Assembly (NCBI RefSeq): GCF_014698995.1
Contig: NZ_JACWZZ010000001.1
Span: forward strand, 124,001-188,000
Source: Hymenobacter duratus
GTDB taxonomy: Bacteria > Bacteroidota > Bacteroidia > Cytophagales > Hymenobacteraceae
Direction of reading: 5' to 3'
Length of the DNA: 64,000 nucleotides
Shown: positions 1 through 64,000 of the stretch, piece by piece
Layout of the letters: every line of letters begins with the position of its first letter
Position numbering within the stretch: position 1 is the stretch's first letter
The notes under the pieces: model-generated
Told to the model about the DNA's origin: nothing
The model's database searches: none
The model's input: the letters and a program-made list of their open reading frames with translations, nothing else
Position numbers and translations under genes: made by a program

Positions 1-953
1 TCACTGACCGGAACGACCGGAAAGAAGGTGGTTTTGGTGCCAGCCGCAGCTTCGGCGAGCGGGATGCCCGACCTGAGCGCCCAGCGCCGACCCGCTTTGG
101 CCGCGACGCCTCCACGCCCAACCGTGCCGACAAGCTGAAGCGCGGTGAAGTAGCTGGCCAAGCTCCCGACTACAAGAACCTCAAGCACTACGAAGACGAC
201 AAGAACCGCGGCAATAAGCGTCGTCGGCAGGAGGAGGAAAGCGGCGACGAGCTGCGTCTGAACCGCTACATCGCCAATGCGGGTGTTTGCTCCCGCCGCG
301 AGGCCGACTCGCTGATTGCAGCGGGCGAAATCAAGGTGAATGGGGAAGTAGTGACGGAAATGGGCTACAAAGTGCTGCCCACCGACACGGTGCAGTACGG
401 CAAGACCAATCTCAACCGCGAGAAGCTGGTGTACGTGCTGCTGAACAAGCCCAAAGACACCATCACGACGACCGAAGACCCGGAAGGCCGCCGCACGGTA
501 ATGGACCTCATCAAGGAGTCGTCGAAGGAGCGTATTTTCCCGGTGGGCCGCCTCGACCGTAACACGACCGGCTTGTTGCTCTTCACCAATGATGGCGAGG
601 TGGCACAGAAACTCTCGCATCCTTCGCACCGCAACAAGAAAATCTACCAGGTAGAGCTCGACAAGCCACTCACGGAAGAGCACCTGAAGCAGATTGCGGC
701 CGGTGTGGAGCTGGAAGATGGCAAGGCTGAAGTGGATGACGTAGCTGTGGTAGCAGGCAACGCACACTTTGTGGGCGTTGAGATTCACATCGGGCGGAAC
801 CGTATTGTGCGCCGCATTTTCGAGCATTTGGGCTACGATGTAGTGACGCTTGACCGGGTGCAGTACGCGGGCCTCACGAAAAAAGACCTGCCACGCGGCA
901 AATGGCGCTTCCTGAACGAGAAGGAAGTTATCCGGCTGAAGTATTTCATGTAA
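1..953 (+). CDS. Pseudouridine synthase, RluB/RsuA family (5' partial)
   Basis: Isomerises a uridine to pseudouridine in rRNA (family knowledge; exact site not determined). The reading frame is open from the left window edge (codons in phase from base 3), so the true start lies outside. The visible part begins with a low-complexity Arg/Asp/Lys/Glu-rich stretch of about 80 residues. An S4 RNA-binding domain follows (LRLNRYIANAGVCSRREAD, about bases 258-350), then the catalytic domain with the family motif GRLDRNTTGL at about base 546, which carries the catalytic Asp. Charged N-terminal extensions are common on Bacteroidota members of this family. RluB versus RluE/F/RsuA cannot be settled from sequence alone. 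Confidence 0.9.
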   Translation, partial: TDRNDRKEGGFGASRSFGERDARPERPAPTRFGRDASTPNRADKLKRGEVAGQAPDYKNLKHYEDDKNRGNKRRRQEEESGDELRLNRYIANAGVCSRREADSLIAAGEIKVNGEVVTEMGYKVLPTDTVQYGKTNLNREKLVYVLLNKPKDTITTTEDPEGRRTVMDLIKESSKERIFPVGRLDRNTTGLLLFTNDGEVAQKLSHPSHRNKKIYQVELDKPLTEEHLKQIAAGVELEDGKAEVDDVAVVAGNAHFVGVEIHIGRNRIVRRIFEHLGYDVVTLDRVQYAGLTKKDLPRGKWRFLNEKEVIRLKYFM

Positions 954-1002
954 AACGCAACCCCCGGCGTGCCGGGCGTCTCCTACAGGTGAGATGGGCT
1001 AC

Positions 1003-1062
1003 ATGGTGAGTTTGATGTTCAGGGCGGCGCAACGCATGCAAGCGGAACATTGAGCTCACCAT
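1003..1062. other. Imperfect inverted repeat in the gap before coaX
   Basis: ATGGTGAG at 1003-1010 pairs with CTCACCAT at 1055-1062, and ATGTTC with GAACAT inside it, leaving a short mismatched bulge. It lies between the pseudouridine synthase stop and the coaX start. It could be a terminator without a T-run or a leader structure; no function is visible. Confidence 0.35.
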
Positions 1063-1108
1063 CTGCCCAACTTACTGGTCCATCATCTCATATGCCATTA
1101 CCGTTTCC

Positions 1109-1852
1109 GTGCGCACGTTAGCTCTCGATATTGGGAACACAGCTGTGAAATACGGTTGCTTCGAGGGAAACGACCTAGTAGAAACAGCCAGCGGCCAGAC
1201 GCGGGAGCAGGTAGTGGCTGCTGTGCAACGCTGGCGCCCGCGCCATGCCGTGCTGGCCTCCGTAGCGGCTCCTACCGCAACGTGGGCCGCCATGCTCCGG
1301 CAGGAGGTGAACGGTACCGTATTGGAGTTTCAGCCTGCCGCTACGCCGTTGCCCATTAGCACTACCTACGCCACACCGCACACGCTTGGGGCCGACCGTC
1401 TGGCTGCTGCGGTAGGCGCTGCCTGGCTGCGGCCCGGCCACGATACGCTTATCGTGGATGCGGGTACGGCCATCAAGTGCGACCTGGTAGAAGGAGGGCA
1501 CACGTTTCGGGGCGGTAGTATTGCGCCGGGGCTGGCTATGCGTTTTAGGGCGCTGCACACGTTTACGGGGCGACTGCCACTCGTCGAAATGCCGGAGGAA
1601 GTAGCGGCCCCGCTGCCCCTAACCGGCGACGACACGGTTTCCTCGATTCGGAGCGGCGTGCTCAACGGCGCGGCGGCGGAGGTCAATGGCTTCATTACCA
1701 GCTACCGGGAACAATATCCCGGGCTGGCGGTGGTCTTGGCAGGCGGCGACGCCGCTTTTTTCCAACCACGGCTGAAAGGCCTTATCTTTGGCATTCCGGA
1801 GCTCGTGCTGATTGGGCTCCACCGTATATTGGCATACAATGTTAAACTCTAA
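1109..1852 (+). CDS. coaX: Type III pantothenate kinase
   Basis: Phosphorylates pantothenate, the first step of coenzyme A synthesis, in the cytoplasm. The 247-residue protein has the ASKHA-fold signatures of CoaX: N-terminal DIGNTAVKYG, the GADR motif (TLGADRLAAAVG) and the substrate-binding DAGTAIKCD segment. A GTG start is chosen because it places the DIGNT motif at residue 7, as is usual, and no in-frame ATG lies nearby. Its 3' end overlaps the next gene by 14 bases, which suggests translational coupling. The CoA link connects loosely with panC/panD further along. Confidence 0.93.
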   Translation: MRTLALDIGNTAVKYGCFEGNDLVETASGQTREQVVAAVQRWRPRHAVLASVAAPTATWAAMLRQEVNGTVLEFQPAATPLPISTTYATPHTLGADRLAAAVGAAWLRPGHDTLIVDAGTAIKCDLVEGGHTFRGGSIAPGLAMRFRALHTFTGRLPLVEMPEEVAAPLPLTGDDTVSSIRSGVLNGAAAEVNGFITSYREQYPGLAVVLAGGDAAFFQPRLKGLIFGIPELVLIGLHRILAYNVKL

Positions 1853-3185
1853 ATACGCCGGGCTGCTGGGATTGACGGTGTTGAGCCTCGCGGGCGCTAC
1901 GTACAGCCACGGGCAAAGCCTCGGCAACTCTCCTTATTCCCGCCTCGGGCTGGGCGACACCTACTTCAACGCGGGTGGTGTCCGGCAGATGGGAATGGGC
2001 GGAGCCGGCATAGCCGCTCCAAACGGGGTGCAGGTGAATGAACTCAACCCTGCGCTGCTCTTCTATATGAACCGTACCACGTGGGAGGCTACGGCAATTG
2101 GGCAGTACAAAACGGTAAGCAACAGCGTCACGTCCCAGAAGACCGGTAGCGGCAAGCTGGGGTACCTGGCGCTGGCTATTCCGCTGTCCAGCCGCTGGGG
2201 TGCTGCGCTGGGCCTCAAGCCTTTCAGCTCCGTCGATTTTGAATCGAATGAGCTGACGCGGGTGAACAACGACCCCAACCTGGCGCAGGTGCTCAACCGG
2301 TATAGTGGCGAAGGCGAACTGTCGGAGGCGTATATCGCGCAGGGCGTCCGGATTGCCAAGGGCCTGTCGGTGGGTGTGGCGGCTTCCTACGTGTTCGGTA
2401 GCATCGATATGAGCACGGCCACGCAGGTAATACCGGATGTCATAACGTCGGACAACGAGCTGGAAAAAACCATTCTGCTCGACCATATTCACTACTCCGA
2501 CTTCAAATTTCGGGGCGGCGCGCACTACCGCGGCAAATTCGCCAAAACGCTCAGCTATAACCTGGGAGCCACATACGGCTTCCAGACGAAGCTGAACGGC
2601 GAACGGGCTCTAACGCTGAACCGCCAGACAGCCGTTGGCAGCCAGATTGGCGAAAACATCATTCTGGAAAGCGGCGAAGGGCAAGCCACCGTTCCGGCTC
2701 TGGCACAATTTGGTCTGAGTATCGACAACAACAAAAGCTGGTCGGCCAATATTGATGTGGCGCAGCAGCAGTGGTCTAAGTTCCGGGCGTTCAATGAGCG
2801 TGGCGGCACTGCAGGCGTACCGCTGGACGATACCTGGCGGGCTGCCGTTGGCGGCGAATTTGCTCCCGACCCCAGCTCGGTGGAGAACTACTTCAAGCGC
2901 GTGACCTACCGGGCCGGCCTGTCCGTGGCACAGATGCCTTACCGGCCCGGTGGGCAGGTGCTATATGACCGGGCGGTAAGCTGGGGCTTCTCGTTCCCAG
3001 TTTCTGCCACGGCCCTCGACGCTACCACCCTCAACCTGGGTTTCGTGTACGGACAGCGTGGCAACACCGACGTCCGGCAGTTGAGCACCGGCCTCACGGA
3101 ACGGAATGTGAAAGAAAGCTACATCCGGGCCCAGTTAGGCATCTCCCTGAACAACCGCTGGTTTATCAAGCGCCGCATTGAGTAA
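1839..3185 (+). CDS. Outer-membrane beta-barrel protein, FadL/PorV-like
   Basis: 448 residues, start at the ATG at 1839 because it is followed directly by a hydrophobic signal peptide ending near GATYSHGQ. The mature part opens with NSPYSRLGLGD and a Gly-rich MGMGGAGIA segment, typical of OMPP1/FadL- and PorV-like barrels of Bacteroidota. It ends in many alternating amphipathic strands. It overlaps coaX by 14 bases and is followed 10 bases later by lptC, so it sits in an envelope-biogenesis operon. The substrate is unknown. The barrel class is a recognition by style rather than by a definitive motif. Confidence 0.75.
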   Translation: MLNSKYAGLLGLTVLSLAGATYSHGQSLGNSPYSRLGLGDTYFNAGGVRQMGMGGAGIAAPNGVQVNELNPALLFYMNRTTWEATAIGQYKTVSNSVTSQKTGSGKLGYLALAIPLSSRWGAALGLKPFSSVDFESNELTRVNNDPNLAQVLNRYSGEGELSEAYIAQGVRIAKGLSVGVAASYVFGSIDMSTATQVIPDVITSDNELEKTILLDHIHYSDFKFRGGAHYRGKFAKTLSYNLGATYGFQTKLNGERALTLNRQTAVGSQIGENIILESGEGQATVPALAQFGLSIDNNKSWSANIDVAQQQWSKFRAFNERGGTAGVPLDDTWRAAVGGEFAPDPSSVENYFKRVTYRAGLSVAQMPYRPGGQVLYDRAVSWGFSFPVSATALDATTLNLGFVYGQRGNTDVRQLSTGLTERNVKESYIRAQLGISLNNRWFIKRRIE

Positions 3186-3195
3186 CCTGCCGCCG

Positions 3196-3786
3196 ATGGC
3201 TACTGCTCGTCTGACCGTTTGCTGCCGGCCACTGCTGGCTCTGCTGCTGAGTACCGGGCTGCTGGCCACCGGATGCCAGAAAAAAGATCCGGCAGCCAGT
3301 AAAAAGCCCGTGGTATACAAGGGGCCCTTGCTGGAAACCACCAACGTACTGACGCTCTACAGCGACTCGGCTCGGCTACAGATTAAGTACCAGGCGCCCC
3401 TGGAGCAGCAGTTCGAAAACGGTGACAAGCTGTATCCGAAGGGCATTGACGTGACCTTCTACACGAAAGGCGGCACGGAGGTGCTGAATACGTTGCGCGG
3501 CAACTACGGCCGTTTCGATAAGGCCAAAAACCTCTACTTCATTCGGGGGGATGTGCGCGTGAGCAACGTGCAGAAGCAGCAGTCGATGAAGACCGAGGAA
3601 ATGTATTTCGACCAGTCGAAGCAGCTCATCTACAACGACACCACGCAGCTGGTGCGCATCCAGACACCCACGGAAGTCCTCACGGGCTATGGCCTGACCG
3701 CCAACCAGGATTTCTCGCGCTACACCATTCTCAAGCCGGAAGGCGTGTTTACCATCGACCAGGCCGCCACGCCGCCCGGAAACTAA
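3196..3786 (+). CDS. lptC: LPS-export periplasmic protein LptC (lipoprotein)
   Basis: Part of the Lpt bridge that moves lipopolysaccharide from inner to outer membrane. The 196-residue protein starts at the ATG at 3196 and has a lipoprotein signal with LLATGC, putting the lipidated Cys at 27. This differs from the E. coli TM-anchored form but is usual in Bacteroidota. The body is an LptC/OstA-type beta-jellyroll (DVTFYTKGG, LRGNYGRFDKAKNLYFIRGDVRV, MYFDQSKQLIYND). It follows the barrel gene by 10 bases. LptB of the same machine is encoded at 10935. Confidence 0.85.
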   Translation: MATARLTVCCRPLLALLLSTGLLATGCQKKDPAASKKPVVYKGPLLETTNVLTLYSDSARLQIKYQAPLEQQFENGDKLYPKGIDVTFYTKGGTEVLNTLRGNYGRFDKAKNLYFIRGDVRVSNVQKQQSMKTEEMYFDQSKQLIYNDTTQLVRIQTPTEVLTGYGLTANQDFSRYTILKPEGVFTIDQAATPPGN

Positions 3787-3796
3787 TCTTTGCCGC

Positions 3797-4060
3797 ATGA
3801 AACGATTCTGGGCGCCGGGTCTCGGGCGCACTATCCTGTTTGCGCTGGCCGTGGTGTCGTTCGTCATCGGCACCTATCAAACAGTGCAGCGCATGGACGA
3901 TAAAAACGCCCTCCGCGACAATTACTGGCTCTTCATGATATCGTTTGCGTGCGTGATGCTCTACCGCTACCTCAAGCCGCCGGCCGAGCCCAAAGCGCCC
4001 GAAAAGCCGCAGCCAACCGCCCCCGCTAGGCCAGTGCCCCGCAACAAGCGCCGGAGCTAG
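3797..4060 (+). CDS. Small two-TM membrane protein, unknown function
   Basis: 87 residues. Two hydrophobic segments (about residues 11-27 and 42-58) are followed by a Pro/Lys-rich basic tail (PPAEPKAPEKPQP, ending RNKRRS). It starts 10 bases after lptC and clearly belongs to the same operon. No family is recognised. Its place between lptC and a PpiD-type chaperone suggests an envelope role, which is inference only. Confidence 0.7.
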   Translation: MKRFWAPGLGRTILFALAVVSFVIGTYQTVQRMDDKNALRDNYWLFMISFACVMLYRYLKPPAEPKAPEKPQPTAPARPVPRNKRRS

Positions 4061-4080
4061 CCGCGCCACAAATGCCATCT

Positions 4081-4136
4081 AAAACGACTGTTATTCTGCT
4101 TCCAGCGTCTGTCTGGTGGAGGACGATAGTCGTTTT
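4081..4136. other. Hairpin in the gap before the PpiD-like gene
   Basis: AAAACGACT (4081-4089) pairs with AGTCGTTTT (4128-4136) across a 38-base loop. It lies just after the small membrane protein gene and could act as a weak terminator separating the lptC operon from the chaperone gene. Confidence 0.35.
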
Positions 4137-4176
4137 CTGGCTTGTGGATCTACCTATGGCCTGCTGCTTGGTATAT

Positions 4177-4184
4177 TAGCTTTG
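4177..4184 (+). promoter_or_regulatory. -7 box (TAGCTTTG) upstream of the PpiD-like gene
   Basis: Matches the Bacteroidota primary-sigma -7 consensus TAnnTTTG, 69 bases before the ATG at 4254. No TTG was found at the usual 19-21 base distance, so this is a partial match. Confidence 0.4.
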
Positions 4185-4253
4185 ATTCTCCCGGCAATTC
4201 TGGTTATTTTGCACCTCTTTCCGCTTTTACATACTGCGCTTTTTTTCAAGTAA

Positions 4254-6374
4254 ATGGCATTAATTAACACGATTCGGGAAAAATCTGGCTGGGCCGTGGG
4301 CGTCGTAGCTGTCGGTATGGTGCTTTTCATCGTGGGCGGCGACCTGGTGGGCGGCAACAGCAAGCTCTTCAACCGCGACCAAACCGTGGTAGGTGAAATT
4401 GCCGGCGAGAAAGTAGAGCTCGAAGATTTTAACAACACCCTGGAACAGGCCAAGCAGTCGTTTGTGCAGCAGCAGGGCCGCCAGCCCGACGAGCAGACAA
4501 TGGGCTACCTGCGCGACCAGGCCTGGAACCAGACCATCTACCGCATTGCTTTCCAGAAGGAGTTCGACAAGCTGGGCCTGACGGTTTCCGACGAGGAACT
4601 GACCGATATGGTGCAGGGCAAGAACATTCACCCCAGCATCCGTCAGGCTTTCACCGACCAGCAAACCGGCCAGTTCGACCGGTCCAAAATCATTCAGTAT
4701 CTGCAGGGCCTCGACAAAATGCCCCCGGATGCGCAGGCTGCTTGGCACAACTTCGAAGCCAACCTTGGTCCGGAGCGGATGGGCCAGAAGTACAACAACC
4801 TGCTCAAAATGAGCAACTACGTTACTTCGGCGGAAGCCAAGCGCTTCGATGAGGACCAGAACACGCGCGCATCGATGCGCTACCTGTTCGTGCCGTACTT
4901 CTCCATCTCCGACTCGGCGGTGAAAGTGACGGACGACCAGCTACAGGCCTATCTCGACAAGAACAAAGGCCGTTACAAAGTGGAAGACGGCCGTACCATT
5001 GAGTACGTGAGCATTCCGGTAACGGCTTCGGTAGAAGACAGCACCACTTCCCGCCAGGCAGTAGACCAGCTGGCGACGCAGTTTGCTGCGGCTCCGAACG
5101 ACTCGCTGTTCGTGAAGCTCAATTCGGACCAGCCGTATAGCGCCGCTTTCGTTTCGCCGGCCGAAATGCCCGAGAAGCTACGTCAGCAACTGCCGCTGGC
5201 AGTAGGCAAGGTGTACGGTCCGTATTCAGAGAACGGCACTACCAGCCTCTATAAAGTAACGGGTGAGAAAGCCGGTGCGCAGCCAGCCGCTCGCGCCAGC
5301 CACATTCTCATCAAAGCCGATGGCACTACGCCGGAAGCTGACGCTGCTGCGAAAGCCAAGGCTACCGACGTTCTGAACAAAATCAAGGGTGGCGCTGATT
5401 TCGCTACGATGGCGCGCCAGTTCGGTACAGACGGCACCGTGAGCACCGGCGGCGACCTGGGCTGGTTCCAGCAGGGCCGCATGGTACCGGAGTTTGAAAA
5501 GGCCGTGTTCGGCGCTTCTTCGGCTGGCTTGCTGCCCGGCCTGGTGAAAACCTCATTCGGCTACCACATCATCAAAATCACGGCCCCCAAAACGTCTCAG
5601 ACTTACCAAGTGGCAGCCGTACAGAAGCGCATTGCTCCTTCTGAGGCTACCAACGAAGCCGCTTACGCCAAGGCGCAGGCTCTGAAAGGGGAGATAACCG
5701 ACCTGGAATCGTTCCGCAAGGCAGTAGCCAAGGATAAAACGCTGCAGAAGCAGGAAGCCAAGGGCCTCGGCCGCGGCGACCGGGCCGTAAACAGCCTCCA
5801 GAATGCCCGCGAAATTGTGCGGTGGGCCTATGGTACCGCCGGCAAGAAAACTGCCGTTGGCGACGTGTCGGAAGTATTCGATATGGGCGACCAGTACGTT
5901 ATTGCCGTCCTGACCGGGGAGCGGAGCAAGGGCACTGCCGACGTTGCCAGCCTGAAGTCGGAACTGCAGTCCGCAGTCCGCAACGAGATCAAGGCCCAGC
6001 AGATCATGGAGAAGCTGAAAGGCAAAACCGGCACTCTGGAGCAGATTGCGGCTACCTATGGCCCGCAGGCGCAGGTAAAAACGGCTGAGGGGGTAGCACT
6101 CGGTTCGGGTACCATTCCCGGCCTTGGCGGTGAGCCGGTAGCAGTCGGCAAGGTGTTCGGCCTGAAAGCAGGTCAAAAGTCGACGCCTATCCAGGGCGAG
6201 CAGGGCGTGCTGATTGTGGAGCCCGTGAGCGTGCAGAAGCCCACGGCTGCTACGGATGTAGCCACCGTGAAAAAGCAGCTCATGGCCCAGCGCCAGAACC
6301 GCGCCGATGGCCTCATCTATGAAGCCGTGAAGAACCACGCCGACATCAAGGACGAGCGGAACAAGTTCTTCTAA
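4254..6374 (+). CDS. Peptidylprolyl isomerase, PpiD/SurA-like membrane-anchored chaperone
   Basis: Periplasmic folding factor for outer-membrane and secreted proteins. The 706-residue protein has one N-terminal TM anchor (about residues 13-30, GWAVGVVAVGMVLFIVGG). A SurA_N-like helical region follows (about 40-230). A canonical PPIC parvulin domain lies at about 345-445 (ARASHILIKADG, GGDLGWFQQGRMVPEFEKAVF, SFGYHIIKIT), then a long C-terminal region with a second degenerate PPIase-like unit. The length and anchor fit PpiD rather than soluble SurA. It sits downstream of lptC and a barrel gene, and a strong terminator follows. Confidence 0.9.
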   Translation: MALINTIREKSGWAVGVVAVGMVLFIVGGDLVGGNSKLFNRDQTVVGEIAGEKVELEDFNNTLEQAKQSFVQQQGRQPDEQTMGYLRDQAWNQTIYRIAFQKEFDKLGLTVSDEELTDMVQGKNIHPSIRQAFTDQQTGQFDRSKIIQYLQGLDKMPPDAQAAWHNFEANLGPERMGQKYNNLLKMSNYVTSAEAKRFDEDQNTRASMRYLFVPYFSISDSAVKVTDDQLQAYLDKNKGRYKVEDGRTIEYVSIPVTASVEDSTTSRQAVDQLATQFAAAPNDSLFVKLNSDQPYSAAFVSPAEMPEKLRQQLPLAVGKVYGPYSENGTTSLYKVTGEKAGAQPAARASHILIKADGTTPEADAAAKAKATDVLNKIKGGADFATMARQFGTDGTVSTGGDLGWFQQGRMVPEFEKAVFGASSAGLLPGLVKTSFGYHIIKITAPKTSQTYQVAAVQKRIAPSEATNEAAYAKAQALKGEITDLESFRKAVAKDKTLQKQEAKGLGRGDRAVNSLQNAREIVRWAYGTAGKKTAVGDVSEVFDMGDQYVIAVLTGERSKGTADVASLKSELQSAVRNEIKAQQIMEKLKGKTGTLEQIAATYGPQAQVKTAEGVALGSGTIPGLGGEPVAVGKVFGLKAGQKSTPIQGEQGVLIVEPVSVQKPTAATDVATVKKQLMAQRQNRADGLIYEAVKNHADIKDERNKFF

Positions 6375-6395
6375 GCGTAATAAGCTACTACCAGA

Positions 6396-6425
6396 AAAGC
6401 CGCTTCTTTGGGAGCGGCTTTTTTT
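6396..6425 (+). terminator. Rho-independent terminator after the PpiD-like gene
   Basis: AAAGCCGCT (6396-6404) pairs perfectly with AGCGGCTTT (6413-6421) and is followed by a run of T. It starts 21 bases after the stop codon. Confidence 0.85.
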
Positions 6426-6522
6426 GTGCGCGTCTGTCTGTTGCGTAGTGGTAGCGCCGGCTGCTAGCCAGATTTCCTGCCTATCTTGAAATGAATCCGG
6501 CCGCCGGGCCGTTTCCCCGAAT

Positions 6523-8346
6523 ATGCCTCATTCTATGCGTCGTTTCCGTCCTGTGCTGTTTTCTCTGCTGCTGCTGGCTTCTGTGCCTGTGCAGGCACAG
6601 CAGGAAGGCGGCAATATTTCGTTGGCCAGAGAGTATTCCCGCAAAGGGGAGCACGAAAAGGCCGTGTTTCTGTTCGGTAAGCTGCCCACTGAGGCCCAAA
6701 CGGCGCCCAACGTGCTGCCTGATTATCTGGAGTCGTTGCAGCAGCTTAAGCGCTACAAGGACGCCGAAAAGCTGGTCAAGAAAGCGCAGCGCCAGCACTC
6801 TGATGAGGCCGTGTATGGTGTCACGCTGGGCGCCATGTATGCCGCCGCTGGTGACCAGGCCGCCGCAACAAAGCAGTACGAAAAGGTAGTAAGCCAGCTC
6901 AACTCAACCCAGATAGTACCTGTTGCCACCGAATTCAGCCGCCTCAAGCTGCCGGAATGGGCCGAGAAGACCTATCTGCGCGGCCGCGTGCTGGCCAAAA
7001 ATGATACGGAGTATGGCCCGCAACTCATCCAACTCTACACCCAGAACGGCAACTCGGAGCGGCTGATGGCCGAAACGCTGCGGCTGGTGCAGGACGATGA
7101 GCAGCAGCTGCCGTTTGTGCGCAACATGCTCCAGAACACGCTGCAGGACGAAAAAGGCTTCGACGCACTGGAGCGCGAGCTACTCACCAACGTGCAGAAA
7201 TATCCGGAGCGGGCCGTGTACAGCGAGTTGCTGCTCTGGCTGCAGGTGCAGCGCCGCGACTTTACGGGCGCACTGGTGCAGGCCAAAGCCCTCGACCGGC
7301 GCGGCCGCACCGAAGGCAGCCGCGTGATGGACATTGCGGCCATTTCCCAGCAGAACAAAGACTACGAAAGTGCCATCAGCGGCTACGAGTACGTGCTGCG
7401 GGAGTACCGGAGCGGCCCGTTCTACGCTACGGCCCGCCAGCGGCTCGTGCAGACCCGTGAGGCCCAGGTGCGGGATACGTATCCTATTGATCCGGCCAAA
7501 ATCCGGGGGCTGATAGGGGAGTACCAGCAGCTGCTGACCGAGCTGGGCCGCACGCCTCAGACGGCCCCGGTGCTGCGCAGCATGGCCGTGCTCTACGCTT
7601 TCCAGCTCGATGAAAAGCCGGAAGCCGTGAAGCTGCTGCAGGAAGTAATCGACATGCCCCGCGCCAACCTTGATGTAGTAGACCAGGCCAAGATTGACCT
7701 CGCCGACATCTACCTGCTACGCGGCGAGCCGTGGGAAGCCACGCTGCTGTATTCGCAGGTGGAAAAGTCGCACAAGGACTCACCGCTGGGCTATGAGGCC
7801 AAGCTGCGCAACGCCCGCCTCAGCTACTTCGCCGGCGACTTCAAGCTGGCCAAGAGCCACCTCGATATTCTGAAGGAAGCCACCAGTCGCGAAATTGCCA
7901 ACGATGCCATGCAGCTCTCGCTGCTCATCACCGACAACACGGCCATGGATACGTCTGGGGTGGCCCTGCGCGACTACGCCGTCGTGGAGCAGCTCGTGTT
8001 CCAGAACAAGCTGCCGGAAGCGCTACGCGGCCTCGATGCGCTGCTGCAGAAGTATCCGGGCCACGCGCTGCAGGACGAAGCGTGGCTGCTAAAGGCCCAG
8101 CTCCAGCGCCGCACTGGCGACTACAAGGCGGCCGTGACAACGCTGGAAAAGATTACCGCCAATCCTAAATACGACGTGCTCAGCGACGATGCGCTGTTTT
8201 TGCTGGCCAGCATTCAGGAGGAAAATCTGCAGGACAAGGAGCAGGCCAAAACGCTTTACAACCAGCTGCTGGTGAAATACCCCGGCAGCATCTACGTGGC
8301 CGAAGCCCGCAAACGGTTCCGCAAGCTGCGCGGCGACTCCCTGTAG
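6523..8346 (+). CDS. Secreted tetratricopeptide-repeat protein
   Basis: 607 residues with an N-terminal signal peptide (LFSLLLLASVPVQAQ), so exported to the periplasm. The rest is a long array of TPR-like helical hairpins: LAREYSRKGEHEKAVFLFGKL, GAMYAAAGDQAAATKQYEKVV, DIYLLRGEPWEATLLYSQVEK, and C-terminal repeats ending LYNQLLVKYPGSIYVAEARKRFRKLRG, which resemble YbgF/BamD-type repeats. An alternative start is the ATG at 6535. It probably acts as a scaffold in envelope assembly; no specific partner is visible. Confidence 0.8.
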   Translation: MPHSMRRFRPVLFSLLLLASVPVQAQQEGGNISLAREYSRKGEHEKAVFLFGKLPTEAQTAPNVLPDYLESLQQLKRYKDAEKLVKKAQRQHSDEAVYGVTLGAMYAAAGDQAAATKQYEKVVSQLNSTQIVPVATEFSRLKLPEWAEKTYLRGRVLAKNDTEYGPQLIQLYTQNGNSERLMAETLRLVQDDEQQLPFVRNMLQNTLQDEKGFDALERELLTNVQKYPERAVYSELLLWLQVQRRDFTGALVQAKALDRRGRTEGSRVMDIAAISQQNKDYESAISGYEYVLREYRSGPFYATARQRLVQTREAQVRDTYPIDPAKIRGLIGEYQQLLTELGRTPQTAPVLRSMAVLYAFQLDEKPEAVKLLQEVIDMPRANLDVVDQAKIDLADIYLLRGEPWEATLLYSQVEKSHKDSPLGYEAKLRNARLSYFAGDFKLAKSHLDILKEATSREIANDAMQLSLLITDNTAMDTSGVALRDYAVVEQLVFQNKLPEALRGLDALLQKYPGHALQDEAWLLKAQLQRRTGDYKAAVTTLEKITANPKYDVLSDDALFLLASIQEENLQDKEQAKTLYNQLLVKYPGSIYVAEARKRFRKLRGDSL

Positions 8347-8369
8347 CGTCTACTACCACTACCAGGCCC

Positions 8370-8463
8370 GTCATTCCGAGCGCAGCCGAGGAATCTCGCT
8401 AGTGTGGTAGAATTGCCATCACAACCTCAGCACGCGAGATTCCTCGGCTGCGCTCGGAATGAC
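8370..8463. repeat. Long inverted-repeat element, copy 1 (30-bp arms)
   Basis: Arms 8370-8399 and 8434-8463 are perfect 30-bp reverse complements around a 34-base loop. The arm begins GTCATTCCGAGCGCAGCCGA. The loop contains GTGTGGTAG (8402-8410), which recurs in the loop of the copy at 57716-57816. The element fills the gap between the TPR gene and a small minus-strand gene. Its shape suggests a REP/MITE-like mobile repeat that can also fold as an RNA hairpin. Confidence 0.85.
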
Positions 8464-8483
8464 GTTCTGGGCAAGGCGAAATC

Positions 8484-8597
8484 CTAGCTGAAAAACAAAA
8501 ACATCAGCCCCAGGGCCACGATGAAAATCAGGTACATCAGCCCGTCGGAGAGGATGTACTGACCGTATTTGCGGAAGAACTCGCGGAAGCTGGACAT
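8484..8597 (-). CDS. 37-residue single-TM small protein
   Basis: A short gene divergent from recJ. It has a basic amphipathic N-terminus (MSSFREFFRKYGQYILSD) followed by one strongly hydrophobic segment (LMYLIFIVALGLMFLFF) that ends at the stop. The clean charge-then-membrane layout argues for a real membrane peptide. No family is recognised and no Shine-Dalgarno is visible. The longer open frame through this region on the same strand is antisense to recJ and is not believed. Confidence 0.5.
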   Translation of the reverse strand: MSSFREFFRKYGQYILSDGLMYLIFIVALGLMFLFFS

Positions 8598-8642
8598 GCA
8601 GTAAAGGTACGCAGGCGGGCTGGCAGGGCGCGGTTTTCTTCG

Positions 8643-8650
8643 TACTTTTG
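8643..8650 (+). promoter_or_regulatory. -7 box (TACTTTTG) upstream of recJ
   Basis: Exact match to TAnnTTTG, 31 bases before the recJ ATG at 8682, inside the divergent gap. No clear -33 TTG at the right distance. Confidence 0.5.
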
Positions 8651-8681
8651 AAGATACGCCGCTGTTAGGCTCCTGTAGGTT

Positions 8682-10406
8682 ATGATGGAAAAACGATGGA
8701 TTCGCAAGCCGGCGCCCGACGCTGAAAAAGTCCGGCACCTGGCCGACGCCCTGCGCGTCAAAGAAGCCATTGTAGCGCTGCTCTGCCAGCGCGACGTTTG
8801 CACCTTCGAGGAGGCCCGCGCTTACTTCCGCCCCGACCTGAGCACGCTGCCCAACCCGCTGCTGATGCGCGACATGGACCGCGCCGTGGCCCGCCTGCGC
8901 GAAGCCCTGCACGCCGGCCAGAAAGTGCTGGTATTCGGCGACTACGACGTGGACGGCACGACTTCCGTGGCCGTTACCTATAGCTTCCTGCTGCCCTACT
9001 TCGGCCCGGAGCGCATCGAATACTACATTCCGGACCGCTACAAAGAAGGCTACGGCATTTCGGAAGCTGGGATTGACTATGCTGCCGAAAACAGCTTCTC
9101 GCTTATCATTGCCCTCGACTGCGGCGTGAAATCCGTGGATAAGATTGCCTACGCCAACGAGCGGGGCGTCGACTTCATCATCTGTGACCACCACTTGCCG
9201 GGCGCCGAGCTGCCCGCCGCCGTAGCCGTGCTCGACCCCAAGCGCCAGGACTGCCACTACCCGTTCAAGGAGCTTTCCGGCTGTGGCGTGGGCTTCAAGC
9301 TGATGCAGGCCTTTGCCGAAGACCAGGGCCTCGACGAAGCGCCCCTCTACGACCTGCTGGATTTGGTGGCCGTGAGCATTGCCGCCGACATTGTGCCCAT
9401 CATGGGCGAAAACCGCACGCTGGCCTACCACGGCCTGCGCCTGCTCAACGACCCGCAGCGGCCCCAGCGCGCCGGCCTCGATGCCCTGCGCGAGCTGGCC
9501 GGTTTGCAGAAGTCCGACCTCAACATCAGCAGCCTCGTGTTCGGGTTTGCGCCCCGCATCAACGCGGCCGGCCGCATGGGCGACGCCAAACGCTCGGTGG
9601 CCATGCTGCTGGCCGACAGCAAGCAGGAAGCCTTCGACAAGGCCGCCGTGGTGGACAAAACCAACCAGGAGCGCCGCGGCTTCGATACCAGCATCACGAA
9701 AGAGGCGCTGGACATGATTGAGGCCGACGCGCTGTTTGCCGACGCCCACACCACGGTGCTCTTCAAGCAGGACTGGCACAAAGGCGTGGTGGGCATCGTG
9801 GCCTCACGCTGCCTCGACAAGTACTACCGGCCCACCATCATTCTCACCGAAAGCAACGGCAAAGCCACCGGCTCGGCCCGCTCCGTGGCCGGGTTTGATG
9901 TGCACCAGGCCATTGAGGAGTGCGCCGATTTGCTCGACCAGTTTGGAGGACACATGTACGCCGCCGGCCTCACGCTACCCGTGGAGAACGTGCCGGCGTT
10001 TCGGGCGAAGTTTGAGCGAATCGTTGCCAGCCGCATCCGCCCCGAGCAGATGATTCCGCCCGTGGAAATTGACGCCGAGCTGGACCTGAATGAAGTGACA
10101 ACTAGTTTCCACAAGCTGCTGTGTCAGATGGAGCCCTTCGGCCCCGGTAATAGCAACCCCACCTTTATGGCGCGGGGTGTGTATGCGGCGCCCAACTCAG
10201 CTCGCGTAGTAGGTAACTCTCACCTCAAATTGGCCCTCACTCAGGACGGCCACCACGTCCTTGATGCCATTGGCTTTGGATTGGCTGAGCATCTGCCCCA
10301 AATTCAGCAGGGCCAGCCGTTCAGCGTCTGCTACACCGTCGAAATCAATGAGTACCGCGGCGTGCGCACCCTGCAGCTGCGCCTCAAAGACATTCGCTGG
10401 GAGTAG
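8682..10406 (+). CDS. recJ: Single-stranded-DNA-specific exonuclease RecJ
   Basis: 5'-3' exonuclease on single-stranded DNA, used in recombination and mismatch or excision repair. The 574 residues match the RecJ core length. The DHH phosphoesterase domain shows GDYDVDG (86-92), LDCGVK (about 145-150) and CDHHLPG with DHH at 169-171, the metal-binding set. The DHHA1 domain follows (KGVVGIVASR, GSARSVAGFDVHQAI, GGHMYAAGLTL), then a C-terminal OB-like fold ending RTLQLRLKDIRWE. The start is the first of two adjacent ATGs. Confidence 0.96.
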   Translation: MMEKRWIRKPAPDAEKVRHLADALRVKEAIVALLCQRDVCTFEEARAYFRPDLSTLPNPLLMRDMDRAVARLREALHAGQKVLVFGDYDVDGTTSVAVTYSFLLPYFGPERIEYYIPDRYKEGYGISEAGIDYAAENSFSLIIALDCGVKSVDKIAYANERGVDFIICDHHLPGAELPAAVAVLDPKRQDCHYPFKELSGCGVGFKLMQAFAEDQGLDEAPLYDLLDLVAVSIAADIVPIMGENRTLAYHGLRLLNDPQRPQRAGLDALRELAGLQKSDLNISSLVFGFAPRINAAGRMGDAKRSVAMLLADSKQEAFDKAAVVDKTNQERRGFDTSITKEALDMIEADALFADAHTTVLFKQDWHKGVVGIVASRCLDKYYRPTIILTESNGKATGSARSVAGFDVHQAIEECADLLDQFGGHMYAAGLTLPVENVPAFRAKFERIVASRIRPEQMIPPVEIDAELDLNEVTTSFHKLLCQMEPFGPGNSNPTFMARGVYAAPNSARVVGNSHLKLALTQDGHHVLDAIGFGLAEHLPQIQQGQPFSVCYTVEINEYRGVRTLQLRLKDIRWE

Positions 10407-10447
10407 GGGAGAGTGAGGCGAATGGAATATTGGTATAAACGCCAGCA

Positions 10448-10807
10448 TTACCGCACCCACCATACCCCGCCCATCAGGAGCAGTTGCAGTGGCAGACGCA
10501 GCCACAGTGCCCAGAGTGGCACCGCTACACCCGCGCCGTGGGTTTGCAGCATATACACATTGGCCGGAAAGACCGCCACAAGCAGGAGTAGCAACCCCAG
10601 AACTGCCAGCCGGCGTGTGGCAGGGAACAGCAAGCCCAGCGCTCCGACTATTTCGGCCGCGCCGCTCAGGTATACGAGCAGTAGCGGCGCGGGCAGATAA
10701 GGCGGCACGATGCGTACGAATGTGGCCGGGGCCAGGAAGTGGAGAAGACCCGCGCTGAAGAACAAAAAGGCCAGTACGTAGCGGCTGATGTGGCGGAAAT
10801 GGAGCAT
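10448..10807 (-). CDS. DoxX-family membrane protein
   Basis: 119 residues with four hydrophobic segments and the DoxX-like opening FLFFSAGLLHFLAP, then LVYLSGAAEIVGALGLLFP. Members are small inner-membrane proteins, some linked to thiosulfate:quinone oxidoreductase or redox stress. The role here is unknown. It converges with recJ, from which it is separated by 41 bases with no obvious terminator. Confidence 0.8.
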   Translation of the reverse strand: MLHFRHISRYVLAFLFFSAGLLHFLAPATFVRIVPPYLPAPLLLVYLSGAAEIVGALGLLFPATRRLAVLGLLLLLVAVFPANVYMLQTHGAGVAVPLWALWLRLPLQLLLMGGVWWVR

Positions 10808-10920
10808 TCAGGCTGGAATAAGCGCAAGCTTACGGATAAGCGGATAAGGGTGGGGACACTTGTACACAAAACCCTGATTTTGCGTTACAGACTATCCCGT
10901 GCTACCCCGCGCCGCTTCGC

Positions 10921-10928
10921 TACCTTTG
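10921..10928 (+). promoter_or_regulatory. -7 box (TACCTTTG) upstream of lptB
   Basis: Exact TAnnTTTG match ending 6 bases before the lptB ATG at 10935, which would give a nearly leaderless mRNA. The -33 element is not recognisable. Confidence 0.45.
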
Positions 10929-10934
10929 TCCCCG

Positions 10935-11666
10935 ATGATTCTCAGAGCCGAACACCTGGTTAAGAAATATAAAGCCCGCACCGTCGTCAACGATATGTCG
11001 TTGCACGTGGAACAGGGCGAGATTGTGGGGCTACTCGGGCCGAATGGGGCCGGCAAAACCACTTCTTTCTACATGACCGTGGGCATGGTGAAGCCCAACG
11101 AAGGCAAAATCTTCCTCGACGACCGGGACATCACCCGGCTGCCCATCTACCAGCGGGCCCGCCTCGGCATCGGCTACCTCGCCCAGGAGGCCAGCGTGTT
11201 CCGCGACCTGAGCGTGGAAGAGAACATCCTGTCGGTGCTCGAAATGACCAAGATGCCCCGCCAGGCCCAGCTCGACAAAGTAGAGGAGCTGCTCCATGAG
11301 TTCAGCCTGACGCACGTGCGCAAGAATCTGGGCAAGGTGCTCAGCGGCGGCGAGCGGCGGCGCACCGAAATAGCCCGCGCCCTGGCCGTGGACCCCAAAT
11401 TTGTGCTGCTCGATGAGCCCTTTGCCGGCGTCGACCCTATTGCGGTAGAGGAAATCCAGGGTATTGTGGCCAAGCTCAAGCACAAGAACATCGGCATCCT
11501 CATCACCGACCACAACGTGAACGAGACGCTCAGCATCGTGGACCGGGCCTACCTGCTCTTTGAGGGCAAACTGCTGAAAGCTGGCACCGCTGAAGAACTG
11601 GCCGCCGACGAAATGGTGCGGCGCGTGTATCTGGGTAAGCATTTCGAGCTGAAACGGAAGATATAG
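10935..11666 (+). CDS. lptB: LPS-export ABC transporter ATP-binding protein LptB
   Basis: Cytoplasmic ATPase powering LPS extraction by LptFG. The 243 residues from the ATG at 10935 give the normal family length and put Walker A GPNGAGKT at 35-42. The Q-loop region ([21 protein letters not shown]), signature [15 protein letters not shown], Walker [14 protein letters not shown] and switch His (ITDHNVNET) are all present and match LptB closely. An upstream in-frame start would add 12 residues and run into the putative promoter. The lptC gene lies 7 kb upstream in a different operon. Confidence 0.95.
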
Positions 11667-11752
11667 AGCGGGCCTGCGCAGTAGTGCGCTAACTTCCCTT
11701 TCTTCGCTGCGTTAAACGCACTCCGGTTTTTTCTGCTCGCTTTGTCTTCTCT

Positions 11753-13291
11753 GTGACGTTTCTTTCCTCCGCCCAATCTGCTGTTCTGTCCTGGGGGGCG
11801 CAGCGGCGCCTGCGCAGCATCTACCACTTCCGCGACCATCCGCACGAAGCGCAGCAGCAGGTGCTGCGGGAGTTGCTGCACACGGCACGCGCCACGGAGT
11901 GGGGCCGCCGCTATGGGTTTGCCGATGCGCTGAGTGGCCGGGAGTTTGCCGGGCGTGTGCCGGTTAGTGCCTACGAAGAGCTGGTGCCGGATCTGGAGCG
12001 GGTGATGCGCGGCGAGGCCGACGTGCTGTGGCCCGGACGAGTGCAGTGGTTTGCCAAGAGCAGCGGCACCACCAACGCCCGCAGCAAATACATCCCGGTC
12101 ACGCGCGAAGCGCTGCACGAGTGCCATTACCGCGCCGGCCGCGACATGGTGGCGCTTTCCACGCTGCACTACCCCGAGGCGCAGCTGCTGGGCGGCAAAA
12201 CCCTCTCGCTCGGCGGTACGCACACCCCCAATCCCCTGCGCCCTGCCGATGCCCTTTCCCGCGCCGGCGACGTATCGGCCGTGATTATGCAGAACCTGCC
12301 GGCCTGGGCCGAGCACATCCGGACGCCGCCGCTTGAACTGGCGCTACTGGATGAGTGGGAAGAGAAGATCGAGCGGATTGCCCGCCACGTGCAGCACCAG
12401 GATGTGCGGGCCCTGGCCGGCGTGCCTACCTGGATGATAGTGCTGCTGCGCCGCGTGACAGAGCTGGCGGGTGCCGACAACATCACCGATGTATGGCCCA
12501 ACCTGCGGCTGTTTCTGCACGGAGCAGTGGCGTTCGGGCCCTACCGGGAGCTGTTCCAGCAGCTTATTCCCGGCCCGCAGATGCACTATCTGGAGGTATA
12601 CAACGCCTCAGAAGGGTACATAGCCTTACAAGACGAACCGGATTCGGAGGACCTGTTGCTGCTGCTCAACCACGGCATCTACTACGAGTTTCTGCCCGCC
12701 GACCAGTGGGATGCGCCCGAACCACAGGCGTTGCCGCTGGAGGCGGTGGAGCTGGGCAAAAGCTACGCTCTGCTCATCAGTACCAATGCGGGCCTCTGGC
12801 GCTACAAAATCGGGGATACGGTGCGCTTCACCAGCCTGCAGCCCTACCGCATCCGCATTTCGGGCCGCACCAAGCACTTTCTGAATGCTTTCGGGGAGGA
12901 AGTAGTGATTGAAAATGCCGAAGCGGCCATAGCGGCGGCCTGCCGGGCTACCAGCACCACGGTCCGCGACTTTACAGCGGCTCCTATCTACTTTGCCGGG
13001 GCGGCTGATGGTTCGCGTGGCGGCCACCAGTGGCTTATTGAGTTTACGCAACCTCCTCAAGACGCCGCGCATTTTACCAGCGTCCTCGACCAAACCCTGC
13101 GCCAGCTCAACTCCGACTACGATGCCAAGCGCCACCGCGACATGGCTCTCGCCCCACCAACCCTCACAGTAGCTGCTCCAGGTCTGTTTGAGCGTTGGCT
13201 GGCTCGCCGGGGCAAGCTGGGCGGCCAGCATAAAGTGCCGCGTCTCAGCAATTCCCGCGACCTGCTGGATGATATTCTACGTACCAGCTGA
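11753..13291 (+). CDS. GH3-family acyl-acid amido synthetase-like protein
   Basis: 512 residues, GTG start. It matches the GH3 auxin-responsive family, an adenylating superfamily: the ATP-binding motif SSGTTNARSKYIP (about 101-113), then YNASEGYIALQ (about 283-293), the acceptor/adenylate region LISTNAGLWRYKIGDTVRF, and the hinge ISGRTKHFLNAFGEEVVIENAE. Plant members conjugate acids such as indole-acetate or jasmonate to amino acids; bacterial substrates are unknown. It follows lptB by 86 bases, possibly cotranscribed. Confidence 0.88.
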   Translation: MTFLSSAQSAVLSWGAQRRLRSIYHFRDHPHEAQQQVLRELLHTARATEWGRRYGFADALSGREFAGRVPVSAYEELVPDLERVMRGEADVLWPGRVQWFAKSSGTTNARSKYIPVTREALHECHYRAGRDMVALSTLHYPEAQLLGGKTLSLGGTHTPNPLRPADALSRAGDVSAVIMQNLPAWAEHIRTPPLELALLDEWEEKIERIARHVQHQDVRALAGVPTWMIVLLRRVTELAGADNITDVWPNLRLFLHGAVAFGPYRELFQQLIPGPQMHYLEVYNASEGYIALQDEPDSEDLLLLLNHGIYYEFLPADQWDAPEPQALPLEAVELGKSYALLISTNAGLWRYKIGDTVRFTSLQPYRIRISGRTKHFLNAFGEEVVIENAEAAIAAACRATSTTVRDFTAAPIYFAGAADGSRGGHQWLIEFTQPPQDAAHFTSVLDQTLRQLNSDYDAKRHRDMALAPPTLTVAAPGLFERWLARRGKLGGQHKVPRLSNSRDLLDDILRTS

Positions 13292-13462
13292 GCAGCTACT
13301 GCCTTCCGTAGCGGGGGAAGGGCACGTCGTCAAGAAACATGGCGCTACGTGTAACAAGGTTTATAGGTTATAGAATAATTAAGCAAATTTTCAGGAAGAT
13401 TCAGTGTTTAAATAAAACAAGCTATATATTAGGGGATTCGTTATAGCCCAACCGCTCCCTCC

Positions 13463-13705
13463 GTGTCCGCCGTAGCCACCTCTGCCAACCGCCCTTATGT
13501 TTCCCGCCGGAAACGTCGCCGTTTTTCTGAAGAAGCTCCTCTGCTGAGCAACCGCTCCATGCTTGGGTTCCTTGGTTTGTTGATACTGGGCTTGCTGGTC
13601 AGCCTGGGAATTATTGCCACACAGCTAGGCAGTTCCGACACGGTTTCGGCGTCGGGTACTGAAAGTGGCCGCCAGCTACCGGCTAACTTTCTCGTCAGCC
13701 GGTAG
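13463..13705 (+). CDS. Small single-TM protein, unknown
   Basis: 80 residues from a GTG start. A basic cytoplasmic segment (RRKRRRF) is followed by one hydrophobic helix (about residues 33-53, MLGFLGLLILGLLVSLGIIAT) and a Ser/Gly-rich tail. It is preceded by an AT-rich stretch (about 13340-13445) unlike its surroundings, which could hold a promoter. No family is recognised. It converges with the AIM24-like gene 17 bases away. Confidence 0.5.
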   Translation: MSAVATSANRPYVSRRKRRRFSEEAPLLSNRSMLGFLGLLILGLLVSLGIIATQLGSSDTVSASGTESGRQLPANFLVSR

Positions 13706-13722
13706 CCTGAAGCAATAGGCGG

Positions 13723-14511
13723 CTACTGGTCCAGAATTCCGCCGACCATTTTGCCCAGCACACTGCCGCTTTCCTTCTGCGCATTGCCGCCGGAAGGAGC
13801 CAATGCCTGAATCAGCTTTTTGATTGGCATAGACTGCAGCCACACGCGGCCTGTGCCGCGCAGGGTAGCCAGTAGCAGGCCCTCGCCGCCAAAAATCATG
13901 GATTTGAGGCCGCCGGCCCGTGCCACGCTGAAGTCGATGCCCGGCTCGAAGGCTACTACGCAGCCCGTATCCACGCGGAGCAGTTCGTTGTTGAGGCGCT
14001 TCTCGATGATGGTGCCGCCGGCATGAATGAAGGCCTTCCCGTCGCCGGTCAGCTTCTGCAGAATAAAGCCTTCACCCCCGAAAAAGCCGGCTCCCAGCTT
14101 CTGATTGAGGTGGATGCTCATCTTGGTGCCCCGTGCGGCGGCCAGAAACCCATCCTTCTGCACAATCAGTCCCTGCGGCATGGTGCCCAGGTCGATAGGA
14201 ATAATAGTGCCTGGATAAGGAGCGGAAAAAGCAACCCGGCTCTTGCCATAGCCTCCCCGATGCGTAAAGTGCGTCATAAACAGCGACTCGCCCGTGAGCA
14301 GGCGCGTGCCGGCCGAAAACAGCTTGCCCATAAACCCCTGGTCCGGCTCCGAGCCGTCGCCCATTTTGGTTTCGAAGGCAATGGCCTCGTCCATATATAC
14401 CATGGCACCGGCCTCGGCAATAACCGTTTCATTGGGGTCCAGCTCTACTTCCAGTACCTGAATATCAGTGCCCAGAATCTTGTAGTCGACGTCGTGCGAG
14501 TTCATGGCCAT
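13723..14511 (-). CDS. AIM24 / TIGR00266 family protein
   Basis: 262 residues from the ATG at 14511; a second ATG two codons later and a longer upstream form are also possible. Characteristic Gly-rich beta-repeats of the AIM24-like fold are seen: [78 protein letters not shown]. Function is not firmly known for bacterial members. It lies downstream of, but is separated by a strong terminator from, the small charged gene at 14684. Confidence 0.85.
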
Positions 14512-14593
14512 AGGAGGGGCGTTGCAGATGAAAATGTGCCTCAAGTATAGTGAAACTGCAGTTATTGTAGCTTACTCTGCCACAGTGGCAGCG

Positions 14594-14640
14594 CGCAAAA
14601 AAACAAACGTTCCCGACGCCAGCAGGCATCGGGAACGTTG
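14594..14640 (-). terminator. Rho-independent terminator after the small charged gene
   Basis: On the minus strand a 15-bp stem (14606-14620 with 14625-14639, one G-T wobble, 4-base loop) is followed by a run of seven T. It separates the gltX-side genes from the AIM24-like gene. Confidence 0.85.
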
Positions 14641-14683
14641 AATGTAGCCCTCTGGTCGGAAGAAAACAGTGGGTGGCAGTGGC

Positions 14684-15064
14684 TTATTCCTCCGGGAGTT
14701 CTGCGCGGGTATCCGCTGCTTCGACGTCCGGGTCAGGCTCGGTTTTCGCGCTTTTTCGGCTGGTTTCGCGGCTGGTGCGGCGCATAAACTCATCCTCCGA
14801 CTCTTCCGGTTCGGCTACGCCATCCTCCAGGGGGAAATCCTCCTCGTCTTCCGGCTTTTCGCCAAACTGTCCGTCGCGGTTCACCAGCTTCTTGTCGCGC
14901 ACATGGCGGTTAAGAAACGTGTTAATATCCTCAATAGAATAGTTGGAGGTGATTTCGCCTAAGGGATTTACCTTGATTTCGAACCCTTCCAGCTCCTTGT
15001 GTACACGGGCCTTTTTCTCGGGGTCGTTTTTCTTCTTTTTGGGGCTGACGGGTTTCTTGGCCAT
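14684..15064 (-). CDS. Small, highly charged conserved protein
   Basis: 126 residues. A Lys-rich start (MAKKPVSPKKKKNDPEKKARVHKELEGFEIKVNPLG is the conserved-looking part, residues 1-36) is followed by an acidic tail rich in Glu, Asp and Arg. There is no TM segment or signal. The central SIEDINTFLNRHVRDKKL looks folded. It is likely cytoplasmic and cotranscribed with gltX upstream, although a short hairpin lies between. Function unknown. Confidence 0.7.
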   Translation of the reverse strand: MAKKPVSPKKKKNDPEKKARVHKELEGFEIKVNPLGEITSNYSIEDINTFLNRHVRDKKLVNRDGQFGEKPEDEEDFPLEDGVAEPEESEDEFMRRTSRETSRKSAKTEPDPDVEAADTRAELPEE

Positions 15065-15110
15065 AAGGGGGGCAGTAAGGCGTAGAGTAACAGAGCCGCT
15101 CCCAACATAA

Positions 15111-15144
15111 GGGCCGCTCCTAGCATCACACTACGAAGCGGCCC
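15111..15144 (-). other. Hairpin downstream of gltX
   Basis: GGGCCGCT (15111-15118) pairs with AGCGGCCC (15137-15144). It has no T-run, so it is perhaps an attenuator or RNA-stability element between gltX and the next gene. Confidence 0.35.
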
Positions 15145-15187
15145 CGATGTCGGATAAGGTATCCCGGAATTTTTTGAGTATGGTAGG

Positions 15188-16744
15188 CTAAGCAGCCGCC
15201 TGCGCCAGAGCCGATACAGCACTTTCAATGCGCTGTGCTGTCTCCTGAGTGCCCAGAATGCTCATGATGGCCATCAGATCGGGGCCAGCGGCAGCACCGG
15301 TTACGGCTACACGCAGAGCCTGCAGCACTTGTCCCAGCTTCATGCCCTGGCCTTCCACCACCTGCGTGAGCAGCGCCTTAATGGCGTCGGGCGTGGTATC
15401 AGTGGCGGCGGGAAGCTGCTTCGCAAACTCAGCGAGTGCGCCTGCCACCTGCGGGTTCCACTTCTTGCTGATTACCTGCTCGTCGTAGCTGGCAGGGCGC
15501 GTGAAGAAGATCTGCGCTTCCTTGGCCAGGTCGGCCGGGAAGGTGGCGCGCTCTTTCACGAGGGCCGCAATCTGCTCGGCCTTGTCGGCCGGTACATCCA
15601 GGCCTTGGCCATTGAGGGCTTCCTGCAGGTACTGCGCCAGTTCGGCGTCCGGTTTGGCGCGCAGATACTGCTCGTTGTACCAGCGCACCTTGTTCTGATC
15701 AAAACGGGCCGGCGACTTGCTCACCCGCTCAATCGAGAACGAATCGATGAGCTCCTGCATCGTGAAAAGCTCCTGCGTTGTGCCGGGATTCCAGCCCAGG
15801 AAGGCCAGGAAGTTGATGAACGCCTCGGGTAGATAGCCGCTTTCACGGTAGCCGCTGCTCACAGTCGGCTCGCCGGTTTCGGCGTCTTTGCCGTGCCATT
15901 CCAGCGGGAATACCGGGAAGCCCAGCCGGTCGCCGTCGCGCTTGCTGAGTTTGCCAGTGCCATCGGGCTTGAGCAGCAGGGGCAGGTGGGCAAACTGCGG
16001 CATGGTGTCTTCCCAGCCAAAGTAGCGGTAAAGCAGCACGTGCAGTGGGGCCGACGGCAGCCACTCTTCTCCCCGGATAACGTGCGTGATTTCCATCAGA
16101 TGGTCATCTACGATGTTGGCCAAATGGTAGGTCGGCATGCCATCCGACTTCATCAGCACCTTGTCGTCTACAGCCGAGGAGTGTACCACTACCCAACCCC
16201 GGATAAGGTCGTTGAAGCGGATTTCCTCCTTGCGGGGCACTTTCAGCCGAATGACGTACTGGGCACCACTTTCCAGCAACTGCTTTACTTCTTCAGCGGG
16301 CAGCGTGAGCGAGTTGCGCATCTGGGCGCGCGTAATGCTGTTGTACTGCGGATTGGGCACCTTCGCTGCCGTAAGACGGGCGCGCATGGCATCCAGGTCC
16401 TCAGCCGTATCGAAGGCATAGTAGGCGTGGCCGCTGTCGATGAGCTGCTGCGCGTACTGCATATACATGGGTTTCCGCTCGCTCTGGCGGTAGGGCGCGT
16501 GGGGGCCGGGCGTGGCCGTCCAAGGGCTTTCGTCCAGCTCGATGCCGGCCCATTCCAGGCTCTGGCGGATGTAGTCTTCGGCGCCGGGCACGAAACGGTT
16601 CTGGTCGGTGTCCTCGATGCGAAGCAGCATCTTGCCGCCCAGCTTGCGGGCCAGCAGATAGTTATACAGCGCTGTGCGCACGCCTCCAATATGCAGCGGC
16701 CCCGTGGGGCTGGGTGCAAAGCGCACCCGTACTTCTCTTTCCAT
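15188..16744 (-). CDS. gltX: Glutamyl-tRNA synthetase
   Basis: Charges tRNA-Glu. The 518 residues start at the ATG at 16744, with the class I HIGH-type motif in PSPTGPLHIGG (residues 11-21). The KMSKS-type motif is GKLSKRDGD in the middle, followed by the helical anticodon-binding C-terminal half. Upstream in-frame codons would add about 36 residues overlapping the promoter box at 16789, so they are rejected. Confidence 0.96.
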   Translation of the reverse strand: MEREVRVRFAPSPTGPLHIGGVRTALYNYLLARKLGGKMLLRIEDTDQNRFVPGAEDYIRQSLEWAGIELDESPWTATPGPHAPYRQSERKPMYMQYAQQLIDSGHAYYAFDTAEDLDAMRARLTAAKVPNPQYNSITRAQMRNSLTLPAEEVKQLLESGAQYVIRLKVPRKEEIRFNDLIRGWVVVHSSAVDDKVLMKSDGMPTYHLANIVDDHLMEITHVIRGEEWLPSAPLHVLLYRYFGWEDTMPQFAHLPLLLKPDGTGKLSKRDGDRLGFPVFPLEWHGKDAETGEPTVSSGYRESGYLPEAFINFLAFLGWNPGTTQELFTMQELIDSFSIERVSKSPARFDQNKVRWYNEQYLRAKPDAELAQYLQEALNGQGLDVPADKAEQIAALVKERATFPADLAKEAQIFFTRPASYDEQVISKKWNPQVAGALAEFAKQLPAATDTTPDAIKALLTQVVEGQGMKLGQVLQALRVAVTGAAAGPDLMAIMSILGTQETAQRIESAVSALAQAAA

Positions 16745-16788
16745 AATACAGTCAGTTCGCGGCGTCTTCGGGATAGAAAAACGCGCCG

Positions 16789-16796
16789 CAAAGGTA
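16789..16796 (-). promoter_or_regulatory. -7 box (TACCTTTG) of gltX
   Basis: Exact TAnnTTTG on the minus strand, 44 bases upstream of the gltX ATG. Around 19 bases further upstream the sequence reads TTTC rather than TTTG. Confidence 0.5.
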
Positions 16797-16881
16797 CAAA
16801 AGCTGAGACGGTGAAACAGGGAGCTGGTAAGTTTGGCGCTGGGGGCGAACAAACAGGCGCGCCGACTGCCAAACTTGCTGT

Positions 16882-17496
16882 TTACACTACCACTATTCCA
16901 TACTTTGTGAGCAGGCCGGGCAAGGTGTGCAGCGCGAAGCGGGTGTTTTTCAGCTCGTTCTGCTCAGGGTCCAGCACCAGTTCCTGCGCGGTGGTCAGGT
17001 CGGCTCCGGTCAGGTTGGTCTGGCTGAAAACGGCTTCGGCCAGCCGGCACTCCTGAAACAGCGCCCCCGACAGATTGGTGCGGGTAAAATCGGCCCCGCG
17101 CAGGGAGCATTCCACGAAGCGCGTGTTGGGCATGCTCTTGCCTGAGAACAGGGCGTAGTCGAGCTGGCACCGGTCGAAGTGCACATCGAAAAGCATGTCG
17201 CGGCAGGCATGAAAGGGCAGGCCCAGCAGCTTACAGCCCTCGAAAGCCACATTTTGCAGCGCCGTATCGGCAAGGCTGGTGCCGGCCAGGTTGCAGTTCT
17301 CAAACAGGCACTCACTGAACCGTCGCCCGGCCAGGCTGGACTGCGTCAGGTCGAAGTTGCGGAAGTGGTAGTTCTCAAACTCCTGCTGGCCTACCAGTGC
17401 TGGCGGCATGGCGCGCTCCAGCACGTTTTCAGGCGGGAAATAAGAGGGCTTCGCCAAGGCCTTGGCGGGCTTGCGGGAGGCAGCAGAACGGCGCAT
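16882..17496 (-). CDS. Pentapeptide-repeat protein
   Basis: 204 residues. From about residue 40 onward it is built of A(D/N)LXX-type five-residue steps: YHFRNFDLTQSSLAG, NCNLAGTSLADTALQNVAFEGC, RGADFTRTNLSGALFQ, AVFSQTNLTGADLTTA, which form a right-handed quadrilateral beta-helix. Relatives include McbG/Qnr-like DNA-mimic proteins, but most have no known role. It starts 18 bases after the ridA stop, so the two are probably one transcript. Confidence 0.88.
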   Translation of the reverse strand: MRRSAASRKPAKALAKPSYFPPENVLERAMPPALVGQQEFENYHFRNFDLTQSSLAGRRFSECLFENCNLAGTSLADTALQNVAFEGCKLLGLPFHACRDMLFDVHFDRCQLDYALFSGKSMPNTRFVECSLRGADFTRTNLSGALFQECRLAEAVFSQTNLTGADLTTAQELVLDPEQNELKNTRFALHTLPGLLTKYGIVVV

Positions 17497-17514
17497 GCAG
17501 GAGCGGTGCAGGCG

Positions 17515-17904
17515 CTAGCCTTTCACGGCGACACAGGAAATTTCCACCTGCACGTCTTTGGGCAGGCGGCTTACTTCCACGGTTTCGCGGGCGGGCGCAT
17601 AATCGGCTTCAAAATAGCTGCCGTAGATGTCGTTGATGGTCGCGAAGTTGCCGAGGTCCTTCACGAAAATGCTGCATTTCACTACGTCGCGCAGCGTGAG
17701 TCCGGCCGCCTGGAGCACCGCCTCAATGTTGCGCATTACCTGATGGGTTTCCTGGGCTACGTCGCCGCCGCCTACCAACTGGCCGGTAGTGGCATCAAGC
17801 GCAATCTGGCCGGAAACATACACGGTGCTGCCTGCCTGCACAGCCTGGCTGTAAGGGCCGATAGGAGCAGGAGCCTGAGCGGAATAAATGACGGAGTGGG
17901 GCAT
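17515..17904 (-). CDS. ridA: RidA family enamine/imine deaminase
   Basis: Hydrolyses reactive enamines/imines such as 2-aminoacrylate to keto acids and ammonia, protecting PLP enzymes. The 129 residues from the ATG at 17904 match the family length. Motifs include the opening APAPIGPYSQAVQAG, VYVSGQI, and the C-terminal signature ARETVEVSRLPKDVQVEISC with the catalytic Arg. Longer upstream starts would add an unrelated leader and are rejected. Confidence 0.93.
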   Translation of the reverse strand: MPHSVIYSAQAPAPIGPYSQAVQAGSTVYVSGQIALDATTGQLVGGGDVAQETHQVMRNIEAVLQAAGLTLRDVVKCSIFVKDLGNFATINDIYGSYFEADYAPARETVEVSRLPKDVQVEISCVAVKG

Positions 17905-17948
17905 GGGAGAGAGGGAAAAGCAGGTGGCAGAAGTAGCCAGAGACAAAG

Positions 17949-17956
17949 CAAAAGTA
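17949..17956 (-). promoter_or_regulatory. -7 box (TACTTTTG) of ridA
   Basis: Exact TAnnTTTG on the minus strand 44 bases upstream of the ridA ATG; no -33 TTG recognised. Confidence 0.45.
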
Positions 17957-18007
17957 AGCGGAAAATTGGCGGTTGCTAAGAAGTCCGCCAAGGCTGGTAT
18001 CCGGGTG

Positions 18008-19495
18008 TCAGGGCTGTACTATGGCCCGTATTTCTTTCTTCCGAAAGAACTTGGCGTACTCCTGATTGGTCCAGTCCTGCGGATTATCTGCTGATAAATC
18101 GAGGAAGGAAAGAGAGAATGGCGGCTCCCGCAGGGCACTCACTGTGCAGACTGTATTGGCCGGAGTGGCCTGCAGCTGTTGGTAGCGGGCCGTGAGTTGC
18201 GCATCGTAGCGGCCCGCTGCACCACCCAGCCAGTCGCGGTAAGCCAGCACCGAATTGTTGCTGTTGGCTAATTGCTCGGGGCCGCGCAGGCGGAGGTTGT
18301 GGTCGGTTACGAAGGCCAGTAGCAGCCAGGCGCCCAGTAGCACCGGAACATACGCCGGGACTGGCTGCCGGGGCCACCAGCCCTGGTGAAGCAGATAGCG
18401 GATCCAGGCGTGCGCCTGCAGAAACCAGCCTGCCAGAAAAAACAGATAGAGCATGTTGCGCGCCCGCAACGGGATGGGCATGCCAGTAGCCCAGAAGCTC
18501 GGGAAGAAGCCCACGACCAGCAACCCAAATAGGAAAGCGCTAATCAGCAGCGGGTTGCGCGTTAGCTGATTCAGCGGCAGCCCAGGTTGTTGCGCCAGCC
18601 GGGCGCTCAGTGGCGCCAGAAGCAGCGTGATGGCCAGCAGAATGCCATTGCCCAGCCAGTTGATAACGCAGTAGGCTGCCGCTGCGGCCGCCAGCACCGC
18701 CGCTTTGGCAATTCCGAAGTGCTGCGGCTCATTCGCCATCCGGATGTAGTTGCCGGGGGCCAGGAAGGATACCGCACAGGCCAGAGCTGCCACAGTCGTA
18801 AGCAGCGAATACCCCAGCGGAAGGCGCTTCTGCTGCCACGCCCGCAGGAGCGTAAAGCAGCCCAGGGCAACGAGCAGCGGCAATGCCAGCACCTCGTTGG
18901 CACCGATGACAAACATGGTCAGCAGCATTGCCGCCACCAGCCAGCGCCGCCTTGCAGGCGGCGCTGCGCTGCCAGCGTAGCGTGCCAGAATGGCAAGCAG
19001 CAGCAAGGCAAAGACACCCGGCAGCAAGTAGTTGTATATGCCTGTCACCCAGTAAATACCTTCGGCAGTACTGGGCAGCTGAAACAGCAGCAGCAGCAGC
19101 AGAGCACCACTCCCCAGCCATAGCCCACGCTTCGGCACGGATGAGCGCAGCAGCCCCCGGAGCAGCACATAGAAACTGCCCAGCGTAACCAGTAAAAAAA
19201 CAACGGGCAGCAGCCTGTAGCTCAGTTGCCAGCCCTCGTAAGCCACCGGATTGAGCAGGCTCCAGAGCAGCACCGAAGTGTAGCGTCCGGTCCAGTTGAG
19301 GTACATGTAGCGCTGATATTCCAGCAGCCCGTGCTCGTGCAGACCATTGGCCAGCAGAAAATCATCGGAAGAAGGATGGCTGTACCAAGCCAAGGCGAAA
19401 AACGGCAGCAGGGCGAGTAGCAGTGCCGCAGTCAGCAGCCAAGGGCCACTGTGCCGGAAGGTGCGGCGTATCGTTGCGAAAGGAAGAGAAAGCAT
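18008..19495 (-). CDS. Polytopic membrane protein, DUF6056/GtrII-like
   Basis: 495 residues with about 10-12 hydrophobic segments. The N-terminal periplasmic loop after TM1 reads SSDDFLLANGLHEHGLLEYQRYMYLNWTGRY, with the adjacent Asp pair typical of GT-C-like glycosyltransferases and the DUF6056 family. It may transfer sugars onto surface polymers using a lipid-linked donor; this is inference from fold style. It is separated from glmS upstream by a terminator. Confidence 0.75.
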   Translation of the reverse strand: MLSLPFATIRRTFRHSGPWLLTAALLLALLPFFALAWYSHPSSDDFLLANGLHEHGLLEYQRYMYLNWTGRYTSVLLWSLLNPVAYEGWQLSYRLLPVVFLLVTLGSFYVLLRGLLRSSVPKRGLWLGSGALLLLLLFQLPSTAEGIYWVTGIYNYLLPGVFALLLLAILARYAGSAAPPARRRWLVAAMLLTMFVIGANEVLALPLLVALGCFTLLRAWQQKRLPLGYSLLTTVAALACAVSFLAPGNYIRMANEPQHFGIAKAAVLAAAAAAYCVINWLGNGILLAITLLLAPLSARLAQQPGLPLNQLTRNPLLISAFLFGLLVVGFFPSFWATGMPIPLRARNMLYLFFLAGWFLQAHAWIRYLLHQGWWPRQPVPAYVPVLLGAWLLLAFVTDHNLRLRGPEQLANSNNSVLAYRDWLGGAAGRYDAQLTARYQQLQATPANTVCTVSALREPPFSLSFLDLSADNPQDWTNQEYAKFFRKKEIRAIVQP

Positions 19496-19540
19496 GATTA
19501 CTTATGGCCGGGCGTGTGTAGGGAGGAGCAAGTAGCAATA

Positions 19541-19575
19541 AAAAATCCGTCTGCCGGAGCAGACGGATTCTTTAA
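19541..19575 (-). terminator. Terminator after glmS
   Basis: AATCCGTCTGC (19544-19554) pairs perfectly with GCAGACGGATT (19559-19569), loop CGGA, with T-runs on both strands. On the minus strand it ends glmS. Confidence 0.85.
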
Positions 19576-19596
19576 TAACAGACCGGAAAACCCGGT

Positions 19597-21432
<1,836 letters not shown>

Positions 21433-21533
21433 AGTGGAACAGCAAAAAAGGGTTTGTTTCGTGAAAAAGACAGAAAGCTGCGGCTTGGCAAATGCCGTGC
21501 CGCAGCTTCAAAGGCAAAAATGAAGGCCGAAAG

Positions 21534-23105
21534 TTAGCGCAACTTCGAGTAGTAAACCCGCAGCTTGATGTTGTTGCCATCCAGAACTGCCCGGTTCAGG
21601 TCCAGCTCGTAGAATTTGCGCAGGTACGGCGACAGGACGAAAGCAGCCGGAGTAGGACCGCCCAGCTTGTCATAGACGTAAGCCTGCACGTAGGTTGTGA
21701 TGCTCATCGTGTAAAACGTATTGAGCGGACTGTTGAGAGTGGCCTTGGCCGCATTCTGGTAGTAGCCGTTGCTGTACTGGTCGTCTACGATAGAAGTAAG
21801 GCCTGCCCCTGTCGGGTTGACTCCTTCCCGGAGCACCAAGCGCTCCACCCGGTTGTTCAGCAACGTGCGCTGCAACGACTGGTTTGTGGCATTGACTTCG
21901 TACAGGTAAGCTGAAGGCGCCTGTGGGAAGAGCAAATTCGCAAACGGGCTTACCGGTATCAGCAGCTCGGCCCGGTTGATGGCAATAGCAGGGCTGCCGC
22001 CATCAACCGGCTGTGCCAGTTGCCGCAACTCGTTCAGGCCCGGAATTTCCAGTTTAGCGCCGAATCCGTTACCGCTCTGCATGTACACCTTACCATCCGT
22101 TTCGCCTGCTGCAACGGACTGTGTCGCGCCGTTTGCGCCAGCCAACCTAGCAAGAGGGGAGCCGGTAGGCAGTTCATTGGTAATCTGGGTGAAATACCGT
22201 GGGGCATTCTCGCGGCTCTGGAAGCTCCCCAAACCAAAGGCAACACTGTAGCGGCCCTTCAGGGTTCCGGTGTTTTTCTTGTTGGTGTAATGATAGTAGA
22301 AAACCGCACGCGCCGCTGAAGAGGGTAGCAGCCCAACAACAGCCGTATTGAAATCAGCCGCTGGCTGAAGCGCCATGCCTTTCCAAACGGCTGTGAGGGC
22401 CGCCTGCGTGAAGCTGGTGCCTTTCAGCAGGGAGAAGACATCATTGGCCAATGGCAGGTTTCGCCCGCCACCGTGCAGCTTGAGCCGCACCGTGTTGTTG
22501 GGCACCGTCACTACAATGGTAGTGGTGTCGGTGCTGCTGCTGCTGTTGGTTCGCTCGCGCCGCCTAGCGGTGGCATTCAACCGGGTACTAACGTTGAGGC
22601 CAAGCTCGCTGCCCAAGGCCACGGAAGAAGCGGCATTGTACGTTTCACGGTCATCCAGCGGCTGAGCCAACTGATAAACGTTTACGCGCAGTGGCGTCGT
22701 AGACGAACCGTATACAGCGTCGAAAGCCGCCTCCACCACCAGGGAGTCCAGTTGCGGATTGGGGTCGACACCCGTCAGCTTGGTTACCGCCGAAGGCAGC
22801 GTGTCAGCGGCTACTACCGCTTGCGCAATTTTCAGGTTCAGGAAGGCAGTAGCAGTGGTAGTGCCCAACACATTGTCACGCACCCGGCCCACCAGAATGC
22901 GGGTGGCTTTCTGCGTTTCAAACGAGTCGCGGAGTACCGTAGAGGCCGTAACCGGAAAGTCGCGGTAGTCAGTATTGGCGGCCGCCGTACCCGGCAATTC
23001 TACGCCCAGGTCGTTGGCGTCTTCGCAGCCAGCTGCCGTAAAGAGCAGCACCGCGGAAAGAAGAGAAACCGACGAAAGCCGGCAGGCGCTAATTGGCCAG
23101 TTCAT
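21534..23105 (-). CDS. DUF4270 lipoprotein
   Basis: 523 residues with a lipoprotein signal (LLFTAAGC, Cys 27), so it is probably a surface or periplasmic lipoprotein. The body matches Bacteroidota DUF4270 proteins: the opening EDANDLGVELPG, repeated beta-rich segments, and an ending with a predicted barrel-like or lectin-like fold. Its first 17 bases overlap the 3' end of glgA, implying translational coupling. Function is unknown. Confidence 0.85.
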   Translation of the reverse strand: MNWPISACRLSSVSLLSAVLLFTAAGCEDANDLGVELPGTAAANTDYRDFPVTASTVLRDSFETQKATRILVGRVRDNVLGTTTATAFLNLKIAQAVVAADTLPSAVTKLTGVDPNPQLDSLVVEAAFDAVYGSSTTPLRVNVYQLAQPLDDRETYNAASSVALGSELGLNVSTRLNATARRRERTNSSSSTDTTTIVVTVPNNTVRLKLHGGGRNLPLANDVFSLLKGTSFTQAALTAVWKGMALQPAADFNTAVVGLLPSSAARAVFYYHYTNKKNTGTLKGRYSVAFGLGSFQSRENAPRYFTQITNELPTGSPLARLAGANGATQSVAAGETDGKVYMQSGNGFGAKLEIPGLNELRQLAQPVDGGSPAIAINRAELLIPVSPFANLLFPQAPSAYLYEVNATNQSLQRTLLNNRVERLVLREGVNPTGAGLTSIVDDQYSNGYYQNAAKATLNSPLNTFYTMSITTYVQAYVYDKLGGPTPAAFVLSPYLRKFYELDLNRAVLDGNNIKLRVYYSKLR

Positions 23106-23901
23106 TATACAGTGCGTAGTAAGAAGTCAGTAGGTTTTCGTCGGCTCCTACCTGCCCGATCTGCTTGCTCTTCGAGTATTCCAGGAACAAGGCGTTCAGA
23201 TTGTCGCTGAAATCTTCGTCAGATTTCACCACGGAGTCGGCATATTCCATACCTACTTTGATGAAGCCACCGAAGTCGGCTGTTTTCAGGCCGGACAGCA
23301 TTTCATCATCGATATCAAGCATTTTGGCTTTTTCGATGATGTCGCCTTCGAATTTGTAATCGAATTCGTTGTTGTAAATCGTGAAAACCGACTTGGCGTC
23401 CTTGAAAATCGGGTCCTTCTTATAGGTCGTTTTCAGGTACATCGGAATCAGGCCCGTCATCCAGTCGTTGCAATGAACGATGTCGGGAGCCCAGCCCAGC
23501 TTTTTCACCGTTTCCAGCACGCCTTTGCAGAAGAAAATAGCCCGCTCATCGTTGTCGGCGTGGAACTTGTCGTTCTTGTCAACCAGGACTGATTTGCGGT
23601 GGAAATAGTCTTCATTGTCAATGAAGTACACCTGCAGCTTGGCGTTCGGAATAGAGGCTACCTTAATAATCAGCGGCTTCTCATCCTCACCAACGGCAAT
23701 ATTGATACCGGAAAGGCGGACTACCTCGTGGAGCCGGTTTTTCCGCTCGTTGATGATGCCAAAGCGGGGAACGAAAATGCGGATTTCCATCCCCATTTCC
23801 TGCATGCCCTGAGGCAGGCGCCGCAAAAATTCCGCTACTTTGGTCGTTTGCAAAAACGGATCAATCTCCGTAGCCGCGTAGAGGATTCTCAACTTGGACA
23901 T
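23089..23901 (-). CDS. Glycogen/starch synthase, catalytic N-terminal domain only
   Basis: 270 residues from the ATG at 23901. It resembles the GT5 N-terminal Rossmann domain of GlgA (MSKLRILYAATEIDPFLQTTKVAEFLRRLP at residues 1-30; VHCNDWMTGLIPMYLKTTY; SVFTIYNNEFDYKFEG). The C-terminal nucleotide-sugar-binding GT-B half (about 200 residues in normal GlgA) is absent, and the usual K-x-G-G-L motif near the N-terminus reads KVAEF. Short forms like this are typical of Bacteroidota; whether they make glycogen is doubtful. A complete promoter lies upstream. Confidence 0.85.
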   Translation of the reverse strand: MSKLRILYAATEIDPFLQTTKVAEFLRRLPQGMQEMGMEIRIFVPRFGIINERKNRLHEVVRLSGINIAVGEDEKPLIIKVASIPNAKLQVYFIDNEDYFHRKSVLVDKNDKFHADNDERAIFFCKGVLETVKKLGWAPDIVHCNDWMTGLIPMYLKTTYKKDPIFKDAKSVFTIYNNEFDYKFEGDIIEKAKMLDIDDEMLSGLKTADFGGFIKVGMEYADSVVKSDEDFSDNLNALFLEYSKSKQIGQVGADENLLTSYYALYNELAN

Positions 23902-23948
23902 ATCAGTCAGAAAAGGGTATTTGGGGAAAGGCAACACGTTGGGGAGCA

Positions 23949-23979
23949 CAAAATTAAACAAATTTGAGCGAAAATTCAA
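23949..23979 (-). promoter_or_regulatory. Promoter of the short glgA-like gene
   Basis: On the minus strand TTG (23979-23977), a 20-base spacer, then TAATTTTG (23956-23949). Both elements match the Bacteroidota sigma-A consensus at proper spacing. The start codon follows about 48 bases later. Confidence 0.65.
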
Positions 23980-24020
23980 CTAAACCCACCTGGAGCCTGC
24001 CCAAACAGGCTACTACGTCT

Positions 24021-24869
24021 ATGGAGATACTGCACACGGCCGCCGCGTTGCAAGCCTACACCGAAAACTGTCGCCGCGCTGGTCTGCGCCTGGCGCTGGT
24101 GCCTACCATGGGCGCCCTGCACGAAGGCCACCTGCAACTGGTGCGGGCTGCTGCCCAGGCCTGCGACGTTGTCATCGTCAGCATTTTTGTCAATCCCACC
24201 CAGTTCAATAATCCCGACGATTTCCGGCTGTATCCGCGCCTGCCCGAAGCCGACGCCAACCTGCTGGCCCCGGCCGGCTGCACGGTACTGTTTCTGCCCT
24301 CCGTGGAGGAAATGTATCCAAAGCCCTCGGTCATGAAGTTCGACTTTGGCGCATTGGAGCACGTGATGGAAGGCACGCACCGGCCCGGCCATTTCAACGG
24401 CGTAGCGACGGTGGTTGGGAAGCTGTTTCATCTGAGCCGCCCACACCAGGCGTACTTCGGCCAGAAAGACTGGCAGCAAGTAGCCATTGTGCGGCAGATG
24501 GTGGCTGATCTGGCCTTTGATCTGGAACTGGTGTCGTTTCCCACCGTGCGGGAGGCAGATGGTCTGGCCATGTCCTCGCGCAACCGGCGGCTGCCCGCCG
24601 AGGCGCGCACAGTGGCTCCACGGCTCTATGCGGCGCTGCAGCTGGCCGCGGAGCAACTCAGGCAGGGAGCTAGCGCCGCCGCCGCCCAACAGGCTGCCAG
24701 CGCTTACATACTCTCGGAGCCGGCTTTTACACTGGAATATTTTGAAATAGCCGACGCCCACACGCTGCAGCCGCTGAACAGCTGGCAACCCGGCCAACCA
24801 ATAGTGGTGTGCCTAGCGGCGCATCTGGGAGGAGTGCGCCTCATCGACAACCTGGTGCTGGAACCGTAA
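24021..24869 (+). CDS. panC: Pantoate--beta-alanine ligase
   Basis: Joins pantoate and beta-alanine with ATP to make pantothenate. 282 residues from the ATG at 24021; earlier in-frame starts run into the divergent promoter region. HIGH-type ATP motif in PTMGALHEGHLQLV (residues 28-41), substrate-binding FVNPTQFN, FGQKDWQQ and SSRNRRL near the KMSKS position. It pairs with panD 129 bases downstream, giving a pantothenate module whose product is the substrate of CoaX at 1109. Confidence 0.95.
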   Translation: MEILHTAAALQAYTENCRRAGLRLALVPTMGALHEGHLQLVRAAAQACDVVIVSIFVNPTQFNNPDDFRLYPRLPEADANLLAPAGCTVLFLPSVEEMYPKPSVMKFDFGALEHVMEGTHRPGHFNGVATVVGKLFHLSRPHQAYFGQKDWQQVAIVRQMVADLAFDLELVSFPTVREADGLAMSSRNRRLPAEARTVAPRLYAALQLAAEQLRQGASAAAAQQAASAYILSEPAFTLEYFEIADAHTLQPLNSWQPGQPIVVCLAAHLGGVRLIDNLVLEP

Positions 24870-24962
24870 ACAGGCAGTTTGAAGCAAGGCAAATACGCAG
24901 GGTGCTGCCCAAGCGCCCTGCGGCCGGCGTACAATTTCGCTTCCTCACAGTCTTGCCTTGCG

Positions 24963-24970
24963 TATCTTTG
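24963..24970 (+). promoter_or_regulatory. -7 box (TATCTTTG) upstream of panD
   Basis: Exact TAnnTTTG 28 bases before the panD ATG, suggesting panD has its own promoter besides read-through from panC. No spaced TTG was identified. Confidence 0.45.
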
Positions 24971-24998
24971 CGGCCTTTGTTTTTACCCCGCCTTTCTC

Positions 24999-25346
24999 AT
25001 GCACATCGAGGTCCTCAAGTCGAAGATTCACCGCGTTAAAGTCACCCAGGCCGAGCTGCATTACGTGGGCAGTATCACCATTGATGAAGACCTGCTTGAT
25101 GCTGCCAATATGGTGGAGAACGAGAAGGTTACCATCGTCAATATCAACAACGGGGAGCGGTTCGAAACCTATACCATCCGCGGGGAGCGGGGCTCCGGCA
25201 TGATTTGCCTTAATGGTCCGGCGGCGCGCCGGGTAGCCGTCGGCGACATAGTCATCATCATATCCTATGCGCTGATTGACTTTGCCGAAGCCCGCGCGCA
25301 CAAACCAACCGTTATCTTTCCTGACCAGCACAACCGTCTCGGGTAA
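24999..25346 (+). CDS. panD: Aspartate 1-decarboxylase (pyruvoyl enzyme)
   Basis: Makes beta-alanine for PanC. 115 residues from the ATG at 24999. The self-cleavage site lies exactly at Gly24-Ser25 ([18 protein letters not shown]), yielding the pyruvoyl group on the new N-terminus. [17 protein letters not shown] and [20 protein letters not shown] complete the family pattern. The ATG chosen gives the canonical cleavage numbering; a longer upstream reading would not. Confidence 0.96.
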
Positions 25347-25408
25347 GGGCCTGCAGTTATTCCTTCCTGGTGAAAGACGGTTGATATTACCTGCTGCAAA
25401 AAATAGCC

Positions 25409-26503
25409 GTGCACCAAACTGATATTTCCTTTGTGAAGCAACTGCTCAATATTCTTAAATACGCCCTGCTATTGTCGGTATCAGGCCTGCTGATGTGGTA
25501 TGCCGTGCGCGGCCAGGACTTGGGCCGTATTGCCGAGACAGTGCGCACGGCAGACTACATGTGGCTGATGCTGACCATGGCTGCGTCGGTGCTGGGCTAT
25601 TTCAGCCGGGCCTACCGCTGGAAAATGCAGCTCGACCCCATTGCGAAAGGGGCAAAGCCGGCGTTCTGGGATGTGTACCACGCCATGATGGCAGGCAATC
25701 TGGCCAACATGGTGCTGCCCGGCCGGGTAGGAGAGGTCGTGCGCTGCTCGCTGTTGCAGCGCACCAGTAAAGTGCCGCTGCAGGTAGCACTGGGCACGGT
25801 CATTACGGAGCGGATCATCGACGTGCTGGTGCTGCTGGGCTTGCTGGGCACCGTGCTGCTGCTGGATTTCAAGACTTTCTGGGGATTTGCCGATACCTAC
25901 CTGCTGCAGGGCAAGGCCGACGCGCTGGCCCGCAACAGCAATACCCTGATTGCTGCGGCCGTGGTAGCGCTGCTGGCCCTGCTGATTTCCGGCTACCTGC
26001 TGTGGCGCAACCTGGAGCGGCTACGCAAAATCTCGGTCTTCGACCGGATGCTGAATTTTGTAAAAGGGCTGCTGGCGGGCGTGTTCAGCATCGTAAAGCT
26101 GGAGAACAAAGGCTCGTTCCTGTTCCATACGTTCTTCACGTGGCTGGTCTACTTCCTGATGGACTATCTGGCATTCTTCGCCTTCCCCGAAACCTACAAC
26201 CTGGGGGTGCGGGCTGCCCTGGCAGTGCTCACGTTCGGGGCGTTCGGAATGGCAGCCCCGGTGCAGGGCGGCATCGGCGTATTTCACCTGCTGGTGCAAA
26301 GCACGCTGCTGGTGTACGGTATCAGTAAGGAAGGTGGCATTGCCTATGCGCTGGTGGTGCATGGGGCCCAAACGCTGCTCGTCGTCCTGATGGGTGGTAT
26401 CAGTTTCATGATCAGCATGGGAAAATCGGGGCGGCTGGGACGCAAAGCACCTCTGCTGTCTGCGATGCCAACTGAAATTACGGCCGATGTGGACGAAAGA
26501 TAA
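25409..26503 (+). CDS. Lysylphosphatidylglycerol synthase TM-domain / flippase-like membrane protein
   Basis: 364 residues, GTG start, about 8 TM segments. Motifs of the UPF0104/AglD flippase-like family: YFSRAYRWKMQL, MMAGNLANMVLPGRVGEVVRCSLL, LGTVITERIIDVLVL and AAPVQGGIGVFHLLVQ. This is the membrane half of MprF-like proteins without the aminoacyl-transferase half. It may help lipid or glycolipid translocation. The next gene starts 4 bases after its stop, so the two are an operon. Confidence 0.85.
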   Translation: MHQTDISFVKQLLNILKYALLLSVSGLLMWYAVRGQDLGRIAETVRTADYMWLMLTMAASVLGYFSRAYRWKMQLDPIAKGAKPAFWDVYHAMMAGNLANMVLPGRVGEVVRCSLLQRTSKVPLQVALGTVITERIIDVLVLLGLLGTVLLLDFKTFWGFADTYLLQGKADALARNSNTLIAAAVVALLALLISGYLLWRNLERLRKISVFDRMLNFVKGLLAGVFSIVKLENKGSFLFHTFFTWLVYFLMDYLAFFAFPETYNLGVRAALAVLTFGAFGMAAPVQGGIGVFHLLVQSTLLVYGISKEGGIAYALVVHGAQTLLVVLMGGISFMISMGKSGRLGRKAPLLSAMPTEITADVDER

Positions 26504-26507
26504 AATC

Positions 26508-26966
26508 ATGAGCCGTACCGAGCTGCTGCCGGTAATAGCTGCCTGGAAGGCTGAAGGCCAGAAAATCGTGTTTACCAACGGGTGCTTCGACCTGCTGCAT
26601 CTGGGCCACGTCGATTACCTGGAAAAAGCCCGCCACCTCGGCGACAAGCTGGTGCTGGGCCTCAATACGGATGCTTCTGTCAGCCGTCTGAAGCCCGGAC
26701 GCCCGCTTCAGGACGAAGTGTCACGTGCGCGGGTTCTGGCCTCCCTTTTGTTCGTGGATGCGGTAGTGCTCTTCGATGAGCAAACCCCGCTGGCCCTTAT
26801 CGAGGCCATCGTGCCCGATATTCTGGTGAAAGGCGATGACTACGCCATCAGTGGAATTGTGGGGCATGAGGTAGTGTTGCAAAACGGCGGGCAGGTGTTG
26901 ACCGTACCCTTGGTAGCCGGCTACAGCACCACACGCATCGTCGAGCGAATTTTGCGGAGTTCCTGA
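26508..26966 (+). CDS. rfaE2: D-glycero-beta-D-manno-heptose 1-phosphate adenylyltransferase
   Basis: Activates heptose-1-phosphate to ADP-heptose for LPS. 152 residues, cytidylyltransferase-like fold with the HxGH motif in TNGCFDLLHLGHVDYLEKAR, LNTDASVSRLKPGRP, DILVKGDDYA, and the C-terminal YSTTRIVERI. It is the stand-alone adenylyltransferase domain; the kinase domain (HldE N-terminal half) is not in this window. The ATG at 26508 is chosen over one 21 bases upstream, which overlaps the preceding gene. Confidence 0.93.
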   Translation: MSRTELLPVIAAWKAEGQKIVFTNGCFDLLHLGHVDYLEKARHLGDKLVLGLNTDASVSRLKPGRPLQDEVSRARVLASLLFVDAVVLFDEQTPLALIEAIVPDILVKGDDYAISGIVGHEVVLQNGGQVLTVPLVAGYSTTRIVERILRSS

Positions 26967-26970
26967 GGAA

Positions 26971-27023
26971 GGTTTCTGGTTGCTGATAGCAACGGCCAGA
27001 GACGCCGTCAGGACTCAGAAACC
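26971..27023 (+). other. Nested hairpin in the leader of the YugP-like gene
   Basis: GGTTTCTG (26971-26978) pairs with CAGAAACC (27016-27023), and inside it GTTGCT (26979-26984) pairs with AGCAAC (26988-26993). The structure ends 18 bases before the ATG at 27041. It may be a weak terminator or a translation-affecting leader. Confidence 0.35.
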
Positions 27024-27040
27024 ACAAACCGTAACTCTCC

Positions 27041-27739
27041 ATGTACTACAACTCAAGCGGCATCTACTTCATCGTCATTCTGGCGATGGTCGTGAGCTGG
27101 ATTATCCAATGGCGTCTGCGCAGCAAATTCAGCCAGTACGCCCAGGTAGGGCTGCAATCCAACCTGTCGGGTAAGCAAATTGCAGAACTGATGCTGGCCG
27201 ACCACGGCATCAACGATGTGCGCGTCATCAGCACCGAAGGGCGCCTTACGGACCACTATAACCCTACCGACAAGACCGTGAACCTGAGCGAGGCAGTATA
27301 TGCCGAGCGTAGCGCCGCTGCTGCTGCCGTGGCGGCCCATGAGTGCGGCCATGCCGTGCAGCATGCCACGGCTTACAGCGCTCTGCAGTTCCGTTCGGCT
27401 ATGGTGCCGGCACTGAGCGCGGTGTCTAAGTTTATGCCTTTCGTGCTGCTGGCTGGTGTGCTCATGATTCGTTCCACGGTAATTCCGCTGGGCGTGGGCA
27501 TTGTCTTGTTCTCGCTCACCACGCTGTTTTCGTTCGTGACACTGCCCGTGGAGTTCGACGCTTCCAAACGGGCACTGGCCTGGATTGACAAGCGCGGCAT
27601 CGTGACGCCTCAGGAGCATGCCATGGCCAAAGACGCGCTGTGGTGGGCTGCCATGACCTATGTGGTAGCCGCTCTAAGCTCCTTAGCCACACTGCTTTAT
27701 TACGTGAGTATCTTTATGGGCAGCCGCGACCGGCGCTAG
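27041..27739 (+). CDS. YugP-type zinc metallopeptidase
   Basis: 232 residues. N-terminal TM helix, then the metalloprotease motif HECGH (AAAAVAAHECGHAVQHA, about residues 104-108), two or three further TM segments (FVLLAGVLMIRSTVIPLGVGIVLFSL), and LPVEFDASKRALAWI, where the conserved Glu and Asp may supply a metal ligand. It matches the putative neutral zinc metallopeptidase family of Bacillus YugP. Substrates unknown. Confidence 0.9.
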   Translation: MYYNSSGIYFIVILAMVVSWIIQWRLRSKFSQYAQVGLQSNLSGKQIAELMLADHGINDVRVISTEGRLTDHYNPTDKTVNLSEAVYAERSAAAAAVAAHECGHAVQHATAYSALQFRSAMVPALSAVSKFMPFVLLAGVLMIRSTVIPLGVGIVLFSLTTLFSFVTLPVEFDASKRALAWIDKRGIVTPQEHAMAKDALWWAAMTYVVAALSSLATLLYYVSIFMGSRDRR

Positions 27740-27773
27740 CTGCTGGCGACCGTGCTGCCTGCAGTGCTGTTGA

Positions 27774-27806
27774 AAGCCGCCGCTCCGGAATCCGGAGCGG
27801 CGGCTT
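27774..27806 (+). terminator. GC-rich hairpin after the YugP-like gene
   Basis: 16-base perfect inverted repeat (27774-27789 and 27791-27806) separated by one base, so a tight hairpin. No clear T-run follows, so terminator function is only likely. Confidence 0.55.
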
Positions 27807-27925
27807 GGCTTTCCTATTGACCAGTCAGGTTGGAATTGTTCAAAAACAAAAGCCGATTTTTAGCAGTTGAAGCCACAAACGGCATAAAAATCCGGGCCTT
27901 CTGCTTCATCTCAACATTTGTGATT

Positions 27926-27933
27926 TAATTTTG
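27926..27933 (+). promoter_or_regulatory. -7 box (TAATTTTG) upstream of the acyl-CoA dehydrogenase
   Basis: Exact TAnnTTTG in an AT-rich gap, 79 bases before the ATG at 28013; no spaced TTG seen. Confidence 0.45.
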
Positions 27934-28012
27934 AAGGCGCCACAATGCCTTGCTGCAACGCAAGCCGGCCCTCGTCTGATCTTTTCCCCATCCCACCCCA
28001 AGCCCCGTCCGC

Positions 28013-29152
28013 ATGGATTTCCAGCTTACCGAAGAACAACTTGCCGTACAGGCAGCCGCCCGCGAATTTGCTCAGAATGAGCTTTGGGCCGGCGTAATTG
28101 AGCGCGACGAACACCAGAAATTCCCGGCCGAGCAAATCAAGAAGATGGGCGAACTGGGCTTCATGGGCATGATGGTGAGCCCCGAATACGGCGGCGGCGG
28201 TATGGATACCGTGAGCTACGTGCTGGCTATGGAGGAAATCAGCAAAGTGGATGCGTCGTGCTCCGTTATCATGTCGGTGAATAACTCGCTGGTATGCTGG
28301 GGGCTGGAGAAATATGGCACCGAGGAGCAGAAGCGCAAGTATCTGCCCCGCCTGACTTCCGGTGAAATCATTGGAGCTTTCGCACTGTCGGAGCCTGAAG
28401 CCGGTTCTGACGCTACCAGCCAGCGGACCACTGCCGACGACAAAGGCGACTACTACCTGCTCAACGGCACCAAAAACTGGATTACCAATGGTACTACTGC
28501 TTCGGTATACTTGGTAGTAGCCCAGACCAACCCCGAATTGAAGCACCGCGGCATTAACGTGCTGATTGTGGAGAAAGGCATGGATGGTTTCCAGACTGCT
28601 CCCAAAGAAAACAAACTCGGTATCCGTGGCTCCGACACCTGCTCACTGCTATTTACGGATGTGAAAGTGCCTAAAGAGAACCGCATCGGTGAGGACGGCT
28701 TCGGCTTCAAGTTCGCTATGCAGGTGCTAGCTGGTGGCCGCATTGGTATTGCGGCGCAGGCACTCGGCATTGCCTCCGGGGCCTATGAGCTGTCGTTGAA
28801 ATACTCCAAAGAGCGTAAAGCCTTCGGGGTTCCGATTTCGCAGCACCAGGCTATCCAGTTCAAACTGGCTGATATGGCCACCAACATCGACGCTGCTCGT
28901 TTGCTGTGCCTGCAGTCGGCCCATGATAAGGATGCGCATCAGGATTATGCCAAATCCGGAGCTATGGCCAAACTGTTTGCCTCGAAAGTAGCTATGGATA
29001 CTGCCGTAGAAGCCGTACAGATTCACGGGGGCTATGGTTTCGTGAAGGAATACCACGTGGAACGCATGATGCGCGACGCCAAAATCACGCAGATTTATGA
29101 GGGAACCTCTGAGATTCAGAAAATTGTAATCTCGCGGGAAATTCTGAAATAA
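28013..29152 (+). CDS. Acyl-CoA dehydrogenase, short/medium-chain type
   Basis: FAD enzyme forming the trans-2-enoyl-CoA in beta-oxidation, donating electrons to ETF. 379 residues, full length. FAD/substrate motifs: GAFALSEPEAGSDATS, NGTKNWITNGTTAS, LGIRGSDTCSLLF. The Arg/FAD helix is ERKAFGVPISQHQAIQFKLADM. The C-terminal IHGGYGFVKEYHVERMMRDAKITQIYEGTSEIQ carries the catalytic Glu of the butyryl-CoA-dehydrogenase type. A terminator follows, so it appears monocistronic. Confidence 0.93.
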   Translation: MDFQLTEEQLAVQAAAREFAQNELWAGVIERDEHQKFPAEQIKKMGELGFMGMMVSPEYGGGGMDTVSYVLAMEEISKVDASCSVIMSVNNSLVCWGLEKYGTEEQKRKYLPRLTSGEIIGAFALSEPEAGSDATSQRTTADDKGDYYLLNGTKNWITNGTTASVYLVVAQTNPELKHRGINVLIVEKGMDGFQTAPKENKLGIRGSDTCSLLFTDVKVPKENRIGEDGFGFKFAMQVLAGGRIGIAAQALGIASGAYELSLKYSKERKAFGVPISQHQAIQFKLADMATNIDAARLLCLQSAHDKDAHQDYAKSGAMAKLFASKVAMDTAVEAVQIHGGYGFVKEYHVERMMRDAKITQIYEGTSEIQKIVISREILK

Positions 29153-29186
29153 ACGGCGAATAGCCTAAAAGTCAGAACTATTGCAC

Positions 29187-29217
29187 AAAACCCAGCCACT
29201 ATTCGGCTGGGTTTTTC
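29187..29217 (+). terminator. Rho-independent terminator after the acyl-CoA dehydrogenase
   Basis: AAAACCCAGCC (29187-29197) pairs with GGCTGGGTTTT (29205-29215), 7-base loop, followed by T-rich sequence. Confidence 0.85.
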
Positions 29218-29310
29218 GTTTTTGTGAATTTTTATATCTTAATTTGCATTACATAAGTCCGGCCACCCCGTTCACCGGACTTACCAAAGGACGCAAACCA
29301 CCCCTGGAAG

Positions 29311-30234
29311 ATGGAAGATTACAATAAAGTGATAGAGTCGCTTGGTGTGCGCTACATCAAAGCAAAAAATTTAGTACTGCAACAGCCATTCACAGTACGC
29401 AACTCTTATGATGTTGGCAACAACCTCATTTTGCTGCACAAGGGCCGTATTACGTTTGGCGAAGAGGAGCAGGTAGTGGAGGAAGGCGAGATGCTGTTCA
29501 TCCCGGGTGGCCGTGCTACCAAGGTGAACTATGGCGAGTCGTCAGGCAAGGTCATCACCAACGATGACCTGATCAGCAACAAAGACAAGTTCTTCCATTC
29601 CAATTCCGACCTCGACCTCATCGGAGATGCTGAGGAAAGCCATTCCTTCGTAAGCTTCGAGGCCAAGGTATTTGATTCCGTAAACTTCTTCGCCTCGCTT
29701 GATGTGCCGGCTTTCCTGATTTCGAACAATTCGAAACTGGCAAACCTGGTTATCAAGGTGGTGGAAGAGAGCCTGCAGGAACTGCCAGGCCGCGAGCGGC
29801 TGATTACGATTTACACTGAGAATCTGGTGGTCGAAATTGTGCGCTACATCCTGAAAAACAAGATGTTTGTAGAGCAGTTGGCTACCAACAGCACCTACTT
29901 TAAAGATCCGCGCCTTATTGATCTGTTCAACTACATCAAGGAGAACATCGGCGGCGACCTGTCCAACAAGGTGCTCAGCAACGTGGCCAACGTGAGTGAG
30001 GATTATGTGGGCCAGTACTTCAAGATGCTGACCGGAATCAATCCGCAGGACTACATCGAGTACCAGCGTATGGAGCGTGCTGTATTCCTGCTGCGCACCA
30101 CTAAAAAGAGCATCCGAGACATTGGTAAGGAAGTGGGCTACAAAGACACGGCTTACTTCTGCCGCCGCTTCAAGATGATGTTCGGTATTCCGGCCGGTAA
30201 GATGCGCCGCCGCGAGTCGGCAATGAATATCTAG
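29311..30234 (+). CDS. AraC-family transcriptional regulator
   Basis: 307 residues. N-terminal cupin-like sensing part (NNLILLHKGRITFGEEEQVVEEGEMLFIPGG, about 37-67). The C-terminal double helix-turn-helix (about 210-300) has LSNVANVSEDYVGQYFKMLTGINPQDYIEYQRMERAVFLLRTT and DIGKEVGYKDTAYFCRRFKMMFGIPAGKMR, the AraC signature. No nearby target is obvious: it is bounded by a terminator upstream and a long hairpin downstream. Ligand unknown. Confidence 0.93.
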   Translation: MEDYNKVIESLGVRYIKAKNLVLQQPFTVRNSYDVGNNLILLHKGRITFGEEEQVVEEGEMLFIPGGRATKVNYGESSGKVITNDDLISNKDKFFHSNSDLDLIGDAEESHSFVSFEAKVFDSVNFFASLDVPAFLISNNSKLANLVIKVVEESLQELPGRERLITIYTENLVVEIVRYILKNKMFVEQLATNSTYFKDPRLIDLFNYIKENIGGDLSNKVLSNVANVSEDYVGQYFKMLTGINPQDYIEYQRMERAVFLLRTTKKSIRDIGKEVGYKDTAYFCRRFKMMFGIPAGKMRRRESAMNI

Positions 30235-30261
30235 CACCGCATCGGTATTACCTGCCGATCA

Positions 30262-30318
30262 GCCAACAACAGCAACGCCCCGCACTACTAGGTAGTGCGG
30301 GGCGTTGCTGTTGTTGGC
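30262..30318. terminator. 27-bp perfect hairpin between convergent genes
   Basis: 30262-30288 and 30292-30318 are perfect reverse complements with loop TAG. It lies between the AraC gene and the minus-strand GGGP synthase gene. There is no T-run on either side, so it is either an unusual bidirectional terminator or another palindromic element. Confidence 0.75.
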
Positions 30319-30338
30319 CAAAATGCTTGCGGCAAAGA

Positions 30339-31121
30339 TCAGGAGGACTTATGCGCTACAGCATCAGACACGGTATTGAAAGCTTGTACCACACGGGAAA
30401 CATCTCCTAAGAACTCGGGCGTTTTCTCAATCTGGTTGCCTACTACAATAACGTCGGCACCGGCTTCCAGAGCCGCCTGAGCCTTATCTGCCGTGTTGAT
30501 GCCTCCTCCAACAACGAGCGGTACCTCAATAGCTTGGCGTACGGCCCGAATCATGGTCGTTGATACCGGATACATGGCGCCGCTGCCCCCATCTAAGTAG
30601 ATAAGGCGTAGACCAAGCTGCTCGCCTGCCATAGCAGTACAGGCCGCAATAGAAGGCTTGTCGTAGGGAAGAGGAGTGGTGCCACTTACGTAGCTGGCTG
30701 TCGTCTGGCGGCCCGTGTCAACCAGCATATAGCCGGTTGGCAGGATCTGAAGATTGCTCTGGCGTAGCAAGGGCGCCGCAATTACGTGCTGCCCAATCAG
30801 GAATTCAGGGTTGCGACCCGAAATCAGGGAGAGCAACAGGATACCATCAGCCTGGGGGTCGAGGTGCAAGCTGTGGCTGGGAAACAGCAGCACAGGCACT
30901 GCTGAATGCTCCTTTAGTAAACGAATGAGGGCAGCCTGGTGAGTCGTCATCACCAAGCTGCCGCCCACAAAAAAGTAATCTATTGGATGAGTCTCGCTCA
31001 GCTCCAGCAAACGCCGGCAACCTGCTTCGTCCAGATTATCGGGGTCGAGCAGAACCGCTAAGGCTTTGCGGCCATGCGTTCGGCGTTTGCTAAGGCCATC
31101 ATAGAGGCTGGTGAGGCGCAT
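30339..31121 (-). CDS. Geranylgeranylglyceryl/heptaprenylglyceryl phosphate synthase
   Basis: Prenyltransferase forming an ether bond between a polyprenyl diphosphate and glycerol-1-phosphate (archaeal-type lipid chemistry). 260 residues from the ATG at 31121. TIM-barrel motifs: LAVLLDPDNLD near the N-terminus, YFFVGGSLVMTT, LLFPSHSLHLDPQADGILLLSLISGRNPEFLIGQHV, IYLDGGSGA, PLVVGGGINTADKAQAALEAGADVIVVGN. It belongs to the group II GGGPS found in Bacteroidota, whose product is a membrane lipid precursor. Its start overlaps the preceding gene by 23 bases. Confidence 0.92.
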   Translation of the reverse strand: MRLTSLYDGLSKRRTHGRKALAVLLDPDNLDEAGCRRLLELSETHPIDYFFVGGSLVMTTHQAALIRLLKEHSAVPVLLFPSHSLHLDPQADGILLLSLISGRNPEFLIGQHVIAAPLLRQSNLQILPTGYMLVDTGRQTTASYVSGTTPLPYDKPSIAACTAMAGEQLGLRLIYLDGGSGAMYPVSTTMIRAVRQAIEVPLVVGGGINTADKAQAALEAGADVIVVGNQIEKTPEFLGDVSRVVQAFNTVSDAVAHKSS

Positions 31122-31806
31122 TCGCGTCGTCGTGGTGATAGGTAAAGTCGATGTCCCGGGTTTCCGGCTCCGTTGGAGAAGTCGCAAGGTCGGGATTTTT
31201 GATCATCGGCAAATACTCACTCATCTTTTTGGCAACTACTGCCATCAATACCGCCGTAGCCTGCGCTACCAACATCTTGCCCGTATCAGACTGCAGAAAC
31301 GAGCGGAATGCTGAGGCCATGATGGAAGAAGCCTCGTCTGAATGGGACACGGTCACGGGCCGCGACATGGGCACAGTGCCTGAATTCACTGGTTCGAATG
31401 GGTCGTCGGAGCTTAGGGCGCTGGCATGGTAGACGTCGGGGGCAATGTGCACCCGTTCGTGCGAAGCGTGCTGTTGGCCCCGGTCAGCATGATGCTGGCC
31501 CACGCCAAACCCCAAGTCGTCGCTCGAGGCTACGTCGGTAGCGGTGGTATGTGCCTTGCGTAGTGTCCGGCGAGGACGAGAACCTCCTGCTAGCTCACGC
31601 TTGGGCTTTTTTGATGAGCCAAACGCCTTCGATAGAAGCCAGATGCCGCCCAGTACACCAGCACCGATGGCTACGTACTTGCTTACCTGTTGCGTTTTCT
31701 CTTTTATTTCCTCCACATCGCCTAGCAACGCGCGCTCATATTCCAGTTTCTGGCGTTCCAGAAACTCCTTTTCGCCTTCAAACAGCGGGTTAGTCAGTTC
31801 GGCCAT
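31099..31806 (-). CDS. Membrane-anchored protein of unknown function
   Basis: 235 residues. N-terminal charged helix (FLERQKLEYERALLGDVEEIKEKTQQVSKY, about 14-43), one hydrophobic segment (VAIGAGVLGGIWLLSKAFG), then a low-complexity basic/His-rich linker. A second amphipathic or membrane region follows (FLQSDTGKMLVAQATAVLMAVVAKKM). It resembles YtxH-like or holin-associated proteins only in layout. It lies between a holin-like gene (6-base gap) and GGGP synthase (23-base overlap), clearly one operon. Confidence 0.7.
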   Translation of the reverse strand: MAELTNPLFEGEKEFLERQKLEYERALLGDVEEIKEKTQQVSKYVAIGAGVLGGIWLLSKAFGSSKKPKRELAGGSRPRRTLRKAHTTATDVASSDDLGFGVGQHHADRGQQHASHERVHIAPDVYHASALSSDDPFEPVNSGTVPMSRPVTVSHSDEASSIMASAFRSFLQSDTGKMLVAQATAVLMAVVAKKMSEYLPMIKNPDLATSPTEPETRDIDFTYHHDDANAPHQPL

Positions 31807-31812
31807 GTTAGA

Positions 31813-32199
31813 TTAGGCTTGACGTTTGTCGGATTTATAAATGGTATTGTCCAGCGTCTTATCAGCAAGCCCCTGAAAAGCTTTCTTATCAACACCGACC
31901 AGAAAAATAATCAACAGCACCAGATAGAACCCCGCCAGAATGCCGAAGCCCCAATAAGTACTATCTAGCTTTTCGTTGAGCAGCAAGCCAATAAAAATGT
32001 TCAGGAAGAGGAAGAAGAATAGCCCGATGGCAGCCAGCGCCACACCGTGCAGAGTGCCAACGAAAGCGCTTTTCACCTTTTCCTGCACTTCTAGGCGGAC
32101 CAGGTCGATGCGGGTATCAAGGTAACCTTTCAGGTTACCGATGATATTATCGGTTCGGGGCGTCTTGCTTGCGTCGTCTTCGTCAGTGAAAATACCCAT
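31813..32199 (-). CDS. Putative phage-holin-family (DUF1469-like) membrane protein
   Basis: 128 residues from the ATG at 32199. N-terminal amphipathic region (NLKGYLDTRIDLVRLEVQEKVKSAF) and two long TM helices (VALAAIGLFFFLFLNIFIGLLL and WGFGILAGFYLVLLIIFLVGV). Proteins of this shape are common in Bacteroidota next to YtxH-like genes and are thought to affect the envelope, not phage lysis. It is the first gene of the three-gene operon ending in GGGP synthase. Confidence 0.8.
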   Translation of the reverse strand: MGIFTDEDDASKTPRTDNIIGNLKGYLDTRIDLVRLEVQEKVKSAFVGTLHGVALAAIGLFFFLFLNIFIGLLLNEKLDSTYWGFGILAGFYLVLLIIFLVGVDKKAFQGLADKTLDNTIYKSDKRQA

Positions 32200-32347
32200 A
32201 GGTGGGAGAGGATTTGCGGAAAACAATGTTACCAAAGTGTCATCCGGAAAGCAGGTGCGAAACCGAATTTTCGGATAGCCAGTTCATACGGAAAATGCGG
32301 GACTGTGTCTGGAATCTACCGTATTTTTACCCGCAACCTGCTGCATT

Positions 32348-33487
32348 TTGATTCAAACCCATTACCAGATACTAGGCGTAGCCGCCACTGCCACACCGCA
32401 CGACATCAAGCGGGCGTATAAGCAGCTGGCTATAGAATTGCATCCGGATAAGCATGGCGGCAGCCGTTTGTATGAGGAGCGGTTCAAGGCAGTAGCGGCC
32501 GCATACCGGGTGCTGAACGACCCGGCACGACGAGCCTCCTACGACCATCAACTACGGGTGGCGGCGTTGCGGGCAGCGGAGGCTGTACGCCAGCAGCAGT
32601 ACCAAACTTCTACACAGCATTTGTATGGGGTGCCTATGCCCCCGCCTGCACCTTTGCGCACACGGCCTCCGGCAGGTTCTGCTGAGCGGCATTACCGCCC
32701 TATTGCACGGCAGCGCAAATTTACCCGCCGCGACTATCTGCTAACATTCGGGTTGCTGGCTGGGCTGCTGCTATTTGTGCTGACGGTGAAGCTCACCATG
32801 GACCACGTTACGGCAGTGAGTAACTATGAAGACGGCTTGCAAGCATATGGGAAACAAAAGTGGGAAACGGCGCATGCGTATTTCACGGAAGCGCTTCGCT
32901 TTAAGCCCAACTATAAAGAAGCATTGCGTCGCCGTGCAACAATAGAGCAACTAGTTAACCGCAACTATAAAGCGGCGCAGGAAGATTATTTGGCTGCCCT
33001 CGCTGGTACCGAACAGGCTACCGAGCGGGCACGGCTGCTGTTCCGGTTGGGCCAGTGCCAGGCGGGACTCGGTGAGGCGGATGCTGCCGAACAGAGCCTC
33101 ACCTACGCGCTAGCCCTCGACTCAACACAAAGTGGCGCGTGGCTGGCTCGTGGCGAAGTGCGGCTGTTTGAGCAGCAAAGATTCTCGCAGGCTATCCACG
33201 ACCTTTCCGTGGGCCTGCGGCAACGAGCCGAATTGGGCAAGCCGCTGCCGATAAAGTACCTGACATACCGTGGGCTGGCCTATTACAAGCTGCAGGACTT
33301 AGCGCAGGCACGTCTCGATTATCGGCATGTGTTGGAAGCCAACCCCCAGAATGGCCAAGTCCATTTCCTGTTGGGGCGGGTAGCACAGCAGGAGGGAAAT
33401 GCGCCAGCTGCTTGTGAGTTTTTTCGCCGCGCTGTGCGTCTGGGTTACGTATACGCCGACGAAGCCCGGCGGCAAAATTGTCCTTAG
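32348..33487 (+). CDS. J-domain protein with TM helix and TPR repeats
   Basis: 379 residues from a TTG start, chosen because the J domain begins at once (HYQILGVAATATPHDIKRAYKQLAIELHPDKHGG, HPD at 32-34). A Pro-rich linker and one TM helix follow (about 131-150, LLTFGLLAGLLLFVLTVKLT). About five TPR units occupy 160-375, beginning NYEDGLQAYGKQKWETAHAYFTEALRFKP. The J domain should recruit DnaK at the membrane while the TPR part faces the other side. No zinc-finger or C-terminal DnaJ domains, so it is not DnaJ itself. Confidence 0.85.
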   Translation: MIQTHYQILGVAATATPHDIKRAYKQLAIELHPDKHGGSRLYEERFKAVAAAYRVLNDPARRASYDHQLRVAALRAAEAVRQQQYQTSTQHLYGVPMPPPAPLRTRPPAGSAERHYRPIARQRKFTRRDYLLTFGLLAGLLLFVLTVKLTMDHVTAVSNYEDGLQAYGKQKWETAHAYFTEALRFKPNYKEALRRRATIEQLVNRNYKAAQEDYLAALAGTEQATERARLLFRLGQCQAGLGEADAAEQSLTYALALDSTQSGAWLARGEVRLFEQQRFSQAIHDLSVGLRQRAELGKPLPIKYLTYRGLAYYKLQDLAQARLDYRHVLEANPQNGQVHFLLGRVAQQEGNAPAACEFFRRAVRLGYVYADEARRQNCP

Positions 33488-33504
33488 TACCGACTACCCA
33501 TAAC

Positions 33505-33538
33505 AAAAAAGGTGACCCCATTAGAGGCCACCTTTTTT
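33505..33538. terminator. Bidirectional terminator
   Basis: A 13-base stem (33505-33517 with 33526-33538, one mismatch) flanked by A6 and T6, between the J-domain gene and the convergent fasciclin gene. Confidence 0.85.
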
Positions 33539-33564
33539 GATCTGATTACGCTATGTGTAATGCA

Positions 33565-34137
33565 CTAAGGCATCAGCACCTTGTCAATTACGTGAATCAC
33601 ACCGTTGCTCTGGATGACATCGTAGGTAGAGATAGTAGAAACACCACCTTTCTCGTCTACCAGCACCACGTTCTTGGGGCCGTTCATCATAGCTTTTAGC
33701 GTGCCGCCACTCACTGTTTTGAGTGTGGCCGTGCCCTTGCCCGCCTTGATGGCGGCCATAATCTTGTCGGCCGTCATGTTGCCGGCTACCACGTGGTAGG
33801 TCAGGATTTTGGTGAGAGTGGCTTTGTTTTCCGGCTTCACCAGTGTCTCTACGGTGCCAGCCGGCAGGGCGGTAAAAGCCGCGTCAGTAGGAGCGAAAAC
33901 TGTGAAAGGGCCTTTGCCCTGTAGCGTTTCAACAAGGCCGGCTGCTTTCACCGCAGCCACCAAAGTCTTGTGGTCGGCAGAGTTTACGGCATTCGCTACA
34001 ATGTTCTTATTCGGGTACATCGCCTGGCCGCCTACCTGTACCGTGCCAGGTGTCATTTGGGCCTGAGCCAAAGCGGACGTGACAGATGCAGCACCCAACA
34101 GGGCCGCCAGAGCGAGGGAAAGCAGGTTTTTTTTCAT
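33565..34137 (-). CDS. Secreted fasciclin (FAS1) domain protein
   Basis: 190 residues from the ATG at 34137. Signal peptide MKKNLLSLALAALLGAASVTSALAQ, then one FAS1 domain (about 55-188): NIVANAVNSADHKTLVAAVKAAGLVETLQGKGPFTVFAPTDAAFTALPAG (motif region), LTYHVVAGNMTADKI, and the H2 motif SNGVIHVIDKVLMP. FAS1 domains mediate adhesion. Periplasmic or surface location is inferred from the signal. A terminator shared with the J-domain gene follows. Confidence 0.92.
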   Translation of the reverse strand: MKKNLLSLALAALLGAASVTSALAQAQMTPGTVQVGGQAMYPNKNIVANAVNSADHKTLVAAVKAAGLVETLQGKGPFTVFAPTDAAFTALPAGTVETLVKPENKATLTKILTYHVVAGNMTADKIMAAIKAGKGTATLKTVSGGTLKAMMNGPKNVVLVDEKGGVSTISTYDVIQSNGVIHVIDKVLMP

Positions 34138-34349
34138 GGCACAAATGCAAGAGCAGTGGAGTAGATGATTTGACAGCACTTACGCCGCCGCTTGCGCAAT
34201 TGGATTTATCGTACCACGAAATAATTTTCAGTTGGCCTTTTCTGCCGCTTTCGCGCCTGCATGCCGCTGGTGGGTAAGTACTCACGTCAAAGCAGAAAGT
34301 CAGCAATAGCCCGGGCAGTGGCAGCGGTACTGTGGGAGCAAATGCGCCA

Positions 34350-34560
34350 AACGCAAACCGGCCGAACCAGTTAGACTGGTTCGGCCGGGGTGGGATTTTC
34401 GAAACCTTGAGGTTATCGAAGAACAGGGGGCCAGATGGGGTGGGAGCTCATCTGGTAAACGGGGCGTGGGAATTGGCCATCAGATAACCGGGGGGATTAG
34501 CTGCCTGATGACGGGACAATATTAAGCAAACATTCCAAAATACTAGTGAGTGTTAGCTTT
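34350..34560 (+). other. Structured, gene-free interval upstream of paaK (possible ncRNA or leader)
   Basis: The gap 34138-34749 has no convincing gene. It holds a 14-bp perfect hairpin (34358-34371 with 34375-34388, loop TAG), a 7-bp closing helix GGTTATC (34411-34417) with GATAACC (34483-34489), and an inner CCAGATG/CATCTGG (34431-34437 with 34449-34455). Three G-rich repeats of the form GGGG(C)GTGGGA follow or sit within these helices near 34387, 34437 and 34461. A T7 run occurs near 34557. No Rfam family is recognised by eye. Confidence 0.35.
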
Positions 34561-34677
34561 TTTTAGGTTAGTGCGCACTCAATTCACTGAAATACAGATT
34601 GTATTATTGAATGGCATTTCGCCGTACAGCAGGCGCGTCAGCCCAAATACGGGGGGCGTTAAGAAAATAACCCCATA

Positions 34678-34695
34678 AACTAACAAACGTTTGTT
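34678..34695. promoter_or_regulatory. Predicted TetR (PaaR-like) operator before paaK
   Basis: AACTAAC-AAAC-GTTTGTT: half-sites 34678-34684 and 34689-34695 separated by 4 bases. It has the same AACTAAC-N4-GTTnGTT layout as the site at 37841-37862. It lies 54 bases before the paaK start, in an AT-rich promoter-like stretch. The TetR gene sits between the two operators. Confidence 0.6.
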
Positions 34696-34749
34696 TATGA
34701 GGTTAGATGTCTTTACCTTCAACCTGCTATTCATCCTGAACCCAGTCTC

Positions 34750-36090
34750 ATGCTATACAATCCTGCTATTGAGCGTCTGCCGTTGCCACAACTCCGCGCT
34801 TTACAGAGTGCCCGCCTGAAAGAGCAGGTCGCATACGTATACCAGCGTGTACCGTTCTATCAGCAGAAGTTCGATGCGTTGGGAGTCAACCCGACTACGT
34901 TCAAAGGGTTGGAGGAGCTGCCGAAGCTTGGCTTTACCAAGAAATCTGACTTCCGGGATAATTATCCTTTTGGGCTGTTTGCTGTGCCTCAGCCGGAGGT
35001 GGCGCGTCTGCACTGCTCAAGCGGTACTACCGGTAAAGCCACCGTAGTTGGCTATACCGCCGCCGACCTAGAAGTTTTCTCGGAAGTTGTAGCCCGCTCT
35101 TTGGCCGCGGCCGGTTGTCGGCCGGGCATGAAGATGCAGAATGCCTACGGCTACGGCCTGTTTACGGGTGGTATGGGAATTCATTACGGAGCTGAAAAGC
35201 TTGGCATGACAGTGATTCCCATATCGGGGGGCAGCACCGACCGGCAGCTACAGTTGCTACAGGATTTTCAGCCGGAAGTTATTTGCGCCACGCCTTCCTA
35301 TGCACAGGTACTAGCCGAGGAGCTGAAGCGCCGTGGTATTCCGTTGGATGCCATTAATCTGCAGCTTGCGGTGCTGGGGGCCGAGCCATGGAGCGAGGCA
35401 ATCCGGGGGCAGGTACAGCAAGGCTTGAACGTTCGGGCGTCTAACATCTACGGCCTGAGCGAAATCATGGGACCAGGCGTGTCGCAGGAGGATGTGGACG
35501 AGCAAGGCACGGGCAGCTACATCTGGGAAGACCACTTCTACCCCGAAATTGTGCATCAGGAAACCGGCGAGCCGGTAGCGGAGGGCGAGATGGGCGTGCT
35601 GGTACTCACGACGCTCACCAAAAAGGCCATGCCCATTCTGCGCTACTGGACCGGCGACATCACCAACATTTACTACGAGCACTCCCATAAGCGTACCCAC
35701 GTCAAAATGGGGCCCATCCGTGGCCGCGCCGACGATATGCTCATTATCCGGGGCGTCAATTTCTTTCACACGCAGGTCGAAGACATCATCAACAGCCTTG
35801 AAAACGTGAGCCCCTATTATCAGGTGGTGGCTTCGCGCCGCGGCAGCATGGATGAGGTGGAAGTGAATGTGGAAATCGGCGAAGTGCTGATGCGGGAACT
35901 GGGCTTGGAAAGCCTTTCCGACGATGTAGTGCAGCAGCATGAGTGTCTGAAGACGCTCAAGGGCGCATTCGCCAAGAAAATCAAGGACAACATCGGGCTC
36001 AGCATGAAAGTGACGCTGCTGGGCTTCGGGCAGTTGCCGCGCAGTGAAGGTGGCAAACTCAGCCGCGTCAAAGATTTGCGCAATCTTTAG
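34750..36090 (+). CDS. paaK: Phenylacetate--CoA ligase
   Basis: First step of phenylacetate degradation: ATP + CoA + phenylacetate to phenylacetyl-CoA. 446 residues, the usual PaaK length. Adenylate-forming motifs: HCSSGTTGKATVVGYT (about 96-111), YGLSEIMGPGVSQE, YWTGDITNIYYE and GRADDMLIIRGVNFFHTQVE. The N-terminal AYVYQRVPFYQQKFD and C-terminal GKLSRVKDLRNL also fit. It opens the paa cluster with a predicted operator upstream and the regulator gene 42 bases downstream. Confidence 0.95.
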   Translation: MLYNPAIERLPLPQLRALQSARLKEQVAYVYQRVPFYQQKFDALGVNPTTFKGLEELPKLGFTKKSDFRDNYPFGLFAVPQPEVARLHCSSGTTGKATVVGYTAADLEVFSEVVARSLAAAGCRPGMKMQNAYGYGLFTGGMGIHYGAEKLGMTVIPISGGSTDRQLQLLQDFQPEVICATPSYAQVLAEELKRRGIPLDAINLQLAVLGAEPWSEAIRGQVQQGLNVRASNIYGLSEIMGPGVSQEDVDEQGTGSYIWEDHFYPEIVHQETGEPVAEGEMGVLVLTTLTKKAMPILRYWTGDITNIYYEHSHKRTHVKMGPIRGRADDMLIIRGVNFFHTQVEDIINSLENVSPYYQVVASRRGSMDEVEVNVEIGEVLMRELGLESLSDDVVQQHECLKTLKGAFAKKIKDNIGLSMKVTLLGFGQLPRSEGGKLSRVKDLRNL

Positions 36091-36132
36091 AAGGCCGTTA
36101 GCCACCTGCTCCTGACCTTCTACCTCCCACCT

Positions 36133-36717
36133 ATGATTCCGACGCGTAAAGTCAACAAACGTCAGCTTATTCTGGACGAAGCCGCCAAGTTGTTCAAGCA
36201 AAAAGGCTTCGGCGGCACCTCCATGCGTGATTTGGCCAGCGAAGTAGGCATTGAGGCTGCCAGCATGTACAACCACATCAAGTCTAAGGATGAAATTCTG
36301 GAGCTGATCTGCTTCCGCATATCAGGCATTTACATTTCTCAACTCGCCGAAATTGAAGCAACTCAGGCCGCGTACGGCGAAAAGATCAAGGCGCTGATCC
36401 GGCTGCATATCCGCCTCATGATTGAGGACGGCGCGGCCGTATCAGTAGCTAACCACGACTGGAAATACCTGCGCGAACCGGCCTTGACGGAGTTTAAGCA
36501 GGCCCGCAAACAGTACGAGAAAGGCTTCGCAGCTCTCATTGAGCAGGGCATTGCCGCCGGCGAATTTCAGCCTGTGAATGTGTCGGTAGCGTTGTTCACG
36601 ATTCTTTCGGCAGTGCGCTGGGTGGAGCTGTGGTACCGCCCCGGCCGCGAGCTTTCCGCCGAAGAGCTGGAAGCCAATATTATCACCATGCTCCTCACCG
36701 GGCTGGAAAAGAAGTAA
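36133..36717 (+). CDS. TetR-family regulator, probable PaaR-type repressor
   Basis: 194 residues. N-terminal HTH: KRQLILDEAAKLFKQKGFGGTSMRDLASEVGIEAASMYNHIKSKDEIL (about 9-56). The C-terminal ligand-binding half is of TetR_C type. Placed between paaK and paaE, 3 bases before the paaE start, with two matching palindromes at the paaK and paaA promoters. By analogy with PaaR regulators of other phyla it would be relieved by phenylacetyl-CoA; the effector is inference. Confidence 0.88.
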   Translation: MIPTRKVNKRQLILDEAAKLFKQKGFGGTSMRDLASEVGIEAASMYNHIKSKDEILELICFRISGIYISQLAEIEATQAAYGEKIKALIRLHIRLMIEDGAAVSVANHDWKYLREPALTEFKQARKQYEKGFAALIEQGIAAGEFQPVNVSVALFTILSAVRWVELWYRPGRELSAEELEANIITMLLTGLEKK

Positions 36718-36720
36718 CCG

Positions 36721-37800
36721 ATGAGCCGTTTTCATAAAGTCAAAATCAAGAGCATCGTTCGGGAAACCCCGGACTGCGTGAGCGTATCCCTGGATGTGCC
36801 CGCCGACCTACGCGAGACGTTCAAATTCACGCAGGGCCAGTACCTCACGTTCCGCCGCGACCATGACGGCGAGGAGCTACGCCGCTCGTATTCTATCTGC
36901 AGCAGCCCGCTCGATAATGAGTGGCGCGTGGCCATCAAGAAAGTGCCGGAAGGTCGGTTTTCCTCGCTGGCAGTGGAAACGCTGCGGGTAGGGGAGGAGC
37001 TGGAGGTGATGCCGCCGATGGGCCACTTCTACACCCAGCTGCACCCCGAGCAGCAGAAGCTGTACGTAATGTTTGCGGCCGGCTCAGGCATTACGCCAGT
37101 CATGTCCATCATCAAAACGGTGCTGCTGACCGAGCTCCACAGCCAGGTGTACCTGATTTACGGCAACCGGGGCCGCAACTCTATCATCTTTAAGGAGGAA
37201 ATTGAGGCCCTGAAAAACAAGTTTGTGGACCGCCTCAGCGTGTACCACATCCTCAGCCGCGAACAGGGCGACACTGACCTGCTGTTCGGCCGCATCAACG
37301 CCGAGAAGGCTCGTCTGTTCCTGCAGAAAATAGTGCCCGCCAGCGAGATTGACGAGGCGTTTATCTGCGGCCCGGAGGAGATGATCAACGACGTGAAGGA
37401 CGTGCTGGCTGAGGCCGGCGTGGCGCCCGAGAAGATCCACTTCGAGATGTTTGCCTCTGCGGGCAGTGCTCAGCGCGCCGCCGCCCGCCAGGCCCAGCGC
37501 CCCGCTGGCGAAGACGACAAGCACAGCCAGGTAACGGTGCAGCTGGAAGGCACCAAGCGCATTTTGGAAATGTCGTACTACGGCGACACGATTCTGGATG
37601 CCCTGCTGGAAACCGGTGCTGATGCGCCCTACTCCTGCAAAAACGGCATGTGCAGCACCTGCCGCTGCCGCGTGACGGAAGGCACCGTAGAAATGGACGT
37701 GAATTACTCTCTCTCCGACACCGAAGTAGCCAAAGGCTACGTCCTCTCCTGCCAAGCCCGCCCTACTTCGGAGAAAGTGGTGGTGGACTTTGACCAGTAG
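36721..37800 (+). CDS. paaE: Phenylacetyl-CoA epoxidase reductase subunit PaaE
   Basis: Transfers electrons from NAD(P)H to the PaaABC oxygenase. 359 residues: FAD-binding ferredoxin-reductase domain (LRRSYSICSSP near residue 58), NAD-binding part (YVMFAAGSGITPVMSII near 118), and a C-terminal plant-type 2Fe-2S ferredoxin domain with Cys306, Cys311, Cys314 and Cys344 (SCKNGMCSTCRC, LSCQARP). Starting 3 bases after the TetR gene, it may be transcribed with it, apart from paaABCD, which have their own operator. Confidence 0.95.
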   Translation: MSRFHKVKIKSIVRETPDCVSVSLDVPADLRETFKFTQGQYLTFRRDHDGEELRRSYSICSSPLDNEWRVAIKKVPEGRFSSLAVETLRVGEELEVMPPMGHFYTQLHPEQQKLYVMFAAGSGITPVMSIIKTVLLTELHSQVYLIYGNRGRNSIIFKEEIEALKNKFVDRLSVYHILSREQGDTDLLFGRINAEKARLFLQKIVPASEIDEAFICGPEEMINDVKDVLAEAGVAPEKIHFEMFASAGSAQRAAARQAQRPAGEDDKHSQVTVQLEGTKRILEMSYYGDTILDALLETGADAPYSCKNGMCSTCRCRVTEGTVEMDVNYSLSDTEVAKGYVLSCQARPTSEKVVVDFDQ

Positions 37801-37840
37801 AAGGGGCCGCTCAAGTAGAGCAGAAGATTTTTCCTTACAT

Positions 37841-37862
37841 TTAACTAACGATTGTTAGTTAA
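37841..37862. promoter_or_regulatory. Predicted TetR (PaaR-like) operator before paaA
   Basis: Perfect 9-bp inverted repeat TTAACTAAC (37841-37849) and GTTAGTTAA (37854-37862) around GATT. It ends 16 bases before the paaA ATG, next to a TTTG that could be a -7 element, so a bound repressor would block transcription. Its core matches the paaK site. Confidence 0.7.
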
Positions 37863-37878
37863 CCTTTGTTGAACCGGT

Positions 37879-38829
37879 ATGGAAACGCTAGAACTCACCC
37901 AGGAAGAACAGTTTCAGGCCCGCATTGATGCCGATGTGCGCATTGAGCCCAAGGATTGGATGCCCGACGCCTACCGTAAGACGTTGATTCGACAGATTTC
38001 GCAGCATGCTCATTCTGAGTTGGTTGGGATGCTGCCCGAAGGCAACTGGATTACGCGGGCTCCTTCGCTCAAGCGCAAATCCATTTTGCTGGCCAAGGTG
38101 CAGGATGAAGCCGGCCACGGTCTCTACCTCTACTCGGCAGCCGAAACCCTGGGTGCTTCCCGTGACCAAATGCTGGCCGACCTGCACTCGGGTAAGGCCA
38201 AGTATTCGAGCATTTTCAACTACCCCACCCTGAGCTGGGCCGACATGGGCTGCGTGGGCTGGCTGGTAGATGGCGCCGCCATCCTGAACCAGGTGCCGCT
38301 GTGCCGCACTTCCTACGGCCCCTATGCCCGCGCTATGGTGCGCGTGTGCAAAGAAGAAAGCTTCCACCAGCGTCAGGGCTTCGAAATCATGCAGACCCTA
38401 TGCGAAGGCTCGCCGGAGCAGAAGGCCATGGCCCAGGAAGGCCTCAACCGCTGGTGGTGGCCCACACTGATGATGTTCGGCCCGGCGGATGCTGACTCAC
38501 CAAATACGGCCCAGTCGATGAACTGGCGCATCAAGCGCTTCACCAATGACGAGTTGCGCCAGAAATTCGTGGACATGATGGTGCCTCAGGCCGAATTCCT
38601 GGGCCTCACGGTGCCAGACCCCAACCTGAAGTGGAACGAAGCCAAGCAGGGTTACGACTTCGGTGACGTGGACTGGGAGGAATTCTGGAACGTGGTGAAA
38701 GGCAACGGCATGTGCAATAAGGAGCGTCTGCAGGCCCGCGTGCAGGCTCATGAGGAAGGCGCCTGGGTGCGCGAAGCCGCCCTGGCCCACGCCGAAAAGC
38801 GCAAGCAGCGCGAAGCCGTAGCGGCGTAA
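37879..38829 (+). CDS. paaA: Phenylacetyl-CoA 1,2-epoxidase catalytic subunit PaaA
   Basis: Diiron catalytic subunit that epoxidises the aromatic ring of phenylacetyl-CoA. 316 residues. The ferritin-like diiron ligands are visible as DEAGH (E77-A-G-H80) and EESFH (E160-S-F-H163). [27 protein letters not shown] and [13 protein letters not shown] are typical of PaaA. It is the first gene after the strong palindromic operator and begins the paaABCD run. Confidence 0.96.
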
Positions 38830-38912
38830 TCCTAGCCTGAATCCAGATTGTTCGGTGGCGTGCAATATGCCGCCGTTTTCCCAGCTCCTTCCCGAGCTAA
38901 ATTCCCCAAATC

Positions 38913-39200
38913 ATGACCCAGAAAGAATGGCCGCTGTGGGAAGTTTTCATCCGCAGCAAGCAGGGCCTCGACCATAAGCACGTGGGCAGTCTCCACGCCG
39001 CCGACGCCGAAATGGCTATCCAGAACGCCCGCGACGTGTACACGCGCCGCCTTGAAGGCGTGAGCATCTGGGTAGTGGAGTCGACGAACGTGCACGCCTC
39101 CAACCCCGACGACGCGGCCGCTTTCTACGAGCCGGCCAACGACAAAATCTACCGCCATCCGACCTTTTACCAAGTGCCGGATTCCATCAAGCACATGTAA
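38913..39200 (+). CDS. paaB: Phenylacetyl-CoA 1,2-epoxidase subunit PaaB
   Basis: Small structural subunit of the epoxidase, needed to link PaaAC heterodimers. 95 residues: WPLWEVFIRSKQGLDHKHVGSLHAADAEMAIQNARDVYTRR is the diagnostic N-terminal segment (residues 6-46), and the protein ends SIKHM. Separated from paaA by 83 bases; its stop codon overlaps the paaC start by one base. Confidence 0.95.
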   Translation: MTQKEWPLWEVFIRSKQGLDHKHVGSLHAADAEMAIQNARDVYTRRLEGVSIWVVESTNVHASNPDDAAAFYEPANDKIYRHPTFYQVPDSIKHM

Positions 39201-40006
39201 TGATGACGGATTCCACGATGCCCGCCCAGGCCACCGCCGCGGCTCCTTCTGAAGCGCAGGCGCAGCTGTTTCCTTTCGTACTGCAACTCGCTGATACCAG
39301 CCTGATTCTGGCGCACCGTCTGTCGGAGTGGTGCGGCCACGGCCCCATTCTGGAGCAGGACCTGGCTATGGCCAACATTGCGCTGGACTTTCTGGGAGAG
39401 GCCCGCAGCTACTACCAGTATGCTGCCGAGCTGGAAGGCAAAGGCCGCAGCGAGGATGATCTGGCCTACCTGCGCAGCGCCGTGGAATACCGCAACCCGC
39501 TGCTGGTGGAGCAGCCTAACGGTGATTTCGCAGGCACCATCGTGCGGCAGTTTATCTACGACTGTTTCCATTATCACCTGCTGTTGCAGCTCAAATCGGG
39601 CCCCGATGCGCAGCTGGCGGCTATTGCCGAGAAATCGGTGAAAGAGGCCGCGTACCACATCAAGTGGAGCGCCGAGTGGGTGATTCGGCTGGGTGACGGC
39701 ACAGAGGAAAGCCGCCGCCGCGTAGAAAAAGCCATTGAAAACCTGTGGCGCTATACCGGCGAGCTGACCACTCCTTCGGCCACCGAGCAGGCCCTGCAGG
39801 CCGCCGGCTTTGTGCCTGACTACGCGGCCATTCGGGAGCAGATGGACGCCCACATAGCCCGCGTGTTTGAGGAAGCTACGTTGGCGGTGCCCGTGGGCGT
39901 GTTTATGCAGAAAGGTGGCAAAGACGGCCGCCATACGGAGCACCTGGGCTACCTGCTGGCCGAGCTGCAATACATGCAACGCACTTACCCCGGTTTGCAA
40001 TGGTAG
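39200..40006 (+). CDS. paaC: Phenylacetyl-CoA 1,2-epoxidase structural subunit PaaC
   Basis: Ferritin-like, non-catalytic partner of PaaA. 268 residues: LADTSLILAHRLSEWCGHGPILEQDLAMANIALDFLGEARSYYQYAAELEG occupies about 28-78 and DCFHYHLL and EAAYHIKWSAEWVIRLGDGTEESRRRV follow. The start codon overlaps the paaB stop (TAATG); a second ATG follows immediately. The 3' end overlaps paaD by 7 bases, indicating coupled translation. Confidence 0.95.
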   Translation: MMTDSTMPAQATAAAPSEAQAQLFPFVLQLADTSLILAHRLSEWCGHGPILEQDLAMANIALDFLGEARSYYQYAAELEGKGRSEDDLAYLRSAVEYRNPLLVEQPNGDFAGTIVRQFIYDCFHYHLLLQLKSGPDAQLAAIAEKSVKEAAYHIKWSAEWVIRLGDGTEESRRRVEKAIENLWRYTGELTTPSATEQALQAAGFVPDYAAIREQMDAHIARVFEEATLAVPVGVFMQKGGKDGRHTEHLGYLLAELQYMQRTYPGLQW

Positions 40007-40512
40007 AGCAACTGGCACCCCCGAATGAGGAGCACATCTGGCAGTTGCTGGAAGGCGTTTCCGACCCGGAAGTGCCTGTGCTCAGCATCCTGGACCTGGG
40101 TATCGTGCGCGCAGTGCGGGTGGAGGGCGAGGACGTCCACGTCACTATCACGCCCACGTATTCCGGCTGCCCGGCCATGAACGTTATTGCCACCGAAATC
40201 CGGCTGCTGCTGCTGGCGGAGGGCATTACCAAGCTGCACATCCACAACCAACTCAGCCCCGCCTGGACCACGGACTGGATGAGCCAGGCGGGCCGCCGGA
40301 AACTGGAAGAATACGGCATTGCTCCGCCCGTTGATGGAACGGCAACCGGCCACATGCTCAACCTGTTCGGCAAGGATACGGCCGTGCGCTGCCCGCTCTG
40401 CAAGTCCGATAATACGCACATGGTCAGTCAGTTTGGTTCCACGGCCTGCAAAGCCCATTACCAGTGCGACGACTGCCTGGAACCCTTCGACTACTTCAAG
40501 TGCCACGCGTAG
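40000..40512 (+). CDS. paaD: PaaD, iron-sulfur assembly-type maturation factor for the epoxidase
   Basis: 170 residues. N-terminal DUF59/MIP18 domain (VSDPEVPVLSILDLGIVRAV, TPTYSGCPAMNVI). The C-terminal zinc-ribbon-like part has two Cys pairs (RCPLCKSDN and YQCDDCLEPFDYFKCHA). Thought to help mature the iron-sulfur or diiron centres of the complex. It overlaps paaC by 7 bases. Confidence 0.93.
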   Translation: MVEQLAPPNEEHIWQLLEGVSDPEVPVLSILDLGIVRAVRVEGEDVHVTITPTYSGCPAMNVIATEIRLLLLAEGITKLHIHNQLSPAWTTDWMSQAGRRKLEEYGIAPPVDGTATGHMLNLFGKDTAVRCPLCKSDNTHMVSQFGSTACKAHYQCDDCLEPFDYFKCHA

Positions 40513-40543
40513 GCGGGCGCACTCTCATAAGCCCGGAGTGTTA

Positions 40544-40566
40544 GGCAAAGCCGGAGCAGCTTTGCC
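40544..40566 (+). other. Intra-operon hairpin between paaD and paaG
   Basis: GGCAAAGC (40544-40551) pairs with GCTTTGCC (40559-40566), 7-base loop, no T-run. It may act as an mRNA stabiliser or a weak attenuator that splits epoxidase expression from the beta-oxidation-like genes. Confidence 0.4.
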
Positions 40567-40616
40567 GCTTCATTCAGCCTGACAGCCGGTTCTGTTCTTT
40601 CCCACCCCAACCAATC

Positions 40617-41402
40617 ATGTCCGAAACTCCTTCTCTGCTTTTCTCCCTTGATGGCGGTGTCGCCACCATCTGCTTCAACCGGCCCCAGGTTTTCAACAGC
40701 GTTAATAAGGAAGTGGCGCTGGCGCTGCAGCAGTATTTGCAGGAGTGCCAGCAGAACCCGGAAGTACGCGCTGTATTGCTTACGGGTACCGGCAAGGCAT
40801 TCTGCGCGGGTCAGGATCTGGCGGAAATTACGGGCCCGGATAGCCCGGAAGTAGCGGAGATTGTGGAGAAGCACTATAACCCGATTGTGGAGCTGATTCG
40901 GGCGCTGGACAAGCCGGTGGTGGCCGCCGTGAATGGCGTGGCCGCCGGCGCGGGCGCCAACCTGGCCCTGGCCTGCGACATCGTAGTAGCTAAGGAGTCA
41001 GCTTCTTTCATCCAGGCTTTCAGCAAGATCGGGCTGATTCCGGACAGCGGCGGGACGTACTTTCTGCCCCGCTTGATTGGCATGCAGCGCGCCTCGGCCC
41101 TGATGCTGACCGGCGACAAGGTTTCGGCCGCCGAAGCCGTGCAGATGGGCATGATTTACAAGGCATTTGCCGACGACGTGTTTGAGCAGGAAGCGCAGGC
41201 GCTGGTGCGCAAGCTGGCCGCCATGCCTACCAAAGGCCTGGCCTACACCAAGCAGCTCCTGAACGTGACGTTCAGTAAAGACCTGACCCAGCAGCTCCGC
41301 TACGAAGCCGACTTTCAGCTGCGGGCCGGCGCCACTTCCGACTACAAGGAAGGCGTATCGGCGTTCCTTGAAAAACGCCAACCTAGCTTCACCGGGCAAT
41401 GA
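40617..41402 (+). CDS. paaG: Ring-1,2-epoxyphenylacetyl-CoA isomerase PaaG
   Basis: Crotonase-fold enzyme that converts the ring epoxide to the oxepin and later isomerises the double bond. 261 residues: oxyanion-hole segments GKAFCAGQDLAEI and VAAVNGVAAGAGANLALACDIVV, then FSKIGLIPDSGGTYFLPRLIG, where the Asp (not Glu) is characteristic of PaaG-like isomerases. C-terminal FQLRAGATSDYKEGVSAFLEKR. The ATG overlaps paaH start by 4 bases at its end. Confidence 0.92.
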   Translation: MSETPSLLFSLDGGVATICFNRPQVFNSVNKEVALALQQYLQECQQNPEVRAVLLTGTGKAFCAGQDLAEITGPDSPEVAEIVEKHYNPIVELIRALDKPVVAAVNGVAAGAGANLALACDIVVAKESASFIQAFSKIGLIPDSGGTYFLPRLIGMQRASALMLTGDKVSAAEAVQMGMIYKAFADDVFEQEAQALVRKLAAMPTKGLAYTKQLLNVTFSKDLTQQLRYEADFQLRAGATSDYKEGVSAFLEKRQPSFTGQ

Positions 41403-42595
41403 GCAAGTTCACCGTCGGAATCATCGGGAGTGGGGCCATGGGCGCGGGCATTGCGCAGGTAGTGGCCCAGGCTGGCCACCCCGTGTGCTTGCTCGATAAG
41501 AATGCCGCCGCTCTGCAGCGGGCCACTTCTGGTATCGAAGCCAGCCTGCGCAAGCTGGCCGAAAAAGGCAAAATCACATCATCCGACGCGGAAGCCGCCA
41601 TTGGCCGCATCCGCGCTTGCTCCGACATGGACCTTTTCGCGGAGTGCGGCCTGGTGATTGAAGCTATAGTGGAGGATCTGGCGGTGAAGCAGGCCGTTTT
41701 TCAGGATGTAGAAGCGGTGGTGTCCGATGACTGCGTGCTGGCCAGCAACACGTCCTCGCTGTCCATTGCCTCCATTGCGGCGGCCTGCCAGAAACCGGAG
41801 CGGTTTATCGGCATTCACTTCTTCAATCCGGCCCCGGTTATGCAGCTGGTGGAAGTAATTCCGGCCGTGCAGACCCGCGCTTGTCTCGCCGAGGAAATCC
41901 GGACGCTGGTGCAGAGCTGGGGCAAGCTGCCGGTGCTCGCCAAAGACACGCCGGGCTTCATTGTAAACCGTGTGGCGCGGCCGTTCTACGGCGAAGCCAT
42001 CCGGATTCTGGAAGAAGGAATTGCCGATATGGCAACCATTGACTGGGCCATGACTGAGCTGGGTGGCTTCCGGATGGGGCCGTTTACGCTGATGGATTTC
42101 ATCGGTCACGACGTGAATTACCGCGTCACGGAGTCGGTGTTCACCAGCTTTTTCTTCGACCCACGCTACAAGCCCAGCTTCACCCAGAAGCGCCTGTTTG
42201 AGGCCGGCTACTACGGCCGGAAGGCGGGCCGCGGCTTCTATGACTACCGCGAAGGTGCCGTACCGCCCAAACCCACCCGCGACGAAGCGCTGGGCCGCCA
42301 GGTGCTGCACCGTATCCTGGCCATGCTTATCAACGAAGCCGTGGACGCGCTGGCCCTGAACGTAGCGTCCAAGCAGGACCTGGAGCTGGCCATGACTAAA
42401 GGCGTCAACTATCCCAAAGGCCTGCTGGCCTGGGCCGATGAGCTGGGCTTGCAAAACGTCCTCACTACTCTCGACGACCTCTACCACGAGTACCACGAGG
42501 ACCGCTACCGCGCCAGCCCGCTGCTGCGCCGCATGGTGGCGGCCGGGCATACCTTTTTTCAGCATGGAGCACCCGTCGAAAATCGCCAGCACTAG
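41399..42595 (+). CDS. paaH: 3-hydroxyacyl-CoA dehydrogenase PaaH
   Basis: Oxidises 3-hydroxyadipyl-CoA to 3-oxoadipyl-CoA with NAD+. 398 residues: NAD-binding GIIGSGAMGAGIAQVVAQAGH, LASNTSSLSIASIA, GIHFFNPAPVMQLVEVI with catalytic His, and FIVNRVARPFYGEAIRIL. Two C-terminal helical domains follow. Its start overlaps paaG and its end overlaps paaI by 32 bases. Confidence 0.94.
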   Translation: MSKFTVGIIGSGAMGAGIAQVVAQAGHPVCLLDKNAAALQRATSGIEASLRKLAEKGKITSSDAEAAIGRIRACSDMDLFAECGLVIEAIVEDLAVKQAVFQDVEAVVSDDCVLASNTSSLSIASIAAACQKPERFIGIHFFNPAPVMQLVEVIPAVQTRACLAEEIRTLVQSWGKLPVLAKDTPGFIVNRVARPFYGEAIRILEEGIADMATIDWAMTELGGFRMGPFTLMDFIGHDVNYRVTESVFTSFFFDPRYKPSFTQKRLFEAGYYGRKAGRGFYDYREGAVPPKPTRDEALGRQVLHRILAMLINEAVDALALNVASKQDLELAMTKGVNYPKGLLAWADELGLQNVLTTLDDLYHEYHEDRYRASPLLRRMVAAGHTFFQHGAPVENRQH

Positions 42596-43007
42596 CAGCA
42601 CCGCCGAGGCCGTAAAGGACCGGATGCTGCAGCAGGATGCGTTCAGCAAGCTGCTCGGGCTGGAAGTGCAGGAAGTGGGAGCGGGCTATTGCCGCCTGCG
42701 CTTCACGGTGCGCCCCAATATGCTCAACGGCTTTTCGGCGCTGCACGGCGGCGTGACTTTCGCGGCCGCCGACTCGGCGTTTGCTTTTGCCTGCAACAGC
42801 CACGGCCGCCAGAGCGTGGGCCTCACCGTCACCATCGACTACCTCGAAGCCGGTAGGCTCGGCGACGTAATTACCGTGGAAGCCCGCGAAGAAAGCCTCA
42901 AGCACAAAGTCGGCGTGTACCAGGTGCGTGCCACCAATCAGCACGGGGTGGTGCTGGCCCTTTTCAAAGGCACTGCTTACCGCACCAGCAACGAAATACT
43001 CATGTAG
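42564..43007 (+). CDS. paaI: Hotdog-fold thioesterase PaaI
   Basis: Releases CoA from stalled or misprocessed pathway intermediates. 147 residues from the ATG at 42564, which gives the family length and overlaps paaH by 32 bases; longer readings translate paaH antiframe and are rejected. Hotdog signatures: FSKLLGLEVQEVGAGYCRLRFTV, NGFSALHGGVTFAAADSAFAFACN (HGG catalytic region) and GDVITVEAREESLKHKVGVYQV. Confidence 0.92.
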   Translation: MEHPSKIASTSSTAEAVKDRMLQQDAFSKLLGLEVQEVGAGYCRLRFTVRPNMLNGFSALHGGVTFAAADSAFAFACNSHGRQSVGLTVTIDYLEAGRLGDVITVEAREESLKHKVGVYQVRATNQHGVVLALFKGTAYRTSNEILM

Positions 43008-43051
43008 CTGTTAGCCGTTCAGCTGACAGCTATCAGCCAACAGCTAATAGC
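43004..43051. repeat. Imperfect palindromic AGCT-rich repeat between paaI and paaJ
   Basis: TAGCTGTTAGC at the 5' side and GCCAACAGCTA at the 3' side nearly pair (one mismatch), with CAGCTGACAGC / ATCAGCC in between. The stretch is composed almost entirely of variants of GCTGTTAGC. It looks like a simple repeat or a weak hairpin. Confidence 0.4.
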
Positions 43052-43058
43052 TAAAAAA

Positions 43059-44264
43059 ATGAGCCAAGCTTACATCATCGACGGCATTCGGACGCCCATC
43101 GGCAACTTCGGCGGGACACTTTCTGCTGTTCGGCCCGATGACCTCGCCGCCCTGACCATCCGGGAGTTGCTGCGCCGCAACCCCTCAGCCGACCCGGCCG
43201 CCATTGCCGACGTTATTCTGGGCTGCGCCAACCAGGCCGGCGAAGACAACCGCAACGTGGCCCGTATGGCGCTGCTGCTGGCCGGCCTGCCCACCACCGT
43301 GCCCGGCGAAACCGTGAACCGCCTCTGCGCTTCGGGCCTGTCGGCCAGCATCGGGGCGGCCCGCGCCATTCAGAGCGGCGACGGTGACCTGTTCGTTTCG
43401 GGCGGCGTGGAGAACATGACCCGGGCTCCGCTGGTGATGTCGAAGCCCTCCAAAGGCTTTGGCACCGACTCGCAGATGGCTGACTCCAGTTTCGGTTGGC
43501 GCTTCATCAACCCGCGCATGCAGGAACTGTACGGCACCGATGCCATGGGCGAAACCGCCGAAAATCTGGTGGACCAGTACGGCATCAGCCGCGACGACCA
43601 GGACCAGTTTGCCCTGCACTCCCAACAAAAAGCCGCCGAAGCGCAAGGTAGTGGCCGGCTCGGTGAGGAAATTGTGGCTGTGGGCATTTCGCAGCGCAAA
43701 GGCGAGCCACTGCAATTCGCGCAGGACGAGTTCCTGAAGCCTGCTACCACGCTGGAAGGCCTGGCCAAATTGCGCCCCGCCTTCCGCAAAACTGGTACCG
43801 TAACGGCCGGCAACGCCTCGGGCCTGAACGATGGCGCGGCTGCCTTGTTGCTGGCCTCAGAAGATGGCATCAAACAACATAACCTCACGCCCAAGGCCCG
43901 CATCGTGAGCATGGGGGTGGCCGGCGTGGAGCCGCGCATCATGGGCATCGGGCCGGTGCCCGCTTCCCATCAGGCCCTGAAAAAGGCCGGCCTGACGCTC
44001 AACGACATCGACATAATTGAGTTGAACGAGGCGTTTGCTGCCCAAAGCATAGCCTGCGTCCGGGCCCTGGGCCTCCAGGACAACGACCCGCGCATCAACC
44101 CCAACGGTGGCGCCATTGCGTTGGGGCACCCGCTGGGTATGAGCGGGGCGCGCATCCTCAACGCCGCCGTTCGGGAGCTGCACCGCCAGCAAAAGCGCTA
44201 CGCCCTCGTGACGATGTGCATTGGCGTGGGCCAGGGCTACGCCGCTGTTATTGAGCGGGTATAG
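43059..44264 (+). CDS. paaJ: 3-oxoadipyl-CoA thiolase (PaaJ/PcaF type)
   Basis: Final thiolysis of 3-oxoadipyl-CoA to acetyl-CoA and succinyl-CoA; also acts on the dehydro form. 401 residues: nucleophile Cys90 in [10 protein letters not shown], the basic pair at the C-terminus in [19 protein letters not shown] and the second Cys in [13 protein letters not shown]. The length and [16 protein letters not shown] opening fit the PcaF subgroup. A very similar paralogue is encoded at 54857. Confidence 0.93.
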
Positions 44265-44279
44265 CCCGGAATTGTAAGC

Positions 44280-44313
44280 ACCCAGTACGGAATCAGACCC
44301 AGTACGGAATCAG
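44280..44313. repeat. Perfect 17-bp tandem duplication upstream of paaZ
   Basis: ACCCAGTACGGAATCAG occurs at 44280-44296 and again at 44297-44313 without a change, in the 107-base gap between the thiolase and paaZ. A recent duplication or a tandem binding site are both possible. Confidence 0.8.
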
Positions 44314-44371
44314 GTTGCTTGATAAAAGCGTCTGTTTCCCGATTCTTCCATCATTGCATCCTCCCTATATC

Positions 44372-46423
44372 ATGCCTGAACTTCTCGGAAACTACGCCCT
44401 GGGCCGCTGGATGGCCGGTACCGGCGACCAGCAGGAACTCTACGACGCCAGCACCGGCGAAGTGGTGGCCATTGCCAACGGCGAAGGCCTGGACTTTGCC
44501 GCCATGCTCGACTACGGCCGCCAGGTCGGCAATAAGGCGCTACGCCGCATGACCTTCCACGAGCGGGGCCGCATGATCAAGGCCCTAGCCCTGCACCTCG
44601 ACAGCAAAAAGGAAGATTTCTACACGCTCAGCTACCGTAGCGGCGCCACCCGCGCCGACTCTTGGATTGACATTGAGGGCGGTATCGGCAACCTGTTTGC
44701 CAATGCCTCGCTGCGCCGCAAGTTCCCCGACAAGCCCTTCTACGTAGAGTCGGACCCCATTGCGCTGTCGAAGGCCGGCAACTTCATGGGCCACCACATT
44801 ATGGTGCCGAAGGAAGGCGTGGCCGTGCACATCAATGCCTACAACTTCCCCATCTGGGGCATGCTGGAGAAAATTGCGGTGAACCTGCTGGCCGGTATGC
44901 CGGCCATCATCAAGCCGGCGCTGCCCTCCGCTTACCTCACCGAGGCCGTAGTGCGAGAAATTATTGCCTCCAAAATCTTGCCAGAAGGCGCCCTGCAGCT
45001 GGTCGTGGGCTCGGGCCAGGGCATCCTCGACCATGTGACTTACCAGGACGTGGTGACCTTCACGGGCTCGGCTGAAACCGGCCGCAAGCTCAAGGGCCAC
45101 CCGCGCATCCTCTCCGAAGCCGTGCCTTTTACCATGGAAGCTGATTCGCTGAATGCGGCCGTGCTCGGGCCCGATGCGGTGCCCGGAACAATGGAATTTG
45201 ACCTGTTCATCAAGGAGATACGGAAGGAAATGACGGCCAAGGCTGGGCAGAAATGCACCGCCATCCGCCGCGCCATCGTGCCCGAAAACCTGCTGGAAGA
45301 CGTGCAGATTGCCCTTGGCAAAGCCCTGGCGCAAACCACCGTGGGCCATCCGCAGGCTGAAGGCGTGCGCATGGGTGCCCTGGCTGGCCTTGAGCAGGTG
45401 AAGCGCGTGCGTGAGCAGGTGCAGCGCCTGGCCAAAAACACACCCATCGTGTACGGCGACCTGGACAACGTGCAGGTTATCGGCGGCGACTGCAAAACTG
45501 GGGCCTTCATGTCGCCGATTGTGCTGCTGAACTCCGAGCCTTTCAAGTTCACCGACAGCCACGAAATCGAAGCTTTCGGGCCGGTGGCGACGCTCATGCC
45601 CTACAAGAACGTGGACGAAGCCATTCAACTGGCTAACCTCGGCAAAGGCTCACTGGTATGCTCCGTAGCCACCAACGACCCCGCTACGGCGCAGGAATTC
45701 GTGCTGGGCGCGGCCACACACCACGGCCGCATTCTGGTGCTCAACGGCGAAGTAGCCAAGGAAAGCACCGGGCACGGCTCACCGCTGCCGTTGCTCATCC
45801 ACGGCGGGCCCGGCCGGGCCGGTGGGGGCCAGGAAATGGGCGGCATGCGCGGCGTAGAGCACTTCATGCAGCGCGTTGCCATTCAGGGTTCTCCGAGCAT
45901 GATTACCGCCATTACGGAAGTATATCAGCCGAAAGCCAAGCAAATTGAGAAGGACAAGCACCCCTTCCAGCACTACTTCGAGGAGCTGGAAATTGGGCAG
46001 ACGTATACCACGCACCGCCACACCGTGTCGGAGGCGGATATCACCAACTTTGCGCAGGTATCCGGCGACAATTTCTACGCCCACGTGGATGCTACCTCAC
46101 TGGAAGGCACGCTCTTTACAGGCCGCGTAGCCCATGGCTACTATGTGCTCAGCAAGGCCGCCGGCATGTTCGTGGATCCGCGCAAAGGTCCCGTCCTGCT
46201 CAACTACGGCCTCGATGAGTGCCGCTTCACCAAACCCGTCTACCCCGGCATGACCATCGGGGTGAAGCTGACCGTGAAGGAGAAGATAGGGCAGGAAAAG
46301 CGCGACGCCGAAGACGTAGCCAAAGGTATTGTGCGCTGGCTGGTAGACGTATCGGACGAAACCGGTGAAACCGTTGCCGTTGCCACTATCTTGACGATGG
46401 TGAAGAAAAAAAACCAAGAATAG
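44372..46423 (+). CDS. paaZ: Bifunctional oxepin-CoA hydrolase / aldehyde dehydrogenase PaaZ
   Basis: Opens the oxepin ring and oxidises the resulting aldehyde with NADP+. 683 residues from the ATG at 44372. N-terminal aldehyde dehydrogenase domain (about 1-520) with VTFTGSAETGRKL and catalytic Cys in AKAGQKCTAIRR. C-terminal MaoC-type hydratase (about 530-683) with SEADITNFAQVSGDNFYAHVDAT, where the Asp/His pair is catalytic, and GRVAHGYYVLSKAAG. Full-length fusion as in E. coli PaaZ. Confidence 0.95.
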   Translation: MPELLGNYALGRWMAGTGDQQELYDASTGEVVAIANGEGLDFAAMLDYGRQVGNKALRRMTFHERGRMIKALALHLDSKKEDFYTLSYRSGATRADSWIDIEGGIGNLFANASLRRKFPDKPFYVESDPIALSKAGNFMGHHIMVPKEGVAVHINAYNFPIWGMLEKIAVNLLAGMPAIIKPALPSAYLTEAVVREIIASKILPEGALQLVVGSGQGILDHVTYQDVVTFTGSAETGRKLKGHPRILSEAVPFTMEADSLNAAVLGPDAVPGTMEFDLFIKEIRKEMTAKAGQKCTAIRRAIVPENLLEDVQIALGKALAQTTVGHPQAEGVRMGALAGLEQVKRVREQVQRLAKNTPIVYGDLDNVQVIGGDCKTGAFMSPIVLLNSEPFKFTDSHEIEAFGPVATLMPYKNVDEAIQLANLGKGSLVCSVATNDPATAQEFVLGAATHHGRILVLNGEVAKESTGHGSPLPLLIHGGPGRAGGGQEMGGMRGVEHFMQRVAIQGSPSMITAITEVYQPKAKQIEKDKHPFQHYFEELEIGQTYTTHRHTVSEADITNFAQVSGDNFYAHVDATSLEGTLFTGRVAHGYYVLSKAAGMFVDPRKGPVLLNYGLDECRFTKPVYPGMTIGVKLTVKEKIGQEKRDAEDVAKGIVRWLVDVSDETGETVAVATILTMVKKKNQE

Positions 46424-46429
46424 ATTTTC

Positions 46430-46484
46430 AGAACGTCATGCTGAGCATGTGGCGCATCAAGCCAGGGACGAAGCATGACGTTCT
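46430..46484. repeat. Palindromic element between paaZ and paaF (possible third repeat-family copy)
   Basis: AGAACGTCATGCT (46430-46442) pairs with AGCATGACGTTCT (46472-46484), followed by T6. The GTCATGCTGAGC start resembles the arms of the long elements at 8370 and 57716 (GTCATTCCGAGC, GTCATCCTGAGT). It could attenuate transcription before the last paa gene. Confidence 0.6.
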
Positions 46485-46504
46485 TTTTTCAGCGTACTTC
46501 CCAC

Positions 46505-47266
46505 ATGACAACAGGAACCGTTACTACCCAGACTACCTCGGAAGGCATTGCCACCATCAGCTTCTTCCATCCCAGCCACAACTCCCTGCCCGGCGCGCTG
46601 CTCACCCAGCTGGCCGAAACCATTACGCAGGTAGGTCAGGCCACCGATACCAAGGTAATCATCCTGAAAAGCGAAGGCGAAAAAACCTTCTGTGCCGGCG
46701 CCAGCTTCGATGAGTTGATAGCTATTGAGGACGAAGCGCAGGGTTTGGCGTTTTTCTCGGGCTTTGCCAAGGTGATTAACGCCTGCCGAACTTCGCCCAA
46801 AATCATCATCGGCCGGGTGCAGGGCAAGGCCATTGGGGGCGGCGTGGGCGTGGCTGCCGCCACCGACTATTGCTTTGCTACGGCCCAGGCCAGCGTAAAG
46901 CTCAGTGAGCTGGTAGTCGGTATCGGCCCGTTTGTAGTGGGCCCGGCCGTGGAACGTAAGATTGGCACTGCGGCCTTCGCCCAGCTTGCGCTGGACGCCG
47001 CCGAGTTCCGCAGCGCCGACTGGGCCCGGCAAAAAGGCCTGTACGCTGAGGTAGTAGAGTCGATTGAAGCGCTGGATGCCGCTGTATTAGCGTTTGCCCG
47101 CAAACTGGCCGCATACAACCCTGAGGCTCTCACCGACCTCAAGCGCGTTATCTGGCAGGGCACAGAGCATTGGGACAAACTGCTCACCGAGCGCGCCGGC
47201 ATCAGCGGCCGGCTGGTGTTGTCGGACTTTACCCGTCAGGCCATACAGCAGTTTAAGAGCCGCTAG
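46505..47266 (+). CDS. paaF: Enoyl-CoA hydratase/isomerase, PaaF-like
   Basis: Probable hydratase acting on 2,3-dehydroadipyl-CoA in the lower pathway. 253 residues from the ATG at 46505, crotonase fold: EKTFCAGASFDELIAIED and IIGRVQGKAIGGGVGVAAATDYCFAT. The usual catalytic Glu of hydratases is replaced near LSELVVGIGPFVVGPAVERKIG, and the protein is divergent from E. coli PaaF, so it could be a PaaF substitute or another crotonase. The name rests mainly on context. Confidence 0.7.
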   Translation: MTTGTVTTQTTSEGIATISFFHPSHNSLPGALLTQLAETITQVGQATDTKVIILKSEGEKTFCAGASFDELIAIEDEAQGLAFFSGFAKVINACRTSPKIIIGRVQGKAIGGGVGVAAATDYCFATAQASVKLSELVVGIGPFVVGPAVERKIGTAAFAQLALDAAEFRSADWARQKGLYAEVVESIEALDAAVLAFARKLAAYNPEALTDLKRVIWQGTEHWDKLLTERAGISGRLVLSDFTRQAIQQFKSR

Positions 47267-47285
47267 TCTGGCCCCGGGTAATAGC

Positions 47286-47325
47286 AAAAAGCCGCTTCTC
47301 ATTGCAGTGAGAAGCGGCTTTTTCG
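47286..47325. terminator. Terminator at the end of the paa cluster
   Basis: 16-bp perfect stem (47286-47301 with 47308-47323), 6-base loop, A5 on one side and T-run on the other, so it may work for both strands. Confidence 0.88.
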
Positions 47326-47346
47326 CTTAGTAGAGTAGGGCAGATA

Positions 47347-47574
47347 TCAGGCAGCCATAGCTTGCTTGGATTGGCAACGACAGATAGATAGAATTTGCAG
47401 TCCTAAGAGCCGCGGGCCGCGGAACTGCGCATATAAATCCGAGAATACCTCGTTAACCTCATGAGTATCCGTCAGCAGCCTATGCTCAGTCTGCCGGGTA
47501 CTAACGACCTCGCCATGCTGTAGTTCTGCTGTCGTCACCTGGCAAAGCACCTGATAAGAAGCCTCCTGTTCCAT
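47347..47574 (-). CDS. Small hypothetical protein (75 residues)
   Basis: Soluble-looking 75-residue frame (MEQEASYQVLCQVTTAELQH at the N-terminus, RCQSKQAMAA at the C-terminus). The ATG at 47574 is preferred to an upstream in-frame ATG that overlaps the promoter. A complete TTG-N19-TATATTTG promoter sits about 40 bases upstream on the same strand, which supports expression. No family recognised. Confidence 0.5.
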   Translation of the reverse strand: MEQEASYQVLCQVTTAELQHGEVVSTRQTEHRLLTDTHEVNEVFSDLYAQFRGPRLLGLQILSICRCQSKQAMAA

Positions 47575-47613
47575 GACCACATCGGGGTTAAAGTGAGCCG
47601 CTGATATCTGAAA

Positions 47614-47643
47614 CAAATATACTAATATAATTAGTTTTGCCAA
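47614..47643 (-). promoter_or_regulatory. Full Bacteroidota-type promoter
   Basis: On the minus strand TTG (47643-47641), exactly 19 bases, then TATATTTG (47621-47614), in an AT-rich stretch. It points to the 75-residue gene. Confidence 0.65.
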
Positions 47644-47816
47644 CTATATTGGCTGAATAATAATGCTTCTAAGTTAGCTTTGGTGCATGTTTATGGCTTG
47701 GATATGAACATGTTACTTTGAACTGTAAAGTCTGCCCGGCTCTGAGCGGCTAGTAGCGCCAGCAGTTGGCAGGTCTCAGCTACCGACGAAGCAATGCGGG
47801 GCACTGATTAAAACAA

Positions 47817-47849
47817 AAAACCCTCTCAGCGCAGCGCTAAGAGGGTTTT
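47817..47849 (-). terminator. Terminator of tRNA-Phe
   Basis: On the minus strand a 10-bp stem (47840-47849 with 47817-47826) with an inner AGCGCTGCGCT extension, followed by T-rich sequence right after the tRNA 3' end. Confidence 0.8.
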
Positions 47850-47851
47850 AG

Positions 47852-47924
<73 letters not shown>

Positions 47925-47966
47925 AGCTCCGGGTGCTCCGCAGGCCATTGTAGCCGTTGGAGAGCA

Positions 47967-47996
47967 CAAAAGTAGTAAACCATTTTCATCCCGCAA
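47967..47996 (-). promoter_or_regulatory. Promoter of tRNA-Phe
   Basis: On the minus strand TTG (47996-47994), 19-base spacer, TACTTTTG (47974-47967), about 43 bases upstream of the mature tRNA 5' end. Confidence 0.7.
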
Positions 47997-48056
47997 GCCG
48001 TAACGTAAAAAAATGTTCTGGTCGAAAACTATCGGAAGCAAAACAGGTAATTTGTT

Positions 48057-49499
48057 ATGCATAACGACTATATTTCGGCTCCAACCTCAAACCTACCCTT
48101 TCCCGTGCATTTCTCCTTTCAAAACATCATCTTCCTGCTGGTGGCGGTGGCGGGCTTCGGCCTGTTTGCCTGGCAAGCGCAGAAGATCCGGGCCAATATC
48201 CTCGTCGGGCGCGACCGGGACATGAGCGGCAACGTGAACGAACGACTCTGGAAGACACTGCTGGTGGCTTTCGGGCAGCAGAAGATGTTCAAGCGCCTTA
48301 CGCCGGCCTTCCTGCACCTGATTGTCTATGTCGGCTTCATTGTCATCAACATTGAAGTCATTGAAATCCTGATTGACGGCATCTTTGGGACACACCGGGT
48401 GCTCGGGTTCATGGGGCCGCTGTACTCGGCGCTAACGGGCACCAATGAGGTGCTGGGCGCGCTGGTGGTATTGGCAGTGGCGGCCTTCTGGTGGCGTCGC
48501 AACGGCAGTGTCGTACGCCGGTTTACGGGCCCCGAGATGCGCGCTTGGCCTCGGATGGATGCCAACGTAATCCTCTACATCGAAGTAATTCTGATGGTGG
48601 CGCTGTTCACGATGAACGCCGCCGATCTGAAGCTGCACCAGCTGGAAGGCAAGGCCCTTCCCGGAGCATTCCCAATCAGCAGCCTGCTCACAGGCCTGTT
48701 TCCGGATAGTGTTACTGCGCTGCATGTGCTAGAGCGTGTGGGCTGGTGGGCGCACATTGTAGGTATTCTGCTGTTCCTGAACTACCTGCCCAGCTCCAAG
48801 CACTTCCACATCATCATGGCCTTCCCGAACGTGTACTTCTCGCGGCTGATGCCGCAGGGGAAGTTCTCGAACGTGGACAGCATCACGCACGAGGTGAAAG
48901 CCATGATGGACCCCACGTACCAAGTCCCTACGCCGCCAGTTTCGGAAGGAGCGGAGGCGGCGCCCACGTCCTTCGGAGCCAAAGACGTGAACGACTTGGC
49001 CTGGACCAATCTGCTGAATGCGTACTCCTGCACCGAGTGTGGCCGTTGCACCTCGGTGTGCCCCGCTAACCTGACCGGCAAGCTGCTCTCGCCGCGCAAA
49101 ATCATCATGGATACGCGCGACCGGATGGAGGAGAAGTACAACTCGCCGCTGATTTTCAACCCCAACCTCTACGGCAAGGAAGCCAAGCACGACCCGCAGG
49201 AACAGCTCGACAAGGAGAACCACACGCTGCTGCGCGGCTACGTGACCCCCGAGGAACTGTGGGCTTGCACCACTTGCAATGCTTGTGTGGAAGCCTGCCC
49301 CGTGAATATCAACCCGCTGGAAAGCATCATTGAGATGCGCCGTTTCTTGGTGCTGGAAGAGTCGGCTGCGCCAAACTCGCTGAACGTGATGTTCTCGAAT
49401 ATCGAAAATAATGGTGCGCCGTGGGCTTTCTCGCCGTCGGACCGCTTCAACTGGGCCGATGAGCTGTACGTGACCGATAAGGCCGGAGCAACTGCTTAA
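48057..49499 (+). CDS. Membrane (Fe-S)-binding protein, HdrC/EMO-like subunit
   Basis: 480 residues. About five TM helices in the first 270 residues (nitrate-reductase-gamma-like, with His-bearing helices that could hold haem b), then a soluble domain with two 4Fe-4S sites: Cys325-328-331-335 (SCTECGRCTSVCP) and Cys404-407-410-414 (ACTTCNACVEACPV). It pairs with the CCG-domain gene at 49615. Probable role: passing electrons from ETF or another soluble donor into the menaquinone pool. Confidence 0.85.
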   Translation: MHNDYISAPTSNLPFPVHFSFQNIIFLLVAVAGFGLFAWQAQKIRANILVGRDRDMSGNVNERLWKTLLVAFGQQKMFKRLTPAFLHLIVYVGFIVINIEVIEILIDGIFGTHRVLGFMGPLYSALTGTNEVLGALVVLAVAAFWWRRNGSVVRRFTGPEMRAWPRMDANVILYIEVILMVALFTMNAADLKLHQLEGKALPGAFPISSLLTGLFPDSVTALHVLERVGWWAHIVGILLFLNYLPSSKHFHIIMAFPNVYFSRLMPQGKFSNVDSITHEVKAMMDPTYQVPTPPVSEGAEAAPTSFGAKDVNDLAWTNLLNAYSCTECGRCTSVCPANLTGKLLSPRKIIMDTRDRMEEKYNSPLIFNPNLYGKEAKHDPQEQLDKENHTLLRGYVTPEELWACTTCNACVEACPVNINPLESIIEMRRFLVLEESAAPNSLNVMFSNIENNGAPWAFSPSDRFNWADELYVTDKAGATA

Positions 49500-49614
49500 G
49501 AAGCACATCAGGCAGCACAAAATAGGCAGTGCATCACTGCGCTGCCAATACATCAGATAATCAAACAGGCTCTGCGTTTTCGCTCTGCCTGATGACATAA
49601 AAAACGACCTTATA

Positions 49615-50511
49615 ATGGCTGAGCAAACTGCCAAACGTCAAGTATCTGTTCCGATGATGGCCGACCTAGCCGCTCGGGGCGAAACGCCGGAAATTCTGTT
49701 CTGGGTGGGCTGTGCCGGCGCCTTTGATGACCGGTACAAGCGCGTAACCCGTGCTTTTGTGCGCATTCTGGAGCACGTAGGTGTGAACTACGCCGTGTTG
49801 GGCATGGAAGAAAGCTGCACCGGCGACCCGGCTAAGCGTGCTGGCAACGAGTTCCTGTTTCAGATGCAGGCCATGCAGAACATTACCACGCTCAATGGCT
49901 ACGGCATCAAGAAGGTGGTAACGGCATGTCCGCACTGTTTCAACACCATCAAGAACGAATATCCGGCGCTGGGTGGCGAGTACGAGGTGATTCACCACAG
50001 CACTTTCCTGCAGCAACTCATCAACGAAGGCAAGGTGAAGGCGGAAGGCGGCGAGTCGTTCAAAGGACGCCGCATCACCTTCCACGATTCTTGCTACCTG
50101 GGCCGTGCCAACAACATCTACGAAGCGCCCCGCGCCGTGCTGGAGGTGCTGGACGCCGACTTGCTGGAGATGAAGCGCTGCAAAACAAACGGCCTCTGCT
50201 GCGGCGCTGGTGGTGCCCAGATGTGGAAAGAGCCCGAGCCCGGCAAGAAAGACATCAACGTGGAGCGCGCCGAGGAAGCCCTGGCCACCCTCGACGGCGA
50301 CGCCGACGTGCTGCTAAATCTGCAGGGCGTAGAAAGCACCGCGCCAGTTCTGCCAGCCGGCTCCAACCGGGGCGGTAGCGTTATTGCTGTGGCCTGTCCG
50401 TTCTGCATGACCATGATGGCCGACGGCGTGAAAAACAAGGAGCGTGAATCGGACGTGCAGGTATTTGACCTAGCCGAACTCATTGCCTCGGCAGAAGGCC
50501 TGAACGCTTAG
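49615..50511 (+). CDS. CCG-domain (Fe-S) protein, HdrB-like subunit
   Basis: 298 residues with two cysteine-rich CCG modules: WVGCAGAFDDRY with ACPHCFNTIKNEYP, and FHDSCYLGRANN with LCCGAGGAQMW followed by ACPFCMTMM. Such modules bind noncubane or regular 4Fe-4S clusters in HdrB, GlpC and LutA-type proteins. It lies 115 bases downstream of its membrane partner. Together they resemble a split form of the ETF:menaquinone oxidoreductase family; this assignment is inference. Confidence 0.85.
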   Translation: MAEQTAKRQVSVPMMADLAARGETPEILFWVGCAGAFDDRYKRVTRAFVRILEHVGVNYAVLGMEESCTGDPAKRAGNEFLFQMQAMQNITTLNGYGIKKVVTACPHCFNTIKNEYPALGGEYEVIHHSTFLQQLINEGKVKAEGGESFKGRRITFHDSCYLGRANNIYEAPRAVLEVLDADLLEMKRCKTNGLCCGAGGAQMWKEPEPGKKDINVERAEEALATLDGDADVLLNLQGVESTAPVLPAGSNRGGSVIAVACPFCMTMMADGVKNKERESDVQVFDLAELIASAEGLNA

Positions 50512-50545
50512 AATCCGTTTAACCCTGCTGGAAACGTGAAATACC

Positions 50546-50585
50546 AAACAGCCCTGCCGGAACTTCCGGCAGGGCTGTTTCTTTT
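50546..50585 (+). terminator. Terminator after the HdrB-like gene
   Basis: 17-base perfect inverted repeat (50546-50562 and 50564-50580) with a tight turn, then a T-rich tail. Confidence 0.85.
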
Positions 50586-50646
50586 GTAAATAATTAGCGC
50601 CCCAAAGGCTTGCGCCACCGGGGTGGCACGCTCTAACCTGCTCACG

Positions 50647-51132
50647 ATGTACGTTCCTTTCGACCAATTACCTGCCTCTGCCCGCGTCTGGATTTATCAG
50701 GCCAGCCGCCCGCTCACAGAGGCAGAAGAAGCCCGTATCCAGCCCCTGTTAAGTCGTTTTGCGGAGGAGTGGACCAGCCATGGCCGCACCCTGCAGGCTT
50801 CAGCAGAAGTGTTGCACCATCAGTTTCTGGTGGTCGGGCTCGATGAAGCGGTAGCTGACGCAAGCGGCTGCTCCATTGATGCTTCCGTACGGTTTGTGCG
50901 GGAGTTAGAGCAACTGCTGGACATATCGTTGTTGGAGAAATCCCAGTTGGCCTTTCTAGTAGATGAACAGGTGCGCTTACTGGACCGGCGCCAGTTGAAA
51001 GAGGCGGTGGAAGCTGGCCAGCTAACCTCAACCACACCTTATTTTGATGCTACTGTTTCTCGAAAAGATACCCTGAAAAGCGCATTTCCAGCCCCTGCGG
51101 GCACAACTTGGCTCTCTCGGTACTTCGGCTAG
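50647..51132 (+). CDS. Small conserved Bacteroidota protein, often labelled ABC transporter ATPase
   Basis: 161 residues from the ATG at 50647 (MYVPFDQLPASARVWIYQASRPL at residues 1-23). No Walker motifs are present, so the common label is misleading. The pattern EWTSHGRTLQASAEVLHHQFLVVGLDE and SGCSIDASVRFVRELEQLL is compact and conserved-looking, with Cys and Asp in GCSIDAS. Cytoplasmic, no signal. Function unknown. Confidence 0.8.
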   Translation: MYVPFDQLPASARVWIYQASRPLTEAEEARIQPLLSRFAEEWTSHGRTLQASAEVLHHQFLVVGLDEAVADASGCSIDASVRFVRELEQLLDISLLEKSQLAFLVDEQVRLLDRRQLKEAVEAGQLTSTTPYFDATVSRKDTLKSAFPAPAGTTWLSRYFG

Positions 51133-51244
51133 AAATGGGAAAAATTTCGCTTTACGGCTATAATCCTGCTCAAACTTAGTATTATTAGGCCCAGGTTGGC
51201 CCAATTGAAGGCCGGCTCGTCTTCAACTCCACCCTTCACCACCT

Positions 51245-53173
51245 ATGAAGAAACTACTACTGGTTTGCGCCGCAGCCGGTTCCACCGCCCTGCTGAGCGG
51301 CTGCGCAACCTCCGGCGGCATGAGTAAAGCAGACAAACGCTTTGCTCGTGGCGAGTACGAAACCGCCATTGAGCTGTACAAAGCCGATGTCGCAAAAGGC
51401 AAGGATGTAGCCACGGCAAACTACCGTTTGGCAGAGGCCTACCGCCTTTCCAACCGCCTTGAGCAATCAGAAAGCTATTACAAAGCTGCTATCGACGGCG
51501 GTGTAAAAGCCCCCGATGCCCAGTTCTACTACGGCCAGGCACTGAAGGCTAACGGGAAGTATGACGAAGCTGCGCAACAGTTTGATGCCTACACCCAGGC
51601 AAATGCTGGCCGCGCCCTCGCTCCCCGCGCCGAAATGGAATCGAAAAACGCCAAGATGGCTAACACCATCGTGGCAATGCGCACCAACAACGAGGTGATG
51701 CCTCTTGATCAGGTGAACACCCCATCCGCTGAATTTGGCTCTTCCTTAATTCCGGACACCAAGGAGCTCGTATTTGCTTCCGGCCGCGAAGGCAAGAAGT
51801 TTCTGGGCAACGGCGAAAATTTCAATGATCTGTACGCCGTTAAGTTTGACGATGCCGATAAGATGACCGGCGGCACCGTGCGTAAGCTGGAGCCCATTTT
51901 CAACACGGAAGACAAGCACGAAGCCAGCGCCACCTATACCCCGGATGGCAAAACGATGGTATTCGCACGCTCCAACGATGGCTCGAAGAAAGGCCTGCTG
52001 AGCGTTGACCTGTGGATTTCGTACTTCAAGAATGGCGCCTGGAGTGAGCCGGTACTGGCCAACATCAACGACCGTACTGCTGATGACTTCGCTCCGGCTT
52101 TCGCTCCCGATGGCCAGACGCTGTATTTCGCTTCCAGCCGCAAAGGCGGGCTGGGCGGCAACGACATCTACAAAGCTACCCTAGGCCCGAACGGCCGCTT
52201 CTCGCCCGCCGAAAACCTGGGTGACCAGATAAACACCCCCGGCAACGAAAATTTCCCGGCGGTGTCTCCCGACGGCACGATGTATTTCTCGTCGGATGGG
52301 CAGCCTGGTCTGGGCAAGCTCGACATCTTCATGGTAGATAAGGGCAAGGTGACCAACCTTGGAGCCCCTATCAATAGCTCCGGCGACGACTTCGCCCCCT
52401 ATTTCACGACGAAGGATGTTGGTGTCTTCTCCTCCAACCGCGCAGGCGGCAAAGGCTCGGACGACCTCTACATGTTCCGCAAGAAGGCGCTCAAGCTGGT
52501 TACGTTCTACGCTGATGGTACAGTAGTAACGCGCAACGACAAAACCGGCGTAACGGCTCCGGCTAGCAACGAAGAAGTGGCCCTGTTCGGCCGCGACGGC
52601 CAGAAGCTGCAGACCGTAACAACTGATGCAGAAGGCAAATTCAGCATCAAGCTGGACTCGGCGGCCGCCAACTACTCGCTGGTAGCTGACCGCCCCGGTT
52701 TCTTCACGGCCCGTGCGCCATTGAGCACGGTAGGCCGCAAACCTTCGCAGGACCAACTGCCCAACGAAATGAACGACGTTCGTCTGCCGGTAGCTCTGAC
52801 CCTGACCGAAATCGTGAAAAACAAGGCTATTCGCGTCGAGAACATCTTCTACGATTACGACAAGGCTGATATCCGCCCGGATGCTGCTGCCGAGCTGGAC
52901 AAGCTGGTAGAAACGCTGAACGACAACCCGAAAATCACTATCGAGCTTAGCTCGCATACTGACTCTCGTGGTAAGGATGCCTACAACCAGACTCTGTCGC
53001 AGAAACGTGCACAGTCGGCTGTAGACTACATCATTTCGAAAGGCATTGACAAGTCGCGCATCACGGCCAAAGGCTATGGCGAGACCCGTCCGGAAATCAA
53101 GAATGCCAAAACGGAAGAGCAGTATCAGCGCAACCGTCGCACGGAATTCAAGGTGACCAAGATTGCTGAGTAA
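51245..53173 (+). CDS. PorE-like OmpA-family lipoprotein with TPR and PD40 repeats
   Basis: 642 residues, domains in order: lipoprotein signal (LLSGC, Cys20), two or three TPR units (about 25-130), WD40/PD40-like beta-propeller blades (about 160-400; SRKGGLGGNDIYKATL, SSNRAGGKGSDDLYMF), a carboxypeptidase-regulatory-like fold (about 420-500) and a C-terminal OmpA peptidoglycan-binding domain (IFYDYDKADIRPDAAAELDKL, SHTDSRGKDAYNQTLSQKRAQSAVDYI). This architecture matches PorE of the type IX secretion system, which tethers it to peptidoglycan. Confidence 0.9.
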   Translation: MKKLLLVCAAAGSTALLSGCATSGGMSKADKRFARGEYETAIELYKADVAKGKDVATANYRLAEAYRLSNRLEQSESYYKAAIDGGVKAPDAQFYYGQALKANGKYDEAAQQFDAYTQANAGRALAPRAEMESKNAKMANTIVAMRTNNEVMPLDQVNTPSAEFGSSLIPDTKELVFASGREGKKFLGNGENFNDLYAVKFDDADKMTGGTVRKLEPIFNTEDKHEASATYTPDGKTMVFARSNDGSKKGLLSVDLWISYFKNGAWSEPVLANINDRTADDFAPAFAPDGQTLYFASSRKGGLGGNDIYKATLGPNGRFSPAENLGDQINTPGNENFPAVSPDGTMYFSSDGQPGLGKLDIFMVDKGKVTNLGAPINSSGDDFAPYFTTKDVGVFSSNRAGGKGSDDLYMFRKKALKLVTFYADGTVVTRNDKTGVTAPASNEEVALFGRDGQKLQTVTTDAEGKFSIKLDSAAANYSLVADRPGFFTARAPLSTVGRKPSQDQLPNEMNDVRLPVALTLTEIVKNKAIRVENIFYDYDKADIRPDAAAELDKLVETLNDNPKITIELSSHTDSRGKDAYNQTLSQKRAQSAVDYIISKGIDKSRITAKGYGETRPEIKNAKTEEQYQRNRRTEFKVTKIAE

Positions 53174-53189
53174 GCATTGCTGAAAAGCT

Positions 53190-53240
53190 GAGCACAAAAA
53201 AGCCCCTGCGTTTCTGAAACGCAGGGGCTTTTTTGTGCTC
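53190..53240. terminator. 24-bp perfect hairpin terminator
   Basis: 53190-53213 and 53217-53240 are perfect reverse complements, loop CTG. The stem includes A6/T6 and runs six bases past it (GTGCTC). Confidence 0.88.
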
Positions 53241-53396
53241 GAAACCAACGCAAATAACCTCGTCAGACAGGTTGTAAGTAGTAATTTTTGGGGTGCGGAA
53301 AGGCCGCCAAGTATTGACTTCATGAACTGGCACAATCCTTGGCTTAGCAGGAATACGGACGCAACCGAACTGCTTCCGACTAGACTTGCTACTACG

Positions 53397-54209
53397 ATGA
53401 AAAAGGCGCTACTCTTCTGTCTGACTATGGTTTTGGTTGCGGCAGCTCGCCTGCAAGCTGCTCCAGCTAATGTCAATTTCGCTTCTGAGCGTGGGGTGCC
53501 GTTCGACCTGCGTTTTGATGGTCGCCCACTCACGCGTGGTGGTGCCCGCCAAGTACACATCGACCGGATTGCGGCCGGCACCCACATGGCCGAGTTTCTG
53601 ATTCCGACGGCTAATGGCCGGGCTATCAGCTACCGCACCCGAGTATTTCTCGACCCTGGCTTGGAAACTAGCTTTGTGCTTCTGACCCGCCCTGGTCGCG
53701 CACCGGAGTTGCGCAAAGTAGCAGCTGTTCCTTTGCGTGGGGGCTACTATGGTAATGGGCCTGGCGGCTACCCAAACGGCGGCCCGGTTTATGGAAATGG
53801 CGGCTATGGTAGCCAGCCTCCTATCAATCAGCCGGGTGGTTATGGCAACGGGGGATATACTACTGGCAACCAAGATAACGAAGGCTATTACCCTGGCGGT
53901 GGCGTGAGCTATAACCGCCTGATGGCTCCTCAGGATGTCGATGCACTCCGTGCGGCCGTGCAACGCCAATCGTTCGATAAGGACAAATTGCCTCTGCTGC
54001 AGCAGGCCTTGAACGAAACCACCATCCAGGCGGATGACTTGGCTCTGCTGATGAAAGAGTTGAGTTTTGAGTCGTCGAAAATGGAGTTGGCCAAGTTTGG
54101 AGCCGGGCGTGTGGCTGACCGCCAGAATTTGTACCGTTTGAATGAAGGCTTTACGTTTTCGGCTACTGCCCGCGAATTCCAGGAATATCTGGCTCAGCAG
54201 CAACGGTAA
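53397..54209 (+). CDS. Secreted DUF4476 protein
   Basis: 270 residues from the ATG at 53397 (signal peptide MKKALLFCLTMVLVAAARLQA); longer readings overlap the preceding terminator. N-terminal beta-rich domain, a Gly/Tyr/Asn-rich low-complexity linker (about 115-180, GGYYGNGPGGYPNGG-type steps), then a C-terminal DUF4476 helical domain (MAPQDVDALRAAVQRQSFDKDKLPLLQQAL, about 181-270). Envelope or surface protein of unknown role. Confidence 0.85.
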   Translation: MKKALLFCLTMVLVAAARLQAAPANVNFASERGVPFDLRFDGRPLTRGGARQVHIDRIAAGTHMAEFLIPTANGRAISYRTRVFLDPGLETSFVLLTRPGRAPELRKVAAVPLRGGYYGNGPGGYPNGGPVYGNGGYGSQPPINQPGGYGNGGYTTGNQDNEGYYPGGGVSYNRLMAPQDVDALRAAVQRQSFDKDKLPLLQQALNETTIQADDLALLMKELSFESSKMELAKFGAGRVADRQNLYRLNEGFTFSATAREFQEYLAQQQR

Positions 54210-54230
54210 AGAACTAGATACATGCACACA

Positions 54231-54266
54231 AAAAAGGCGGCCCCACACAGGTGGGGCCGCCTTTTT
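54231..54266. terminator. Bidirectional terminator
   Basis: 16-bp perfect stem (54231-54246 with 54251-54266), 4-base loop, flanked by A5 and T5 between convergent genes. Confidence 0.87.
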
Positions 54267-54287
54267 CATGTGGAAGACGATACTAGA

Positions 54288-54764
54288 CTAGCGTAGGCGG
54301 TCCATGCTACGCACCAACTGCTCGTCGCGGCGGATAAAGCGGTTCGCCAGCAGATTTAGCATCAGCGCCAGCGTGGGCAGGTAGAAGCCGGCCTGGTAGG
54401 AACCCAGCATCTTCACGTTAAGCGCCTGCTCGCCCAGGGTGGAGAAGTAGAACCCGGCCCCGATGGTGCACAAAATCAGCAGCAGGTTGAGCATGCCCAG
54501 TTTAAGCTGCAGAAACCGGTTGCGGAACTGGAAAATCTCAAACAGTGCCACTGCAGCTGAAGCACCGGCGAAAAGAGCAATCAACCATACATTGCCGGGA
54601 GGCGTGAGGCCCACCCCAGGCTTATTATAGCTAAAGCCCAAGGCCGTCATGGTCAGTTCCTGGCCGGTAGTAGGGTCGGCTTTTTGCCAGAGGGGCAGAA
54701 ACAGCACGGCCAGCATGCACAAGGCCAACAGTAGCAGGAACACGCTTTGGATTCTTTGTATCAT
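54288..54764 (-). CDS. DUF4293 membrane protein
   Basis: 158 residues with four TM segments (VFLLLLALCMLAVLFLPLW, VWLIALFAGASAAVALF, GMLNLLLILCTIGAGFYF, AGFYLPTLALMLNLLAN). The opening MIQRIQSVFLLL and the closing NRFIRRDEQLVRSMDRLR fit DUF4293, a Bacteroidota family of unknown function. Divergent from the second thiolase. Confidence 0.87.
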   Translation of the reverse strand: MIQRIQSVFLLLLALCMLAVLFLPLWQKADPTTGQELTMTALGFSYNKPGVGLTPPGNVWLIALFAGASAAVALFEIFQFRNRFLQLKLGMLNLLLILCTIGAGFYFSTLGEQALNVKMLGSYQAGFYLPTLALMLNLLANRFIRRDEQLVRSMDRLR

Positions 54765-54810
54765 CTTTGTGTTTTGTCAGTTTAGGCCGTCGGTATTGCC
54801 GCCGGGCCGG

Positions 54811-54818
54811 CAAAAGTA
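54811..54818 (-). promoter_or_regulatory. -7 box (TACTTTTG) of the DUF4293 gene
   Basis: Exact TAnnTTTG on the minus strand, 46 bases upstream of the start; no spaced TTG. Confidence 0.45.
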
Positions 54819-54856
54819 GCCAACAACGACTGGAATAACTGCATCCGAACTTACCA

Positions 54857-56059
54857 ATGCCTACCGCTTACATAGTTGACGCCGTCCGGACTCCAATTGC
54901 CCGTTTCGCAGGAGCCCTGAGCAGCGTCCGTCCCGACGACCTGGCCGCCCACATTCTGCGCGAGCTGCTGCGTCGCAACCCTTCCCTCGATAAAGCCGCG
55001 GTAGAAGACGTAATTATTGGCGCCGCCAACCAGGCCGGCGAAGACAACCGCAATGTGGCCCGCATGGCGGCGCTACTGGCCGGCCTGCCCATCACGGTGC
55101 CGGGCTGCACCGTGAACCGCCTGTGCGCGTCCGGCCTGCAGAGCATCACCGATGCCTCGCGCGCCATCATGGCTGGCGAGGGCGACGTATACCTGGCTGG
55201 CGGGGCCGAAAGCATGACCCGCGCCCCGTTTGTGATGGCCAAGTCGGAAACCGCCTTCGGGCGCGAGCTGACGGCCCACGACACCACCCTAGGCTGGCGC
55301 TTCACCAACCCCAAGCTCAGCAAGATGCACCACCCGTTTGCCATGGGCGAAACGGCGGAGAACGTGGCGCGCAAGTACGGCATCACGCGCACCGAGCAGG
55401 ACGAGTTTGCCTTCAACTCGCAGCGCAAATACCACCGGGCCGCCGAGAAAGGGCGCTTCCGCAAGGAAATTGCGCCGGTATTCGTGGCCAACCCCAAGGG
55501 AGCTGCCGCGCTGTTTGATACCGACGAGCCGCCGCGCCTGAGCACTATGGAAAAGCTGGCTTCTATCCGACCAGCCTTCCAGCCCGTTGATGGCACCGTC
55601 ACAGCCGGCAACTCGGCCGGCATCAACGATGGGGCTGCGGGCGTGCTGGTGGTGAGCGAGGTGGCCCTCAAGCGCTTCAACCTCAAGCCTATGGCCCGCG
55701 TGGTGGCGTCGGCGGTGGCGGGTGTCGATCCGGCCTACATGGGCCTGGGGCCGGTGCCGGCTACTCAAAAAGCGCTGCAGCGCGCCGGCCTGACCTTGCA
55801 GGATATTGGGCTGATTGAGCTGAACGAGGCGTTTGCCGCGCAAAGCATTGCCTGCGTCCGTGACCTGGACCTGAACATGGACATTGTGAACGTGAACGGC
55901 GGCTCCATTGCCATCGGGCACCCGCTGGGCGCGGCCGGCTCGCGCATCACGGCCACGCTGCTGCACGAAATGCAGCGCCGCGAAAACGTGCGTTATGGCC
56001 TCGTGACCATGTGCGTAGGAGTAGGGCAGGGCGCTTCCGTGATTTACGAGCGGATGTAG
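54857..56059 (+). CDS. Acetyl-CoA acyltransferase (second PcaF-like thiolase)
   Basis: 400 residues, closely parallel to the thiolase at 43059: AYIVDAVRTPIARFAGALSSVRPDDL, nucleophile Cys90 in [29 protein letters not shown] and TMCVGVGQGASVIYERM. Substrate could be 3-oxoadipyl-CoA or straight-chain 3-ketoacyl-CoA. It lies outside the paa cluster and has no operator-like palindrome upstream. Confidence 0.92.
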   Translation: MPTAYIVDAVRTPIARFAGALSSVRPDDLAAHILRELLRRNPSLDKAAVEDVIIGAANQAGEDNRNVARMAALLAGLPITVPGCTVNRLCASGLQSITDASRAIMAGEGDVYLAGGAESMTRAPFVMAKSETAFGRELTAHDTTLGWRFTNPKLSKMHHPFAMGETAENVARKYGITRTEQDEFAFNSQRKYHRAAEKGRFRKEIAPVFVANPKGAAALFDTDEPPRLSTMEKLASIRPAFQPVDGTVTAGNSAGINDGAAGVLVVSEVALKRFNLKPMARVVASAVAGVDPAYMGLGPVPATQKALQRAGLTLQDIGLIELNEAFAAQSIACVRDLDLNMDIVNVNGGSIAIGHPLGAAGSRITATLLHEMQRRENVRYGLVTMCVGVGQGASVIYERM

Positions 56060-56177
56060 ATTGGTTGGCTGATTGGTAGTTGTTGATTGCTGGTTGTCAA
56101 TCGCTAGGACCTGGTTTTGGCTTTTGGTGAATACTTTGCAACCAGTAATTATCAATTACCAATCAACTATTAACCCA

Positions 56178-56717
56178 ATGGCCGCCCCCCGCCTCAAGCC
56201 TATGCTTCCTCTGCCTCAGCCGGGCGCTTGCCTGCGGCCCTGGCAGCCGGCCGATGCCCCGGCCCTGGCCAGCTACGCCAACGACCGGAGCATCTGGCAG
56301 AACCTGCGCGATACGTTTCCGCATCCCTATACCACCCACGACGCCGAGTACTTCCTGGCCGCCGTGGCCGACAACCAGCGCGACCTGCACCTGGCGTTTG
56401 CCGTTGATGGCGTGGCCGTGGGCAGCATTGGCGTGCACTTCAAGAGCGACGTGCGCCGCCGTTCGGCTGAAATCGGCTATTGGCTGGCGCGGCCATATTG
56501 GGGGCGGGGGCTGGCTACGGCCGCCGTGCAGGCCGTGGCGGCCTACGTGCTGGCGAACTTCGACGTCTGCCGGCTGTATGCTGTGGTATTTGAGCCCAAC
56601 TCCGCCTCGGCGCGGGTGCTGGAAAAGGCCGGTTTCGTGCTGGAAGCCACAATGCGCAAAAGCGTGGTGAAAGACGGCCAGATGCTAGACTCCCGCCTCT
56701 ACGCGCTGGTGGTGTAA
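56178..56717 (+). CDS. GNAT N-acetyltransferase (RimJ/RimL-like)
   Basis: 179 residues from the ATG at 56178. Opening CLRPWQPADAPALASYANDRSIWQNLRDTFPHPYT, central AVGSIGVHFKSDVRRRSAEIGYWLARPYWGRGLATAAVQAVAAYV with the acetyl-CoA loop, and C-terminal NSASARVLEKAGFVLEATMRKSVVKDGQMLDSRLYALV, typical of RimJ/RimL/SpeG-like enzymes. Substrate unknown. The upstream gap is rich in ATTGGTTG/CAATCAAC-type simple sequence. Confidence 0.9.
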   Translation: MAAPRLKPMLPLPQPGACLRPWQPADAPALASYANDRSIWQNLRDTFPHPYTTHDAEYFLAAVADNQRDLHLAFAVDGVAVGSIGVHFKSDVRRRSAEIGYWLARPYWGRGLATAAVQAVAAYVLANFDVCRLYAVVFEPNSASARVLEKAGFVLEATMRKSVVKDGQMLDSRLYALVV

Positions 56718-56750
56718 ACTGTAGCATTGGCATTAGCCTGTGCCGTGGAC

Positions 56751-56872
56751 CTCGCCCCAACCCCTCACCAAAAGAGAGGGGCTCTGGCTCTAAAAAACAA
56801 AAGACAGAGCTAACATCCATTTCCGGTTTCCCCTCTCTTTGGGAGAGGATGCTAGTGGGGGAGGCCCCCGTC
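56751..56872. repeat. Degenerate inverted repeat between GNAT and truA
   Basis: CCAAAAGAGAGGGG (56768-56781) pairs with CCCCTCTCTTTGG (56830-56842) with one bulge. Flanks CTCGCCCCAACCCC and the right-hand GTGGGGGAGGCCCC extend the symmetry, and GCTCTG/CAGAGC (56781-56786 with 56805-56810) pair inside. This looks like a decayed member of a second repeat family. Confidence 0.5.
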
Positions 56873-56909
56873 ATCCCTTCATCACCTCATCCCTTCATCA
56901 CCCAAAACA

Positions 56910-57701
56910 GTGCGCTACTTCCTTCATCTGGCCTACGACGGCACCCGCTACCACGGCTGGCAGGTGCAGCCCAACACGCTCACGGTGCAGCAGGAGCTGG
57001 ACCGCTGCTTGTCGCAGGTGCTGCGGCAGCCGGTGTTCTGCCTGGGCAGCGGCCGCACCGATACCGGCGTGCACGCCAGCCACCAAGTAGCGCACTTCGA
57101 GGCCGAGCTGCCGGAAACGCTGGATATCAAAACGCTGCTCTACCGCCTCAACCGCGCCCTGCCGCCCGACATTGCCGCCTACGCGCTGCACCCCGTGCTG
57201 CCGCAGGCCCACGCCCGCTTCTCGGCCGATGCCCGCACCTACGAATACTATGTGCGCCAGGTGCCTGACCCTTTCAGCGTGGGGCGGGCCCTCTACTTGG
57301 ACTTGGCTCCTGATGTAGCCGCCATGAACGAAGCCGCCGCCCATCTGCTCGGCTCGCGCGACTTCACGGCGTTTTCCAAAGTGAAGGGCGGCGAGAACCA
57401 CTATGTGTGCGTGGTGTATGAGGCCGGCTGGCACCAGATGCCCGGCGGGCTGGTGTTCCGCATCCGGGCCAACCGCTTTGTGCGGGGTATGGTGCGGTTG
57501 GTGGTGGGCACGCTATTGAGCGTGGGCAGGGGCAAAATCACGCCTGCGCAGTTTCAGCAGATTCTGTGGGCCCAGAGCCGCGTAGATGCCAGCGGCGCCG
57601 CTCCGGCCCAGGGCCTCTACCTCAGCCGCGTAGAATACATGCCCGACGTGGTGCCCGCCGAACTGGTGCCGCCCGGTTTGCCGTACTTTGTGGGCCGATA
57701 A
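56910..57701 (+). CDS. truA: tRNA pseudouridine(38-40) synthase TruA
   Basis: Modifies uridines in the tRNA anticodon stem-loop. 263 residues, GTG start matching the family opening RYFLHLAYDGTRYHGWQVQPN. Catalytic Asp lies in GSGRTDTGVHASHQVAHF (about residue 52). Also HARFSADARTYEYYV, FTAFSKVKGGENHYVCVV and IRANRFVRGMVRLVVGTLLSVGRG. Confidence 0.95.
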   Translation: MRYFLHLAYDGTRYHGWQVQPNTLTVQQELDRCLSQVLRQPVFCLGSGRTDTGVHASHQVAHFEAELPETLDIKTLLYRLNRALPPDIAAYALHPVLPQAHARFSADARTYEYYVRQVPDPFSVGRALYLDLAPDVAAMNEAAAHLLGSRDFTAFSKVKGGENHYVCVVYEAGWHQMPGGLVFRIRANRFVRGMVRLVVGTLLSVGRGKITPAQFQQILWAQSRVDASGAAPAQGLYLSRVEYMPDVVPAELVPPGLPYFVGR

Positions 57702-57715
57702 AGACCACGGCCCCT

Positions 57716-57816
57716 CTGTCATCCTGAGTGCAGCGAAGGACCTTGCCACGTTGGAGTTACTACCACACGGATTCATTCTAGTGTGGCAAGGTCCTTCGCT
57801 GCACTCAGGATGACAG
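57716..57816. repeat. Long inverted-repeat element, copy 2 (34-bp arms)
   Basis: Arms 57716-57749 and 57783-57816 are perfect 34-bp reverse complements around a 33-base loop. The arm starts CTGTCATCCTGAGTGCAGCG. The loop carries CTACCACAC (57760-57768), the reverse complement of the GTGTGGTAG in the loop of copy 1. Translated in one frame it gives RSFAALRMT, a sequence often wrongly attached to protein N-termini. Confidence 0.88.
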
Positions 57817-57875
57817 GCGGCCCTGCAACTTCCCGCCGCCGGCCCCGGTTACTACGTTTCATTCCACCCGCTATT

Positions 57876-59654
57876 TTGGATCCAACTACCGCTACCCCCG
57901 CCAAATCTGGCAACATCTTCGACTGGCAGGTGCTGCGCCGGCTGATGGTGTATGTGCGGCCCTATCGGCGCATCTTCTACTTGCTGGTGTTCCTGACTGT
58001 GGCCACGGCCGTATTGGGCACGCTGCGGCCCTTTCTCATTCAGCAAATGGTTGATGTGACCATTGAGCAGAACGACTGGGTGGGCCTTAACCGGGGCTTC
58101 GGCATTCTGTTGGTGCTGCTGGTGGCGCATGCCTTCGTGAGCTACCTCCAAACTTACTTTGGCGGCTGGCTGGGCCAATACATCGTGCGCGACATTCGGG
58201 TGGACCTGTACAAGCACATCCTCAACCTGCGCCTCAAGTTCTTCGACCGCACGCCCATTGGCGTGCTCGTCACGCGCAACATCTCCGACGTTGAGACGCT
58301 GTCTGACGTGTTCAGCGAGGGGCTGGCGGCCATGATAGGCGACATTCTGCAGATCGTGTTCATCATGGCCTTCATGTTCTACATCGACTGGCGCCTGACC
58401 CTGGTGAGCCTCTCCGTGATTCCGCCGCTGCTGTTCAGCACTTACGTGTTCAAGGAGAAGGTGAAACGCTCGTTTCAGGAGGTGCGCACGGCTGTAGCCA
58501 GCCTCAACGCCTTCGTGCAGGAGCACCTGACGGGCATGAACGTGGTGCAGATCTTCAACAACGAGCAGCGCGAATACCGCAAGTTTCAAGCCCTTAACCA
58601 GGAGCATACCCGCGCCAATATCCGCTCGGTATTGTACTACAGCATCTACTTTCCGGTGGCCGAGGTGCTGGCGGCAGTAGGAGTGGGGCTGCTGGTGTGG
58701 TACGCCGCGCAGGGCCAGATCGAAGGCACTATTTCCAAGGGCGCGCTCATCGCCTTCATCATGTACAACGCCCTGTTCTTCAGGCCTATTCGTCAGATTG
58801 CTGACCGGTTCAATACGCTGCAGCTGGGCTTGGTGAGCACCGAGCGCCTGCTCAAGCTCCTCGACAGCCAAGAGTTTGTGCCCAACAACGGCACGCTGGC
58901 CCCGGCCACGCTACGCGGCGAAGTGGAGTTCGAGAACGTCTGGTTTGCTTACAATGACGAGGAGTGGGTGCTGCGCGACATCAGCTTCCGGGTAGAGCCC
59001 GGCCAGACCGTGGCCTTCGTGGGCGCTACCGGCGCCGGCAAAACCAGCATCATCAACCTGCTCAGCCGCTTCTACGACATCAACAAGGGTCATATCCGCA
59101 TCGACGGCCACGACCTGCCCCTCTACGACCTGAGCGTGCTGCGCCGCCATATCGGCGTGGTTTTGCAGGATGTGTTCCTGTTCGCGGGCACTATCCGCGA
59201 CAACATCACGCTGGGCCACGAGGACATCACTGACGCCCAGATCTGGGAAGCCGCCGACCTGGTGGGTGCCCGCCGCTTCATCGAGCGGCTGCCCGGCGCC
59301 CTGAGCTACCCCGTGATGGAGCGTGGCGCTACGCTTTCCGTAGGCCAGCGCCAGCTCATCAGCTTCGTGCGGGCCATGGTGTATCAGCCGGCCATCATCA
59401 TCCTAGATGAAGCTACCTCGTCCGTCGACTCCGAAACAGAGGAGCTGATTCAGGAGGCCATCGAGAAGCTGATGCAGGGCCGCACCGCCCTCGTCATTGC
59501 CCACCGCCTGAGCACCATCCAAAAAGCCGACCGCATCATCGTGCTCGACCGGGGCGAAATCAAGGAATCGGGCCGCCACGAGGAGCTGCTCCGCCAGGAT
59601 GGCTATTATCGCCAGCTCTACCAGATGCAGTACAAAGACGTGCTGGCCGGCTGA
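57876..59654 (+). CDS. ABC transporter, fused permease and ATPase (MsbA-like exporter)
   Basis: 592 residues: six-TM exporter domain (about 20-330) then ATPase domain with Walker A GATGAGKTS, Q-loop GVVLQDVFLFAGTIRDNI, signature LSVGQRQLISFVRAM, Walker B AIIILDEATSSVDSE and switch His in VIAHRLSTIQ. The TTG at 57876 is proposed as start because the upstream in-frame GTG (57783) reads through the repeat element and the family begins at FDWQVLRRL. Likely lipid or drug exporter; substrate unknown. Confidence 0.9.
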   Translation: MDPTTATPAKSGNIFDWQVLRRLMVYVRPYRRIFYLLVFLTVATAVLGTLRPFLIQQMVDVTIEQNDWVGLNRGFGILLVLLVAHAFVSYLQTYFGGWLGQYIVRDIRVDLYKHILNLRLKFFDRTPIGVLVTRNISDVETLSDVFSEGLAAMIGDILQIVFIMAFMFYIDWRLTLVSLSVIPPLLFSTYVFKEKVKRSFQEVRTAVASLNAFVQEHLTGMNVVQIFNNEQREYRKFQALNQEHTRANIRSVLYYSIYFPVAEVLAAVGVGLLVWYAAQGQIEGTISKGALIAFIMYNALFFRPIRQIADRFNTLQLGLVSTERLLKLLDSQEFVPNNGTLAPATLRGEVEFENVWFAYNDEEWVLRDISFRVEPGQTVAFVGATGAGKTSIINLLSRFYDINKGHIRIDGHDLPLYDLSVLRRHIGVVLQDVFLFAGTIRDNITLGHEDITDAQIWEAADLVGARRFIERLPGALSYPVMERGATLSVGQRQLISFVRAMVYQPAIIILDEATSSVDSETEELIQEAIEKLMQGRTALVIAHRLSTIQKADRIIVLDRGEIKESGRHEELLRQDGYYRQLYQMQYKDVLAG

Positions 59655-59678
59655 CACAGGCCAAAGTCTGCCACCTAG

Positions 59679-59713
59679 TTTGTGCCCGATACCGCCGCCG
59701 ACCGGTATTTTTG
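59679..59713 (+). promoter_or_regulatory. Promoter-like pair before the GyrI-like gene
   Basis: TTTG (59679-59682), 23-base spacer, TATTTTTG (59706-59713). The spacer is slightly longer than the usual 19-21. It lies 48 bases before the ATG at 59762. Confidence 0.5.
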
Positions 59714-59761
59714 CGCGGCGTTGCGGCGCTTACATCTCTCTCTCTTCCTTCGTGCTGATTT

Positions 59762-60286
59762 ATGAACCGAATTTTCCTGCTGCTTTCCCTGCTGCTGATT
59801 GTGGCCGCCGGCGTGGCCTACTATTTCCTGGGCGGCTTCAAAAAGGCTGACGTTACGCTGGAAACTACGGCTCAGCCTATCTTTCTGGCCGGCCGCTACT
59901 TCGAAGGCCCGGCCAATAGCGAGCAGTTCGGCGACCTGACCCGTGAGGCCTACGAAATCCGGACTTCCGGCAAGCTGCGCGGCACCTTCGGCAACATCTT
60001 CTACAACGACCCCGCCAAGGCCAGCGAAACAGCCAAGGTGTTCGTGGGCCTGGTAGTGGAGGATACTGTGTCGCAGCAGTTGCCGAAAGGCTACCGTTAC
60101 CGGGCCTTTGGCGCCGGCCAGCGCGTGCTGCATGCCCGTATCATTGCCAGCTACCTTGTAGCGCCAGACAAGCTCTACACCGGCGTTAAGGCAGCGGCCA
60201 AGGAGCAGGGGCTGACGTTGCAGAACGTATACCTGGAGAAGTTTCCTGCTACCGGCCCGGTAGAAGTGTGGGCCGCAGTGAAATAA
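59762..60286 (+). CDS. Membrane-anchored GyrI-like ligand-binding protein
   Basis: 174 residues. N-terminal TM anchor (IFLLLSLLLIVAAGVAYYFLGGF) and then a GyrI/SOUL-like small-molecule-binding domain with two-repeat layout: IFLAGRYFEGPANSEQFGDLTREAYEI, GTFGNIFYNDPAK, VFVGLVVEDTV, QRVLHARIIASYLVAPDKLYTGVKAAAKEQG. Such domains bind hydrophobic ligands; here it would face the periplasm. Role unknown. Confidence 0.75.
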   Translation: MNRIFLLLSLLLIVAAGVAYYFLGGFKKADVTLETTAQPIFLAGRYFEGPANSEQFGDLTREAYEIRTSGKLRGTFGNIFYNDPAKASETAKVFVGLVVEDTVSQQLPKGYRYRAFGAGQRVLHARIIASYLVAPDKLYTGVKAAAKEQGLTLQNVYLEKFPATGPVEVWAAVK

Positions 60287-60289
60287 TCC

Positions 60290-60368
60290 ATACCGACCTG
60301 TTTTTCAGAAAAGAGCCCGACTGGAAACTCCTTCCAGTCGGGCTCTTTTCTGAAAAACAGGTCGGTAT
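60290..60368. terminator. 37-bp perfect hairpin between convergent genes
   Basis: 60290-60326 and 60332-60368 are perfect reverse complements around ACTCC. The inner part is a normal GC-rich terminator stem with A4/T4 tracts; the outer 18 bases extend it (CTGAAAAACAGGTCGGTA). It starts 3 bases after the GyrI-like stop and overlaps up to the next gene's end. Confidence 0.9.
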
Positions 60369-61073
60369 TTACAGCGAGTAGCCGCGGCCCAGGTAGAACG
60401 AAGCCCCCAGGCGCAGGTCGCGCAGCCGGAAGCCCATATCGAAGGCCGATGAAGTTGGCTTTTCGCCAGTATAGTCATCGCCACTATAGCTGAGGCGCTG
60501 ATAGGAAAGTCCCCGCAGGCCTACTTCCAGCGCAAAAAAGTGTGTGGGAAAATACACGAAGCCCGGACTCAACTGGCCATAGAAGCCGGAGTTTTTGGCG
60601 TCGGAATTTCCAAAATAAACGGGCGGCTTATCCTTGTAGGTGGCTGCTGAGTACCCGGCGCCCGCGTGGCCGTAGAAAGCTGCTTTATCGCCAATAAATT
60701 GGTAGTAGCGAACAAATGGCCCCAGTTGCATCCAGCGGGTGGTGTTTTCGCCATACAGCACGGTGGCAGTGGGCTGCCCGGGGCCCGGGTTGATAACCAC
60801 CGGAATAATAGCCGGGTAGTTGCGCGTCTCCTGCTGCCAGTTCATTTGCACGCCCACCACCAAGTTGTTGGCCACAAAATAGCCAGCTGTCGGGCTGACC
60901 GTAATCTGGCGCAGCCGGTCCTCGTACGCCGGCAGGAAACCGGTAGCAGCCACTTTCGTCAGCTGCTGCCGGTAGCCAAGGCTGCCGCCCAGCAGCACTG
61001 TGCCCGCTGAAATCTGCGCCTGCGCGGCGCTGGTCGTTGCCGCTGCCAGCACGCCAAGTAAGTAGTATCTCAT
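60369..61073 (-). CDS. Outer-membrane beta-barrel protein (copy B of tandem pair)
   Basis: 234 residues: signal peptide ending AAQAQISAG, then alternating amphipathic strands (GYFVANNLVVGVQMNWQQETRNY, LGPFVRYYQFIGDKAAFYGHAGAGYS, GFVYFPTHFFALEVGLRGLSY), ending LRLGASFYLGRGYSL. Clearly paralogous to the gene 11 bases upstream; the pair forms one operon. Small porin-like barrel of unknown specificity. Confidence 0.85.
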   Translation of the reverse strand: MRYYLLGVLAAATTSAAQAQISAGTVLLGGSLGYRQQLTKVAATGFLPAYEDRLRQITVSPTAGYFVANNLVVGVQMNWQQETRNYPAIIPVVINPGPGQPTATVLYGENTTRWMQLGPFVRYYQFIGDKAAFYGHAGAGYSAATYKDKPPVYFGNSDAKNSGFYGQLSPGFVYFPTHFFALEVGLRGLSYQRLSYSGDDYTGEKPTSSAFDMGFRLRDLRLGASFYLGRGYSL

Positions 61074-61084
61074 GGTGCAGTGCG

Positions 61085-61747
61085 CTAGTTACGGCCCAGA
61101 TAGAAGGAAGCCCCGAAGCGCAGATCATTGAGGCCAAAGCCGAAGTCGAGCGCACTGGTTTTCATCTCGGGGGCAAAATCGTGGGCTTCCTCTTTCATCT
61201 GCTCGTAGCTCAGGCCGCGCAAGGAAAGCTCCAGCCCGAATTTGGGAGTAGGGAAAAACACGAAGCCGGGGGCCAACTGCCCGTAAAACCCTTTTCGGTC
61301 GTGCTGGAAGGAGGGACGGCCGAGGCCCGGCTCCGTGAGCTGGCGGGCACTCCGATAGCCGCCGCCGACCTGCCCGAAAAAAGCTGCCTGGTCGCCGCCA
61401 ACAAACTTGTAGTAGCGCAGTACCGGCCCGAGGCTGAATTCCTTGGTGTTGTATTCGCCATAGGCAACATACGGGTCAAATGGATCAATGGCATTGTAGA
61501 TAGGATAGTCTTCGTTGCCATTGACATAGCCCACATTCAGTCCCAACATCAGGTTGTCGGCCAGAAAGTGCCCTGCCCCCAGGTTGCCTTCGAAGCGGCT
61601 GATTTTGCTGTCGTAGTTGCCCGACTTGTTGGTGACGCTGGTGTAGCCAATGTTGCCAGTCAGAAGGGTAGTGCCTTTGGCAATCTGGGCCTGCGCCCCC
61701 GAGGCTGCAGCAAGGCTGAGTGCCAGGCTGCTAATAAGGATTTTCAT
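61085..61747 (-). CDS. Outer-membrane beta-barrel protein (copy A of tandem pair)
   Basis: 220 residues with signal peptide (MKILISSLALSLAAASGAQAQ). It has the same strand pattern as the downstream copy: GHFLADNLMLGLNVGYVNG, LGPVLRYYKFVGGDQAAFFGQVGGGYR, GFVFFPTPKFGLELSLRGLSY, and terminal LRFGASFYLGRN. The shared motifs show a tandem duplication followed by divergence. Confidence 0.87.
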   Translation of the reverse strand: MKILISSLALSLAAASGAQAQIAKGTTLLTGNIGYTSVTNKSGNYDSKISRFEGNLGAGHFLADNLMLGLNVGYVNGNEDYPIYNAIDPFDPYVAYGEYNTKEFSLGPVLRYYKFVGGDQAAFFGQVGGGYRSARQLTEPGLGRPSFQHDRKGFYGQLAPGFVFFPTPKFGLELSLRGLSYEQMKEEAHDFAPEMKTSALDFGFGLNDLRFGASFYLGRN

Positions 61748-61829
61748 GTGAAAAAGGATAAGAGAAGAGGAAATAGGAATGGCAAAGTAACGGGGAATCC
61801 TGCGGGCAATTATGGCCGGCTACAAATAA

Positions 61830-61863
61830 AAAAGCCCACTGAACGTAAGTTCAGCGGGCTTTT
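61830..61863 (-). terminator. Terminator of tRNA-Pro(TGG)
   Basis: 15-bp stem (61830-61844 with 61849-61863, one A-C mismatch) followed on the minus strand by T-rich sequence. Confidence 0.8.
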
Positions 61864-61882
61864 GGTAACCTAACATATAAAG

Positions 61883-61956
61883 TCGGGGTGGCAGGATTCG
61901 AACCTGCGGCCTCCTGCTCCCAAAGCAGGCGCGATACCGGGCTACGCTACACCCCG
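61883..61956 (-). tRNA. tRNA-Pro (TGG)
   Basis: 74 bases on the minus strand: acceptor CGGGGTG with CACCCCG, D-arm AGCGTAGCCCGGTATCGCGC, anticodon stem-loop CCTGC-TTTGGGA-GCAGG giving TGG, T-arm GCAGGTTCGAATCCTGC, discriminator A, no encoded CCA. Confidence 0.97.
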
Positions 61957-61970
61957 AATTTTCCTGTTGA

Positions 61971-61984
61971 TGCAGTATACTGCA
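61971..61984. other. 14-bp perfect palindrome upstream of tRNA-Pro(TGG)
   Basis: TGCAGTATACTGCA, self-complementary, 15 bases upstream of the tRNA 5' end on its strand. Possibly a processing signal or protein site; may be chance. Confidence 0.35.
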
Positions 61985-62008
61985 CCCATAAATCCAGGCT
62001 TTTGGCCG

Positions 62009-62043
62009 AAAAAAACCTCCGGGTGGGGTTCCCAGAGGCTTTT
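62009..62043 (-). terminator. Terminator-like hairpin after tRNA-Pro(GGG)
   Basis: CCTC/GAGG and GGG/CCC pair around a 7-base loop with one mismatch; on the minus strand a run of T follows. Confidence 0.6.
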
Positions 62044-62062
62044 CGAGCAAGAAACTCTTCAG

Positions 62063-62136
62063 TCGGAGTGGCAGGATTCGAACCTACGACCTCCAGCACC
62101 CCATGCTGGCGCGATACCAGGCTACGCTACACCCCG
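62063..62136 (-). tRNA. tRNA-Pro (GGG)
   Basis: 74 bases on the minus strand: acceptor CGGGGTG with CACTCCG (one G-U pair), D-arm AGCGTAGCCTGGTATCGCGC, anticodon stem-loop CCAGC-ATGGGGT-GCTGG giving GGG, T-arm GTAGGTTCGAATCCTGC, discriminator A. Confidence 0.96.
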
Positions 62137-62150
62137 AGAGAATTGAGACA

Positions 62151-62182
62151 CAAAGGTAAGCGAAGAAGTGAGAGTTTCGCAA
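62151..62182 (-). promoter_or_regulatory. Promoter of tRNA-Pro(GGG)
   Basis: On the minus strand TTG (62182-62180), 21-base spacer, TACCTTTG (62158-62151), 14 bases upstream of the tRNA 5' end. Confidence 0.65.
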
Positions 62183-62338
62183 TAGCTGCCGAAGAAAATT
62201 GGGCCTGCAGCGCATATAGCCGGTTTTTAGCGGGTTGCTAACCCGCCAAAGACCAGAAAGGCGCCTCATATTCTGCAGCTTGCGCCGCTGGCTCGCTTTT
62301 CGGCAAGCCCTGAAAAATATTTTACGGCAGCTGACGGC

Positions 62339-62389
62339 TCAGCAAAAAGCCGCCCCTCCTGCTAGGCAGGAGGGGCGGCTTTTTGCTGA
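62339..62389. terminator. 24-bp perfect hairpin terminator of fbaA
   Basis: 62339-62362 and 62366-62389 are perfect reverse complements with loop TAG, including A5/T5 tracts. On the minus strand it follows the fbaA stop by 25 bases. Confidence 0.88.
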
Positions 62390-62414
62390 TAAGCTGTACC
62401 GCTTACCGCTGCTG

Positions 62415-63497
62415 CTAGGGGCGACGGTTCACGGCGTTCAGGTCTTCGAAAGCCTGCTTGAGACGAGCTACGAAGGTCTTTTCGCCTTCGCGCAGCCACA
62501 CGCGCGGATCGTAGTACTTCTTGTTCGGCGAATCGGGGCCGTTAGGGTTGCCGATCTGGCCCTGCAGGAAGCCTTCGTTCTTGACGTAGTTGTTTTTGAT
62601 GCCTTCCCAGAACGCCCACTGCAGGTCGGTATCAATGTTCATCTTGATAGCTCCGTAGCTGATAGCCTCGCGGATTTCTTCCTGGCTGGAGCCGGAGCCG
62701 CCATGAAATACAAAATCAACGGGCTGCGGGCCGGTGTTGAAACGCTCCTGCACATAGAGCTGCGAGTTGTGCAGGATTTTAGGCTGCAGCTTCACGTTGC
62801 CGGGCTTGTATACGCCGTGCACGTTGCCGAAGGCTGCAGCCACCGTGAAACGGGGACTTACTTCGCTGAGCTCCTTGTAGGCATAGGCCACTTCTGAAGG
62901 CTGCGTGTAGAGCTTAGAGCTATCCACGTCGGAGTTGTCGACGCCATCTTCCTCGCCGCCGGTTACACCCAACTCGATTTCCAGCGTCATGCCGATTTTG
63001 GCCATCCGCTCCAGGTAGCGCTTGCAGACTTCAATATTCTCCTCAATCGGTTCTTCCGACAGGTCGAGCATGTGGGAGCTGTAGAGGGGCTGCCCGTACT
63101 GCGCGAAATGCTTTTCGCCGGCCGTGAGGAGGCCATCAATCCAGGGCAGCAGCTTCTTGGCGGCGTGGTCGGTGTGCAGAATCACCGGCACATCGTAGAG
63201 CTCGGCCATGGCGTGCACGTGCTGCGCTCCGGAAATGGCGCCGGCGATGCTGGCCCGCTGGTTCTCGTTCGAGGGGTACTTGCCCGCAAAGAACTGAGCC
63301 CCACCGTTAGAGAACTGAATGATAACCGGCGAATTCACCTCGTGGGCGGTTTCGAGCACGGCATTCACCGTGTTGGTGCCGGTGACGTTTACGGCTGGCA
63401 GCGCGAAGGAATGCGCCTTGGCATACTGGAAAAGGGATTGAACTTCGTCGCCGTGCAGGACACCGGCACGTAGTCCGGTAAGGGTTGGTGCAGCCAT
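62415..63497 (-). CDS. fbaA: Class II fructose-bisphosphate aldolase
   Basis: Zinc-dependent glycolytic/gluconeogenic aldolase. 360 residues, class IIA length. Motifs: ALPAVNVTGTNTVNAVLETA, VPVILHTDHAAKKLLPWIDGLL (catalytic Asp and zinc His), LEIELGVTGGEEDGVDNS (zinc Glu), AAAFGNVHGVYKPGNVKL (zinc His), VFHGGSGSSQEEI and AIKMNIDTDLQWAFW. No cotranscribed partner. Confidence 0.96.
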   Translation of the reverse strand: MAAPTLTGLRAGVLHGDEVQSLFQYAKAHSFALPAVNVTGTNTVNAVLETAHEVNSPVIIQFSNGGAQFFAGKYPSNENQRASIAGAISGAQHVHAMAELYDVPVILHTDHAAKKLLPWIDGLLTAGEKHFAQYGQPLYSSHMLDLSEEPIEENIEVCKRYLERMAKIGMTLEIELGVTGGEEDGVDNSDVDSSKLYTQPSEVAYAYKELSEVSPRFTVAAAFGNVHGVYKPGNVKLQPKILHNSQLYVQERFNTGPQPVDFVFHGGSGSSQEEIREAISYGAIKMNIDTDLQWAFWEGIKNNYVKNEGFLQGQIGNPNGPDSPNKKYYDPRVWLREGEKTFVARLKQAFEDLNAVNRRP

Positions 63498-63693
63498 TGC
63501 GGAAAGGATAAAAATTGAGTTGTGAGCCTTCGAACTTACTCACTTTCTGCTTAGCACACCTCACCAAAACACCGTGGCAGACCGGACGAGGCGGCTGGTT
63601 TAGAGAGTGGATAGTGGTATAATTATTTGAAAGACAAAGGTTTTCTGTCGTTTAAATGCCTTCGGTTCGGACTGGTTTATAAAGTGCCAATAT

Positions 63694-63716
63694 GTTTCGA
63701 TAAGCGTTTCGATAAG
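63694..63716. repeat. Direct repeat GTTTCGATAAG x2
   Basis: Two identical 11-mers one base apart, about one helical turn. It could be a tandem regulator site in the divergent fbaA promoter region. Confidence 0.6.
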
Positions 63717-63884
63717 TAGGAGGTTTGCTGCCGAGCGCACCGTCAGTGCCTGCTAACCGGCAGCATGGACAATGATAGCAGGGGAGAAATATTATTTTTA
63801 AACTATTGAAGTTGGGGTGTTGAATATGTGCTTTGATTATGAGGGGATTATGTATATTTCCCGTGGTGGAATATGGATTTTGGC

Positions 63885-63892
63885 TATCTTTG
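63885..63892 (+). promoter_or_regulatory. -7 box (TATCTTTG) of the last gene
   Basis: Exact TAnnTTTG, 40 bases before the ATG at 63933; no spaced TTG recognised. Confidence 0.5.
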
Positions 63893-63932
63893 TCAAAATA
63901 CTGTATTGCTCACTTTTGCGTTAGGCGTGCGT

Positions 63933-64000
63933 ATGAAAACACTCTTTACACTCGTTTGTCTGATAGCCACTTTCTCGCTGTCGGCACCCGTTCAGGCCCA
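63933..64000 (+). CDS. Secreted protein, 3' truncated by window edge
   Basis: Only 22 codons are visible. They spell a textbook Sec signal peptide: MKTLFTL, a hydrophobic core (VCLIATFSLS) and an AxA-type end (APVQA-Q). The mature protein lies beyond the right edge, so no function can be given. A -7 box precedes it. Confidence 0.75.
   Translation, partial: MKTLFTLVCLIATFSLSAPVQA

What the first reader, a model, noticed from the sequence alone, without database searches (positions are those of the whole stretch)
60290..60368. 37-bp perfect hairpin at a convergent gene junction
Far longer than a standard terminator stem and completely mismatch-free. The outer 18 bases extend beyond the A/T tracts, so terminator function alone does not require them. 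Perfect identity suggests recent palindrome formation (for example template switching) or selection for a long double-stranded RNA that could be an RNase III target.
Basis: partly seen in the sequence, partly recalled or inferred. Interest (0 to 1): 0.5.

Follow-up and report, generated by a model that had tools for sequence, protein, structure and literature searches.

The report
Terminator hairpin filling a convergent-gene gap
Between two genes that point at each other, a stop-signal hairpin has grown, most likely by a DNA-copying slip, until it is a perfect 37-base-pair palindrome filling almost the whole gap; similar over-long palindromes recur at such junctions in related bacteria.

Summary
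In detail: arms 60290-60326 and 60332-60368 form a 37-bp mismatch-free hairpin with a 5-nt loop, covering 79 of the 82 nt between two convergent stop codons. The genome is a Hymenobacter. The core (14 bp plus A4/T4) looks like an ordinary bidirectional terminator; the outer 19 bp is the odd part. Closest relative G068 has only an inner stem. The left spacer aligns ungapped with G068 (15/27; 15 of 20,000 shuffles), the right spacer at chance. So the right outer arm looks rewritten from the left, as in template switching.

It is not a one-off. Of 90 orthologous junctions, 7 carry perfect stems of at least 30 bp. Hymenobacter samples hold 2-4 perfect hairpins of 20 bp or more per 100 kb; the order sample 1 in 180 kb, class/phylum and E. 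coli samples none. Across 57 convergent cases the gap stays near 81 nt whatever the stem length (rho 0.04), and the dyad centre sits about 40 nt from each stop.

Selection for a long dsRNA is not shown, though some long stems are conserved. No RNA data were available.

The parts
60290..60326 (.). left arm of the 37-bp perfect hairpin
60332..60368 (.). right arm of the 37-bp perfect hairpin
60327..60331 (.). 5-nt loop
60313..60345 (.). terminator core: 14-bp G+C-rich stem and loop; a related core is at the same place in G068 and G059
60346..60349 (+). T4 (within TCTTTTCT), U-tract for the + gene
   Evidence: sequence
60309..60312 (-). A4 on +, U-tract for the - gene
   Evidence: sequence
60290..60308 (.). 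outer left arm, 19 nt; part of a 27-nt spacer that aligns ungapped with G068
60350..60368 (.). outer right arm, 19 nt; no detectable homology to the G068 right spacer, inferred copy of the left arm
59762..60286 (+). upstream convergent gene, 174 aa, no Pfam match; match in 119 of 120 genus genomes (own genome included); stop codon 60284-60286
60369..61073 (-). downstream convergent gene, 234 aa, no Pfam match itself, beside an OMP_b-brl gene at 61085-61747; stop codon 60369-60371

Best explanation
The site is a bidirectional intrinsic terminator shared by two convergent genes. Its working part is the inner stem: a 14-bp core plus the A4/T4 tracts, centred about 40 nt from each stop codon. In this lineage the terminator was extended outward. 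A polymerase stalled in the existing inverted repeat switched template and copied the left spacer into the right one (quasipalindrome extension), lengthening the right spacer and giving a perfect 37-bp palindrome that runs to the stop codons. The outer 19 bp is mainly a product of this DNA-level process; it is bounded by coding sequence and forms in RNA only on read-through. Shown: anatomy, absence of the outer stem in the closest relative, left-arm homology and its absence on the right, recurrence in the genus. Inferred: the template-switch step, termination in vivo, and the lack of a required outer-stem function.
For: Perfect stem filling 79 of 82 nt between stops. Closest relative G068 (91% DNA identity in blocks summing to 328 kb, some overlapping) and G059 have only inner stems. 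Left spacer (stop to core, boundary set by me) is 27 nt in all three, with 15/27 ungapped identity to G068 (15 of 20,000 shuffles); the right spacer is 24 nt here and 16 nt in G068 and aligns at chance (2762 of 5000 shuffles score as high). Stem edges are sharp: beyond the first mismatch 141/585 (39 of 44 G000 stems) and 154/615 (41 of 44 G068 stems) positions pair, against 25.8% by chance. Gap length does not depend on stem length (rho 0.035, p 0.80, n=57) and stop-to-centre distance is about 40 nt in convergent and tandem cases. Recurrent long stems: 7 of 90 junctions at least 30 bp. Mirrored changes with near-identical flanks, including an indel: G000 443768 against G068; G017 against G055, 12 mirrored substitutions plus two gap columns over 32 pairs. 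RNA cut at the T-tract folds only the 21-bp inner stem. Template switching that perfects quasipalindromes is described for E. coli (PMC7202029, passages).
Against: The left arm itself has 12/27 differences from G068, so there may have been several events in both directions. Against G059 the left arm is not significant (10/27; 2900 of 20,000 shuffles), and the right arm against the reverse complement of the G068 left spacer is only weakly similar (483 of 5000). G084, second by protein match, has a 26-bp perfect stem, so a longer ancestral stem lost in G068 is not excluded. Where both G000 and G068 keep perfect stems of at least 14 bp, mirrored differences are rarer (10 in 339 pairs, plus 30 gap columns) than flank differences (179 in 1187), and G111/G119 share a 39-bp stem with one mirrored change while the right flank is 95/123 identical: some long stems look constrained. 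Stems of at least 25 bp are commoner at convergent (9/57) than tandem sites (1/61), which mutation alone does not predict. In the junction panel pairing beyond the first mismatch is 185/596 (31%), slightly above chance. The terminator scan did not list the site.
Confidence: 0.6

Rival explanations
1. The long stem is selected as RNA at convergent junctions: it strengthens two-way termination or, in read-through transcripts, makes a dsRNA that is cut by RNase III or blocks antisense transcription into the opposite gene. Point mutations are compensated one by one.
For: Long stems are enriched at convergent over tandem sites: at least 20 bp 24/57 vs 7/61, at least 25 bp 9/57 vs 1/61; the counts pool three genomes, so orthologues count more than once. 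A 39-bp stem is conserved between G111 and G119. Outer pairs are unchanged on both sides in 172 of 226 cases between G000 and G068, 160 of 189 (85%) when the focal and one rearranged junction are left out, against about 73-76% expected from flank divergence.
Against: The outer stem is absent in the closest relative; only 16 of 90 junctions have a perfect stem of 20 bp or more. No link between stem length and weak U-tracts (rho 0.06 and 0.10). Stem edges are all-or-nothing. Terminated RNA lacks the distal arm (inference).
Confidence: 0.27
2. The palindrome is a mobile or dispersed repeat (REP, MITE or terminator cassette) inserted at the junction.
For: Dispersed GTCATYCYGAGC-type repeats exist in this window (8 matches with up to 1 mismatch, 1.08 expected), and one such repeat forms the 42-bp stem in G068.
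Against: The focal sequence is single-copy in its genome (itself and its own reverse complement only); among 119 other genus genomes only G003 has a weak match; none in plasmids. Core and left spacer are at the orthologous place in G068.
Confidence: 0.03
3. Assembly or sequencing fold-back artefact.
For: Perfect inverted repeats can arise as fold-back artefacts (general knowledge).
Against: It fits exactly between two intact stop codons in a 1.9-Mb contig, and other genomes carry comparable perfect stems at the same junction with different sequences.
Confidence: 0.03
4. A DNA-level site (cruciform or a protein-binding dyad) rather than an RNA or mutational feature.
For: A perfect 37-bp dyad could extrude as a cruciform (general knowledge).
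Against: The outer sequences of the long stems seen differ from junction to junction; position follows gene ends, not a motif. No motif search was made.
Confidence: 0.05

Closest known systems
Bidirectional intrinsic (Rho-independent) terminators of convergent genes; compensatory evolution of terminators in Bacillus cereus (PMC5381666, abstract and passages)
   Same: G+C-rich stem between convergent stops, A-tract on one side and T-tract on the other, paired changes in the stem.
   Different: Stem of 37 bp running to both stop codons. The abstract describes two-step compensation; the terms 'template switch' and 'stem length' were not found in that text.
Template-switch mutations that create and maintain RNA hairpins (PMC8794818, abstract and passages)
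   Same: One arm rewritten as the reverse complement of the other, stem extension with an insertion in one half, mirrored multi-base changes.
   Different: That work treats RNA genes; 'terminator' was not found in its text. Here the hosts are terminators inside a gap of near-constant length.
Quasipalindrome correction in E. coli (PMC7202029, passages)
   Same: An imperfect inverted repeat becomes a perfect or more perfect one by copying the nascent strand.
   Different: Laboratory reporters; here inferred from comparison of species.
Excess of inverted repeats in prokaryotes (Ladoukakis and Eyre-Walker 2008, seen only as cited in PMC4060949 passages); E. coli inverted-repeat map (PMC6060812, passages)
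   Same: Perfect inverted repeats over-represented; in E. coli those of 8 bp or more near gene ends are mostly parts of intrinsic terminators.
   Different: Reported lengths are short (6-9 bp in coding sequence in the former); E. coli is said to be poor in repeats of 13 bp or more with spacer up to 8.

Membership tests
Bidirectional intrinsic terminator | G+C-rich hairpin just past the stop codons of two convergent genes | tested here: met
Bidirectional intrinsic terminator | U-tract after the core in both directions | tested here: met
   6 T in the best 8-nt window on each strand; imperfect run, TCTTTTCT
Bidirectional intrinsic terminator | found by a simple terminator scan | tested here: not met
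   not among the 5 listed sites; probably because its T-run lies inside the full stem. A prediction aid, not a defining property
Bidirectional intrinsic terminator | transcript 3' ends at the U-tract | not testable with these tools
   no Term-seq data
Template-switch (quasipalindrome) extended hairpin | perfect reverse-complement arms with sharp ends | tested here: met
Template-switch (quasipalindrome) extended hairpin | shorter or imperfect stem in relatives at the same place | tested here: met
   G068, G059, G012, G074; G084 has 26 bp of other sequence
Template-switch (quasipalindrome) extended hairpin | one arm ancestral, the other new | tested here: met
   against G068; against G059 alone not significant
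Template-switch (quasipalindrome) extended hairpin | single event, switch points reconstructed | tested here: inconclusive
   left arm also diverged (12/27); switch points not resolvable
RNase III dsRNA target | processed double-stranded product | not testable with these tools
   no RNA data
REP/MITE-like dispersed repeat | several copies in the genome | tested here: not met
   single copy

The most novel reading that the evidence does not exclude
In Hymenobacter, convergent gene ends obey a ruler (dyad about 40 nt from each stop, gap about 80 nt), and inside that gap terminator stems are repeatedly grown and rewritten to perfection by template switching until they meet the stop codons, while selection keeps some of the grown stems. 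The genus would be a natural record of palindrome growth and arm homogenisation at high density.
Probability: 0.4. Interest if true: 0.6.

Novelty: new variant of a known kind. Interest (0 to 1): 0.42.

Why it matters
How long, flawless stems arise and stay flawless has puzzled evolutionary biologists (PMC8794818, abstract). If the genus pattern holds, Hymenobacter gives many junctions where donor and recipient arms might be told apart, so template switching and stepwise compensation could be weighed against each other at terminators. It also bears on terminator prediction: this site, whose T-run lies inside a longer stem, was missed by the simple scan used here. The near-constant stop-to-centre distance suggests a spacing rule linking the end of translation and the terminator.

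Tried and rejected
Dispersed repeat or plasmid origin: no other copies (one weak match in G003). Weak U-tract compensated by a longer stem: no correlation. Rfam at gathering threshold: three tRNAs only in the window. Pfam for the two flanking genes: no family. Scan of named genomes for closer species: 8 Hymenobacter loci, best 86% protein identity, none closer than G068 at 93%. Literature searches with the term sets returned nothing; those listed no paper on long terminator palindromes in Hymenobacter or other Bacteroidota (titles and abstract starts seen).

Limits of the counts. The junction panel is 90 of the 119 genus genomes with a protein match (own genome included); the 29 left out are the lowest-scoring. 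Not all 90 junctions were checked to be convergent. Gene calls come from my own codon-usage caller. The 57 convergent cases are those with gap up to 140 nt, of 70; the 61 tandem cases those with stop-to-stem below 150 nt, of 62; both pool G000, G068 and G059, so orthologues count more than once. The outgroup samples are small (9 stretches from 6 genomes of the order, 11 from 11 genomes of the class or phylum) and of other base composition (G+C 0.39 and 0.51; Hymenobacter samples 0.57-0.60). In one search, 14 of 44 G000 and 11 of 44 G068 hairpins had no usable orthologous junction and are not in the pair counts; gap placement makes some mirrored changes there count as broken. The comparison takes only stems perfect in both genomes, which favours conserved ones. 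One shuffle was made.

On re-checking, the confidence of the best explanation was lowered from 0.62 to 0.60 and that of the RNA-selection rival raised from 0.25 to 0.27, because G084, second by protein match, has a 26-bp stem.

Full report
Check. It sits between an ORF ending at 60286 (+) and one ending at 60369 (-), so it fills 79 of the 82 nt between the two stop codons, leaving 3 nt on the left and none on the right. It folds at -69.2 kcal/mol. In 464 kb of the same genome there are 47 perfect stems of 12 bp or more with loops of 3-12 nt, none in one block-shuffled version, and this one is the longest.

Where it is. Record titles for the 8 named relatives of the upstream gene are all Hymenobacter, and the contig length of one of them (673,774 bases, H. 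psychrotolerans) equals that of G059:C21. The window is C1:124001-188000 of a 4.67-Mb assembly.

Anatomy. From the loop outward: 14 bp of mostly G+C pairs, A4/T4, then 19 bp. The first 18 pairs look like a conventional two-way terminator. RNA cut just past the T-tract, in either direction, folds only a 21-bp inner stem of -38.6 kcal/mol. The outer right arm would be transcribed only by polymerase that has already failed to stop. That step is inference; no RNA data were available. The simple terminator scan did not list the site.

Orthologous junctions. The upstream gene has a match in 119 of 120 genus genomes, its own included. The closest, G068 (93% protein identity; 91% DNA identity in blocks summing to 328 kb), has a 15-bp inner stem with one mismatch. 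Of the next four by protein match, G084 has 26 perfect pairs of other sequence, G059 has 18, G012 and G074 have 13. The left spacer, stop to core, is 27 nt in G000, G068 and G059. Against G068 it shows 15/27 ungapped identity, reached by 15 of 20,000 shuffles. The right spacer is 24 nt here and 16 nt in G068 and aligns no better than shuffled sequence (2762 of 5000). So the left arm is homologous and the right arm looks new, as expected if the left spacer was copied into the right. Results that weaken this: the left arm has 12 of 27 differences from G068, far above the genome average; against G059 it is not significant (2900 of 20,000); the right arm compared directly with the reverse complement of the G068 left spacer is only weakly similar (483 of 5000); and the 26-bp stem of G084 leaves open a longer ancestral stem lost elsewhere.

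Recurrence at this junction. Of 90 junctions examined (of 119), the longest perfect stem within 200 nt of the stop is at least 30 bp in 7, 25-29 in 5, 20-24 in 4, 15-19 in 19, 10-14 in 32 and below 10 in 23; all 90 shuffled versions fall below 10. The seven longest start between -3 and +7 nt from the end of the stop codon. In G017 and G055 stems of 35 and 32 bp are both perfect yet differ by 12 mirrored substitutions and two gap columns, with right flanks 94/122 identical. In G111 and G119 stems of 39 and 42 bp differ by a single mirrored change, with right flanks 95/123 identical. Turnover and constraint both occur.

Genome-wide. Perfect stems of 20 bp or more: 14 in 464 kb of G000 (3.0 per 100 kb), 11 in 400 kb of G068, 8 in 400 kb of G059, 16 in 400 kb of 20 further genus genomes, 1 in 180 kb of 6 genomes of the order, 0 in 220 kb of 11 genomes of the class or phylum, 0 in 250 kb of E. 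coli K-12. Base composition differs between these sets. By my gene calls, convergent gaps of 20-400 nt hold a perfect stem of 12 bp or more in 22 of 47 (G000), 23 of 41 (G068) and 21 of 40 (G059) cases, and of 20 bp or more in 9, 10 and 5. Among 57 convergent hairpins with gap up to 140 nt (three genomes pooled) the gap has a median of 81 nt (IQR 73-97) and does not change with stem length (rho 0.035, p 0.80), while the unpaired spacer shrinks (rho -0.39, p 0.003). The dyad centre is 41 and 39 nt from the two stops, and 41.5 nt in tandem cases. Stems of at least 20 bp occur in 24 of 57 convergent and 7 of 61 tandem cases. Long stems thus replace spacer rather than add length.

Edges and changes. 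For stems with at least 13 perfect pairs from the loop, pairing over the 15 positions beyond the first mismatch is 141/585 in G000 and 154/615 in G068, against 25.8% by chance; in the junction panel it is 185/596 (31%). The stems are perfect and then close to random, which fits copying. Examples of mirrored change: G000 443768 (28 bp) against G068 (30 bp), with several mirrored substitutions and a mirrored indel and 1 of 40 flank differences; G000 271554 against G068, with four mirrored pairs in the outer part and 5 of 40 flank differences. At another junction G068 has a perfect 32-bp stem where G000 has an imperfect one. Against a purely neutral reading: where both genomes keep perfect stems of at least 14 bp, mirrored differences are 10 in 339 pairs (plus 30 gap columns) while flank differences are 179 in 1187, partly because only stems perfect in both were compared. 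Over all comparable hairpins, outer pairs are unchanged in 172 of 226 and inner pairs in 325 of 360. U-tract quality shows no relation to stem length.

Reading. The core is a known kind of element. The outer stem is best explained by template switching in an existing quasipalindrome, a mechanism described for E. coli (PMC7202029, passages) and proposed for RNA genes (PMC8794818, abstract and passages). Stepwise compensation in terminators is also documented (PMC5381666, abstract and passages) and probably contributes. The convergent-site excess and the conserved 39-bp pair mean that a selected role for long stems cannot be excluded. That a ribosome ending at a stop codon would cover part of the outer left arm is recalled knowledge and was not tested.

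Verdict. The wider pattern, a gap of near-constant length with stems growing inside it, is the more interesting finding and deserves a full comparative study.

Noticed in passing
window 30262-30318, 53190-53240, 62339-62389: Three more long perfect hairpins (27, 24 and 24 pairs with a 3-nt loop). The first is convergent and nearly identical in G068; the second and third fall at tandem junctions by my gene calls, and the third is replaced by different hairpins in G068 and G059.
   Followed up: partly
window 8369-8464 and 57709-57823: Inverted copies of a dispersed GTCATYCYGAGC-type repeat (8 matches with up to 1 mismatch in the window, 1.08 expected). A relative of it forms a 42-bp perfect stem at a G068 convergent junction.
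   Followed up: partly
L106 (G111) and L108 (G119): 39- and 42-bp perfect stems at the same junction with one mirrored change, while the right flank is 95/123 identical: a candidate for a conserved long terminator stem.
   Followed up: partly
L018:6675-6721 (G000:C1:374675-374721): 22-bp perfect hairpin with a weak T-tract (3 and 4 T of 8) at a tandem junction and several mirrored differences from G068.
   Followed up: no
window 59762-60286: 174-aa gene without a Pfam match, matched in 119 of 120 genus genomes and weakly in 12 of 54 genomes of the order outside the genus: a conserved protein of unknown role.
   Followed up: no
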